A stretch of 35,365 nt of DNA. Source: a virus. Below, one piece after another: positions 1 to 35,365 of the stretch. The stretch is taken from positions 1 to 35,365 of IMG/VR virus record IMGVR_UViG_3300037042_002565, one strand, 5' to 3'. The notes beneath the pieces were generated by a model. It worked only from the letters and a program-made list of their open reading frames with translations, was not told the DNA's origin and did no database searches. A program made the translations under genes and the position numbers. Every line of letters starts with the position of its first letter. Positions within the stretch are counted from its first letter, which is position 1.

Positions 1-114
1 GATGCTGAGGGTATTCCTAAATATCAAGGTATTGACCAATCCAAGCTAGTTCCTTTATTAGTTGCGTCCTTACAAGAGGCATTGGCTAGAATAACAGCTC
101 TTGAAGCTAAATAG
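1..114 (+). CDS. C-terminal end of a tail-fibre-like virion protein (5' truncated)
   Basis: An open frame enters from the left edge and ends with TAG at 112-114, giving 37 residues. The end reads QGIDQSKLVPLLVASLQEAL and then ARITALEAK. This pattern of a short 'Y-x-x-L/K-L-V-P-L-L' strand followed by a coiled-coil-like amphipathic helix is typical of the end of S74-type intramolecular chaperone domains on phage fibres and spikes. The next gene starts 9 bases later in the same direction, as expected for a fibre gene in a late operon. The family assignment rests on this short tail only. Confidence 0.6.
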   Translation, partial: DAEGIPKYQGIDQSKLVPLLVASLQEALARITALEAK

Positions 115-123
115 GATAACACT

Positions 124-2025
124 ATGCCATTACAGAAGCTAACTTTAAGACCGGGGCTAAATAGAGAATCGACGAACTATGGTAATGAAGGCGGGTGGTA
201 TGACGGTGATAAGATACGCTTTCGTTCTGGTAACCCTGAAAAGATTGGGGGCTGGTCGCAGCTCTCTAGTACCACCTATCAAGGACTTGCTAGGTCGTTA
301 TGGAATTGGGTAAATTTTAGTAGTTCTAATTATTTGGGTGTAGGTACTAATTTAAAGTACTATATTGAACATGGGGGCTCATACATCGACATCACCCCTA
401 TTAGAACTACCTTTACATCGCCCGCTACAAACAACTGCTTTGCAACTACAATAAGTTCAAAGGTGGTGGTGGTGATCATCAATGCGCATGGCGCTATTCA
501 GAGTGATTTTGTTACTTTTTCTGGAGCAGTTGCTGTTGGCGGTGTACCTGCTACAGACCTAAATGCAGAATACCAGATCACGTATATAAATGCCAACAGC
601 TTTTCAATAACTGTTCCAACAAGCGCAACATCAACAGTAGCGTCAGGTGGCGGCACAAGTATATCCGCTGTTTTTCAAATACAGACAGGGCTTGATATTG
701 CAGTTGTTGGTACAGGTTGGGGTACTGGAACATGGAGCAGGGGCGGTTGGGGTAGTGCATTCACAGTAGGTATAGGTCAGCAATTACGTATTTGGAGCAA
801 TGATAATTACGGGCAAGACCTTATTATAGCCCCACGCGGAGGCGCAATATATTACTGGCAAAACTCTGGTGGTTTATCAACTAGAGCGCAGTTATTATCC
901 ACCTTAGCTGCATCAGCTTATGTGCCAACCAATACTAACCAAATACTAGCGTCATCATTACAGCAGTTTATAGTATGTTTTGGTGCTAACCCTTATGTGT
1001 CTGGAAACCCTACGACTACGTTTGACCCAATGCTTGTGCGCTGGTCAGACCAAGCCAACCCCTATGAATGGGTACCAAGTATAACAAACCAAGCAGGTGA
1101 GTTTAGGCTTACGCATGGGTCTTATATTATGACTGCTCAAGTAACTAGGCAAGAAACATTAATATGGACAGATTCATGCCTATATTCCATGCAATATCTT
1201 GGCCCTCCCTATGTTTATAAATTTGAAGTGTTAATGGATAATGTGTCCATAATATCTCCTAACGCCGCCATAAGTATAAACAACGTAACATACTGGATGG
1301 GGTTAGATAAGTTTTATTATTATGATGGTGTAGTACACACACTGCCTTGCACATTAAAACAGTTTGTGTTTGAAAACCTTAACTCCGTTCAAGGCTATCA
1401 GGTTTTTGCTGGTAGTAATTCTGGGTATAACGAGGTGTGGTGGTTCTATTGCTCTGAAGAAACAACCGCAATTAACAGGTATGTTATATATAACTACTTA
1501 GATCAAGTTTGGTATTCAGGCACTATGAGCCGATCTGCTTGGTTAGACTCAGGTATTACCCCATACCCAGTAGCGGCTGACTATAACAGACGACTGCTTT
1601 ATCATGAGTCTTCTGTAGATGATAATGCTGGCGCTTCAACATTGCCTATTAGTGCGTATGTGCAGTCGTCTGATTTTGATATTGAAGACGGTCAACACTT
1701 TGGGTTTGTGTGGCGTATGTTACCTGACGTAAACTTTAATGGTTCTGATGTAAACAACCCCTACGTTACTATAACTATGGTACCTAGACAAAACTCAGGG
1801 TCAGCTTACGGAACTGCTGATGCACCTGTTGTAACAAGTGCCGATAACTATGCTCCGCCTTACCCACCTAACTCAAGCGTGTACGTAATACAAGAGTTCA
1901 CAGGACAAGTATACACACGGTTACGCGGTAGGCAGATGAGTTTTAGAATTGAGTCTAATTCGTTAGGGGTAGCTTGGCAACTAGGCACTGTGCGCTTTGA
2001 TAGAAGACCGGATGGATTGAGATAA
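124..2025 (+). CDS. virion structural protein, possibly a P22 gp10-like tail hub/stabilisation protein
   Basis: This 633-residue protein is rich in Gly, Ser, Asn, Tyr and Trp and has no membrane segment. It opens with LRPGLNRESTNYGNEGGWYD followed by KIRFRSGNPEKIGGW, an N-terminal signature I recognise from virion proteins of uncultured aquatic podovirus-like phages. Repeated short beta-type stretches with W/Y (for example GVGTNLKYY, RIWSNDNYGQD, WSDQANPYEWVP) suggest a beta-propeller or beta-sandwich, as in the packaged-DNA stabilisation (P22 gp10) family; that link is inference. ATG 124 has an AGGA element at 113-116. The next gene follows after 3 bases. Position among tail genes supports a tail hub or connector role. 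Confidence 0.6.
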   Translation: MPLQKLTLRPGLNRESTNYGNEGGWYDGDKIRFRSGNPEKIGGWSQLSSTTYQGLARSLWNWVNFSSSNYLGVGTNLKYYIEHGGSYIDITPIRTTFTSPATNNCFATTISSKVVVVIINAHGAIQSDFVTFSGAVAVGGVPATDLNAEYQITYINANSFSITVPTSATSTVASGGGTSISAVFQIQTGLDIAVVGTGWGTGTWSRGGWGSAFTVGIGQQLRIWSNDNYGQDLIIAPRGGAIYYWQNSGGLSTRAQLLSTLAASAYVPTNTNQILASSLQQFIVCFGANPYVSGNPTTTFDPMLVRWSDQANPYEWVPSITNQAGEFRLTHGSYIMTAQVTRQETLIWTDSCLYSMQYLGPPYVYKFEVLMDNVSIISPNAAISINNVTYWMGLDKFYYYDGVVHTLPCTLKQFVFENLNSVQGYQVFAGSNSGYNEVWWFYCSEETTAINRYVIYNYLDQVWYSGTMSRSAWLDSGITPYPVAADYNRRLLYHESSVDDNAGASTLPISAYVQSSDFDIEDGQHFGFVWRMLPDVNFNGSDVNNPYVTITMVPRQNSGSAYGTADAPVVTSADNYAPPYPPNSSVYVIQEFTGQVYTRLRGRQMSFRIESNSLGVAWQLGTVRFDRRPDGLR

Positions 2026-2028
2026 AAT

Positions 2029-2679
2029 ATGCCTATTAACGTAACGGCGGTTCGCCCACCAAAAGCACCTAACCTATCTGTCGCGCCTATGGCGTATAGT
2101 AAGCAGTATATAGATATGCTAAATAATATCTTGCGCCTATACTTTAATCAGATAGATAACTTTACTTCAGCTTTGGTGGGGGTTATTGGAATGACAACAT
2201 TCCGTGCCCCTTATGGGTCTTTTGTAGATACCTCCACTATAGCTGCTGTGCCTAATGTTCCAACAGCGGTACTGCTTGATGGCGTAAATACTAACTCAAG
2301 CGAAGTGTACATCGGTACACCAACCTCTAGGATTTATATAACTAACTCTGGGGTATACAACTACCAGTACAGCGTTCAGGTTACCAATAGTGCTGCACAG
2401 ATTCATCCTTTAGAAGTGTGGATAAGACAAAATGGGGTAGATGTGCCTGACTCTAACTCTGCCGCTCAGTTGCCTGTTAAGCGGGGGTCGGTTAACTCTG
2501 AAACTATTTTAGCCATCAACTATCTTTTACGTGTACAAGCGGGGGACTATATTGAGCTGGTGTGGCTATCTAATGATGCCGCTGTTTCTTTATCAACAGT
2601 CCCTGCTTCAGTGGTTGCACCTATTCATCCACGAGCCCCTGCTGTTATTATAACAGTTACGTTTGTATCTGCGCTCTAG
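2029..2679 (+). CDS. small virion surface/fibre-like protein
   Basis: The protein has 216 residues. Residues 1-60 contain an amphipathic helix (SKQYIDMLNNILRLYFNQID) and the rest is beta-rich. The central part (about 75-215) has the alternating pattern of a jelly-roll: YITNSGVYNYQYSVQ, PLEVWIRQNGVDVPDSNS, NYLLRVQAGDYIELVWLSND. This resembles C1q/TNF-like trimeric heads in phage surface proteins, in which the 'G.Y.....QV' and 'aGD.i.l.w' strands are conserved. I infer a decoration or receptor-contact protein. It lies 3 bases after the preceding virion gene, so the two are probably cotranslated. Fold assignment is by eye only. Confidence 0.55.
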   Translation: MPINVTAVRPPKAPNLSVAPMAYSKQYIDMLNNILRLYFNQIDNFTSALVGVIGMTTFRAPYGSFVDTSTIAAVPNVPTAVLLDGVNTNSSEVYIGTPTSRIYITNSGVYNYQYSVQVTNSAAQIHPLEVWIRQNGVDVPDSNSAAQLPVKRGSVNSETILAINYLLRVQAGDYIELVWLSNDAAVSLSTVPASVVAPIHPRAPAVIITVTFVSAL

Positions 2680-2718
2680 CCGTGATAAACTCAGTAAAAT
2701 CAATTTGTAAGGTGTGAT

Positions 2719-3141
2719 ATGAGCAACTTAGCGACACTAGGCAACATGCCTGAAATACTACAAATTGAAGCGCAGATACTTCAAATGCCTCAAGTTGAGT
2801 TACCCATAGAGCATTACCATATTGATGGTGTTTATGCGCGTAGCATGTTTATACCTGCAGGTACTTTACTAACAGGCAAAATACACAACTTTGAAAGTAT
2901 CGCTATATTAGCTAAAGGCACTATCCGAATTACTAACGGCACTGAATCTTACGTTATATCTGAAGGTCACATTATGGTAGACCAACCGGGCGTTAAACGC
3001 CTTGGTTATGCAGAGACAGATGTGGTGTTCATTACCGTACATAGAACAGACAATACAGAGATTGAAGCTATAGAAGATGAGCTAGTCTCTGCAACCTTTG
3101 AAGATTACGAACAGCAACTGCTGTTAGGAGAAATAGTATGA
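2719..3141 (+). CDS. cupin-fold virion-associated protein
   Basis: This 140-residue protein has a central cupin-like pattern at about 35-105: GVYARSMFIPAGTLLTGKIH, then AILAKGTIRI and a second half with EGHIMVDQPGVKR. In cupins the first motif carries metal ligands; here one His (in GKIH) is visible and the set is incomplete, so a structural rather than enzymatic role is likely. Similar small proteins lie in the tail gene clusters of aquatic podovirus-like phages. The start has an AAGGTGTG ribosome site. The stop overlaps the next start (ATGA at 3138-3141), which indicates translational coupling. Confidence 0.55.
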   Translation: MSNLATLGNMPEILQIEAQILQMPQVELPIEHYHIDGVYARSMFIPAGTLLTGKIHNFESIAILAKGTIRITNGTESYVISEGHIMVDQPGVKRLGYAETDVVFITVHRTDNTEIEAIEDELVSATFEDYEQQLLLGEIV

Positions 3142-4619
3142 CTTTTATTGCAGCAGGGGCATCAATAGCGGCGGCAGCGTCATCGGTAGCAGCGGGTGCA
3201 GTGGCGGCGGGCACAGCTATTGGGGCGGGTGCAGCGGCAGCGGGTTCTGCTATTGCGGGTGGGGCAGCGGCAGCGGGCTCTGCTTTGGGTATTGGTGCAG
3301 GTGCAGGTGCTGCTGGTACAGCCGCTGGTATTGGTGCAGGTGCAGGTGCTGCTGGTACAGCCGCTGGTATTGGTGCAGGTGCAGGTGCTGCTGGTACAGC
3401 CGCTGGTATTGGTGCAGGTGCTGCTGGTATTGGTGCAGGTGCAGGTGCAGGTGCTGCTGGTACAGCCGCTGGTATTGGTGCAGGTGCTGGTACAGCCGCT
3501 GGCGCTACAGGTACTGGTATTAGCACAGGATTATTAGGTGGTGGTTCAGCTCTTGGTTCTGGTGCTGGCGCCACTGGAGGCTTGACAGGTGGTGGACTTG
3601 GCGGTGTTGGTGGACTTGGTGGTGTTGGTGGACTTGGTACTACAGGCTCTATAGGTGGGGCATCGGGTAGTGCAGGTTTAGGAGGTTTTGGTTCTGGAAC
3701 ACTAGGTGCTGGGGCGGGTACTGGTAGTTCTAGTTTAGCGACAGGGACAGGTATAGGCGGGCTTAGTGGTGGCTCAACAGCTTTTGGAAGCGGTGTTGGT
3801 TCTGGTGCTGGGGCCACTGGAGGCTTGGCAGGTGGGTCTGCTGGTGGTGCTGGTGGTGCTGGCGGTGCAGGCGGTTTGGGTGCGTCAACAGCATCTGGAG
3901 GAACAATGAACACCCCCGGACTTCTTCAACAGGGTATGGCATTAGTAGCTGAACACCCGTATATTGCAGGGGGAGCAGTAGCACTGGGAGCAAGGGAGTT
4001 AATGACCCCTGAATATGAACCCTATAAAAAACCTAAGAGTAGCTCTATCGGTGGAGCGCCAATATCTAAAGACTTTAAACCTTATTGGGCTGATCCTCAA
4101 CTATACGCTGACGGTGGGGCGGTAGATTCTATGCAAGCGCCGCAACCTATGAATAAGTTTGTACAGATGGGCTTAGAACAGGGACAACAACAAGCTAACC
4201 AACAAGCTAACCAACAAGTTGCCCCACAAGGCATTGCTCAGGTAGCACCACAAGGGGTTACTCAAACTGCTCCAGCACCAGCAGTAGGTATTGGATATGC
4301 TAATGGCGGGTTAACAGGCGATAACTTAGGCGGATACTCGCATGGTGGTATTGCGGGTTTAACTAGGGGCCCAGGTGATGGGGTTTCAGATGATATTCCC
4401 GCTGAGATAGGCGCTAGTGGTAAGCAACCTGCAAGGCTCGCCGATGGTGAGTTCGTTATAAGCAGTCGTATCGTCTCTGAATTAGGTAATGGCTCTACTG
4501 AAGCTGGTGCAAAAAGATTACAAGCAATGGTGGATAGGGTACAATCACGTAGGGAAAAGTCTATTGGTAAAGGTAAAGTTGCTGTTGATTCTAAATCTGC
4601 CAAAGAACTAATAGCATGA
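3138..4619 (+). CDS. Gly/Ala-rich repeat virion protein
   Basis: The protein has 493 residues. Residues 1-50 are almost pure Ala/Gly/Ser. Residues 51-121 are built from a 13-residue repeat (GIGAGAGAAGTAA and shortened forms), and 122-255 continue as Gly/Ser-rich low complexity. The last 150 residues are normal sequence with a Gln-rich patch (about 345-375) and a C-terminal motif, GPGDGVSDDIPAEIG followed by ARLADGEFVISS and LGNGSTEAGAKRLQAMVDRV. I have seen this C-terminal block in many uncultured podovirus virion proteins, so the gene is a real virion gene and not an artefact of repeats. Function is unknown; a flexible or membrane-active internal protein is possible. Both ends overlap neighbours by ATGA. 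Confidence 0.6.
   Translation: MTFIAAGASIAAAASSVAAGAVAAGTAIGAGAAAAGSAIAGGAAAAGSALGIGAGAGAAGTAAGIGAGAGAAGTAAGIGAGAGAAGTAAGIGAGAAGIGAGAGAGAAGTAAGIGAGAGTAAGATGTGISTGLLGGGSALGSGAGATGGLTGGGLGGVGGLGGVGGLGTTGSIGGASGSAGLGGFGSGTLGAGAGTGSSSLATGTGIGGLSGGSTAFGSGVGSGAGATGGLAGGSAGGAGGAGGAGGLGASTASGGTMNTPGLLQQGMALVAEHPYIAGGAVALGARELMTPEYEPYKKPKSSSIGGAPISKDFKPYWADPQLYADGGAVDSMQAPQPMNKFVQMGLEQGQQQANQQANQQVAPQGIAQVAPQGVTQTAPAPAVGIGYANGGLTGDNLGGYSHGGIAGLTRGPGDGVSDDIPAEIGASGKQPARLADGEFVISSRIVSELGNGSTEAGAKRLQAMVDRVQSRREKSIGKGKVAVDSKSAKELIA
3288..3500 (+). repeat. 39-bp coding tandem repeat
   Basis: Three perfect 39-bp units (3288-3326, 3327-3365, 3366-3404), each encoding GIGAGAGAAGTAA, are followed by rearranged shorter units to 3500. 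The unit is a multiple of three, so copy-number change would keep the reading frame. The perfect DNA identity implies recent expansion. Confidence 0.9.
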
Positions 4620-5257
4620 TAAAAAGCCAAGCTAGGATATTAGCAAAAGAAAATGGAGAAAAATACTATTGTCCCGAAAACCCTTGCGCTAAAGGACATT
4701 TTTTACGTAATGTGACTCGCGGGGAATGTATAGAATGTAGAAAAATATCTAGTGTATTAGCTATTGAAAAAGATAGGCCCGCATACAATGCACGTAAAAA
4801 GAAAGAACGGCAACACAGGCTTCCACAAATAGCTGCTAGAGCAAAAGAAACCCGACTCATGGAATCTGATGCTGTTAAAACACTGCGTAGAGAAAAATCT
4901 AGGTTACGTTCAATTATATGGCGACAAAAAAATCCAGACCATGAAAATGCAAAGCTATGTAAAAAAATATATAGGATTAATAATCCCGCGGTATGCCAAG
5001 CCCTTGCTGTAAAACGTAGAGTTTCTAAAATTAACCGTACACCCGTATGGACAACCGAAACAGACATATGGATGATGAAAGAAATATATGAGTTATCCGA
5101 ACTACGCACACGCCTTACCGGTATTTCTTGGCATGTTGACCATATAATTCCTTTGCAAGGTGTTCGTGTTTCGGGTTTACATACACCCTATAATTTACAA
5201 GTAATTCCAGCAATGGAAAATATAAAAAAGGGTAATAAGTTTGAGGTACTAGCATGA
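4616..5257 (+). CDS. HNH homing-type endonuclease
   Basis: This 213-residue protein has two zinc-type Cys groups near the N-terminus (C19, C24, H28, C38, C41). A very basic helical middle (about 55-135) follows, then a C-terminal HNH nuclease domain (about 171-208): WHVDHIIPLQG with the catalytic D175-H176, then PYNLQVIPAMENIKKGNK with conserved Asn residues. This is the phage HNH/homing class, which nicks DNA near its own insertion site. The gene starts within the stop of the Gly-rich gene and ends within the start of the GNAT-like gene, both by ATGA. It is thus a clean insertion between virion genes. Its A-rich, Lys-rich composition differs from its neighbours, which fits mobility. Confidence 0.85.
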   Translation: MIKSQARILAKENGEKYYCPENPCAKGHFLRNVTRGECIECRKISSVLAIEKDRPAYNARKKKERQHRLPQIAARAKETRLMESDAVKTLRREKSRLRSIIWRQKNPDHENAKLCKKIYRINNPAVCQALAVKRRVSKINRTPVWTTETDIWMMKEIYELSELRTRLTGISWHVDHIIPLQGVRVSGLHTPYNLQVIPAMENIKKGNKFEVLA

Positions 5258-5676
5258 AACTAAAAGTTCAACACGTAGAGACACAATTTATACATCAGGT
5301 TTGGTCTTTGGTTGAACCTTGGTTTACCCCTGTGTTTGAACAGAGTGCGATATCTGACTACTATTCTATAGATAACCTTAAAGATTATCTTGTGCGAGGT
5401 GAACACACCCTTGTAGTTGCTAGTGATGATGAGGGTACAATTCACGGTGTTATAAGTTTGCAGTGGGTTAATTTCCCTAAAGCTAGAATAGCGTATGTAG
5501 CAGCTATTGGCGGTAAGTTTATTGCCTCAAGAGAAACCAACCAAGAGTTTGTGAACTGGGTTCGCATGATGGGTGGTACAAAAATTCAAGGTTACGCCAG
5601 AGAATCCATAGCTAGATTATGGAAACAAAAATTAGGGTATAGACCCGCACATATTGTTATGGAGTTAGATGTATGA
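5254..5676 (+). CDS. GNAT-like acetyltransferase-fold protein of the virion cluster
   Basis: The protein has 140 residues. It has the strand order of a small GNAT fold: HTLVVASDDEGTIHGVISLQ (strands 2-3), then ARIAYVAAIGG, then RETNQEFVNWVRMMGGTKIQ and the C-terminal RLWKQKLGYRPAHIVMELDV. That last stretch matches the 'G...Y.P....M...' end of GNAT proteins. The acetyl-CoA loop (R/Q-x-x-G-x-G/A) is not clear, so enzyme activity is doubtful. Proteins like this sit beside ejection proteins in podovirus genomes, in the same place as T7 gp13; the analogy is inference. ATGA overlaps join it to the HNH gene and to the 1040-residue protein. Confidence 0.55.
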   Translation: MKLKVQHVETQFIHQVWSLVEPWFTPVFEQSAISDYYSIDNLKDYLVRGEHTLVVASDDEGTIHGVISLQWVNFPKARIAYVAAIGGKFIASRETNQEFVNWVRMMGGTKIQGYARESIARLWKQKLGYRPAHIVMELDV

Positions 5677-8600
5677 TATTTAAATTAAGTGATCTTCGCA
5701 AAACCTTTTTATACTTTGTACAAGGCCCTAAGTTTTATGGTGGAGGTGCGCCACCATCGCAATCTACATCTGTAACACAAGCGACTATACCTGATGAGCT
5801 AAAACCCTATGTCAGTACGTATATGGGTGCGGCTGAAAAACAACTGTATCAAAAAAACGCTGAGGGTGAGGTTTCAGGGTTTCAACCGTACAAAGCCTAC
5901 GGGAACACCCTCGACAAGGAAGGCAACTTAGTCCTTGATAGCCAAGGAAAACCATTATATGATTCTTCCAAAGGTATTGCTGGTTTTAGCGCAATGCAAC
6001 AACAAGCGCAAACTGGCGCAGCGGGGATGAAAAACTCTGCTAATTTTGGAACAGCGTCTACCTTAGCAGGTTCTAGTGGTACTGGTAGTTTAAATGCTGG
6101 GCAGAATTACCAGAACCAGATGACTGACCCAAATTCAGTGCAAGCATATATGTCACCCTATATGCAAAACGTTACCAACCAACAAATCGCCGCAGCAAAC
6201 CGCCAGTATGATATTAGCGGTGCACAGCAAATGGGCAATGCCACACAACAAAAAGCGTTTGGCGGTAGCCGTGAAGCTCTTATGGCTGCTGAAAATGAAA
6301 GAGGTAGAAACACAGCCATAGGTAATATACAAGCTACAGGGCTACAATCTGCCTTTACCAACGCTCAACAACAGCAACAGAATGTGGCTCAATTAGGTCT
6401 TCAAGGAATGAGTCAGGCAAGTCAAGCTGCCAGTACGTTAGGTAATTTGGGTGCTCAAGACTTAGCTGCACAACAAGGTATTCTCACTATGCAGAATACA
6501 ATGGGGGCACAACAAACAGCTAAAGTCCAAGCGGCTAAAGACCAAGCTATGCTTGATTACGCAAATGCTCAAAACAAACCCATGCAAGATATAGGTACCA
6601 TGTCTAGTCTTGTACGCGGCATAAGCACAACCCCTAGTTCAGCAACAACATACACTGCACAACCTAGCACAATGAGTCAGATCGGAGGTTTAGCTGCTAC
6701 AGGTATTGGCGCGTATGGCGCGTTAAAGGCTAATGGTGGCGTGATTGAAGATCGTGGCTACGCTGATGGCGGTATTGTTGGCTATAAGCTTGGTGGCGAT
6801 GTTGAAGAGAGTATGCGTAATAAGTTAGAAGACTTAGACAACCCGCGCTTACAAGAAATTATTAAAGAAAACGAAAGCCCTGAAATGACCAAGATAGCTA
6901 AAGAAGTTATGAGGTCTAATTACGCTAAGGGCGGTATCGTTGCTTTTGCTCAGGGAGGACAACCCGCAGCAAGTTGGTTAAGCCAACTTGAGGGTGTTTC
7001 TCAAGAAATGAAAAACAAAGCGTATAAGTTACACGGTTGGACAGATGAGGATGTTGCTAACTACCAGTCTTCAAAAAGAGTACCACTAGACCCTAATAAA
7101 GGTTTGGCACAAATCCCCGGAGAAAGCGCCACTATAAATACAAACAAAGAGCCTCTTCGATCAACAAGATTCACACCAGAAGAAACGGCGCCGTATGAGT
7201 CTTCAATAGAATCGGGTAAGGAGTTAAGTACCAAAGTTAAAAAACACTCTAAAGAACGTATGGCGTATGAAGCAGAAAGAGCTGCGCGAGAGGCTGCGCG
7301 AGAGGCTGCGCCATTAACTGAAAGCGCACCGTCTCCTTCTTCCTCCGATCCTTGGGCTGAACGATCAAATACTGATGTTCGTGGTCAGCTTAAGAAAGGG
7401 TATGGTGCCCTTAAATCAGGTATTGCTTCACTGGCAACTCCTGAAAATATTGCTGCGGCTGGTTCTGAAATAAACGCCCAACGATTCAAAGAAGGCTTAG
7501 GGTCTGAGTCAACACTATCTAGCGTTGAACAAGGGGTTCTTGGCGGCCCATCACTTGCCCCAGAATTAGTTAAACATCTTATTGAAAACGGTACTGGCGG
7601 GCCAATAGGTGAACAGTTTAGAAAAACAGATCGCTTCGGTTTAGCAACTGCGTTAGATAAGTTTGGTGATTCTGCCTCTAAAAGATACGAGATTATTAAG
7701 AACTGGGCAACAACACCTGTAGGTGGTAATAAAGGTATTGCAGCGGTTGAGACACCAGAACCTGTGGTGGCTAAAAAAATTGAACCTATGGTTGCTCCCG
7801 CACCTATGGGGCAAATGCAAAATGAAACTCAAACTCAAACTCAAACTCAAACTGCCCGACCATCGGTGCCCGCGCAAGAAGGGCGCAATACCACAAGTGT
7901 TATGAATCAAGGTACAACTGCCCAAGCAAATGCGCCTACTCAGTCTGAAGACAGTGTGTTGTCTCGCTTAGAAGCATCAAGAGATTCGGCTGAGAAAGAA
8001 GCCAACATGTCTGTGGAAGATCGTGTTAAGAGCCAAAAAGAAATGGAAGAGCGTCTTGTTGGTAAAGATGAGGACACTGCAGCGTATCGTAAGTCTATTA
8101 TGGATGAGCGTGCTAATGCCCCTGATGAAGCTAGAAGACAGATGAGTATGCGCCTTATGGAGTTTGGTGCTAGTTGGGCATCTACTCCGGGCGCACCACT
8201 TGTTGCTGGTATGAAAGCTATAACCGCAACTCTTCCGGGACTTATGGAAGATACTAAAGCAAATAAAAAGATGATGAAAGACCTAGACAAGTCTGAGTAT
8301 TTGCTTAACCATGCAACTCGTCTTGAAGAGTTAGGTCGTTTTAAAGATGCAACTGCGGCTAAAGAAAAAGCTAGTGAGTTGTTTTTAAAGTATGATGAAG
8401 AATTAGTTGCGTATGGTTTAAAACAACAAGAAATACAGTCTGCTGAAAAGATTGCTAGGCTAGCTCAGTTTGGCGCAACAACTAGAACCAGTATGGAACA
8501 AGAAGGGCGTAGCGATCCTAGGGCTGTTACACCAACAGGTCGTTTGGCTAGTATTGACAAGGAACTAGCTGATCTTTCAAGAGATAAAACAGGTTCTCCT

Positions 8601-8795
8601 AATCCCGCCAAGTTTAAATATACCCAAGAACAACTTGACACAATAGCTAAGTTAAAGCGAGAACGTGCAGAATTACGTGGTGACAGACCACAATACCAAG
8701 CACCTAGACCAAAAGACCCAGCGGCTGTAAACGCTATTGCAGGTAAGTATTTTTCTAAAGAAGCAATGACAGCGCCATATCCAAACAGGGGTTAA
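5673..8795 (+). CDS. large virion protein, probable internal/ejection protein
   Basis: This 1040-residue protein is soluble in appearance, with Gln/Ala-rich helical segments (about 110-300). The stretch QAYMSPYMQNVTNQQIAAAN, near residue 160, is a motif I recognise from large virion proteins of uncultured podoviruses. Residues 350-425 hold three 'GG(I/V)' blocks (ADGGIVGYKLGGD, YAKGGIVAFAQGG) like the end of the Gly-rich protein at 3138-4619. A low-complexity Glu-Thr/Gln-Thr linker at about 717-727 is followed by long helical, charged sequence to the end. Its place directly before the transglycosylase-bearing ejection protein suggests the role of T7 gp15 or a similar internal protein; this is inference. 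The start overlaps the previous stop (ATGA). Confidence 0.6.
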   Translation: MIFKLSDLRKTFLYFVQGPKFYGGGAPPSQSTSVTQATIPDELKPYVSTYMGAAEKQLYQKNAEGEVSGFQPYKAYGNTLDKEGNLVLDSQGKPLYDSSKGIAGFSAMQQQAQTGAAGMKNSANFGTASTLAGSSGTGSLNAGQNYQNQMTDPNSVQAYMSPYMQNVTNQQIAAANRQYDISGAQQMGNATQQKAFGGSREALMAAENERGRNTAIGNIQATGLQSAFTNAQQQQQNVAQLGLQGMSQASQAASTLGNLGAQDLAAQQGILTMQNTMGAQQTAKVQAAKDQAMLDYANAQNKPMQDIGTMSSLVRGISTTPSSATTYTAQPSTMSQIGGLAATGIGAYGALKANGGVIEDRGYADGGIVGYKLGGDVEESMRNKLEDLDNPRLQEIIKENESPEMTKIAKEVMRSNYAKGGIVAFAQGGQPAASWLSQLEGVSQEMKNKAYKLHGWTDEDVANYQSSKRVPLDPNKGLAQIPGESATINTNKEPLRSTRFTPEETAPYESSIESGKELSTKVKKHSKERMAYEAERAAREAAREAAPLTESAPSPSSSDPWAERSNTDVRGQLKKGYGALKSGIASLATPENIAAAGSEINAQRFKEGLGSESTLSSVEQGVLGGPSLAPELVKHLIENGTGGPIGEQFRKTDRFGLATALDKFGDSASKRYEIIKNWATTPVGGNKGIAAVETPEPVVAKKIEPMVAPAPMGQMQNETQTQTQTQTARPSVPAQEGRNTTSVMNQGTTAQANAPTQSEDSVLSRLEASRDSAEKEANMSVEDRVKSQKEMEERLVGKDEDTAAYRKSIMDERANAPDEARRQMSMRLMEFGASWASTPGAPLVAGMKAITATLPGLMEDTKANKKMMKDLDKSEYLLNHATRLEELGRFKDATAAKEKASELFLKYDEELVAYGLKQQEIQSAEKIARLAQFGATTRTSMEQEGRSDPRAVTPTGRLASIDKELADLSRDKTGSPNPAKFKYTQEQLDTIAKLKRERAELRGDRPQYQAPRPKDPAAVNAIAGKYFSKEAMTAPYPNRG
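7825..7853 (+). repeat. hexanucleotide tandem repeat (AAACTC)
   Basis: Four perfect AAACTC units plus a partial fifth lie inside the 1040-residue gene and encode an alternating Gln-Thr linker. Being in frame, length change would only alter the linker. Confidence 0.85.
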
Positions 8796-8797
8796 TT

Positions 8798-11700
8798 ATG
8801 AGTGAAGAAAACTATGAAAGATATATTCAAGAAGCTGCTAAAAGTAAAGGTGTTTCACCAGACCTTTTAAAATCGCTCATTGAACAAGAATCTAATTTTC
8901 GACAGTTTGATAAAAATGGGAACCCATTGACTCCGGGAACAAGTACGGCTCTAGGTCTAACTCAGATGATTCCTAGATGGAACCCTGAGTATGACCCTGC
9001 ATTATTGGCAAGTGACCCTGAATATAATATCCATGCAGGTGCGCACAAGTTACGAGGATTGATTGATAAGGCTAACCCTGCTCTTGATCAGGGGCAAAAA
9101 GAAATATGGGCGCTAGGTAAATACTACGGGAGTAAAGACCCGTATGAAAATAAAAACTACGCTAACTCTGTTATGGGTAAACGTGGGAAATACCTTGAGG
9201 ACGTAGCTGTTGGCCCACCATCTGACTTACCTAAAATTGAAGGGTTAACACCAGACGAAGTTGCTTGGTATCTGCAAGATAAAAAGGAACGAGACGCGCA
9301 AGCTGCCCAAGCAAAACCTGTCGAACAACAAGGTACATTTGGCGCAGCGTTGGGTCGAGGTATTGAGGGCGTAAAGCAATCTGGGCAAGGTGTTGTAACT
9401 GGTATTGAATCGCTGTTAGGTTACGATGAGGATGTTCAAAAAAGATTAGAGGAACAACACGCACAAGACAAACTGGTAGCCGAAGCTGAAGCTAAAGGGC
9501 CAAAGGCTACGTCCTTTCAAGAGATTGAAGATACGGCTAAGAATGACGGTGTGTGGGCGGCTCTTAAAAAGATTCCCGGCTATGTTGGCGAAAAGATTGT
9601 TGAATCAGCTCCAGCAACTGCTGGCCCGTTGGCTGCAGGTTTAGCTGCTGGCGCGGTTTTCCCACCTGCCGCTATTCCCGTAGGTATTGTTGCAGCCATT
9701 GTTCAAGAATTTGGATCAATGATTGATGAGCAAATGGATGCAGCAAAAACTGCGGGCGAGCTTGATCCAGAACGGACAATCTTACCTTCTATCGCTGCGG
9801 GTGCGCTCGATTCTATTGCAGACAGGTTTACCCTCGGTATGAAAATACCCGGTATGGGTAGGGCTGTTAAAGAGGCTGCTGAAAAAGAAATAAATAAAAC
9901 ATTTGGTGGGGAACTGTTAAAACATGCAGGTCGTGGTGTTGTTACAGAAGGCCCAACAGAAGGTATACAAAGAGAATTAGAACGTTACGCTGCAGGCAAA
10001 CCGTTAACAGGTGATGAAGCGTTTGCAGATGTTAAAGAATCTGTCGCTGGTGGCGCTGCCGCTGGTGGTGGCGCAGCGACTGTTATGGGCGCACCTCAAG
10101 CATATGTTGCCGCCTCTGATTCCAAACAAGCTCGTGAAGACTTGACCAATGAAGCAATAGCTGTTGCTGACGGTGATGTTGAGTTAGATGCTGAAAAGTT
10201 TAGAAACTATGGCCCTGCAATGGCTCGCGCGTTAGCTCAAAACAACGAGGGTATGAGTACACAAGATGCTTTTGAGCTATTACGAAGCAAGGTTGGTGTA
10301 AAGATAGAAGAAAAGTCGGATGAAGATTACGGACCAAGCACCATTCCATCCGTAGATACCGAACAAGCTACCGAAGCTGAAGCACCAATAACCGAAACTG
10401 AAACACCAGTAACCGAAGCTGAAACCGTTACACCCGAAGCTGAAACACCTGTAGAAACACCTGAAGCTAACGCACCAAGATATTCGGTAGCTCAAGATAG
10501 TGCGGCAATAAAAACTGCTCAAAAAAATAACACATACGCTGGTAAATCAGGATTCATGGAAGGTGTGTCACAACCTAAAGGTACGTCCAGTGATAAGTTG
10601 TTTTCTAACATGGATGAGGGCGGGTACGATTACGGTCATGGTTCCCCAGAAACCAAAGAGCGCATAAAAAAGATATTTAGAGAAAAAATGTTTATCCGTG
10701 CCGCTAAAAACATAGACACACCTGAAAGTAAATATCATGACGTGTCGATACAACCTTTTGTTAATGACACCAATATAAAAGTGGTTGCAGGCAAGCAAGG
10801 CGCGGCAATAGGACAAACATCTGTTGGTGTTTATAAAGGGGATGAGTTAGTCTCTGTTGCGCGTATTGAAGATGGTAAAATAGATTCTATTGGTACAAAA
10901 GACGATTATCGTGGGCAAGGTTTTGGCACTGAGTTGTTAAAATATCTTCGAGATAATAACATTGCTAATATTTATGAAGTTCCAGACAGATCTCCGGGAT
11001 TTACCGCGATACAAAAGAAAGTTATAGGGGAAGAACAAACTCAAGAAAAACCCACACAAGATGGTGTGACCCACGTAATTGCCCCATCTAGGGCAACCAC
11101 TCGTTACACAGCCGAACAGTTATCCCAAACACTAAGCCCCGAAATGAGGCGACTTGTCGAGTCGGGTAAGGCTGTTTTGCATGATACCCAAGCGACACTT
11201 CCCGGTGAGAATCACCCTGCGAATGTTCAAGGTATGACTACAGCCGATGGTGTTACTCACTACGTGGCTAACAAACTTACACCAGAATCCATGCAAAATG
11301 TGGCGCTACACGAAGTGGGCGTACATGCTGGCATGGAGAAAATGCTTGGTGCTAAGGTTTGGGAGGATGTTAAGAATCAAGCCATGACCAATCAAGGTAA
11401 AGAGTTTGATGCGGCTCGTGCGGCTGTTCCTAAAAACACACCTGCAAACTTACGTGCTGAAGAAGCACTTGCATACCTTGTTGAAAACAGTCGTCACTTA
11501 CCCTTAGTGCGTAGGATCATCGCAGCTATTCGTAACTTTATGCGTACCACTCTTGGTACAAACATCAAGCTTACAGAAGCCGATGCTCGGCAGTTGGCGG
11601 TTACGTCAATGCGTAGAGAGTCTAAAACATCAGAACGAACTGCTCGTAAGGAAACTGCGTTTAGCAAGGGAAAAGAATCTTCAAAATTAAAAATAAAACC

Positions 11701-14608
11701 TGTAGAAAAACTCACAACCGAACAACCTCGTTACTCAATAAAACAAACGTTTGAAGACGAACTCGGATCGTTTAAACAACAAGCGGACGGGGCAAGTGAT
11801 AAGGTTCTACCGTGGTTCTTAAATATATTTAGTGCGTCAGGTATTTATGAGCTTGGTGCAAAGTATCTAAAGGGCGGTAAAGCGGTATTAAAAGCTACCC
11901 GTGAGCTGTCGGGTATGCGCGACAAGATGTTAACCGAAATGGCTAACATGCGTAAGAATAGTTTTAACCCGTACATTAAGAAGAATCATAAGCAGTTAAA
12001 ACTTCTTGGTGATGTTCAATCTGAAACAACCTTGTTAGGTGTATCACCACGAGCAAAGGTTGGAGAAGAAGGTAACATCAATGACAAGATCACTAAGTTA
12101 GAAGCCGATAGACCAAAAGGTTTTGCTCAACTTATTCATCGTTTACAAGCATTGCAAATAAACTATGCAAAATTAAACCCTGAAGGTAAGCGTGTTTATG
12201 GTGAAATGGCTAAGTATTACAAAGATTCAATGGATAGGTATATTGAAGCCTACGAGCATAGTATAAAAACGTCCGGCATTAGTCCTGAGATTATAGCAAA
12301 GCAACTTGCAGTGTTTGGGGAACAAGTTAAAAACATTAAGGGTAAAGGTGATTACTTTCCTTTAATGCGTTTTGGCAAGTATGGTGTTGCGTATACTGAT
12401 GGGGATGTTGATTCTGAAACAGGTAAACTTATTAAAAAGTTTACTAAGTTTGACACATCGTCAGAGGCTAAAAAATTCTTAACTGATGTGAAAGTAAAGG
12501 GATATATTGTCCCCGACATAAAACAGTTCAATAAAGAAATAATTGGTGACAACAAATCAATGATGGATTTGTATGCGCAAATAGATAAATCTTTTGAGGG
12601 TACGCCTGAAGAGTCTATGGAAGGGTTGAAGGATTTTGTATTTCAGATGCATTTGATGGGTAAGTCTGATCAAAGTATTGGTAAGCAGTTTATTCATCGT
12701 AAAGGCACTGCAGGTTACTCTAATGATGTGTTCAGAGCGTTTGATAGCTATGCGATGAACATGTCAAGACAGCTACCTAGAATAAAGTTGGGTCGTAGTA
12801 TTAGCACGGGTTTATTAGATATTAAAAAGAACCTGCATGGTGAGATCATGCGAGGCACGTTTGAGGGTGATGTTGTAAAAGCAAATAGTTATTACGAAGC
12901 TTTTAACAGAGAAATTCTCGATGCGTTACACCCTAAGTTAACAGGCCCGATCTCTAACTTTGCAACAGGCGCTGCATTTAGCTATTATTTAACTTCACCA
13001 GCATCTGCGTTACTACAGTTATCTTCTATCGCATTGCAAGGTATACCGAGCATTGGTAAGACACACGGGTATGTGTTGGCTCACTCTGCTATGACTGCTG
13101 CAGCTAATTTATATGTTAGTAGTGGTATTGGCAAAGGTGTTGGGTTTTACAACATGGAGCGTGGGGCAAAAAAGTATAAGGATAAAAACAATGGCTATAA
13201 AAAGTTAATTGGTAATGCGACCCATGCTGATCAGTTTGACGTTGAGGCGGCTTGTCAAAGTTTTTTAAAAGAAGGTATCATAACAAGTGGTGTACATGCT
13301 GAAGCGTTTAGTGGTAAAGGTAGAACAACAGGTGCTCATGAGAACGTTATGCAAAAAGCGACAAACCTTATGGCTATCATGTCCCAACCTTTTGCTGAAA
13401 TGGAATCAGCATCGCGTCAAATTGTAGCCACGGCATCCTATATTGCCAACATGAAGTCAGGTATGACCCATGATCAAGCTGTAGAAAAAGCGATTGATTC
13501 TGTTTACTTAGACATGGGTGATTTTGGTTCTACAGGCAGGGCAACATTAACTAAAGGCGATATGGCTAGAGTGGTATGGCAGTTCCAACAATATGGGGCT
13601 AAATTATTATTCTCTATGGCTAAGTCTGCCCTGAACCTTGCCAGCAAAGATGGGCATGAGCGCAAAGAAGCTGTTAAACATTTGACAGGGATAATGGCAA
13701 TGCATTGGTTATTCGCAGGTGCGTTAGGTTTACCTGCGGCTGGTTTGATTGGTGGAGCAAACGATCTTATCAAAGACTTGTTAAGTGATGATGAGTGGCA
13801 TAACTATAAGGCTGATTTCAGATCGTACTTAGAGGCTAAAAATGTTGATGAGTCGTTTATTAATATTTTATTAGACGGCCCACTGTCAACAATACTCGAT
13901 CTTAAATTGTCACAAAGATTAGGCGCTCATGAAATCATACCAATGGTTCATGAGTCTGAAACACACGACACATTGGATGTGTCGGTAAAAGATAGATTGT
14001 TTGAAATGTTTGGCGGTGCGGCAGGGTCGTTGGTTGTCAATGTTTCGGACGGTTTAAAACTGTTTGCAAGTGGCGACACCGAGCGAGCTATTGAAAAACT
14101 TGTACCTAGTGCGCTAGTTAAGAACGTTATGATCGCAGGTAGGTTTGCCACAGAAGGTAAGATTAATGCCAAAGGTGATCAAGTTATCCCTAAAGAATCT
14201 TTCACACCTTTAGATATTGGCAAACAAGCGTTTGGCATTAGCCCATATAAAGTTATGCAAGGCGAAGAGATTGCACGTTCCGCTAAAACAGATGTTAGTT
14301 TTGCTGCAGATAAAAGAACCAAGTTGCTAGGGGAGTATCGTAAGATAGAAGATGTTGATGGGGACACTACTGAGATTGACAATAAAATAGATGCGTATAA
14401 TGACAAATACCCAGACACACCGATCCTTGCAAAGCATATAAGACAGTCTATAAAAACTGCCAATAGAGCTAAAGACAATTCAATATTTGGCTTCACGTTT
14501 GGTAAAGGTCGCGATGCAATGGAAGAAAAGTATGCGGGGATGATTAGAAATAAAGATTTTTATGAAAATCAAAACGAAGATGATTACGACTATGACAACA
14601 AAGATTAA
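8798..14608 (+). CDS. giant ejection/polyvalent protein with N-terminal lytic transglycosylase
   Basis: The protein has 1936 residues. Residues 1-130 form an SLT domain: LIEQESNFRQF with catalytic E31, then TALGLTQMIPRW, as in soluble lytic transglycosylases that open peptidoglycan during DNA entry. Residues 270-310 are hydrophobic and Ala/Gly/Pro-rich, a possible membrane-inserting segment. A Thr/Glu/Pro linker spans about 520-565. Around 690-720 is a GNAT-like acetyl-CoA loop (DDYRGQGFGTELLKYL). Around 838-845 is HEVGVHAG, with EALAYLVEN downstream, resembling metallopeptidase domains of phage polyvalent proteins. At about 1385-1430 is YYLTSPASALLQLSSIALQG, typical of a large-polyvalent-protein-associated domain. 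The C-terminus is very acidic. By position and domains it is the counterpart of T7 gp16. It is the last gene of the late operon and is followed by a terminator. Confidence 0.8.
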   Translation: MSEENYERYIQEAAKSKGVSPDLLKSLIEQESNFRQFDKNGNPLTPGTSTALGLTQMIPRWNPEYDPALLASDPEYNIHAGAHKLRGLIDKANPALDQGQKEIWALGKYYGSKDPYENKNYANSVMGKRGKYLEDVAVGPPSDLPKIEGLTPDEVAWYLQDKKERDAQAAQAKPVEQQGTFGAALGRGIEGVKQSGQGVVTGIESLLGYDEDVQKRLEEQHAQDKLVAEAEAKGPKATSFQEIEDTAKNDGVWAALKKIPGYVGEKIVESAPATAGPLAAGLAAGAVFPPAAIPVGIVAAIVQEFGSMIDEQMDAAKTAGELDPERTILPSIAAGALDSIADRFTLGMKIPGMGRAVKEAAEKEINKTFGGELLKHAGRGVVTEGPTEGIQRELERYAAGKPLTGDEAFADVKESVAGGAAAGGGAATVMGAPQAYVAASDSKQAREDLTNEAIAVADGDVELDAEKFRNYGPAMARALAQNNEGMSTQDAFELLRSKVGVKIEEKSDEDYGPSTIPSVDTEQATEAEAPITETETPVTEAETVTPEAETPVETPEANAPRYSVAQDSAAIKTAQKNNTYAGKSGFMEGVSQPKGTSSDKLFSNMDEGGYDYGHGSPETKERIKKIFREKMFIRAAKNIDTPESKYHDVSIQPFVNDTNIKVVAGKQGAAIGQTSVGVYKGDELVSVARIEDGKIDSIGTKDDYRGQGFGTELLKYLRDNNIANIYEVPDRSPGFTAIQKKVIGEEQTQEKPTQDGVTHVIAPSRATTRYTAEQLSQTLSPEMRRLVESGKAVLHDTQATLPGENHPANVQGMTTADGVTHYVANKLTPESMQNVALHEVGVHAGMEKMLGAKVWEDVKNQAMTNQGKEFDAARAAVPKNTPANLRAEEALAYLVENSRHLPLVRRIIAAIRNFMRTTLGTNIKLTEADARQLAVTSMRRESKTSERTARKETAFSKGKESSKLKIKPVEKLTTEQPRYSIKQTFEDELGSFKQQADGASDKVLPWFLNIFSASGIYELGAKYLKGGKAVLKATRELSGMRDKMLTEMANMRKNSFNPYIKKNHKQLKLLGDVQSETTLLGVSPRAKVGEEGNINDKITKLEADRPKGFAQLIHRLQALQINYAKLNPEGKRVYGEMAKYYKDSMDRYIEAYEHSIKTSGISPEIIAKQLAVFGEQVKNIKGKGDYFPLMRFGKYGVAYTDGDVDSETGKLIKKFTKFDTSSEAKKFLTDVKVKGYIVPDIKQFNKEIIGDNKSMMDLYAQIDKSFEGTPEESMEGLKDFVFQMHLMGKSDQSIGKQFIHRKGTAGYSNDVFRAFDSYAMNMSRQLPRIKLGRSISTGLLDIKKNLHGEIMRGTFEGDVVKANSYYEAFNREILDALHPKLTGPISNFATGAAFSYYLTSPASALLQLSSIALQGIPSIGKTHGYVLAHSAMTAAANLYVSSGIGKGVGFYNMERGAKKYKDKNNGYKKLIGNATHADQFDVEAACQSFLKEGIITSGVHAEAFSGKGRTTGAHENVMQKATNLMAIMSQPFAEMESASRQIVATASYIANMKSGMTHDQAVEKAIDSVYLDMGDFGSTGRATLTKGDMARVVWQFQQYGAKLLFSMAKSALNLASKDGHERKEAVKHLTGIMAMHWLFAGALGLPAAGLIGGANDLIKDLLSDDEWHNYKADFRSYLEAKNVDESFINILLDGPLSTILDLKLSQRLGAHEIIPMVHESETHDTLDVSVKDRLFEMFGGAAGSLVVNVSDGLKLFASGDTERAIEKLVPSALVKNVMIAGRFATEGKINAKGDQVIPKESFTPLDIGKQAFGISPYKVMQGEEIARSAKTDVSFAADKRTKLLGEYRKIEDVDGDTTEIDNKIDAYNDKYPDTPILAKHIRQSIKTANRAKDNSIFGFTFGKGRDAMEEKYAGMIRNKDFYENQNEDDYDYDNKD

Positions 14609-14619
14609 CAGATAAAACT

Positions 14620-14643
14620 AAGGGGCGATTAAGCCCCTTTTTT
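14620..14643 (+). terminator. rho-independent terminator between convergent operons
   Basis: The stem AAGGGGC / GCCCCTT (14620-14626 and 14633-14639) with a 6-base loop is followed by a T run on the plus strand (14638-14643). It lies 11 bases after the stop of the giant ejection protein and just beyond the end of the leftward operon. On the minus strand the stem is followed by a weaker TTAGTTTT tract, so it may also stop transcription from the other side. Confidence 0.85.
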
Positions 14644-14645
14644 AA

Positions 14646-14834
14646 TTACCATGCATTATCGTCTGAAAAATCATCATCGTCATCAAGTTCAGATTCATCA
14701 CAGGTATAGCGTGTGAACTGTAGGAAAAACCATGTGAACTGCCAACCGTTGTCGCCAGTTTCAATCCAAGGCACCAAAGACCAATCCGCGATATGTCTAA
14801 AACCAAACTCATTAATAGTAACCATGTTGCTCAT
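14646..14834 (-). CDS. small acidic protein downstream of thyX
   Basis: This 62-residue protein is not recognised. It is rich in aromatic residues (7 Trp: IADWSLVPWIETGDNGWQFTW and the C-terminal NAW) and ends in a run of acidic residues (DDDDDFSDDN). The first half, NEFGFRHIADWSL, looks like a short folded domain and the tail may be disordered. Its ATG shares a base with the stop of thyX (TAATG at 14832-14836), so translation is coupled. It is the last gene of the leftward operon, next to the terminator. No function is proposed. Confidence 0.7.
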   Translation of the reverse strand: MSNMVTINEFGFRHIADWSLVPWIETGDNGWQFTWFFLQFTRYTCDESELDDDDDFSDDNAW

Positions 14835-15412
14835 TATACTTCTCCAAAAATTTCAGGGGCTATTTCAGTTAGTTGTCTTTCAATTTCTAAAAATAAGTTA
14901 CGTATTTCCCATTGAGCAGCCTTCGCTGTTCGGTTTCTAATAACGTCACGCCACCCTTGAAAGTTTAAACATAGGTTTAAACTTGTTGTACATGATTGTG
15001 GGAAGATATAACGAGCATCTTCTTTCTTCATGCCATTTTCAATAGCTTCTTTGTATAGTTGCGTACCTGCAGATAAGTACTTGTACCACTCGTCTTGAAA
15101 ATATAATGGTGTATCTAGTAATGCCGGTGGAATAATATGCTGCACATTTGTCTGCTCAACATAACGCTGTGATTCTTGCAAGATACCTGCGTGCGCCATA
15201 CGGACTAATTGGTGCGAACAGATACGACTAATGCCTTGCACGTTTATTGTAGCGTAGGCAAAGCGTAAGGTCATTAAATGCCCCTTATCTTTGCAGTGCC
15301 TTGCTCTTTTTATATTGCTTTCAGGATCGGTCTTAGCGTCATAACAAATTGAGGCCATTTGTCCAATCTTTTGAACAGGGTCTGCAGTGTGGTCAAGAAT
15401 AGTTACTTTCAT
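14834..15412 (-). CDS. thyX: flavin-dependent thymidylate synthase ThyX
   Basis: The protein has 192 residues, short for the family (usually about 210-250). ThyX makes dTMP from dUMP using FAD, NADPH and methylene-tetrahydrofolate. Visible signatures are GHLMTLRFAYATINVQGISR (residues 44-63), the signature block HQLVRMAHAGILQESQRYV (67-85, with S81, R83 and Y84 of the S-x-R-Y end), and the C-terminal RNRTAKAAQWEIRNL (159-173) with the usual R-x(n)-AQWEIR. The canonical RHR triplet reads R71-M72-A73 instead. Phages use ThyX to support DNA synthesis, and here it accompanies a full replication set. It lies in an operon of very small genes, with a 2-base gap to the 37-residue ORF upstream. Confidence 0.9.
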   Translation of the reverse strand: MKVTILDHTADPVQKIGQMASICYDAKTDPESNIKRARHCKDKGHLMTLRFAYATINVQGISRICSHQLVRMAHAGILQESQRYVEQTNVQHIIPPALLDTPLYFQDEWYKYLSAGTQLYKEAIENGMKKEDARYIFPQSCTTSLNLCLNFQGWRDVIRNRTAKAAQWEIRNLFLEIERQLTEIAPEIFGEV

Positions 15413-15414
15413 TT

Positions 15415-15528
15415 TTATCTCGTGTGTACGGGCATGTCGTTATCAACATGTCGTTTTAAACCGCAGTCATAACAAATTTTATATCCAAGCGAATATAAAT
15501 ACATATTGTGAGTATGTCTACAGATCAT
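15415..15528 (-). CDS. 37-aa zinc-ribbon-like micro-protein
   Basis: MICRHTHNMYLYSLGYKICY continues DCGLKRH...HTR. The pairs C3/H5/H7 and C19-x2-C22, with H27, suggest a small zinc knuckle. Its start overlaps the stop of the 24-residue ORF upstream (ATGA) and it ends 2 bases before the thyX start. Coupling and the Cys/His spacing make it likely to be real. Function is unknown. Confidence 0.55.
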   Translation of the reverse strand: MICRHTHNMYLYSLGYKICYDCGLKRHVDNDMPVHTR

Positions 15529-15599
15529 GGTCGATTCTCATATGCTTCAAGAATATCACGACACATACCTGATCTGACACAATCTCTTTTACTTCGCAT
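15525..15599 (-). CDS. possible 24-aa micro-protein
   Basis: MRSKRDCVRSGMCRDILEAY plus ENRP, with two Cys. It starts 4 bases after the DUF3310 stop and ends in an ATGA overlap with the 37-residue ORF. It may be a true coding link in the operon or simply a leader for the next gene. There is no clear ribosome site, so support is weak. Confidence 0.35.
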   Translation of the reverse strand: MRSKRDCVRSGMCRDILEAYENRP

Positions 15600-15603
15600 T
15601 TTA

Positions 15604-15993
15604 TTACCACTCAGATGAAATCTTAATTTGTACTTCTTTTAATTTAGCTTCATAGTGCCTAGCTTTCGCTGCATCTTTTACAGCGCCCTCCTTCTTACCA
15701 TCACGCATAGCGTATTTAATAAAGTTGCCTTTGAGATACCCCACAAATTCTTCGTGGGTTAAGACAACCTCCATAACGTCCCAAGGCTCAATAGCCATAT
15801 CTTTGTAGTGCGTACCCTCTACTTGAGTATCGTCAGCTTTTAGGTCTTTTAATACCCACTGTGGGTGAACATTTGTTTCGTAGTGACTACTTAGATTAAC
15901 ATCATTTATATTACTCATTTTAAAATCTCGATTTTGTTTAGGATAGTTGTAAAGGTTAATGGCTGGGAATGTAAATTCTGCCCAGTTAAGCAT
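15604..15993 (-). CDS. DUF3310 protein
   Basis: The protein has 129 residues from ATG 15993. Residues 60-120 match the DUF3310 pattern found in many phages: GTHYKDMAIEPWDVMEVVLT, then FVGYLKGNFIKYAMRDGKK and a DAAKARHYEAKL end. The family is phage-wide and often lies beside nucleotide-metabolism genes; its reaction is unclear. ATG 15993 has a good GGGGA ribosome site in the end of the upstream gene. The conserved domain could also be served by the internal ATG at 15918, which would remove 25 non-conserved residues. It is in the thyX operon. Confidence 0.8.
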   Translation of the reverse strand: MLNWAEFTFPAINLYNYPKQNRDFKMSNINDVNLSSHYETNVHPQWVLKDLKADDTQVEGTHYKDMAIEPWDVMEVVLTHEEFVGYLKGNFIKYAMRDGKKEGAVKDAAKARHYEAKLKEVQIKISSEW

Positions 15994-16182
15994 TTATTTC
16001 CCCGTCAAACATAGGTTTATGATGCTATCTATCATCGCGTTTTCTTTGGATAGGTGTTCAAGTTGTTTTTCTGCCCACATAATCCTGTCGCAATAACCAT
16101 CTATGTTTTTTAGCGAGGCAGTCACTAGGTTGCGATTATACATAATAAGGTCTTCTAAAAATTCTATTTTATTTCCTAACAT
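15994..16182 (-). CDS. small helical protein, unknown
   Basis: The start at 16182 was chosen because AAGGTGG lies just upstream; a longer frame begins at 16233 but lacks such a site and overlaps the membrane protein gene. The 62-residue product is MLGNKIEFLEDLIMYNRNLV and further heptad-like helix (YCDRIMWAEKQLEHLSKENA), so probably a short coiled coil. I do not recognise it. The next gene (DUF3310) starts at the next base after its stop. The 48-residue membrane protein upstream overlaps it by 7 bases. Confidence 0.6.
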   Translation of the reverse strand: MLGNKIEFLEDLIMYNRNLVTASLKNIDGYCDRIMWAEKQLEHLSKENAMIDSIINLCLTGK

Positions 16183-16322
16183 ACGTTCCACCTTATAAAA
16201 CCAATGGTACCAATAACAATAGCCAAGCCCCATATTATTGCCGCTCGTCTATCAAAATACCCTTCAATTTCTTTTTCTTGCTCTACGGGTACAGCATCTA
16301 ACTCTTCAAATTCAGTTCTCAT
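16176..16322 (-). CDS. 48-aa single-pass membrane protein
   Basis: MRTEFEELDAVPVEQEKEIE is followed by GYFDRR and one hydrophobic segment (about 28-44, AAIIWGLAIVIGTIGFI), then a short RWNVC tail. The charge pattern predicts an acidic N-terminal half outside the membrane segment. Start and stop overlap both neighbours (ATGA with the zinc-finger gene; 7 bases with the next gene). Small phage membrane proteins include holins and superinfection-exclusion factors, but nothing here picks one. Confidence 0.6.
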   Translation of the reverse strand: MRTEFEELDAVPVEQEKEIEGYFDRRAAIIWGLAIVIGTIGFIRWNVC

Positions 16323-16507
16323 TTTTCGCTCCGATCAGCACATTCTTTTGAACACCAACGCCTACCATCACTAACTGTAGCATCACACTCCCAACAAATT
16401 CCTGACTCATTTTGAAACACATTTAGCGGCCTCCCTCTTGCTATTGCCAACTGCTTATCTAATATAAGTTGTGCTTGGTCATTAGCTTTATCAATATCAT
16501 CTGCCAT
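16319..16507 (-). CDS. DksA/TraR-type C4 zinc-finger protein
   Basis: This 62-residue protein starts MADDIDKANDQAQLILDKQL and ends with ICWECDATVSDGRRWCSKEC. The pattern C38-x2-C41-x10-C52-x3-C56 and the 'M-A-D-x-I-D-x-A-(N/x)-D' start are typical of the short TraR/DksA-like proteins of phages and plasmids, which bind the RNA polymerase secondary channel. A GTG three codons upstream is also open, but ATG 16507 gives the family start. The gene is in the operon driven from the promoter at 16910-16937, so it could alter host transcription early; that is inference. Confidence 0.8.
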   Translation of the reverse strand: MADDIDKANDQAQLILDKQLAIARGRPLNVFQNESGICWECDATVSDGRRWCSKECADRSEK

Positions 16508-16574
16508 ATCGTTCACTTGCTTTAAAAGGGTTTGCTTTTTTCTTACGATCTTTATTTGTTTTCTTGTTCGCCAT
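16497..16574 (-). CDS. possible 25-aa very basic micro-protein
   Basis: MANKKTNKDRKKKANPFKAS plus ERYGR: 10 Lys/Arg in the first 13 residues. It overlaps the end of the 54-residue ORF by 23 bases and the start of the zinc-finger gene by 11 bases, in different frames. It may be a nucleic-acid-binding micro-protein or only a translational relay. Weak support. Confidence 0.35.
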   Translation of the reverse strand: MANKKTNKDRKKKANPFKASERYGR

Positions 16575-16716
16575 CGATAACCTCAAAATCATTAAGTGTC
16601 TCAGCTATTTTATCCGCTTGCCCATCATCATATCCAGTTTTATATATGAGCCGTATTGTGTCGGACAACTCTCCCCCAGCGTGCCACATCTCATAACATT
16701 CATCGTCTGTTAACAT
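16552..16716 (-). CDS. 54-aa acidic protein, first gene of the thyX operon
   Basis: MLTDDECYEMWHAGGELSDT then IRLIYKTGYDDGQADKIAET and a short acidic end. It is a small helical protein with no recognised family. The 'DE...W..G....DTIR' pattern looks like a compact phage protein and not random sequence. It is the first open frame after the promoter at 16910-16937 and follows a leader of about 185 bases. No strong ribosome site is visible. Confidence 0.5.
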   Translation of the reverse strand: MLTDDECYEMWHAGGELSDTIRLIYKTGYDDGQADKIAETLNDFEVIDGEQENK

Positions 16717-16909
16717 TGTATCAGCCTATAGTTAAAGTAATAATTTGCCGTGTACGTCTGTACGGCATTGTCTTATTCTAGTAAAACAATCGTAAATACA
16801 ACCTGCAATTAAAAACGGAGAACTTCAATAGGGTATCGCACTTGTATTCTCGGAAGTTATTATCCCCACTATCCGATAGGGTTGAACAAAAAACTTTTAA
16901 TGTCTGAGT

Positions 16910-16937
16910 ATTATATAGTAAGTTTAGAAATAGTAAA
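16910..16937 (-). promoter_or_regulatory. sigma70-like promoter for the zinc-finger/DUF3310/thyX operon
   Basis: On the minus strand TTTACT (16932-16937) and a perfect TATAAT (16910-16915) are 16 bases apart, with transcription expected near 16903. It sits just downstream of the helicase stop and in front of the small-gene operon. The leader (about 16717-16903) includes an imperfect hairpin at about 16746-16767 (TGCCGT...ACGGCA). Confidence 0.65.
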
Positions 16938-16939
16938 CT

Positions 16940-18286
16940 TTATTTATGTTTTAATGCGTCAAGTAATTTGGCTTGAGTAACATCTTTTTCGCCTAAGACC
17001 TTCATTAACCGTTCATCAATAGTATCTCTAGCAATGATGTGTATGATCCGCACAGGGCGTGTCTGCCCTTGTCTATATACACGACCATTAAATTGTTGGT
17101 ATAAATCCAACGACCAGTTCAAACCAAACCATACAACAATACCGCCACCATGCTGTAGATTTAACCCCATAGCCGCCGACATTGGGTGTGCAAGCAATAA
17201 AGGTATCTCACCAGCATTCCATTTAACTATTGTGTTAGGGTCTTTATCAAGAACCTGTGCTTGTGGGTATTTCTTTTGTAGTCGTTCAAGGTCTGTTTTA
17301 AAGTTGTAAGCAATAAGGATATTCTCACCAGCGTTTTGTTCAATAATATCTGCGAGGGCATCAAGTTTTACACCATGTATCTCTACCCAGTTTTTATGTT
17401 CATCCGTATAGATTGCGCCAACACTGTACTGCAGTAATTTATTTGCCAATACTGCTGCGCTGATTGCTTCGACAACATCACCGTTATCAAGCTCCAATAG
17501 CAGGTTCTTTTCAAACTCATCATACGCATCTTTTATTTTAGGTGGCAGATCAACATACTCTGTCAAATCTATCCTATCTGGAAGTTCTAAGTAGTCGCTG
17601 GCTTTCATAGACAAGACCATAGGTTGTATTGCAGTGTGTATCAACACATCTGCCCCCACCCTTGGCGTATATTTATACCCCATGTAATCAGCTTCAAAGA
17701 AACGGTGTTTATAAGATGTCATAGTACGACCTAACGCTATACCACCATCTAGCAAATAAATTTGTGCCCATAAATCAAGAAGTCCGTTTGATGCCGGGGT
17801 AGCTGTAAGGCCAATAACATAATTGGTAAAAGGCAATATCTTTTTTAAGAACTTGTGACGTTGGCTTGAACTGTTTTTAAAATTACTTAGTTCGTCAACT
17901 ACCACCATATCAAAAGGCCACTTCTTACCGTACAATTTGACCAACCACGGCACGTTCTCACGGTTGATAGTATACACATCTGCTGTTCTGTGTAACGCTG
18001 TTAGGCGCGCTCTTTCTGTACCTGTGCACACTTGCACTTTAAGATGTGTAAGGTGTCGCCAGTTTGCAGCTTCAGTATCCCATACCGAATTAGCTACCCT
18101 GAGCGGAGCTATGACAAGTGTCTTATGTACACACATTTCATCTTGAAGATCGGAGATCGCTGTAAGTGTAGATACTGTTTTTCCTAAACCCAAATCTAAA
18201 AACAAAGCGCAGCGTTTTTTATCTTTTATAAATTCTACAGCAGTGTTCTGGTACTCATGCATGTCAGACTTTAAACGCACGTGCAT
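16940..18286 (-). CDS. SNF2-type superfamily 2 DNA helicase/translocase
   Basis: The protein has 448 residues. All main SF2 motifs are visible. HEYQNTAVEFI is Q-like. Walker A is DLGLGKT (31-37) and motif Ia is TLVIAPLRVANSVW. Motif II is VVVDELSNFKN (D131, E132), motif III is GLTATPASNG (159-168) and motif VI is QQFNGRVYRQGQ (397-408, with the two arginine-finger-type Arg). The 'DELS-x-FKN' and 'R-x-Y-R-x-G-Q' forms are those of the SNF2/phage DEXH group that moves on double-stranded DNA. It overlaps the VRR-NUC gene by 23 bases; ATG 18262, two bases after that stop, is an alternative start. It probably acts with the nuclease and polymerase in replication or recombination. Confidence 0.9.
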   Translation of the reverse strand: MHVRLKSDMHEYQNTAVEFIKDKKRCALFLDLGLGKTVSTLTAISDLQDEMCVHKTLVIAPLRVANSVWDTEAANWRHLTHLKVQVCTGTERARLTALHRTADVYTINRENVPWLVKLYGKKWPFDMVVVDELSNFKNSSSQRHKFLKKILPFTNYVIGLTATPASNGLLDLWAQIYLLDGGIALGRTMTSYKHRFFEADYMGYKYTPRVGADVLIHTAIQPMVLSMKASDYLELPDRIDLTEYVDLPPKIKDAYDEFEKNLLLELDNGDVVEAISAAVLANKLLQYSVGAIYTDEHKNWVEIHGVKLDALADIIEQNAGENILIAYNFKTDLERLQKKYPQAQVLDKDPNTIVKWNAGEIPLLLAHPMSAAMGLNLQHGGGIVVWFGLNWSLDLYQQFNGRVYRQGQTRPVRIIHIIARDTIDERLMKVLGEKDVTQAKLLDALKHK

Positions 18287-18530
18287 CCTCCATAGAGTTG
18301 ATTACTCGCACATCACAACCTAATACTCGTCTACGTTCATGATCTAGTTCTTGCAGGTCTGTTGGGTGTTTGTTAGGAGCTTTGCACTCAACAAAGATAA
18401 TTACACCGTCTGGCAGTGTTACTAGACGGTCAGGTACTGAGCGTCTTCCGGGGGATACAAATTTCTCAGCCATACCGCCAAGTTCTTTAACACGTTTGAC
18501 AAGAGCTGCCTCGATTGTTTTCTCAAGCAT
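18264..18530 (-). CDS. VRR-NUC domain nuclease
   Basis: This 88-residue protein matches the stand-alone phage VRR-NUC size. It begins with an N-terminal helix carrying E7 (MLEKTIEAALVKRVKELGG). Next come SVPDRLVTLP with D34, IIFVECKAPNK with E48 and K50, and Q60 in TDLQ, completing the PD-(D/E)XK core. These enzymes cut branched DNA such as Holliday junctions or flaps. ATG 18530 lies inside the last codons of the polymerase gene (8-base overlap); a TTG at 18539 is also open but less likely. The polymerase-VRR-helicase order is common in phages. Confidence 0.88.
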   Translation of the reverse strand: MLEKTIEAALVKRVKELGGMAEKFVSPGRRSVPDRLVTLPDGVIIFVECKAPNKHPTDLQELDHERRRVLGCDVRVINSMEDARAFKV

Positions 18531-20310
18531 TGTAACCAACTTCCTTTAATAGTTTATTAGCTGCCTCAATGTATACCACATAGTTTACATCCTTTGGGAA
18601 TGTTTGTGGTAAATCCATTAAAGGCTTTGCTCCTCCCGAATTGGGAACTCTGTTTGAGTTTTTGGCGTAGTGTATACAGGTATCAGGATTAACTTCTGAT
18701 GAGTAATAGTATCGTACAGCCTTACCTAAATACCCACCTTCCCATACCGCACCGCCAGTAACTTTACGTACAGTTACAAACTCTGTTATGTCCTCGCAGT
18801 CCATGACTGTTTGATATATAGGAATGTTACGCGCTATGTAGTAACTTACAGCCCTTTTAACAATGGGGCAGTCTGGATTTTTAGATAACCCTGTATTAGC
18901 AAAAACACCTTTGCCTTTGATCTTACCATCAGTCTTTACAGCCAAATAATTATTGACATTTGCACTAGCTAAGATTTTGTAATCCGTATCTTCTAACACA
19001 TATCCTGTTTGTAACTCCCAATCGAACGCTATCTCATGCATTTTATCCAACATTGATACGGGTGCGTAACATACGATACCATCTGTATTAGCGGACATCA
19101 CAGCAACACCCGCATCTTCCATCGCTTCAATCAGCATGAGCAAACACAACTGACCTGTAATGGTGGTCTGCAGGAGCAACTCAGGTGCGTAAAGTATGCT
19201 GTATTTTGACCCTAGCTTCCCAAAAGAGCCGTTTAATACAATCTTAAGGGTGTCGGCAGTTACCTTGTCACCGTTTTTCTTAGCGTTAAGCCTTTCGGTT
19301 ACGATGTTCTTGTACAGTTTTAAAAAAGGTCTACCCATACTCTTAGGTGCGAGCTGTTGTTGTAAGATAATGCTTGGGTAATAGCTCTGAACATCTTTTT
19401 CCAGTAAGAACCAACCTTCTTTAATTTCAACATACTGTGACTTTTCACATGAGTGTAGCCCACCAATTCCCATTTGATATTTACGACCACCAATACGTAT
19501 ATCTTCTTTCTTTAACCATTCTGGAAGGGTTAACGAGCCGTTAATGCCAAGTTCAAAAGGTTCTCGAAGTACACGTTTAAGTATGCTTTTTAGTTGCGGT
19601 GATTGAAACGATACAATCTCAGGGTTTTGATAAAAGAATTTGGCATCATCCAATACGTTGGGTCTGGCAGGTTTATCACCTGTGATCTTTTCTAACTCGC
19701 TTGATATAACCGCCTCTGCGATCTGTGCATCAGACTTGGAGCGCAGGTCTAAACCATACTGATCAGACATGGATACTCGTAGCGTAAGTTGAGGGAGTAA
19801 TTCCGAGTAAAGTTCTTCTGTTGTGGTTAAGTCATTCTCACAATAGTTTCGCAGCTCAGAGCGTTGCTCAGAGGTGACTAATGCCGATGGCTCTATAGGT
19901 AGGTCTTGTAACCTTTTTGAGTTAAGCCTACCACCATAAATTTTAAGAGAGGCTTGACCGGGCGCAACTTCTATAAGATCGATGTGATCAAAGTTTCGTG
20001 GTGTAAGAAGATTGTTTTCTTTGTACGTACGATACGCTGGGGAATTTGAGCCTATGATTGAATCGCACAGGGATTTTATTTTAATGTTGTCCCAACCTTT
20101 TAAGGCCGCAACAATGATTGGCATGTCGAATTTGTTACCGTTAAAGCTTATTGTGGTGTTCTTTAACATGATGTTGTGCAGTTTTATCCGATCTAGCTCT
20201 TTTCCTTCGTACATTTCTAGGTGTACAACTTTACCTGTTTCTATACACTTGGCTGCAAACAGAAAGTAATTAGAGTAAATCTCTGTATCAATTATGATAA
20301 TATTTTTCAT
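18523..20310 (-). CDS. family B-type DNA polymerase with 3'-5' exonuclease
   Basis: The protein has 595 residues, short for family B (usually 750-900). The exonuclease motifs are Exo I IDTEIYSN (D8, E10), Exo II SFNGNKFDMPI (N57, D62) and Exo III YCENDLTTTEEL (Y156, D160). The polymerase motifs are motif A KDVQSYYPSII (D306), motif B KIVLNGSFGKLGSKY (356-370) and motif C MSANTDGIVCY (D410), with YLAVKTDGKIKGKG (455-468) as the KxY-like region. Motif C reads N-T-D-G instead of D-T-D-S, keeping the second, metal-binding Asp. The size and NTDG form point to a compact phage lineage. The start has the AAGGAAAATAAAATG leader shared with two neighbouring genes. It is cotranscribed with VRR-NUC and the helicase. 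Confidence 0.92.
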   Translation of the reverse strand: MKNIIIIDTEIYSNYFLFAAKCIETGKVVHLEMYEGKELDRIKLHNIMLKNTTISFNGNKFDMPIIVAALKGWDNIKIKSLCDSIIGSNSPAYRTYKENNLLTPRNFDHIDLIEVAPGQASLKIYGGRLNSKRLQDLPIEPSALVTSEQRSELRNYCENDLTTTEELYSELLPQLTLRVSMSDQYGLDLRSKSDAQIAEAVISSELEKITGDKPARPNVLDDAKFFYQNPEIVSFQSPQLKSILKRVLREPFELGINGSLTLPEWLKKEDIRIGGRKYQMGIGGLHSCEKSQYVEIKEGWFLLEKDVQSYYPSIILQQQLAPKSMGRPFLKLYKNIVTERLNAKKNGDKVTADTLKIVLNGSFGKLGSKYSILYAPELLLQTTITGQLCLLMLIEAMEDAGVAVMSANTDGIVCYAPVSMLDKMHEIAFDWELQTGYVLEDTDYKILASANVNNYLAVKTDGKIKGKGVFANTGLSKNPDCPIVKRAVSYYIARNIPIYQTVMDCEDITEFVTVRKVTGGAVWEGGYLGKAVRYYYSSEVNPDTCIHYAKNSNRVPNSGGAKPLMDLPQTFPKDVNYVVYIEAANKLLKEVGYNA

Positions 20311-20345
20311 TTTATTTTCCTTCAGAGAGTGGCTCTGATTGGTGG

Positions 20346-20373
20346 AGATAATGGGTGGTATAAAACTTGTAAA
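20346..20373 (-). promoter_or_regulatory. possible promoter for the polymerase operon
   Basis: TTTACA (20368-20373) and TTATCT (20346-20351) on the minus strand are 16 bases apart, ahead of the polymerase start at 20310. A promoter here would make sense because a terminator lies upstream at 20958-20982. The match is only moderate. Confidence 0.35.
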
Positions 20374-20382
20374 AGCGCAGTT

Positions 20383-20916
20383 TTATTTAGAACAAGCGTT
20401 TTTGCGTTCTAATTGTTCTATATAATCTATTAGTTGCCATCCGGTAATACGGATTATTTTTTTAGGATTAGGAATGTTTGAGCGAACCGTCCCATCTATT
20501 TCAATACAACTTAATGTCCCCTTTTCTATTTCTTTTAAAACACTCGTACGCCTAATCCCCAATACATTGCATATATCATCTATTTTATAAACGGCATTAA
20601 AGCTAACAATTCTTTTAATAAGTACATCTTTAGCATCTTGATAAGTTGTTTTTTCTTCTTTTAATGAGGGTCTTTGTAAATTATATAAAGGGTTTTCTTT
20701 ATTTATTGCCACTATTTCAGCTTTTCTTACCTCACACCTTGATGAAAATGACTCAATTTCAACTTTACTAATTAAATCAAACCAATGTGCATGGTCTTTA
20801 TGCTGGCCCAATCTATTTATTGCATTTAATGATATACCTACGTATAGCAATGCTCCTTCTTTGTTATAGTGCCTATATAAATACTGTCGAGTAATGTTTT
20901 CTTCTTCTTTGCTCAT
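20383..20916 (-). CDS. GIY-YIG homing-type endonuclease with C-terminal HTH
   Basis: The protein has 177 residues from ATG 20916, which has the AAGG ribosome site. Residues 10-85 are a GIY-YIG domain: RQYLYRHYN, ALLYVGISLNAINRLGQHK with the catalytic-type Arg, a Glu in RKAEIVAINKENP and the closing PLYN. Residues 105-170 look like a helix-turn-helix or MerR-like DNA-binding part (YKIDDICNVLGIRRTSVLKE). This is the arrangement of phage homing endonucleases: a nuclease plus a target-recognition tail. It is wedged between the SSB terminator and the polymerase, and carries a start leader nearly identical to that of the polymerase. A longer start at 20943 is open but lacks a ribosome site. Confidence 0.85.
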   Translation of the reverse strand: MSKEEENITRQYLYRHYNKEGALLYVGISLNAINRLGQHKDHAHWFDLISKVEIESFSSRCEVRKAEIVAINKENPLYNLQRPSLKEEKTTYQDAKDVLIKRIVSFNAVYKIDDICNVLGIRRTSVLKEIEKGTLSCIEIDGTVRSNIPNPKKIIRITGWQLIDYIEQLERKNACSK

Positions 20917-20957
20917 TTTATTTTCCTTGATGGGTGACATCAATTGGTTGGTATAAC

Positions 20958-20982
20958 AAAAAAGCCTCCGGAGAGGAGGCTT
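20958..20982 (-). terminator. rho-independent terminator after the SSB gene
   Basis: An 8-bp stem, AAGCCTCC / GGAGGCTT (20962-20969 and 20975-20982), with a 5-base loop is followed on the minus strand by TTTTTT. It lies about 20 bases after the stop of the DUF2815 gene and before the GIY-YIG gene, so it separates SSB-operon transcription from the polymerase operon. Confidence 0.9.
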
Positions 20983-21001
20983 AGTTCTGATCGGTCAGAC
21001 T

Positions 21002-21529
21002 TTAGAAAACATCATCTGAGTCATCTTCACCAAAGGCATCAAAGTCACTTAATGATCCCGTTGAACCATCACCAAAAGGAACACCGTCTTTAAAGAACTG
21101 CACAGCTAATAAGGTAGAGTTGATTCTTTTACCGTAATTATTATCCTGTGCCCACAATTCGATACTGGCATTGACGTAACAGCCAGAGTAAGGACGACCA
21201 TCTTCTTCGACTAAAGGAGATTTGTCACGGTCGATAACTAATGGGCGTTTTTTAGAAGAAGCTTTGATAGAGAAGTGATCAGCGTAGCCATCATATTCTA
21301 CTAAGTCACCATCACGAAGACAGATTTTATCGGGCTGTAACTTAGCACCTTTAAGATTGGTTTTAATCAAATCTTTAATGGCTGCGTTAATGATCTCAAC
21401 TTGGTCAGCTTGGTCTTCTTTGTTGATTAAGAACGTACCTTCAAAACCCGTTTCATCACCATTGTATGTTGCTTTTTTGAACAATGATGGGAAAGAGATA
21501 CGTACGTTTTTAAGAATGATTTTAGACAT
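21002..21529 (-). CDS. DUF2815 single-stranded DNA-binding protein
   Basis: The 175 residues begin MSKIILKNVRISFPSLFKKA, the DUF2815 signature start. The core continues with beta-rich sequence (FEGTFLINKED, LRDGDLVEYDGYADHFSIKA, PYSGCYVNASIELWAQDN, LLAVQFFKDGVPFG) consistent with an OB-type fold. The end is an acidic tail closing on Phe (DAFGEDDSDDVF). That is the tail type used by T7 gp2.5 and bacterial SSB to contact partner proteins, so this is very likely the phage SSB. The start has AAGGAAAATAAAATG, as in the two genes downstream. A strong terminator follows. Confidence 0.88.
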   Translation of the reverse strand: MSKIILKNVRISFPSLFKKATYNGDETGFEGTFLINKEDQADQVEIINAAIKDLIKTNLKGAKLQPDKICLRDGDLVEYDGYADHFSIKASSKKRPLVIDRDKSPLVEEDGRPYSGCYVNASIELWAQDNNYGKRINSTLLAVQFFKDGVPFGDGSTGSLSDFDAFGEDDSDDVF

Positions 21530-21589
21530 TTTATTTTCCTTTGTATTTTGATTTAAGTTTTAGTTTTTGTGGAGCGAGTTAAGTATACC

Positions 21590-21739
21590 TTAACTTTGTT
21601 TCTTGTGTACGTTTATTTCATTTAATATTTTAATTATTTTAATACCGTAATGCTCCTTCTCTTTTGATGTCATGTTTGGCGCATTGTATATCTCTAGCAG
21701 GTCGTTGATCTCTTTTGTCTCCGCCTTAGTTAATGTCAT
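21590..21739 (-). CDS. 49-aa helical protein between DUF2800 and SSB
   Basis: MTLTKAETKEINDLLEIYNA continues with PNMTSKEKEHYGIKIIKILN and a basic end. It is mostly amphipathic helix. AGGGA sits 7 bases before the ATG and the upstream DUF2800 stop is only 9 bases away, so it belongs to that operon. No family recognised. Confidence 0.55.
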   Translation of the reverse strand: MTLTKAETKEINDLLEIYNAPNMTSKEKEHYGIKIIKILNEINVHKKQS

Positions 21740-21748
21740 TTTAATTCC

Positions 21749-22873
21749 CTAATCAAAGTCTGAAATGTCGCCAGATACAATCTCTGGTCGGTTGTCACTT
21801 TGGTTTACCATCGTTGGCTTACCTTGTGACTTACTGATCAACCCATTGAGCAGGGCAGCTTTCTTCTTACCTAAGAGTTTTTCAGCCATAGGTGGTGTGA
21901 TCATCTTCTGTGGCATGTACGTCTTCTCACCAAGCTCTTCTGATAACACATGCTCAGCAGCTTTCTCGTCATCCCAAGAGCGGTTTGATCGACCTACCAC
22001 CAACTTATAACCATCAAAGGCTTCACCATTGGTAAGACGTTCAAAAGCTAAGTCTTCAATAGCATCGAGCCAACTGATAATTAGCTTCTTGTTATCTAAA
22101 GCAAACCGTAAGTCTCTAATAGATAACTTATCAGGTGACTTGGGTGCGATAGTTGCGTCATCAAAGTCAGACATCAAAGCTTTCTGTGTTAGTTGCATCA
22201 GCTCAGGGCACAATGGTTTGAATTTGCACCACATACAACTTTTATCACTCGCAACACGAGGTGCGTCTGGTAAGGCGCACATAGCTGCTCGTTCACGCAC
22301 ATACTCTGCCCATTTTAAAAGACTTTCTTTATCTATTTCCCATACAGAAATATGGTCTAACCGTGGTTGATGAATATGACATACGATGCGATTAATATCG
22401 TACAAGAAGCCGTAGTCTGATAATGCGCCCAATGCATATAACTTTGCTTGTGAATTATCATCAGCCTCAACACGGATACCTTTACCATATTTCAAATCAA
22501 TGATATGCATGGTATCGCCATCTATAACGATAGCGTCTGAAGTACCAAAACCATCAGGTACCCACTCAGAAAAGTCCACTCGCTCTTCAATAAACTTAAC
22601 ACCTTTAAAAGAACGTACGTAATCCACATACTCTTGAATGTAAATCGCCATTTCATCAGTGACAACCCATCCTGATTCAGGTAGTTTTTGATCGATATAC
22701 GTCATAGCATCGCGTTCAGAAACAAGACATAGCTCGGCTAACTCGTGAGCCGCAGTCCCTTCAGCCGCAAAGGATGATGACTTTTCTACTATGCCCTCCT
22801 CTGCTCGAACCGATCCCGGACATCTTAACCAACGTTCTGATCCTGATGCTGATAATTTAGCATGTGCCGTCAT
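21749..22873 (-). CDS. DUF2800 Cas4/RecB-like PD-(D/E)XK nuclease
   Basis: The protein has 374 residues. The N-terminal HAKLSASGSERWLRCPGS is the DUF2800 signature. H43 is in GTAAHELAE, and GFGTSDAIVID (D113) followed by MHIIDLKYGKG (D126, K128) make the RecB-family nuclease core. C18, together with C213, C216 and C222 (CMWCKFKPLC), gives the four-Cys pattern of an iron-sulfur cluster as in Cas4 and AddB. It probably acts as an exonuclease in phage recombination or replication, next to the SSB. The start overlaps the stop of a 32-residue membrane ORF (TAATG). It is the same operon as the small genes upstream. Confidence 0.9.
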   Translation of the reverse strand: MTAHAKLSASGSERWLRCPGSVRAEEGIVEKSSSFAAEGTAAHELAELCLVSERDAMTYIDQKLPESGWVVTDEMAIYIQEYVDYVRSFKGVKFIEERVDFSEWVPDGFGTSDAIVIDGDTMHIIDLKYGKGIRVEADDNSQAKLYALGALSDYGFLYDINRIVCHIHQPRLDHISVWEIDKESLLKWAEYVRERAAMCALPDAPRVASDKSCMWCKFKPLCPELMQLTQKALMSDFDDATIAPKSPDKLSIRDLRFALDNKKLIISWLDAIEDLAFERLTNGEAFDGYKLVVGRSNRSWDDEKAAEHVLSEELGEKTYMPQKMITPPMAEKLLGKKKAALLNGLISKSQGKPTMVNQSDNRPEIVSGDISDFD

Positions 22874-22971
22874 TAGGTTATCCTATCAGCAAGGTATGCT
22901 AATATCATTAGTGATATGACACCACACCATATAAGTATAGCTGTGGCGATTATTTTTAATTCTCTACTCAC
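22873..22971 (-). CDS. 32-aa single-pass membrane micro-protein
   Basis: A GTG start at 22971 gives MSRELKIIATAILIWCGVIS then LMILAYLADRIT. Residues 6-28 form one membrane helix with a basic N-terminus and a charged C-terminus. It overlaps the previous ORF by 8 bases and shares a base with the DUF2800 start (TAATG), so its ends are locked into the operon. The GTG start and the size leave some doubt. Confidence 0.45.
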   Translation of the reverse strand: MSRELKIIATAILIWCGVISLMILAYLADRIT

Positions 22972-23143
22972 AAGAGTCTACCCCATCTTTAAATGCTAAG
23001 TGATAAAAGGCACGTAGTGTACCAGTTATCTCAACACCTGTGCCAGCTCTATATTTCTCAGCTACGCAGATATAACCATCGTTCTCATCAACATATAACC
23101 CTACTTTCCTAGCCAGTTCTCTTAATCTTTCTTCACTTATCAT
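22964..23143 (-). CDS. 59-aa protein, unknown
   Basis: MISEERLRELARKVGLYVDE then NDGYICVAEKYRAGTGVEIT and a C-terminal helix (TLRAFYHLAFKDG). It has a mixed alpha/beta pattern and looks like a folded small protein. The ATG overlaps the stop of the DUF1289-like gene (ATGA at 23140-23143). No family recognised. It is part of the continuous ladder of overlapping genes leading to DUF2800. Confidence 0.6.
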   Translation of the reverse strand: MISEERLRELARKVGLYVDENDGYICVAEKYRAGTGVEITGTLRAFYHLAFKDGVDSCE

Positions 23144-23238
23144 TTTAACTTACCTGCTTCTTTTATTTGCTCTATTGTGCGCATACACCCAACACATACA
23201 CCATCGATTAATTTACATTGTTTAATGCAAGAGCTCAT
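23140..23238 (-). CDS. DUF1289-like micro-protein
   Basis: The 32 residues are MSSCIKQCKLIDGVCVGCMR then TIEQIKEAGKLK. The pattern C4-x3-C8-x6-C15-x2-C18 followed by R-T-x-E-x-I is that of DUF1289 proteins, small Cys-rich proteins of bacteria and phages that probably bind a metal. It is joined to both neighbours by ATGA overlaps. Confidence 0.75.
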   Translation of the reverse strand: MSSCIKQCKLIDGVCVGCMRTIEQIKEAGKLK

Positions 23239-23447
23239 CTGTTCCTCCAATAGCTGTCGGGTTTGTCGCCATGTTCATCCACTTCATAAACCACTGGCAG
23301 CAATCCCCTTAAGAACTTACCTGTGTCTCCATTAGAATTACTATAATCAAAGTGGTGCGGTATTGCTTGCATTGCTATCTTTTCAGCAGCGTCTTGGTCA
23401 ACTGCTTCAATATCAATTTTAAAAGTTATGATCCCTATGTATTTCAT
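23235..23447 (-). CDS. 70-aa protein, unknown
   Basis: MKYIGIITFKIDIEAVDQDA continues with AEKIAMQAIPHHFDYSNSNG and an acidic C-terminus ending in DSYWRNR. The beta-helix pattern at the start (IITFKIDIEA..QDAAEKIA) is typical of small phage proteins that form ferredoxin-like folds. No family is named. It ends in an ATGA overlap with the DUF1289-like gene and starts 3 bases after the stop of the 78-residue gene. Confidence 0.65.
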   Translation of the reverse strand: MKYIGIITFKIDIEAVDQDAAEKIAMQAIPHHFDYSNSNGDTGKFLRGLLPVVYEVDEHGDKPDSYWRNR

Positions 23448-23450
23448 TTC

Positions 23451-23687
23451 TTACCCCTTAATATTTAAATTGGCCGATACATATTTAACCCTAGATTCTT
23501 CCTCCATATTTATGTCTAAATACTCTTCACCAAAAGCTAACCGCGGGTGAAGCCAATAACTATTAAATTTGTCTATCTTGATCCTAGTGTCTGTTGTGAT
23601 TTCGGTAGTATCTTCCCCGTCCGATACAAATACTCTTAGGTGTTGGGGGTAATCGCTTAGTTTAATTATTAGTTCTTTGATAGTCAT
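23451..23687 (-). CDS. 78-aa conserved phage-type protein
   Basis: MTIKELIIKLSDYPQHLRVF then VSDGEDTTEITTDTRIKI. The start 'M-T-(I/V)-K-E-L-I-x-K-L-x-x-(Y/F)-P-x-x-x-x-V-x-V-x-D' recurs in small proteins of many phages, where the first part is a helix and 'LRVFVSDGED' a strand-turn. Function is unknown. Its start overlaps the last base of the 98-residue gene upstream (TAATG-type junction). Confidence 0.7.
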   Translation of the reverse strand: MTIKELIIKLSDYPQHLRVFVSDGEDTTEITTDTRIKIDKFNSYWLHPRLAFGEEYLDINMEEESRVKYVSANLNIKG

Positions 23688-23983
23688 TAGTATCCATATC
23701 CTTGACCTTCGGTCTTAGTGGGTGCTTTACCGATAGCCCTGTACGCATCATCCGCTACCCGTTGTTCAGCCTTTTGTTTATTTACAACCTCATCTGCTTC
23801 AATAGCATGTAACTTTAATAGCGCATCAGCACTATCACCAAAACCTCTATCAACATCTTGAAGAAAACTTATTAATCCAGTACCATATAAATCGTACTCA
23901 GGCATCCACCACTCATCGTGCTCACCGCCCAAGGTTTTGATATATGCTTCTACTTGTTCTAAACTTATTGTTATCTCGCTCAC
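23687..23983 (-). CDS. 98-aa protein with shared C-terminal module
   Basis: MSEITISLEQVEAYIKTLGG, a Trp-rich turn (EHDEWWMPEYDLYG) and a helical second half are followed by RVADDAYRAIGKAPT and a short Gly/Tyr tail. The RVADDAYRAIGKAPT segment is identical in the gene at 24286-24579 and is encoded by a perfect 48-bp repeat. I do not recognise the N-terminal part. The ATG overlaps the stop of the upstream gene by ATGA. Confidence 0.65.
   Translation of the reverse strand: MSEITISLEQVEAYIKTLGGEHDEWWMPEYDLYGTGLISFLQDVDRGFGDSADALLKLHAIEADEVVNKQKAEQRVADDAYRAIGKAPTKTEGQGYGY
23715..23762 (-). repeat. 48-bp direct repeat, copy A (copy B at 24302-24349)
   Basis: The 48 bases at 23715-23762 are identical to those at 24302-24349, 587 bp apart, and differ at the first base on either side. 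Both copies are read in the same frame near the 3' ends of two otherwise different genes and encode RVADDAYRAIGKAPT. Confidence 0.95.
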
Positions 23984-24273
23984 GCTTCACCTCGTTTTGT
24001 TTGTCCAAAATGATCTTCTCTAACCCAACCAAAATCTTTTTCTAGTGCTGATTCAAACTGCTCTTTTTGTAAATAATATAATAATTCTTTGGTCGTATAT
24101 CTCTTATACCTATCTACATCGACAGGCAACCCGTGAAACCCTCTACCTAAGACCTCAATACTAGCATTGGTAAGTTGAACTACTTTATTAATTAAATCTT
24201 CTCTTTCTTCTTCTGGGGATTTCTTAAGTGTAAAGCCCTCAGCTATCTTTTCAAACGCATCTTTTTTACTCAT
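23980..24273 (-). CDS. 97-aa helical protein, unknown
   Basis: MSKKDAFEKIAEGFTLKKSP is followed by EEEREDLINKVVQLTNASIE and a second half with DVDRYKRYTTKELLYYLQKE and QFESALEKDFGWVR. It is a highly charged helical protein. The ATG is preceded by the 12-base gap after the gene at 24286-24579. The stop overlaps the next start (ATGA). No family recognised. Confidence 0.65.
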   Translation of the reverse strand: MSKKDAFEKIAEGFTLKKSPEEEREDLINKVVQLTNASIEVLGRGFHGLPVDVDRYKRYTTKELLYYLQKEQFESALEKDFGWVREDHFGQTKRGEA

Positions 24274-24285
24274 CTTTTAAACCCC

Positions 24286-24579
24286 TCAATCTCTTCGTTG
24301 GTTAGTGGGTGCTTTACCGATAGCCCTGTACGCATCATCCGCTACCCGTAAACAAGGGCGTGGGTTTTTTGGGTCTACATGACCTAAGTAAGAATCCGTA
24401 AAGTCAGGGGGTGTTTTTACTACTTCCTCAATATCAGCACTTGCTGATATGTGTATCAACGTGTCACCCAAATAGCATACAGAATACGCGCCATCTATGC
24501 GTTTGCATGTGAACACTGTTTTGCTATTATCATCTACTAACGTAAACCTTTTGTTATCATCTAGTTCATAAAGTTTCAT
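24286..24579 (-). CDS. 97-aa protein ending in the shared module
   Basis: The first 75 residues are beta-rich (MKLYELDDNKRFTLVDDNSK, then VFTCKRIDGAYSVCYLGDTL), a compact pattern like other small phage proteins of unknown role. The last 22 residues carry RVADDAYRAIGKAPT, which is identical to the end of the 98-residue protein at 23687-23983. The module ends in NQRRD here and in a Gly/Tyr-rich tail there. The abrupt change suggests that this C-terminus was gained by recombination. The start overlaps the stop of a 47-residue membrane ORF (ATGA). Confidence 0.65.
   Translation of the reverse strand: MKLYELDDNKRFTLVDDNSKTVFTCKRIDGAYSVCYLGDTLIHISASADIEEVVKTPPDFTDSYLGHVDPKNPRPCLRVADDAYRAIGKAPTNQRRD
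24302..24349 (-). repeat. 48-bp direct repeat, copy B
   Basis: Perfect copy of 23715-23762; see that entry. It lies in the 3' part of the 97-residue gene at 24286-24579. Confidence 0.95.
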
Positions 24580-24719
24580 TTTCTATTCCTCCATTTGCGT
24601 TTTTCTATAATGTCATCATAAAGCCAGATGGCAAACCAAATAGCGCAAGTAAAAGATATAAGAGTAAAACTGGTAAATAATACACATGCAACTATGTGTA
24701 TATACAAATCAATAGTCAT
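24576..24719 (-). CDS. 47-aa membrane protein
   Basis: MTIDLYIHIVACVLFTSFTL then ISFTCAIWFAIWLYDDIIEK and a basic end (RKWRNRK). It has one long or two closely packed hydrophobic segments (about 6-34) and a positive C-terminus. ATGA overlaps lie at both ends. It could be a membrane or holin-like factor, but there is no lysis cassette around it. Confidence 0.5.
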   Translation of the reverse strand: MTIDLYIHIVACVLFTSFTLISFTCAIWFAIWLYDDIIEKRKWRNRK

Positions 24720-24856
24720 TTATTTTTGCTCCTCATATACATGCTTCCAAAAGGCTTAAGCCATATTATTTGTTTAAAGTTAATTTGTTTTGCAGGGTGT
24801 GGTCGGGTGCTTTCTAAAAAACTGCCTATTCTTGTTCTAGGGTTAAGCCTCATCAT
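24716..24856 (-). CDS. possible 46-aa basic protein
   Basis: MMRLNPRTRIGSFLESTRPH continues to a basic C-terminus (MRSKNK). GGAG sits before the ATG, but that region is also the 3' end of a repeated module (see 24849-24874). The ATGA overlap with the membrane ORF supports it. No family; could be a chance frame created by the repeat. Confidence 0.35.
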   Translation of the reverse strand: MMRLNPRTRIGSFLESTRPHPAKQINFKQIIWLKPFGSMYMRSKNK

Positions 24857-24874
24857 CTACTCCAATACCGTGTG
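24849..24874 (-). repeat. 26-bp copy of the HGIGVDDE module end
   Basis: These 26 bases are identical to 25448-25473, where they encode the C-terminal HGIGVDDE of the 124-residue gene. Here the matching frame reads HGIGVDDEA and stop, but it has no proper gene in front of it. A shorter 22-bp relative sits at 25176-25197. This copy looks like a relic of a lost gene end. Confidence 0.85.
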
Positions 24875-24901
24875 GTGTTTGCACTAGCTTCAAACACTAT
24901 T

Positions 24902-25168
24902 TTAATTATTCGTTTCATTAAATTCCTCCAAGTCAGATGCTAGTCGTTTATGAAAAGATTCCTCACCATCATCACCAGCCAATAGCCAGTCAATTCGGTG
25001 AGCGTATATCTGCGCTACTTTTAGATACTTTACGCCATACTTTAATAGGTGAATGGTTTCCTCACTATATGGGTGCTCTGCTCTCTCATTGTTATAGATA
25101 GAATCTTCAATCGCGTTAACAATATCTGCAATTCTAAATTGACCGTAGTCAAAAGTTCCTCCGCTCAT
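24902..25168 (-). CDS. 88-aa conserved phage/plasmid-type protein
   Basis: MSGGTFDYGQFRIADIVNAI starts a family I recognise from many phages and plasmids ('M-S-G-G-x-F-D-Y-x-Q-(Y/F)-x-I'). It continues with a helical core and ends with AHRIDWLLAGDDGEESFHKR, the other conserved block. No function is established to my knowledge. The ATG overlaps the stop of the upstream gene by ATGA. A gap of about 45 bases with module debris follows it. Confidence 0.8.
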   Translation of the reverse strand: MSGGTFDYGQFRIADIVNAIEDSIYNNERAEHPYSEETIHLLKYGVKYLKVAQIYAHRIDWLLAGDDGEESFHKRLASDLEEFNETNN

Positions 25169-25455
25169 TTCTTATCTCCAATACCGTGTGCTTTTTCAAT
25201 AAGCCGAGTTAATTCAATAAATTTTGTACATGGATTTTTAGAAAATATCTCGTAGATTTCACCATCACTCAAAGGCTCAGGTACTTGCATCCATTGTGTT
25301 TCACCTATGTATGTTGTTTTACCCTCTTGCTCAGGCTGGGCGAGTAGTTCTTTTGCATACTCTATTTCAGCCCATGCAAAGTTATTTTTAGTACATTTTT
25401 GATGGATTTCTACAATTAACAGCAGTTCTTCCAGTGCTTTTCTAATACTCATCAT
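25165..25455 (-). CDS. 96-aa modular protein with LLAQPEQE and HGIG motifs
   Basis: An N-terminal helical part (MMSIRKALEELLLIVEIHQK) leads to KELLAQPEQEGK. After it come TTYIGETQWMQVPEPLSDGE, IYEIFSKNPC and a C-terminal IEKAHGIGDKK. LLAQPEQE is shared with the two genes at 25442 and 26014, and 'EP-L-(S/T)-D-(G/S)-E-I...EKAHGIG' with the gene at 25442. The family of short phage proteins with 'ALAQPEQEPVAW' and 'REPLTD' blocks is widespread and of unknown role. It overlaps the upstream gene by 14 bases. Confidence 0.7.
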   Translation of the reverse strand: MMSIRKALEELLLIVEIHQKCTKNNFAWAEIEYAKELLAQPEQEGKTTYIGETQWMQVPEPLSDGEIYEIFSKNPCTKFIELTRLIEKAHGIGDKK

Positions 25456-25816
25456 CTACTCCAATACCGTGTGCTTTTTCTGCAAGCTTAACCCCAGCCC
25501 AGTAGCTTTCTGCATTAGTCGCGTCTTTGTCAACTCTAAAGCCGTGTGATATTTCACTATCTGTCAAAGGCTCACGTTTTTGTGGTGAGGTGTAGAGTGG
25601 GCGAATATTTCGTACGACTCTAAAATTCTGAGGCTTTCCTTCCGCAAACTCAGAATCCCATTCACCTGAGTGGGGGCTTTGTTGTTCCCACATCCATGCC
25701 ACAGGCTCTTGCTCAGGTTGGGCGAGTAGTTCTTGTATTTCGTAAATAAACTTGGCAGGTATTGCGCTACCGCTATGGCTTGATATTCTTCTTAACAACT
25801 CTCTTTCTTTATTCAT
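25442..25816 (-). CDS. 124-aa modular protein with LLAQPEQE, REPLTD and HGIG motifs
   Basis: From ATG 25816 the order is: MNKERELLRRISSHSGSAIP, then EIQELLAQPEQEPVAWMWEQ, an acidic/Trp middle, RPLYTSPQKREPLTDSEI and the end WAGVKLAEKAHGIGVDDEY. This is the fullest member of the local set, and its block order matches the common phage protein type with 'PEQEPVAWM' and 'LYT-P-REPLTD'. A longer frame to 25873 is open but lies inside the upstream gene. The start overlaps that gene by 8 bases. Function is unknown. Confidence 0.72.
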   Translation of the reverse strand: MNKERELLRRISSHSGSAIPAKFIYEIQELLAQPEQEPVAWMWEQQSPHSGEWDSEFAEGKPQNFRVVRNIRPLYTSPQKREPLTDSEISHGFRVDKDATNAESYWAGVKLAEKAHGIGVDDEY

Positions 25817-26021
25817 CACCATGCCCCAATAAACTAAACTTTGCCAGCTCAAGAAAATAAACAACTTCAGCAAAATTCATCTTTGATGCCCGCGTAATTA
25901 GTTTATCGTCCTCGTCAATACCGATTATAAAAACCTTTTTAAGGTCTTTCCTCTTACAATGATCTAACGCTTGATTGACGCTCATATTTTCGTGTGGAGG
26001 TAGTTCGGTTATATTACTCAT
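25809..26021 (-). CDS. 70-aa conserved phage protein
   Basis: MSNITELPPHENMSVNQALD continues HCKRKDLKKVFIIGIDEDDK and then a helical end. The 'T-x-L-P-P-H-(D/E)-N-M-(S/T)-V-x-Q' start is a recurring signature in small proteins of Gram-negative phages; the middle strand 'KKVFIIGIDEDDKL' and the helix after it fit that family. Function is unknown. Starts at 26030 (GTG) and 26024 are also open; 26021 gives the family start. The gene overlaps its upstream neighbour by 8 bases. Confidence 0.72.
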   Translation of the reverse strand: MSNITELPPHENMSVNQALDHCKRKDLKKVFIIGIDEDDKLITRASKMNFAEVVYFLELAKFSLLGHGDE

Positions 26022-26241
26022 CATCTTCACCTAAAATTATATCTGTAAAATAATCAAGCTTCCTGTGCGGTACATCTTGACCGTCAACAAAGCCTTGCTT
26101 GTATCCTCTTTTGTACCATTCCAGTTTCAAATCTTGCTTAGTCTCAGGTTGGGCGAGTAGTTCCTCCACTTCACAGCTTATAGTATTGTTTAACCACCCC
26201 GTAGCTAAAATCTTTTTCAATAAATCTCTTTCAGGACTCAT
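26014..26241 (-). CDS. 75-aa protein with LLAQPE module
   Basis: MSPERDLLKKILATGWLNNT then ISCEVEELLAQPETKQDLKL and a C-terminal part with GYKQGFVDGQDVPHRK. It shares its first 40 residues in plan with the gene at 25442 (a short 'ERxLLxxI' helix and then 'ELLAQPE') but then diverges. The ATG overlaps the upstream stop (TGATG at 26239-26243). No function known. Confidence 0.65.
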   Translation of the reverse strand: MSPERDLLKKILATGWLNNTISCEVEELLAQPETKQDLKLEWYKRGYKQGFVDGQDVPHRKLDYFTDIILGEDDE

Positions 26242-26780
26242 CACGCGTACCTCGCCCAGAATTGGTTTGAATTGATCGCAACGCGCTGCGTGTTGCAGTA
26301 TTTAGTTACGTGCTTTGAGGCTTGTAACCAGTTTATTAACAGCATTACATGTGGGGTTAAGCGTATTTCCCCGATGTTCTTTTTACTTGCTCCTGAGATC
26401 GCCTCTTGTGCGAGCACCTCTCTATACTGCTGCTGCCACGCTGCTAATTCATAAATATCAAATAAGTCCATGCCGTCCATGCGCAACATCTTAACTTTAG
26501 GCATGTTGAACCTAATGTCTTTCTGTATTGTCCTTAAGTGGGCTGTTGTGATACCCATCTTCTTGGCCTCATCTTTGAGCGTAGTCGTGTTAGCTGGCTG
26601 GTTCGCCACCTTGCGTATTCTAGGTGCGTATATTGTCACTGCTTTCTTAGCTGCGATCTCGTCACGCACTTTTTGGTGGTACGCCTTGGAGTTGGCGTTC
26701 ATTGTTTCCTTATTCTTTTGGTAATACGCTGCCCTGTCAGCAACCTTTTTTTCTTTTCGTTCTTCTAAAGTTTTTTTCAT
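26241..26780 (-). CDS. 179-aa basic protein, possible DNA-binding
   Basis: Residues 1-50 are a Lys-rich helical stretch (KKVADRAAYYQKNKETMNAN, SKAYHQKVRDEI) like the spacer repeats of HNH-type phage proteins. Residues 60-120 contain a helix-turn-helix-like part (TTLKDEAKKMGITTAHLRTI) followed by DIRFNMPKVKML. The C-terminus is helical with no nuclease motif. I infer a DNA-binding protein, possibly a regulator or a decayed homing protein. The ATG overlaps the stop of the fused gene upstream (ATGA) and its ribosome site lies in that gene's last codons. Confidence 0.6.
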   Translation of the reverse strand: MKKTLEERKEKKVADRAAYYQKNKETMNANSKAYHQKVRDEIAAKKAVTIYAPRIRKVANQPANTTTLKDEAKKMGITTAHLRTIQKDIRFNMPKVKMLRMDGMDLFDIYELAAWQQQYREVLAQEAISGASKKNIGEIRLTPHVMLLINWLQASKHVTKYCNTQRVAINSNQFWARYA

Positions 26781-27187
26781 TTTAGTTTCCTTTTTTCTTG
26801 TATCAACCTGTGTAATGTTAATTGGAGTAGCTTAAGTTCTATCAGTTCGTGTGGGACTGATTCTCTTATTTGTGTATTTGATATTTTAAAAGTCAATGCC
26901 ATATTGGAAACGACAAGAGCAGTAGGATGCGCCGCACGGTATTTTTTTTTATGAGTAGCGCTCTTTTCAGGATTATTAGTGCGCCATTTTGCACAATTCA
27001 ACTTTCGCTTTTCAGGATTATTAGTGTGCCATTTTGCACAACTCAACTTTTGCTTTTCAGGATTATTAGTGCGCCATTTTGCACAACTCAACTTTTGCTT
27101 CTCTTTCTTAGTCTGCTCTAACGTCAATAATGTTTCTATCTCTAGCTGTAGTCTTTCTCGCAATATTGTTAAGTCTGGAATGTTCAT
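26777..27187 (-). CDS. 136-aa KWRxNNPEK-repeat protein (fusion of two neighbouring genes)
   Basis: Residues 1-20 (MNIPDLTILRERLQLEIETL) equal the start of the gene at 27470-27688. From LTLEQTKKEK onward the protein follows the gene at 27184-27498: a block of 15-residue basic repeats (three copies of K-L-(S/N)-C-A-K-W-(R/H)-T-N-N-P-E-K), AAHPTALVVSNMALTFKIS and the shared end LIQEKRKLK. The repeat type occurs as a spacer in HNH endonucleases, but no nuclease motif is present. The structure shows a tandem duplication followed by a deletion that fused the two reading frames. ATGA overlaps lie at both ends. Confidence 0.7.
   Translation of the reverse strand: MNIPDLTILRERLQLEIETLLTLEQTKKEKQKLSCAKWRTNNPEKQKLSCAKWHTNNPEKRKLNCAKWRTNNPEKSATHKKKYRAAHPTALVVSNMALTFKISNTQIRESVPHELIELKLLQLTLHRLIQEKRKLK
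26966..27100 (-). repeat. 45-bp coding tandem repeat, three copies
   Basis: Units at 26966-27010, 27011-27055 and 27056-27100 differ at only a few bases. Each encodes one K-x-K-L-x-C-A-K-W-x-T-N-N-P-E block. A related pair of 45-bp units (27373-27417 and 27418-27462) lies in the paralogous gene. Confidence 0.9.
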
Positions 27188-27498
27188 TTTAGTTTCCTTT
27201 TTTCTTGTATTAACCTGTGTAAGGTTAATTGGAGTAGCTTAAGTTCTATTAGCTCTTGTGGGACTATTTCTCTTAGTTGTATGCTCGATATTTTAAACCT
27301 TAGTGCCATACCGTTAATAACTGAAACGGTAGGGTGATTCACATAATACGCTGCCCTGTCAGCACTAACTTTTTCAGGATTATCCGCTCGCCATTTGGCA
27401 GAGGTAGCTTTAGCTTTTTCAGGATTATCCGCTCGCCATTTGGCAGTGGTAGCCTTTTTCTTCTCTTTCTTAGTCTGCTCTAACGTCAATGTAGTCAT
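27184..27498 (-). CDS. 104-aa KWRADNPEK-repeat protein
   Basis: From ATG 27498: MTTLTLEQTKKEKKKATTAK, then two 15-residue units with AKWRADNPEK. These are followed by VSADRAAYYVNHPTVSVING and the end MALRFKISSIQLREIVPQEL...LIQEKRKLK. The last 60 residues are closely similar to the fused gene downstream. A longer frame to 27561 exists but lies inside the neighbouring gene. It overlaps that gene by 29 bases. The last codons double as the ribosome site (AAGGAAACTAAAATG) for the following gene. Function is unknown. Confidence 0.65.
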   Translation of the reverse strand: MTTLTLEQTKKEKKKATTAKWRADNPEKAKATSAKWRADNPEKVSADRAAYYVNHPTVSVINGMALRFKISSIQLREIVPQELIELKLLQLTLHRLIQEKRKLK

Positions 27499-27688
27499 GT
27501 TCAAGTGCCTTGTTAGCGTTATCTGGGAGTGCTTTAGTTGCCATGATCTCGGCCAACACACTGTTAATTACACCATTGGCTAAGTTAGAGACAACCTTAG
27601 CCTGATTGATACTTGTCTCACCTGCCTGCAATGTTTTTATCTCTAGCTGTAGTCTTTCTCGCAATATTGTTAAGTCTGGAATGTTCAT
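27470..27688 (-). CDS. 72-aa helical protein, unknown
   Basis: MNIPDLTILRERLQLEIKTL then QAGETSINQAKVVSNLANGV and INSVLAEIMATKALPDNANK. It is an all-helical small protein with an internal pattern like phage DUF proteins that begin 'L..L...L..EI..L..GE.S...A..V..LA...I..V.AEI'. It looks like a complete, conserved protein. Its first 20 codons were copied to the start of the fused gene at 26777-27187. The start has AAGGAAACTAAAATG. Confidence 0.65.
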   Translation of the reverse strand: MNIPDLTILRERLQLEIKTLQAGETSINQAKVVSNLANGVINSVLAEIMATKALPDNANKALEHDYIDVRAD

Positions 27689-27698
27689 TTTAGTTTCC

Positions 27699-27869
27699 TT
27701 ATATTAATTCTAGTTTCATTAGTTGATAGTCATCGAATTTCAGCAGGGTATCAACCATTAGTGCTGTGCATTTCTTTTCAATCTCAATAGGACTCATGTT
27801 GTAAATTCGTTCAGACACATACAGCCTGACCAGTGTTTCTCGTTCAGAGTGGGTCATGGGTACGCTCAT
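27699..27869 (-). CDS. 56-aa helical protein
   Basis: MSVPMTHSERETLVRLYVSE continues RIYNMSPIEIEKKCTALMVD and then a short helix (LLKFDDYQLMKLELI). AGGGGA precedes the ATG; an internal ATG at codon 5 is possible. It begins 2 bases after the stop of the 129-residue gene and ends 10 bases before the next start. No family recognised. Confidence 0.6.
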   Translation of the reverse strand: MSVPMTHSERETLVRLYVSERIYNMSPIEIEKKCTALMVDTLLKFDDYQLMKLELI

Positions 27870-27870
27870 C

Positions 27871-28260
27871 TTATTCCCCTAGTGCTAAGATTTTAGATTT
27901 TAGTTCGGGCAGGTCTGCATCTGGGACGTTCTTAAGGATGGTAGCTCCCTTGTAGGTTGCTATAAGAGCCTTAATGTCCTCTTTAGTTCCTCTTTTATTG
28001 GCAATCATTGATGATGACAATGCTTGAAGTTCTGATCTGAGCTCGTCAGGATTATTGACAGGTGCACGTAACTCAGATATGGTTAGCTCCTCTGGCTGTT
28101 TAGCTTTGGCCTTACTTACTGGTTTAACTTGTTCAGCTGCAATCTCTTGGACTACTTGTAATGCAAGGTTGGTTATAGGTTGTGGTGTCCAATCATTTAA
28201 CATATCTATTAGTGTCTTGATAGACAGGTTCAATTCGTTTATGTTTTGTTCTAAGCTCAT
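27871..28260 (-). CDS. 129-aa protein, first gene of the leftward operon
   Basis: Residues 1-30 are a coiled-coil-like helix (EQNINELNLSIKTLIDMLND). A Pro/Lys linker follows (about 30-60). The C-terminal third (SMIANKRGTKEDIKALIATY then GATILKNVPDADLPELKSKI) is a small helical domain seen at the end of several phage proteins of unknown role. As the first gene after the strong promoter at 28389-28417 it will be made early and abundantly. I cannot name it; a regulator or DNA-associated protein is possible. Confidence 0.65.
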   Translation of the reverse strand: MSLEQNINELNLSIKTLIDMLNDWTPQPITNLALQVVQEIAAEQVKPVSKAKAKQPEELTISELRAPVNNPDELRSELQALSSSMIANKRGTKEDIKALIATYKGATILKNVPDADLPELKSKILALGE

Positions 28261-28299
28261 TTTTATTTTTCCTTTGTGAAGGGCACTAGGATTAATGCT

Positions 28300-28380
28300 C
28301 TTTATAAAGAACTATTACTACGCGATCTATCCGTGGTGTTCGGGTCATGTACTCTTTCAAAGTAGAGCGGACTTTTAAGT
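28300..28380. promoter_or_regulatory. three short palindromes downstream of the leftward promoter (candidate operators)
   Basis: CTTTATAAAG (28300-28309), CTTTCAAAG (28354-28362) and ACTTTTAAGT (28371-28380) lie in the leader of the leftward operon. Two of them are within 30 bases of its expected start point. The divergent Cro-like gene is next to them. They could be repressor sites; no binding consensus is proven. Confidence 0.4.
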
Positions 28381-28388
28381 TCGGGATT

Positions 28389-28417
28389 AGAATATCGTAA
28401 TGTTTAGCCCTTGTCAA
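28389..28417 (-). promoter_or_regulatory. strong sigma70-like leftward promoter
   Basis: A perfect TTGACA (28412-28417) and TATTCT (28389-28394) on the minus strand are exactly 17 bases apart, placing the start near 28382. It faces the long leftward gene run. It is the best host-type promoter in the window, as expected for an early phage promoter read by host RNA polymerase. Confidence 0.8.
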
Positions 28418-28523
28418 CATCTAGTTTGAAATTAATTTAAATATTTATTCGGTTGCGTTTAAGCATAAGCATGTTAAGGTATGCACAACACAAACACAAC
28501 ATTTAATTAACTAAGGATACAAT

Positions 28524-28745
28524 ATGAGTAGCATTACTAAAGAACTTTTTGACGAGATCATTTTACATTTCCAAACCCGATCAAAGTTAGCCCGATTGTT
28601 AGGTGTTGATCGCAGTGCGCTAACTAATTGGTATAAATCTAGAATTATTCCCCCTGCACGGGCCATACAAATAGAAATTATATCTGATGGGGCCTTCTTA
28701 GCTCGTGATATCGCTGGGGTTGGTTATGACCAGTCAAACGTATAA
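28524..28745 (+). CDS. Cro/YdaS-like helix-turn-helix regulator
   Basis: The protein has 73 residues. ITKELFDEIILHFQTRSKLA, then RLLGVDRSALTNWYKSRIIP and ARAIQIEIIS show the Cro-like order: helix 2 'SKLARLLGV', recognition helix 'RSALTNWYK', then the 'IPPARAIQIE' turn shared with YdaS/Cro proteins that bind operators as dimers. AAGGAT precedes the ATG. The gene runs away from the leftward operon and overlaps the primase-helicase start by 20 bases. I infer that it represses the leftward promoter or its own; there is no CI-like partner in the window. Confidence 0.8.
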   Translation: MSSITKELFDEIILHFQTRSKLARLLGVDRSALTNWYKSRIIPPARAIQIEIISDGAFLARDIAGVGYDQSNV

Positions 28746-31182
28746 AATCGCTATTGGTGGTAAGAATCTCGGAGTTTGCGAGAATCATGAATTCACATGG
28801 CCTGTGTTGGTCGAGAAACTAACTACGCATAAGCAGTCTGATAATAAAACAGGCGCATGGTTCTTAGGTGGCTCTGTCAAGGGTACTAAACGATCAGATA
28901 GTGAAATGGTTAGTCGTTCGGTCTTAACTTATGATATAGACAATTCGGGCATGACTCTTGGTGCAATCCAATACGAGTTGATCATGAATTTAGACTGTGC
29001 TTGGTTGGCTTACTCTACGTTCAGCCATACCGATGACAATCCTAAAGTCCGTGTGGTTATACCCCTTAGTAAAGAGATATCTCCTTCACAATATAAGGCG
29101 TTATCCATTAAGGTGGCTGAAGAAATAGGTATCCCTGTTGATTCAGCCAGTTTCGTACCATCACAAGCCATGTTCTCAGCACGTTGCAAGGACTTATCAA
29201 CAGCGTGGTCATTTAGTCAAGACGGTGAGCCTTATGAAGTGGCGCAGCCTTTGGCTCTAGTTAGTTCTAGTAGTCAGGCTGAGGGGCTAAAGGGAACGGA
29301 TGACGCTGATCTTGATGACGCTGTTAGAGGTTTGGAGTTGGCTGTAAGGGCGATCCCCAGCGATATTTCCGATCATGATGTGCAGTCGTACCTTGACGCA
29401 TACCCAGCAGGTGAACTTGATTATCATGGTTGGTTTGCTGTTTGCGCATCGATACATCACCAGTACAGCGGTTCGGATAAGGGTTTTAACATATGGTATC
29501 AGTGGTCTTTGCTAGGCAATGAGACTAAGAACGAGACCGAGCTTCGTGCTAAGTGGGACTCTATTAACGAGCGTAGCGTTCCCCGTACCTTTGCTAGTGT
29601 GATCTACGCTGTTAAAGAGTCTGGTGCGCAGGTCTTACTCGAAGCTTCGGGTATGTCGGCACATAGTGACGTGTTCGAACAATTGCTTGTGGACGCATCT
29701 GAAGTGTCAAGTTTGTCTGAATATGAAGACCTTAAGGCTCGGCTTCTTTCTATACCTACGTTCAAGTTGGGTGGCGACTTGCGGGGCATGTTGGCATCAG
29801 AGATCGCGCAGGGTTTTGGTAAGATGAAAGGTATCACTAAGGCGCAGATCGCCAAGGCCATTACGCCTGTGGGTAAGGGTGGTGGTGGTGTAATGTCGGT
29901 GGAAGATATCCCTGCATGGGTTGGTGATTGGGTGTTTATAGAAACCTTGTGCGAGTTCTATAATATAAGGTTGAACTATGGGATCAGGAAGGAGGCGTTT
30001 AACGCTAAGTATGATCGCGAAGGCGATTGCGTAGCCTCTGGCGTACCTGCATCGGTTTTGGCTTTGGTTGAGTATCGTATACCTGTTGTTGTAGGGCAGT
30101 TGTTTTGGCCCGGATGCGGTACGCTCATGCGTTACGATGGTAAAGCACTGGTTAACACCTACCGCGCGCATAACGTTACACCTGTGGTCGAGTATGATGC
30201 CGGAGGGTTGGAGGCGGTGCGTATGTTTGAGGCGCAGTTAGCGATGCTCTTACCTGTTAAGCGTGAGCGTGAGCTGTTGTTGCACTGGTTGGTGTTTGTT
30301 TATCAGAACGCGGGTAAGCGTTTGAACTGGTCGATTATCTTGCAGGGTGCGCAGGGTGCTGGTAAAACTTACTTTAAGGATGTAATGAAGCTTTTGATGG
30401 GCGCGAATGCGCGTTCGCTTGATCCGTCAGCCATTGGCGGGAGGTTTTCGGGGTGGGCGACTGGTTGCCTTTTGAATATAGTTGAAGAAATCCGTGTTAA
30501 TGGGGTTAATCGGTATGAAATTATGGATGCTATCAAGCCTTTTATAACGAATGCTGAGGTTGCTATCGAGCGTAAAGGTCGCGATCATGAAATAGTGCCT
30601 AACTTCACCTCGTATTTGTTCTTAACTAATCATAAAGACGCTGTTCCTATCGGTGATGGTGATCGCAGGTACTGTATTTTGTTCTCGGCTATACAAACAG
30701 AAGAGCAATTATATAAGATTTTTGGTGGTGAAGTGCCAACAGGCGAGTATTTTGATCGTTTATATGACGTTACTCGTGCGAATGTGGGTTCTTTAGCCAA
30801 GTATTTTACCGATTATGTGTTGCCTGATGACTTTAAACCGTATGGGCGAGCCCCATCTACTGAGGGTAAAGCTGAAATGGCAGGGTTATCTATATCAGAA
30901 AACCGTCAAACTTTAGAAGATTTGCTCGACAAACATCGTTGCGAATTGATAAATGAGCAGTTTATCGACATAACTGAGCTAAATAGACGATGTGTTTATG
31001 ATGGTGATGACGTTCCAAAAACGAGATCGTTGTCTGCAATTTTGTTAGAAAAAGGTTTTCGGCAGATTAAGGGGAGATGTTTTATGACCTATCAACCAAG
31101 ACAACGGCATTACGTTTGGATAAAAGAAGGGTTAGAAGACAAATATGCAATCGATAAAATCAAGGAACATTTAGACAACTAA
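28726..31182 (+). CDS. primase-helicase (AEP-like primase, PriCT, SF3/D5-type helicase)
   Basis: The protein has 818 residues from ATG 28726 (a GTG at 28705 is open but less likely). At the N-terminus, SVLTYDIDNSG (D70, D72), STFSHTDDNPKVRVVIPL (H101) and SFVPSQAMFSA fit the archaeo-eukaryotic primase pattern. Residues 195-300 look like a PriCT domain (LDYHGWFAVCASIHHQY, IWYQWS, WDSINERSVPRTFASVIYAV). Residues 530-650 are a D5/SF3-like ATPase: Walker A GAQGAGKT (541-548), Walker B LLNIVEEIR (E587, E588), motif C YLFLTNHKDA (N635) and an Arg finger in GDRRY. It should prime and unwind DNA at the start of replication. A likely origin follows immediately. Confidence 0.9.
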   Translation: MTSQTYKIAIGGKNLGVCENHEFTWPVLVEKLTTHKQSDNKTGAWFLGGSVKGTKRSDSEMVSRSVLTYDIDNSGMTLGAIQYELIMNLDCAWLAYSTFSHTDDNPKVRVVIPLSKEISPSQYKALSIKVAEEIGIPVDSASFVPSQAMFSARCKDLSTAWSFSQDGEPYEVAQPLALVSSSSQAEGLKGTDDADLDDAVRGLELAVRAIPSDISDHDVQSYLDAYPAGELDYHGWFAVCASIHHQYSGSDKGFNIWYQWSLLGNETKNETELRAKWDSINERSVPRTFASVIYAVKESGAQVLLEASGMSAHSDVFEQLLVDASEVSSLSEYEDLKARLLSIPTFKLGGDLRGMLASEIAQGFGKMKGITKAQIAKAITPVGKGGGGVMSVEDIPAWVGDWVFIETLCEFYNIRLNYGIRKEAFNAKYDREGDCVASGVPASVLALVEYRIPVVVGQLFWPGCGTLMRYDGKALVNTYRAHNVTPVVEYDAGGLEAVRMFEAQLAMLLPVKRERELLLHWLVFVYQNAGKRLNWSIILQGAQGAGKTYFKDVMKLLMGANARSLDPSAIGGRFSGWATGCLLNIVEEIRVNGVNRYEIMDAIKPFITNAEVAIERKGRDHEIVPNFTSYLFLTNHKDAVPIGDGDRRYCILFSAIQTEEQLYKIFGGEVPTGEYFDRLYDVTRANVGSLAKYFTDYVLPDDFKPYGRAPSTEGKAEMAGLSISENRQTLEDLLDKHRCELINEQFIDITELNRRCVYDGDDVPKTRSLSAILLEKGFRQIKGRCFMTYQPRQRHYVWIKEGLEDKYAIDKIKEHLDN

Positions 31183-31197
31183 TTTCTTGCAGGCCTT

Positions 31198-31520
31198 AGC
31201 CAGTACGCAATGTACCCAAAGTACGCAATGTAGTACGCAATAAAAAAACATTGCGTACTGGTCTAAACTATTGATTTATATCTCTTTATACTCTTTTAGT
31301 ACTCAATACTCAATAATATAGATAAATTAGTATATAGAAAATATATTTATAAAATATATAAATATATATAAAAAGAAATTTCCTATAGAGCTAATACAAA
31401 ATTGTGTTTTATTGCGTACCAGACCTGCCAAAACACCCCTCTAGCCCACGGCTGGCGCGGGTTGTCGTCAGTACTCAATGGTTTTGCTCATTGCGTACTT
31501 TGAGTACTTTTTAATTATTT
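31198..31520. other. putative replication origin: iteron-like repeats and AT-rich region
   Basis: The 348-base gap after the primase-helicase is noncoding. It holds direct copies of AGTACGCAATG (31202-31212, 31220-31230, and 31232-31241 minus one base) and the inverse CATTGCGTACT at 31249-31259 and 31489-31499. There is a partial inverse copy at 31411-31419 and variants AGTACTCAAT(G) at 31298-31307 and 31470-31480. Between them lies an A/T-only-like stretch (about 31311-31383). Repeats beside an easily melted region next to a primase-helicase gene are the classic origin arrangement. Function is inferred. Confidence 0.65.
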
Positions 31521-31530
31521 AGGAGGATTT

Positions 31531-32037
31531 TTGAAAATCAAACGAGAAGAAGGATCAAAACGAGGACAAAAGTTCTTAGAGCTAAATCAGACTCATGGTC
31601 GAGAGGGATTAAAAGAAAGACGAGCACGCGCAGAAACAAATATGGAGCTGATGTATTGTGTCGATATTTTAAAACTCACAGGTGATTTTTTACACGTTAA
31701 AAAACACGGAAAGGTAAAACAATTAAAAGAATATCAAAAGATCGAAACTTTAGAACATGCGAGTCAGTATGTAATCGATGAGATAAAAAAAGATAATATC
31801 GCTAAGGCTATCCGAGAAGACGAAGAACTTAACGGAGCAAAGCAACGATGTATTGATGAGATAAAGTATGAAAATCACTTTGTAAAGCTTGAGCAAGACC
31901 TAATGGCTATTCAATCGGTTATCGACTGGTTACCAACCACTAGAGCCGACAATAAATGGAAGGAGTTTGCAAATCACCCAAGATTAATCAAATACGCCAA
32001 ACCACACGTAAAATGGCCTAAGAAAAAAGCAAAGTAA
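31531..32037 (+). CDS. 168-aa basic protein beside the putative origin
   Basis: A TTG start at 31531 is supported by a perfect AGGAGG site 4 bases upstream; no in-frame ATG gives as good a fit. The protein is highly charged: KREEGSKRGQKFLELNQTHG, ERRARAETNMELMYCVDILK, TGDFLHVKKHGKVKQLKEYQ and a Lys-rich end (VKWPKKKAK). It is mostly helical with no known family. Placement directly after the repeat block suggests a DNA-binding or replication role; this is inference. It ends near a hairpin at 32050-32066 and converges on the cell-wall hydrolase gene. Confidence 0.65.
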   Translation: MKIKREEGSKRGQKFLELNQTHGREGLKERRARAETNMELMYCVDILKLTGDFLHVKKHGKVKQLKEYQKIETLEHASQYVIDEIKKDNIAKAIREDEELNGAKQRCIDEIKYENHFVKLEQDLMAIQSVIDWLPTTRADNKWKEFANHPRLIKYAKPHVKWPKKKAK

Positions 32038-32049
32038 TACTAGGAGTAG

Positions 32050-32066
32050 GCTTTTAAGATAAAAGC
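32050..32066. other. small hairpin between convergent genes
   Basis: GCTTTTA and TAAAAGC pair perfectly around an AGA loop. It lies 13 bases after the stop of the 168-residue gene. There is no clean T run after it, so it is only a possible terminator. Confidence 0.4.
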
Positions 32067-32102
32067 GCGTAGCGAGCCTCTAAGGGGGCTTAAACGATCG
32101 AT

Positions 32103-32507
32103 TTAGAGCTGGGCCATGATGTAAAAGACGTGTGCCCCAATCACTTTGATCTTACGACCTTTACTGTGAGGCTCTTTCGAAGTGTTCCAACTATCGGCTT
32201 GAGCCACGTTAGATTTATGAAACAAGGCGAACTCTGCGATCTCGTTAAAGTATGGGCGATCGTCTTTAGGTACAGCTTTACGAGTAACGCCTTTAATCGT
32301 GCAGGTATTACCTGTTGTTTTTATCGCCCTATTGATTGAGGCGTGGGCTATTGCCAGCACACCGTTTTTAGTTTGGTTACGCGCTTCCGAGTACATAATC
32401 TGGCTTAGACATGCCTTTTGCTTTAAAACGTTGCTACGACTCTCAGCTTGGCCAGAATGTGTACCGCTGAGCAGTAGCACTGATGTTATCACTATCGATT
32501 TAATCAT
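32103..32507 (-). CDS. secreted SleB-like cell-wall hydrolase
   Basis: The 134 residues start at ATG 32507, which has AGGAAAA upstream. Residues 1-21 are a signal peptide (MIKSIVITSVLLLSGTHSGQ, cut likely after QA). The mature part has QIMYSEARNQTKNGVLAIAH and ASINRA, the conserved helix of SleB/cell-wall hydrolase proteins with E41 as the likely catalytic acid, a two-Cys core (C33, C69) and the family's closing block IGAHVFYIM. It should cleave peptidoglycan in the periplasm, so it may be a lysis enzyme. It is apart from the late genes and is insulated by a strong terminator, so it has its own transcription. A longer start to 32537 is not favoured. Confidence 0.75.
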   Translation of the reverse strand: MIKSIVITSVLLLSGTHSGQAESRSNVLKQKACLSQIMYSEARNQTKNGVLAIAHASINRAIKTTGNTCTIKGVTRKAVPKDDRPYFNEIAEFALFHKSNVAQADSWNTSKEPHSKGRKIKVIGAHVFYIMAQL

Positions 32508-32535
32508 ATTGTGTTTTCCTGTTAAATTTAGGCAC

Positions 32536-32570
32536 AAAAAAAAAGGATACTTAAGAAAACTTAAGTATCC
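32536..32570 (-). terminator. strong rho-independent terminator
   Basis: A perfect 11-bp stem, GGATACTTAAG / CTTAAGTATCC (32545-32555 and 32560-32570), has a four-base loop and is followed on the minus strand by about nine T. It ends the small-gene operon (33626-32590) just ahead of the hydrolase gene. Confidence 0.93.
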
Positions 32571-32589
32571 CTTAAAAAGTCAATCGGTT

Positions 32590-32841
32590 TTACTTCTTAC
32601 CTGTCGGCAAACGATACGCGCTAGAGTCACCATAAGACTGAATGCTGTAACTATCGGCTTTAGTTTCTTTGGTTTCTTTTGTTCTGTCTAATTCCACTAA
32701 GCTGTAAATACTGCCAGAATCTAAAATATACATGCCCGATTTGGTGCGCTCTATCGATATCGATTTAAACCATAGGTGATCGACCGTACCGCCAAGAGCT
32801 AAAGCCGATAAAAATATTAATGTTTTCGTTAAATTGTTCAT
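32590..32841 (-). CDS. 83-aa membrane-anchored or exported small protein
   Basis: MNNLTKTLIFLSALALGGTV has a short hydrophobic stretch (7-19) after a Lys, as in a signal anchor. The rest is polar with Thr/Lys/Glu-rich repeats (RTKETKETKADSYS). The pattern 'ERTKSGMYILDSGSIYSLV' looks like a small beta hairpin. No family recognised. The ATG overlaps the upstream stop (ATGA). A terminator follows its stop closely. Confidence 0.6.
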   Translation of the reverse strand: MNNLTKTLIFLSALALGGTVDHLWFKSISIERTKSGMYILDSGSIYSLVELDRTKETKETKADSYSIQSYGDSSAYRLPTGKK

Positions 32842-33062
32842 AATCTTACCCCGATTGAAAAATGTGTTATGTGGTCTATTTTAAAAAAAGATATTTTTAA
32901 TGATGACTTTTCATCCCGCCTATTGAATTTAACTAGAGCGATATATCCCTTAAGAGTGGATCTTACGATTTGCCATTCCATGTGGTCGCCCGCTGATGAA
33001 TACTTACCTAAAATGGAGAATGTTAGAGCCTTACCAGCGTTGTAATTAATGAGATCAATCAT
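32838..33062 (-). CDS. 74-aa protein, unknown
   Basis: MIDLINYNAGKALTFSILGK continues YSSAGDHMEWQIVRSTLKGY and then beta-like, basic sequence (IALVKFNRRDEKSSLKISFF). It is probably a small beta-rich domain. ATGA overlaps lie at both ends within the operon 33626-32590. I do not recognise it. Confidence 0.6.
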   Translation of the reverse strand: MIDLINYNAGKALTFSILGKYSSAGDHMEWQIVRSTLKGYIALVKFNRRDEKSSLKISFFKIDHITHFSIGVRL

Positions 33063-33415
33063 GCTCTATAATCCTCTTCATCTCTATCGGTATGCTGATC
33101 ACCTATGATGTCCGTTAGCTTATCGCTATCGACTACCCACGGCTTAAGACTTAAGATAATCTCTGATTGTTCTTTGTTTATCGGCATAAAGCGACCTGAA
33201 TCGTTGTAAACACCTGCAATATAATAAGATTCTATCTCAAAATATGAATATTCTTCAGGTTCCCATTGTGTTTGAGGTCGACCCGCGCGAAAGTTATATT
33301 CTGCTGTTATGTTTATATCAAACACTTCAAAGCCTATGCCTAACACCTTGCCTATAGTGTTGTTTGTTTGGTCGTGTTCGTTGACCATATAGTCAACGTT
33401 TATTTCTATTGTCAT
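33059..33415 (-). CDS. 118-aa acidic protein, unknown
   Basis: MTIEINVDYMVNEHDQTNNT and the following strands (KVLGIGFEVFDINITAEYNF) suggest a beta-rich N-terminal domain. The C-terminal half is acidic with a Trp (KPWVVDSDKLTDIIGDQHTD). No family is named. The start has AAGG in the end of the upstream gene, giving the sequence AAGGAATTAAGATAATG; a very similar leader is used by that upstream gene. It ends in an ATGA overlap. Confidence 0.62.
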   Translation of the reverse strand: MTIEINVDYMVNEHDQTNNTIGKVLGIGFEVFDINITAEYNFRAGRPQTQWEPEEYSYFEIESYYIAGVYNDSGRFMPINKEQSEIILSLKPWVVDSDKLTDIIGDQHTDRDEEDYRA

Positions 33416-33419
33416 TATC

Positions 33420-33626
33420 TTAATTCCTTATTTTATAAAATCGGTTATTTTTTATCATGTAATTTATAACATGCTCTTCAGGCAAATCGCCATCATGATA
33501 GGTCTTAATGTTTAAGCCATAAGTATCACCCCGATCTTTGGCCCACTCCTTTATTTCATTGATGCCTGACATTATCACACTGTCAAACGGTGTGTTGTTA
33601 TTGTATAAAGTCGCTCTGTATTGCAT
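33420..33626 (-). CDS. 68-aa protein, first gene of the 33.6-32.6 kb operon
   Basis: MQYRATLYNNNTPFDSVIMS continues GINEIKEWAKDRGDTYGLNI and ends in basic sequence. The pattern of strand, helix (INEIKEWAKDRG) and strand is that of several small phage DUF proteins that begin with 'Y.....N..........S...I..WA..RG'. No function is known. It follows a promoter and a perfect hairpin at 33649-33671, so it starts the operon. Its leader is AGGAATTAAGATAATG, nearly the same as the one before the next gene. Confidence 0.65.
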   Translation of the reverse strand: MQYRATLYNNNTPFDSVIMSGINEIKEWAKDRGDTYGLNIKTYHDGDLPEEHVINYMIKNNRFYKIRN

Positions 33627-33648
33627 TATCTTAATTCCTATTGTTTAT

Positions 33649-33671
33649 CGACTTGAGATTGTCTCAAGTCG
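33649..33671. promoter_or_regulatory. perfect 10-bp dyad at the start of the operon leader
   Basis: CGACTTGAGA and TCTCAAGTCG flank a 3-base loop. It begins at the expected transcription start of the promoter at 33678-33707, so it may be an operator or a stabilising 5' hairpin. There is no T run, so it is unlikely to be a terminator. Confidence 0.6.
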
Positions 33672-33677
33672 AGTTAA

Positions 33678-33707
33678 ATTTTAATCTGTTTGTTTAGCTA
33701 TTGTAAA
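33678..33707 (-). promoter_or_regulatory. candidate sigma70-like promoter
   Basis: TTTACA (33702-33707) and TAAAAT (33678-33683) on the minus strand are 18 bases apart, upstream of the gene at 33420-33626. The match to consensus is 5 of 6 in each box. Confidence 0.5.
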
Positions 33708-33731
33708 CTATTATTTTAAAAATAGTCATTA

Positions 33732-33956
33732 TCAATACAGTTCTACTATGCCAACGGCTAAGCAGTTTTTATATATCATTATTTGATTGTCGTTTATAGG
33801 TTCATAACTCGCCTTAGTGCTACCAGTATCAAAAAATACGGAGCATAACATACACCAAGTGACACTAGGCAAGCCGCCATACTTATGTTTTTTAAGCTTA
33901 ACGACTTGGCCTTGGCCTAGTTTGTTTATAATCTTTTCTGCGGTTTGATATTTCAT
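33732..33956 (-). CDS. 74-aa protein, unknown
   Basis: MKYQTAEKIINKLGQGQVVK then LKKHKYGGLPSVTWCMLCSV and a beta-like end. The stretch 'KYGGLPSVTWCMLCSVFFDTG' has a Cys pair, but no full metal site is seen. It stands alone between the hairpin region at 34009 and the promoter at 33678-33707. No clear ribosome site and no family; it is probably a real small gene because the coding pattern is regular. Confidence 0.5.
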   Translation of the reverse strand: MKYQTAEKIINKLGQGQVVKLKKHKYGGLPSVTWCMLCSVFFDTGSTKASYEPINDNQIMIYKNCLAVGIVELY

Positions 33957-34008
33957 GATTTTACGCCTTTAAATTTAGTTATTAAGAATCATTCTTATTG
34001 AGATTTTC

Positions 34009-34029
34009 GCCTACCCGTTAAGCGTAGGC
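34009..34029. other. hairpins in the 33957-34104 gap
   Basis: GCCTAC (34009-34014) and GTAGGC (34024-34029) pair around a 9-base loop. A second dyad, TAAGAAT / ATTCTTA, is at 33983-33997. They lie between the DUF7227-like gene and the 74-residue gene. They may be a weak terminator or regulatory sites; no T run follows. Confidence 0.45.
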
Positions 34030-34104
34030 CTCAAAACAGAGCCAATAATCGAGCTAATCGTCAAAAAATTAGCCCTATTATCAACAAATAAGAAACAATA
34101 CGAC

Positions 34105-34779
34105 TTAAGCCGTTAGTCCAATAGCAACCTTGGCCTTCTTCTTACCAGTACCATGGACTCTAAAGCCTATTATGTAATCGCGTTTAGCTATCTGACATAA
34201 GCCACATGATAAGCATGTGACTTTCTCGCTAGTTTGAGCGGGACAAACAACAACTTTATTATTGTTAGGCGTGTATGTAACCTTGCTTGCATTTTCAGGT
34301 AGTATAACGACCGTGGGCACACCCAACGCCATATAATTATCCGCTTGCTCTAACGTATTAGCCGATCCATTAACGGTAAATCCGTCATTGTTAGCTTGCT
34401 GAACAGCTGTTATATTGATAGCAGTATCTAGTGGATAGTGCGTATAAGTGAAACCATTCTTACCCACATTAGCTTGAACAAGCTCTTTTAACGCGTTAAC
34501 GTCAATGTGATTATTAGAACCGCGCAAATCACCCGCCACGTTGTGTCGCCACAGTGTTCTCTTGGGTAATACCTTAACATTGGCAATAAATCCCAGCCAG
34601 TCAGTGCCACGTTCTCCGCTTGTGACTTTATTCCAGTGTAGCTGAGTGTAATAATCCTCAGCGTAACAGCCGTTACGCTTTAAAGGGCAAGCGTCAGGGC
34701 ACGTCGCTCTATTACTTGTAGTAACAGGGATTGGCCCTGTTTTGCTATTCTTGCTGATCTTTGTTAGAGAATAATTCAT
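34105..34779 (-). CDS. DUF7227-like Cys-rich phage/plasmid protein
   Basis: The protein has 224 residues. The start ISKNSKTGPIPVTTSNRATC then PDACPLKRNGCYAE (C27, C31, C38) is the signature of a family common on phages and plasmids ('K-x-G-P-(I/M)-P-V...T-C-P-x-x-C-P-(L/F)...C-Y-A'). Further on, RTLWRHNVAGDLRG (GDL block) and a second Cys cluster VVCPAQTSEKVTCLSCGLCQ complete the pattern. The reaction is unknown; the clustered Cys suggest a metal or iron-sulfur site. The ATG overlaps the upstream 65-residue gene (ATGA). Both are expected to be transcribed from the promoter at 35023-35051. Confidence 0.78.
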   Translation of the reverse strand: MNYSLTKISKNSKTGPIPVTTSNRATCPDACPLKRNGCYAEDYYTQLHWNKVTSGERGTDWLGFIANVKVLPKRTLWRHNVAGDLRGSNNHIDVNALKELVQANVGKNGFTYTHYPLDTAINITAVQQANNDGFTVNGSANTLEQADNYMALGVPTVVILPENASKVTYTPNNNKVVVCPAQTSEKVTCLSCGLCQIAKRDYIIGFRVHGTGKKKAKVAIGLTA

Positions 34780-34973
34780 AACGAACCGCCTTTAATATCT
34801 AAAATACCATTATCAAAAGTTCCAAAATAAAAACCTTTACGCATTACTGTATAACGCGCGTTTTGCAATTTGGACAACTTCTGACCCCATTCGAGAGCAG
34901 ATCTGGTTTTGTTAAACCATGCACTGTTACCAGTGGCTTCACTTATTACTTGATACTTTCTATCTGTAATCAT
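34776..34973 (-). CDS. 65-aa protein cotranscribed with the DUF7227-like gene
   Basis: MITDRKYQVISEATGNSAWF continues NKTRSALEWGQKLSKLQNAR and ends in a beta hairpin (GFYFGTFDNGILDI). It is a compact alpha/beta protein like many small plasmid and phage proteins. Its ATG follows a leader of about 40 bases that includes a hairpin. The stop overlaps the next start (ATGA). No family named. Confidence 0.6.
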   Translation of the reverse strand: MITDRKYQVISEATGNSAWFNKTRSALEWGQKLSKLQNARYTVMRKGFYFGTFDNGILDIKGGSL

Positions 34974-34994
34974 TGCCTTAGACCCCTAATAAGT

Positions 34995-35013
34995 GTTAAG
35001 CGGATTGCTTAAC
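34995..35013. promoter_or_regulatory. 7-bp dyad downstream of the promoter
   Basis: GTTAAGC and GCTTAAC flank a 5-base spacer. The dyad sits about 4-22 bases after the expected start of the promoter at 35023-35051, so it may be an operator or leader hairpin. Confidence 0.5.
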
Positions 35014-35022
35014 TTAGATAGG

Positions 35023-35051
35023 ATTATACAGACTAATTGTTTAGCTGTATA
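35023..35051 (-). promoter_or_regulatory. sigma70-like promoter for the DUF7227-like operon
   Basis: TATACA (35046-35051) and a perfect TATAAT (35023-35028) on the minus strand are 17 bases apart, with a start near 35016. It lies directly in front of the genes at 34973-34105. Confidence 0.65.
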
Positions 35052-35112
35052 CAACAAAGATTAAATTTAATTTAAAAGGCTAAAATCCAGGTGATTTCAT
35101 AATCCCTATATA

Positions 35113-35219
35113 AATCAATAACTTAAATATCGCACCTAAACAACGATAACGTGTTAAGCAATACAAACCATTAGCTAAAGTATTATTGTTCAGTGAGCGC
35201 GATATCTAAGTTATTGATT
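35113..35219. repeat. large imperfect inverted repeat
   Basis: The 21 bases at 35113-35133 are the reverse complement of 35199-35219 with a single mismatch, and weaker pairing continues inward. The 65-base spacer has no gene. The flanking stretch 34974-35252 (279 bases) shows no open frame with a ribosome site. The dyad could be a protein-binding or replication site, or a mobile-element end. Confidence 0.75.
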
Positions 35220-35252
35220 CATAAGGCATTATTGATATCGGCAAGCATTGCG

Positions 35253-35365
35253 GCTCAATGCTCAATGCTCAATGCTCAATGCTCAATGCTCAATGCTCAA
35301 TGCTCAATGCTCAATGCTCAATGCTCAATGCTCAATGCTCAATGCTCAATGCTCAATGCTCAATG
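35253..35365. repeat. perfect heptamer tandem array (GCTCAAT), truncated by the window end
   Basis: Sixteen exact copies of GCTCAAT plus one base run to the end of the sequence. The plus strand has no stop in any frame (it would encode AQCSMLN over and over), while the minus strand has TGA in every frame. There is no ribosome site, so it is treated as noncoding. The true length is unknown. Confidence 0.95.

Follow-up and report, generated by a model that had tools for sequence, protein, structure and literature searches.

Genes and repeats at the locus

The window, which is the whole stretch of 35,365 bases of a virus contig, shows no repeat of at least 10 bases at its ends, so the record may be a fragment. 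An operon on its plus strand begins with a Cro-like helix-turn-helix regulator (28524–28745; Pfam P22_Cro, E 1e-10), found in the same place in relatives, and contains the gene of a primase-helicase (28705–31182, plus strand) of 825 residues when counted from a GTG, with an ATG at 28726. Both genes point away from the replication operon, which encodes a polymerase, a ssDNA-binding protein and an exonuclease, the first two assigned via PHROGs. This gene order is matched in the Casjensviridae phages JS26, AhaSv, SS2019XI, AH2 and BcepNazgul, in the Vibrio phages LP.1 and 1.017.O and in the Pseudoalteromonas phage AL. Between the primase-helicase stop (31182) and a basic 168-residue ORF with a TTG start (31531–32037, plus strand), preceded by AGGAGG at 31522–31527, lies a gap of 348 bp (31183–31530). 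A sequence-only reading of this DNA had described a repeat-filled gap between these two genes, and its coordinates were confirmed. The role that it envisaged for the 168-residue protein was not supported: no relative of this protein was detectable among the related loci, it has no family and no significant phage match, and it lies outside the conserved module described below.

The primase-helicase was characterized using Pfam, PDB profiles, AlphaFold2 and Foldseek, and is composed of an archaeo-eukaryotic primase (AEP) domain, PriCT_2, a DUF5906 AAA+ domain and a predicted C-terminal winged helix. Pfam reports DUF5906 and PriCT_2 only, and the protein belongs with the DUF5906 phage primase-helicases that carry a fused AEP/PriCT; it also matches phage primases. 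The N-terminal domain was recognized as an AEP by profile matches to ORF904 and by its DhD motif, present as YDID, in which D77 and D79 are invariant. The domains are well modelled by AlphaFold2 (mean pLDDT 85, pTM 0.48). For the DUF5906 half, the nearest solved structure by both sequence and fold is the helicase region of NrS-1, followed by the African swine fever virus PrimPol and poxvirus E5. The NrS-1 helicase is ring-shaped (PMC8718748), and by analogy with this relative the window protein would be an AAA+/SF3-like ring helicase. In the model, the C-terminal 110 residues fold as a winged helix (residues ~732–807, 30898–31125 on the plus strand, from the AlphaFold2 secondary structure), which is the proposed reader of the repeats. 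This C-terminal domain has no Pfam family and no Foldseek match at E ≤ 0.001, and since its matches among solved structures are many winged helices with low scores (best Z 5.9), the assignment is one of fold and not of family. Locus L052 was excluded from the structure alignment on account of a stop in its frame. As a separate observation, the AEP domain of the window (28705–29304) is only ~15% identical to the Casjensviridae AEP, with the helicase half in common, which suggests that domains have been exchanged among primase-helicases of this kind.

With at most one mismatch allowed over the 9 nt, AGTAC(G/T)CAA occurs nine times in the gap, counting both strands, as against a maximum of four in 200 dinucleotide shuffles; the direct and inverted copies of an 11-mer, the CTCAAT variants and the AT-rich stretch noticed by the sequence-only reading are indeed there. 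The exact 11-mer, AGTACGCAATG, starts at 31202 and 31220 on the plus strand and at 31249 and 31489 on the minus strand, and has no further copy in the 35,365-base record. Near copies start at 31232 (plus, one mismatch) and 31410 (minus, two mismatches), and the CTCAAT variants at 31298 and 31470 (plus) and 31498 (minus). When two mismatches are allowed, the 11-mer is not enriched in the window as a whole (12 occurrences, 10.6 expected), so that its clustering is the significant feature.

A left array (31202–31259) consists of iterons at 31202–31212, 31220–31230 and 31232–31242 on the plus strand and at 31249–31259 on the minus strand. It is followed by a conserved box, TAAACTATTGATTT (31264–31277, plus strand), the minus strand of which matches the IHF consensus, and, 20 bp past the box, by the single iteron AGTACTCAATA (31298–31308, plus strand) at the left edge of an AT-rich core. 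This core (31309–31409), the proposed DNA unwinding element, reaches 96% A+T (94–96% in 50-nt windows starting at 31313–31333). The right iterons (31410–31508) lie at 31470–31480 on the plus strand and at 31410–31420, 31489–31499 and 31498–31508 on the minus strand. An Rfam search gave no match. Inverted repeats in such a place might be transcription terminators ending the primase gene, and in two relatives (L044 and L045) a T run after a pair of iterons does give the look of one; however, no terminator-like site was found in the window gap, and the left-core-right order and the right-hand array would stay unaccounted for. Termination as the purpose of the gap is extremely improbable, but it is possible that iterons double as terminators in some relatives.

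A module recurring in related phages

Direct searches of viral contigs with the window primase, the 168-residue protein and the repeat-pair pattern gave no relative, and a profile search was therefore needed, which added 80 viral and 21 bacterial loci; the survey covered 111 related loci. A locus was counted as positive when the 450 nt after the stop codon contained a repeat family above all 60 shuffles, which was the case for 71 of the 111 loci and for 58 of the 79 at ≥30% identity. Six or more copies were present in 62/111 gaps and in 45 of the 2,133 control windows taken within these loci. Repeat density in the positive loci is 18.3 per kb in the gap, a figure inflated by the unit having been picked there, as compared with 0.39 per kb elsewhere; the shuffle test is fair because the shuffles carry the same in-gap choice of unit.

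The letters of the iterons vary from phage to phage, with layout and position shared by dozens of related tailed phages. The gap of JS26 has CTACGCAAT six times, three times direct and three times inverted, that of AH2 14 copies of AGGTCCGAA and that of LP.1 10 copies of TATCCGGTT, and the counts are 10 in BcepNazgul, 12 in AhaSv and 8 in AL. Judged from these sequences, the gap layout after the primase-helicase gene is a conserved module, of which the exact 11-mer is a phage-specific version; conservation in relatives, which was among the checks listed by the sequence-only reading, was found for the architecture and not for the 11-mer itself. About a quarter of the loci at ≥30% identity are negative by the strict count, including L021, L024 and L023, in which the putative origin is displaced. 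The closest relatives (L019, L021 and L024, ~50% identical) were negative or doubtful in the strict scan and have the same module, with TGTCCT repeats, ~350 bp away from the gene; in L023 it lies further on. The strict iteron count was not passed by FoX4, E21 and 19 of the 21 bacterial-contig matches. For the plasmid-like state that had also been proposed, no evidence was found: the annotated relatives are tailed phages, and plasmid records yielded only remote DUF5906 relatives.

Another possibility is that the gap serves in packaging, partition or recombination. Sites of these three kinds use repeats as well, and BcepNazgul has an annotated cos overhang ~0.6 kb past its primase stop, but there the cos and the array are separate places, the repeats stay with the primase-helicase despite differing downstream layouts, and no partition gene was recognized among the scanned ORFs; hardly any weight is given to such sites. 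The repeats might instead be operators through which the Cro-like or the 168-residue protein regulates the flanking genes, as the Cro-like gene at the start of the operon and promoter-like sequences in the AT-rich core could suggest. However, repeats are at background (0.32 per kb in the positive loci) in the 600 nt before the gene, the expected place of action of Cro, the promoter-like sequences do not exceed chance in number, the 168-residue protein is not conserved, and the similarity of the repeats tracks the helicase part of the primase-helicase (see below). Operators are thus regarded as very unlikely.

The module runs in this order: left iterons, the IHF-like box TAANNNNTTGWTTT, one iteron in helical phase with this box, an AT-rich core of ~100 bp and inverted iterons. 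In most box-bearing loci the left iterons stop 2–6 bp short of the box, which is then followed by one iteron, or two in some. Of 44 non-redundant loci, 15 have a perfect copy of the box, against an expected 0.2, and 30 have one with at most one mismatch (4.3 expected), an excess that is somewhat overstated because the consensus was written after some of these loci had been viewed. The box of the window fits the IHF consensus exactly and those of other loci loosely; an exact IHF consensus is present in 13/79 loci, versus 1.5 expected. For DnaA boxes there is a weak excess (exact match in 6 loci, 2.6 expected). Iterons to the left and right of the box were in opposite orientation in all 21 loci in which this could be measured. 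The distance from box to iteron clusters at 17–21, 28–32 and 40 bp, i.e., about one helical turn apart (Rayleigh p ~1e-6, uncorrected for the relatedness of the loci), and such whole-turn spacing matches what a bend joining bound proteins would require.

Alternatively, the origin might be recognized as a folded structure, either a cruciform or a stem-loop such as that suggested for pRN1 ORF904, in which case the repeats would matter by pairing only. As single-stranded DNA the gap folds far better than shuffles (z −5.6), and pRN1 needs a stem-loop right after its AEP-helicase gene (PMC4234260). Yet any inverted repeats would fold likewise, copies in the same direction occur often (three successive ones in the window, L043 and L045), copy number and order vary, and whole-turn spacing suits bound duplex DNA better, which leaves the folded form an unlikely explanation.

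A GC-rich element, TGGCGCGGGTTG in the window (31453–31464, plus strand), was considered as a general part of the module and rejected, being restricted to few loci: TGGYGYGGSYTG is exact in six loci, and is a striking common element only of the window, L019, L021, L024 and JS26. It adjoins the core in the window, L019, L021, L024 and L005, and is near-identical in distant phages (JS26), but the side of the core differs. The element might be a priming site.

Proposed initiation at the gap and its known counterparts

The similarity of the repeats between 44 loci was correlated with that of the middle, AAA+ and C-terminal regions of the primase-helicase (rho 0.52–0.55) and less with that of the AEP (0.33). 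When the AAA+ region was allowed for, no correlation was left for the AEP (−0.01), and those for the C-terminal and middle regions persisted (0.24 and 0.25). The reader of the repeats would accordingly be the helicase side of the protein, but the correlations may in part be attributable to common descent and closeness on the DNA.

We estimate at roughly 0.8 the probability that the gap is the replication origin of the phage, at which the primase-helicase would load itself, with replication of the theta type if the steps proposed here hold; the repeats after the gene are very probably the place where replication starts. What the sequence itself shows, and what this reading draws on, is the presence of the repeats, how they are ordered and oriented, the box and its spacing, and the conserved location behind the gene. 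The binder, the ring loading, the melting, the part played by IHF and the two-way theta replication we infer as follows. The primase-helicase, made from the adjacent upstream gene, would bind the iterons, most likely via its C-terminal winged helix, and assemble as oppositely facing rings that flank the AT-rich core. A bend at the conserved box, probably introduced by host IHF, would join the left array with the single iteron at the core edge. The facing rings would then open the core, the AEP domain would prime synthesis, and the phage polymerase and ssDNA-binding protein would extend. Initiation in two directions is suggested by the face-to-face arrangement of rings and iterons. GC skew, which had been put forward as a check, proved uninformative: it tracks the gene strands in this fragment, has its lowest value close to 27 kb, where the divergent promoter lies, does not switch at the gap, and therefore lends the origin no independent support.

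An iteron-type origin paired with a primase-helicase, as first suggested, appears well supported by sequence, since the arrangement recurs in most relatives and has precedents (PMC7581432). For the same two reasons, the recurrence after the gene and the published downstream origins, the system that the sequence-only reading could not name may be called a self-loading initiator-helicase origin, SaPI/SCCmec-like by analogy. SaPI Rep and Cch2 are self-loading helicases, each of which binds short repeats that immediately follow the gene encoding it (PMC7581432), and the window origin may work like these; short repeats directly downstream of the helicase gene are common to them, the window and the 71 positive loci. 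The same paper reports primase and helicase in a single protein for SaPI5 Rep, as in the window, and binding of the iterons by the C-terminal domain for Cch2, the counterpart of which would be the predicted winged helix. SaPI Rep and Cch2 belong to staphylococcal satellite or cassette elements, unlike the window phage, and no mention of an IHF-like box or of helical phasing was found for their origins in the passages of PMC7581432 consulted. Their Pfam families also differ (Primase_Cterm and D5_N in SaPI5 Rep and Cch2, DUF927 in SaPIbov1 Rep, DUF5906 and PriCT_2 in the window), and the window protein is not filed in their group because the helicase family is a different one.

The alpha protein of P4 is similar in that one protein binds origin repeats via a winged helix, unwinds and primes (as summarized in PMC4234260), but its primase is of the TOPRIM type, whereas that of the window is an AEP. 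Satellite phage P4 also has a second site, crr, and no counterpart of it was found here. Closer in domains are pRN1 ORF904 and phage BIP-1, with an AEP, SF3 helicase and winged helix and an origin just after the gene (PMC4234260); that origin is a stem-loop (~100 nt) without iterons, whereas the window has iterons. Stem-loops were proposed for AEP-SF3-winged-helix proteins in general (PMC4234260), and the window origin runs counter to this assembly proposal, which does not fit it. In the NrS-1 PrimPol of a Nitratiruptor phage (PDB 6k9c, 6k9e, 6lrb), the PrimPol is fused to the nearest solved helicase relative, but its gene is not followed by a gap (stop at 4550, next gene at 4554). NrS-1 was rejected as an iteron precedent, having no array in two neighbouring gaps; its primase site TTTGGTTA occurs once in the 7.6-kb stretch. 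Iteron plasmids of the Rep/RepA type share iterons, an AT-rich core and an IHF-like site with the window, and differ in that the window initiator would itself be primase and helicase; no plasmid Rep family was matched in the flanking ORFs scanned.

The kind of origin is accordingly known, and the papers searched contain no description of the form that it takes here in many tailed phages. We lean, by a little over even odds, towards a class of phage origin that is widespread, extends over Casjensviridae and many marine phages and had not been described before, and in which an AEP-DUF5906 primase-helicase recognizes the iterons downstream of its gene, with fixed convergent geometry, helical phasing to an IHF-like bend, and iteron letters and helicase/C-terminal half co-changing to give each phage its own specificity. 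No description of such a class was found in the open literature, subscription papers being mostly outside the search; the AH2 genome paper mentions neither repeats nor iterons (PMC3483164), and the papers searched are silent on how replication starts in Casjensviridae-like siphophages and their marine relatives. The result offers a candidate site and initiator, together with a DNA geometry and a rule of specificity, which could be tested with one purified protein and a short DNA, and compact self-loading origins whose specificity can be exchanged would be of use in building plasmids.

Further repeats and a large protein in the window

Sixteen perfect tandem copies of GCTCAAT (35253–35365) run into the contig end. 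Related arrays are present in the close relatives L043 and L023 ~4.2–4.5 kb past the primase, as TTGAGCC repeated 8 or 15 times followed by GAGCCA repeated 31 or 22 times, and L023 also ends within its array; other relatives (L073 and L060) have different 7–8-nt arrays. The GCTCAAT array was also found in seven other viral contigs (L121–L127), two of which start inside it, and it probably breaks assemblies. Beside the array in the window lies a 41-nt imperfect inverted repeat (35109–35223), with arms that carry an exact and a near IHF-like box (TAAGTTATTGATT); the exact match is the only one in the record outside the origin.

A 1936-residue protein is encoded at 8798–14608. Its C-terminal part matches DarB-like antirestriction proteins and its middle weakly an endolysin family, and it is probably an ejected virion protein. 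Within an ORF of the early region, a 45-bp tandem repeat is present in three copies (26963–27100).

Follow-up and report, generated by a model that had tools for sequence, protein, structure and literature searches.

The virus record analysed here in its entirety (35,365 nt; hereafter the window) ends within a run of the heptamer GCTCAAT, which raises the question of what kind of element this run is and why the record stops there. The run occupies positions 35253-35365 (+ strand), a length of 113 nt made up of 16 copies and a final G (100% match), and is interrupted by nothing other than the record end; the unbroken array of at least 16 perfect copies described in an earlier reading, made from the sequence only, was confirmed. 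The heptamer occurs 21 times in the window, compared with a mean of 5.5 in dinucleotide shuffles, none of which reaches 21. A structured array is not favoured, because the array folds worse than its own shuffles (z = +2.7). Rfam gave no match for the array and only sub-threshold matches otherwise, one of which, over the neighbouring inverted repeat, is to a eukaryotic microRNA model, and no tRNA was found. Among 50,697 phage records, no near DNA match was found for positions 10000-34900 of the window.

The two sides of the array

The array lies in a non-coding intergenic region (34974-35365 in the window, with its right part on another contig, L009) between leftward early genes and a rightward packaging operon. 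The first leftward gene adjoining this region is a 65-aa ORF without family match (34776-34973, - strand), and the next encodes a DUF7227 protein (PF23872; 34105-34779, - strand), which in relatives marks the left side of the locus by synteny. At the other end of the window, the C-terminal end of a tail protein (1-114, + strand) is truncated by the record start. This shows that the record is incomplete at each end; sequence upstream of its start is carried by contig L185, which is 98% identical to the window in the next gene.

When 2.9 million viral contigs were searched for three copies of the GCTCAAT unit, two contigs from other samples proved to open with this array: L009 (14.9 kb; array at 1-125) and L017 (4.1 kb; array at 1-122). 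Past the array, the two are identical into TTAACCTATGG and continue with about 390 nt of non-coding DNA, the gene for a 176-aa protein and the large terminase gene (TerL; phrog_38, E-value = 7e-102), and L009 extends past TerL to the portal and the major head protein. The 176-aa protein, which has no convincing family match, is called small terminase-like by position only. In G006 (53.8 kb), a single contig contains, in this order, the counterparts of the window at 16-34.8 kb, of L009 at 0.7-14 kb and of the window at 0.1-2.9 kb. From this order and the shared array, the right end of the window and the left end of L009 are two sides of one locus, which, judging from the gene order, is the gap between the leftward DUF7227 (early) operon and the rightward packaging operon. 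L009 is likely to represent this very virus, by a join based on synteny and the shared array rather than on a spanning read, and tetranucleotide similarity did not separate it from other clade members as the partner of the window. If L009 is the other side, the real array would be at least 125 nt long.

The window, L009 and L017 all end inside the GCTCAAT array, and the window ends where assembly failed, the array having split the genome in two. At contig ends the arrays are perfect, and inside contigs the long ones contain variants, a difference that is expected if the assembler is stopped by perfect arrays exceeding the read or k-mer length. Since short reads cannot resolve a perfect array of more than about 100-160 nt, the genome was probably split here, with the window leading up to the array and L009-like sequence coming after it.

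Several other features of the two genome halves were recorded. A 1936-aa protein (window 8798-14605) matches a DarB-like antirestriction family (phrog_10089) in its C-terminal part, a ThyX-type thymidylate synthase (PF02511) is encoded at 14834-15412, and a 45-nt unit is repeated 3.1 times (95%) inside an ORF region at 26963-27100. Apparently HNH-type endonuclease genes at window 5017-5245 and L009:14562-14790 are related (78% DNA identity over 229 nt); genes of this type occupy differing places in the two halves, and further copies exist in G006, G010 and G011.

Both flanks of the array contain non-coding elements that are kept in relatives. A nested inverted repeat of 115 nt (35109-35223), located 29 nt left of the array, has outer arms of 17 nt (consensus TATAAATCAATAACTTA / TAAGTTATTGATTTATA) and inner arms of about 7 nt. 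Its sequence is kept in relatives with a constant spacing of 98-99 nt (L031:4933, L034:4952, L035:1783, L036:1926, L037:225, L038:1376, L045:5125 and L048:650). It folds far better than shuffles (single-strand DNA folding z = -3.7), and looks like a recognition element or a structured leader. In L045 and L048 the array is on the opposite side of this repeat, and in the relatives with 11-mer units a palindrome abuts the array, with letters changing on both arms. To the right of the array, a C-rich stretch, then TTACATACTATT, and then AT-rich imperfect repeats are common to the relatives. The conserved C-rich/TTACATACTATT block (L009:207-230 and counterparts) lies upstream of the late operon, variants of the TTACATACTATT motif were traced down to about 60% TerL identity, and the block is a candidate for a packaging or late-promoter site. 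Of the 44 contigs whose first base is no more than 1.5 kb upstream of TerL, three begin within about 10 nt of TTACATACTATT, which is suggestive of a physical end there, with too few cases for proof.

A locus of changing repeats in relatives

Relatives were gathered by a TerL search (73-97% identical TerL). In about two dozen of them, a tandem array is found at a nearly constant place, just upstream of the C-rich/TTACATACTATT block, its right edge being about 0.85-1.07 kb short of the beginning of TerL. The sequence-only reading had proposed a comparison of related genomes, with relatives lacking any repeat here as the outcome that would count against it; the array instead recurs.

The units range in length from 2 to 27 nt. 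GCTCAAT is found in the window, L009 and L017; L027 has TCTATGC (equivalent to GCTCTAT, one base different from GCTCAAT), L298 has GCTCAAC, L041, L042 and L299 have TCACAGGC, L048 has GCTATCA, and L343 has ATCTGCT. The other units are a 10-mer (L321), an 11-mer family (L322, L324-L331, L334 and L338), a 14-mer (L045), 15-mers (L029 and L293), 18-mers (L335 and L342), a 27-mer (L032) and the dinucleotide TG (L333). The triplet core GCT is present in 15 of the 23 units, versus 3.8 in shuffled units; shared descent is the simpler reason for this, and a weak sequence constraint is possible. No array was found at the site in L031, L034-L037, L043, L044, L316-L319, L323 and others, in all of which the interval is sequenced. 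The array is not indispensable, because a good number of relatives do without one. In the nearest isolates by TerL (about 50% identity), gene order around TerL differs and we could not find an array in the stretches fetched. In L027, L028, G015, L048 and L293, the match to TerL is split into two parts with a gap between them, as an insertion (homing endonuclease or intron) would produce.

A second array site exists just past the terminator-like hairpin that ends the DUF7227 operon, with 21-31 copies of GAGCCA in G006 and G011 and a 13-mer array of 412 nt in L310; the phenomenon is therefore not bound to one exact spot. Imperfect arrays, such as that of L310 and one of 253 nt in L328, lie inside the contigs of relatives.

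The arrays differ even between nearly identical genomes. L041 and L298 have 100% identical TerL proteins (97.2% at the DNA level) and right flanks that are 98% identical, and their arrays are composed of TCACAGGC and GCTCAAC, respectively. In addition, a perfect TATCTG array of 17.5 copies adjoins the GCTCAAC array in L298 (8247-8351), where L041 is near single-copy, in what is apparently the birth of an array de novo. L029 and L032 are 99.6% identical in TerL and 97% in the flanks, and their units (15-mer and 27-mer) are unrelated. At the second site, 21.5 copies are present in G011 and 19.5 in L299, to which it is closely related. Since the flanks and TerL are near-identical while the arrays are replaced, the array changes much faster than its surroundings. 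Two properties by which a variable-number tandem repeat (VNTR) or minisatellite is recognized are found here, namely near-identical short units arranged head-to-tail and a unit or copy number that differs between close relatives (L041/L298, L029/L032 and G011/L299).

In 635 kb of sequence from sixteen clade contigs, scanned for arrays of at least four copies with at least 85% match, all arrays with a period that is not a multiple of three lie within about 3.1 kb upstream of TerL, and those elsewhere have codon-multiple periods inside long ORFs, that is, they are protein repeats. This localisation is based on period and position, as the ORF mask was mechanical and placed some non-codon arrays in spurious frames.

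Nature of the locus and competing explanations

From the position, synteny, turnover and localisation observed, the array in the window is probably one allele of a hypervariable tandem-repeat locus whose position is conserved across a clade of uncultivated tailed phages. Its parts, in order, are the inverted repeat, the array, the C-rich/TTACATACTATT block, the small terminase-like gene, TerL and the portal. We infer that arrays would arise from short flanking words and then grow, become homogenised and be replaced, most likely through replication slippage or out-of-register annealing of resected DNA. Resection and annealing are plausible in a phage that has genes for an exonuclease (phrog_69 / DUF2800), an Enc34-type single-strand binding protein, a DNA polymerase and also a primase-helicase. 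Any role would depend on repetitive, easily rearranged or spacer-like DNA, not on the heptamer, and would act beside the putative late promoter or packaging site.

Whether such a locus has any role is itself in question, and we give somewhat less than an even chance to its being a neutral minisatellite, a slippage hotspot without function that is perhaps due to polymerase stalling at the neighbouring inverted repeat. The wholesale turnover of units, the variation in presence and copy number, the non-coding position and the palindrome abutting the array in the 11-mer group are all as expected from this. However, the same genomes have other long non-coding gaps that are free of such arrays (the 0.35-kb origin region of the window is one), and the distance of the array from TerL, which hardly changes although TerL itself diverges by 25%, suggests that some cause or constraint acts locally.

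It is possible, but rather unlikely, that the array marks a concatemer junction or physical genome end, like the short repeats of phage T7, and helps end duplication or packaging whatever its exact sequence. Such an element would be well placed here, since the array adjoins the terminase operon and an inverted repeat and precedes a non-coding block of deep conservation. In its favour are also the contig starts at TTACATACTATT and the T7 precedent, in which CCTAAAG is repeated about every 13 nt beside the terminal repeat. On the other hand, contigs L031, L041, L045 and L298 run straight through the site, the TTACATACTATT motif could be a late promoter or leader, and many relatives lack the array. 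A related idea, in our estimation improbable, is that of a telomere-like, sequence-independent tract beside a packaging terminus, continually regenerated by active end-processing, so that its presence and position would be selected while its unit is free to vary.

Kinship with the origin was proposed in the sequence-only reading, which considered the array akin to the origin repeats and both sites to be recognized by one protein, on the strength of the one-base likeness between GCTCAAT and ACTCAAT. Neither proposal is supported. The origin-like region (31203-31498) is built of AGTACGCAAT, with six exact copies in both orientations plus AGTACTCAAT variants, and ACTCAAT is simply the tail of AGTACTCAAT, itself a variant of AGTACGCAAT. 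The tandem ACTCAAT pair is indeed at 31301-31314, but the third copy occupies 31473-31479 and is thus shifted by a single base against the coordinates first given (31472-31478). Six copies of ACTCAAT in the whole window, against 5.5 expected, are no more than chance, and for this reason the likeness carries no weight by itself. No AGTACGCAAT cluster was found in G006, G010, G011, G015 and G019-G022, though all eight have arrays. Moreover, the unit is replaced wholesale between genomes with identical terminases, and the array therefore cannot serve one origin protein as a conserved recognition site. Among the window proteins scanned against Pfam, a set that includes small ORFs without assignment, no partition gene was found. 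With a unit that neither matches the origin repeats nor is conserved in relatives, a second iteron cluster, or a partition or copy-control site read by the origin protein, is very improbable.

An assembly artefact, with the array absent from the virus, is suggested by the position of the array at the end of a contig, a place at which repeats can make assemblers loop, and is hardly credible: as an account of the existence of the array it is refuted by the same array heading two contigs of other samples (L009 and L017) with matching flanks, and by the imperfect arrays inside the contigs of relatives.

Comparison with known repeat systems

In a literature search, we could not find a description of a repeat locus beside the terminase. 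The hypervariable locus explains why short-read assemblies of this group of uncultivated phages are broken at one common point, and it warns that such arrays should not be read as binding sites from one genome. It also provides a natural series of repeat alleles in near-identical phages, in which the birth and replacement of minisatellites beside a DNA-packaging operon can be followed.

Of the systems compared, VNTRs and minisatellites share with this locus the perfect short units, the changes in copy number, the homogenised variants and the non-coding position. In contrast to them, the arrays here are confined, clade-wide, to one or two spots by the terminase operon, and the unit is replaced de novo at the same spot; this restriction and the whole-unit replacement are unusual for a variable tandem repeat. 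Iterons are likewise directly repeated short words, but here there is no conserved unit and no kinship with the AGTACGCAAT cluster, which is 4 kb away. The repeats bound by small terminases (phage lambda cosB and SPP1 pac) are close to terminase genes, as is the array, but they have a specific sequence that is conserved. At the present locus, the candidates that show conservation are the C-rich/TTACATACTATT block and the AT-rich repeats that follow it; the array does not.

The closest known parallel would be the terminal short repeats of T7 and T3, by analogy and with a terminus that is putative here. In both systems, repeats with a heptamer core occupy non-coding DNA next to the packaging terminus of a phage with a short tail. 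The T7 repeats, named SRL/SRR, have a role in packaging, and their CCTAAAG core was read directly in the T7 and T3 sequences. However, the T7 copies are imperfect and spaced by about 13 nt, whereas those here are contiguous and near perfect. CCTAAAG is common to T7 and T3, whereas no repeat core is conserved among the relatives studied here and even genomes that are nearly identical have had the unit replaced. Given that T3 has the same core as T7 and that close relatives here do not share the present unit, there is no justification for classing the array as a T7-type element, although the neighbourhood in which it works may be similar to that of the T7 repeats.
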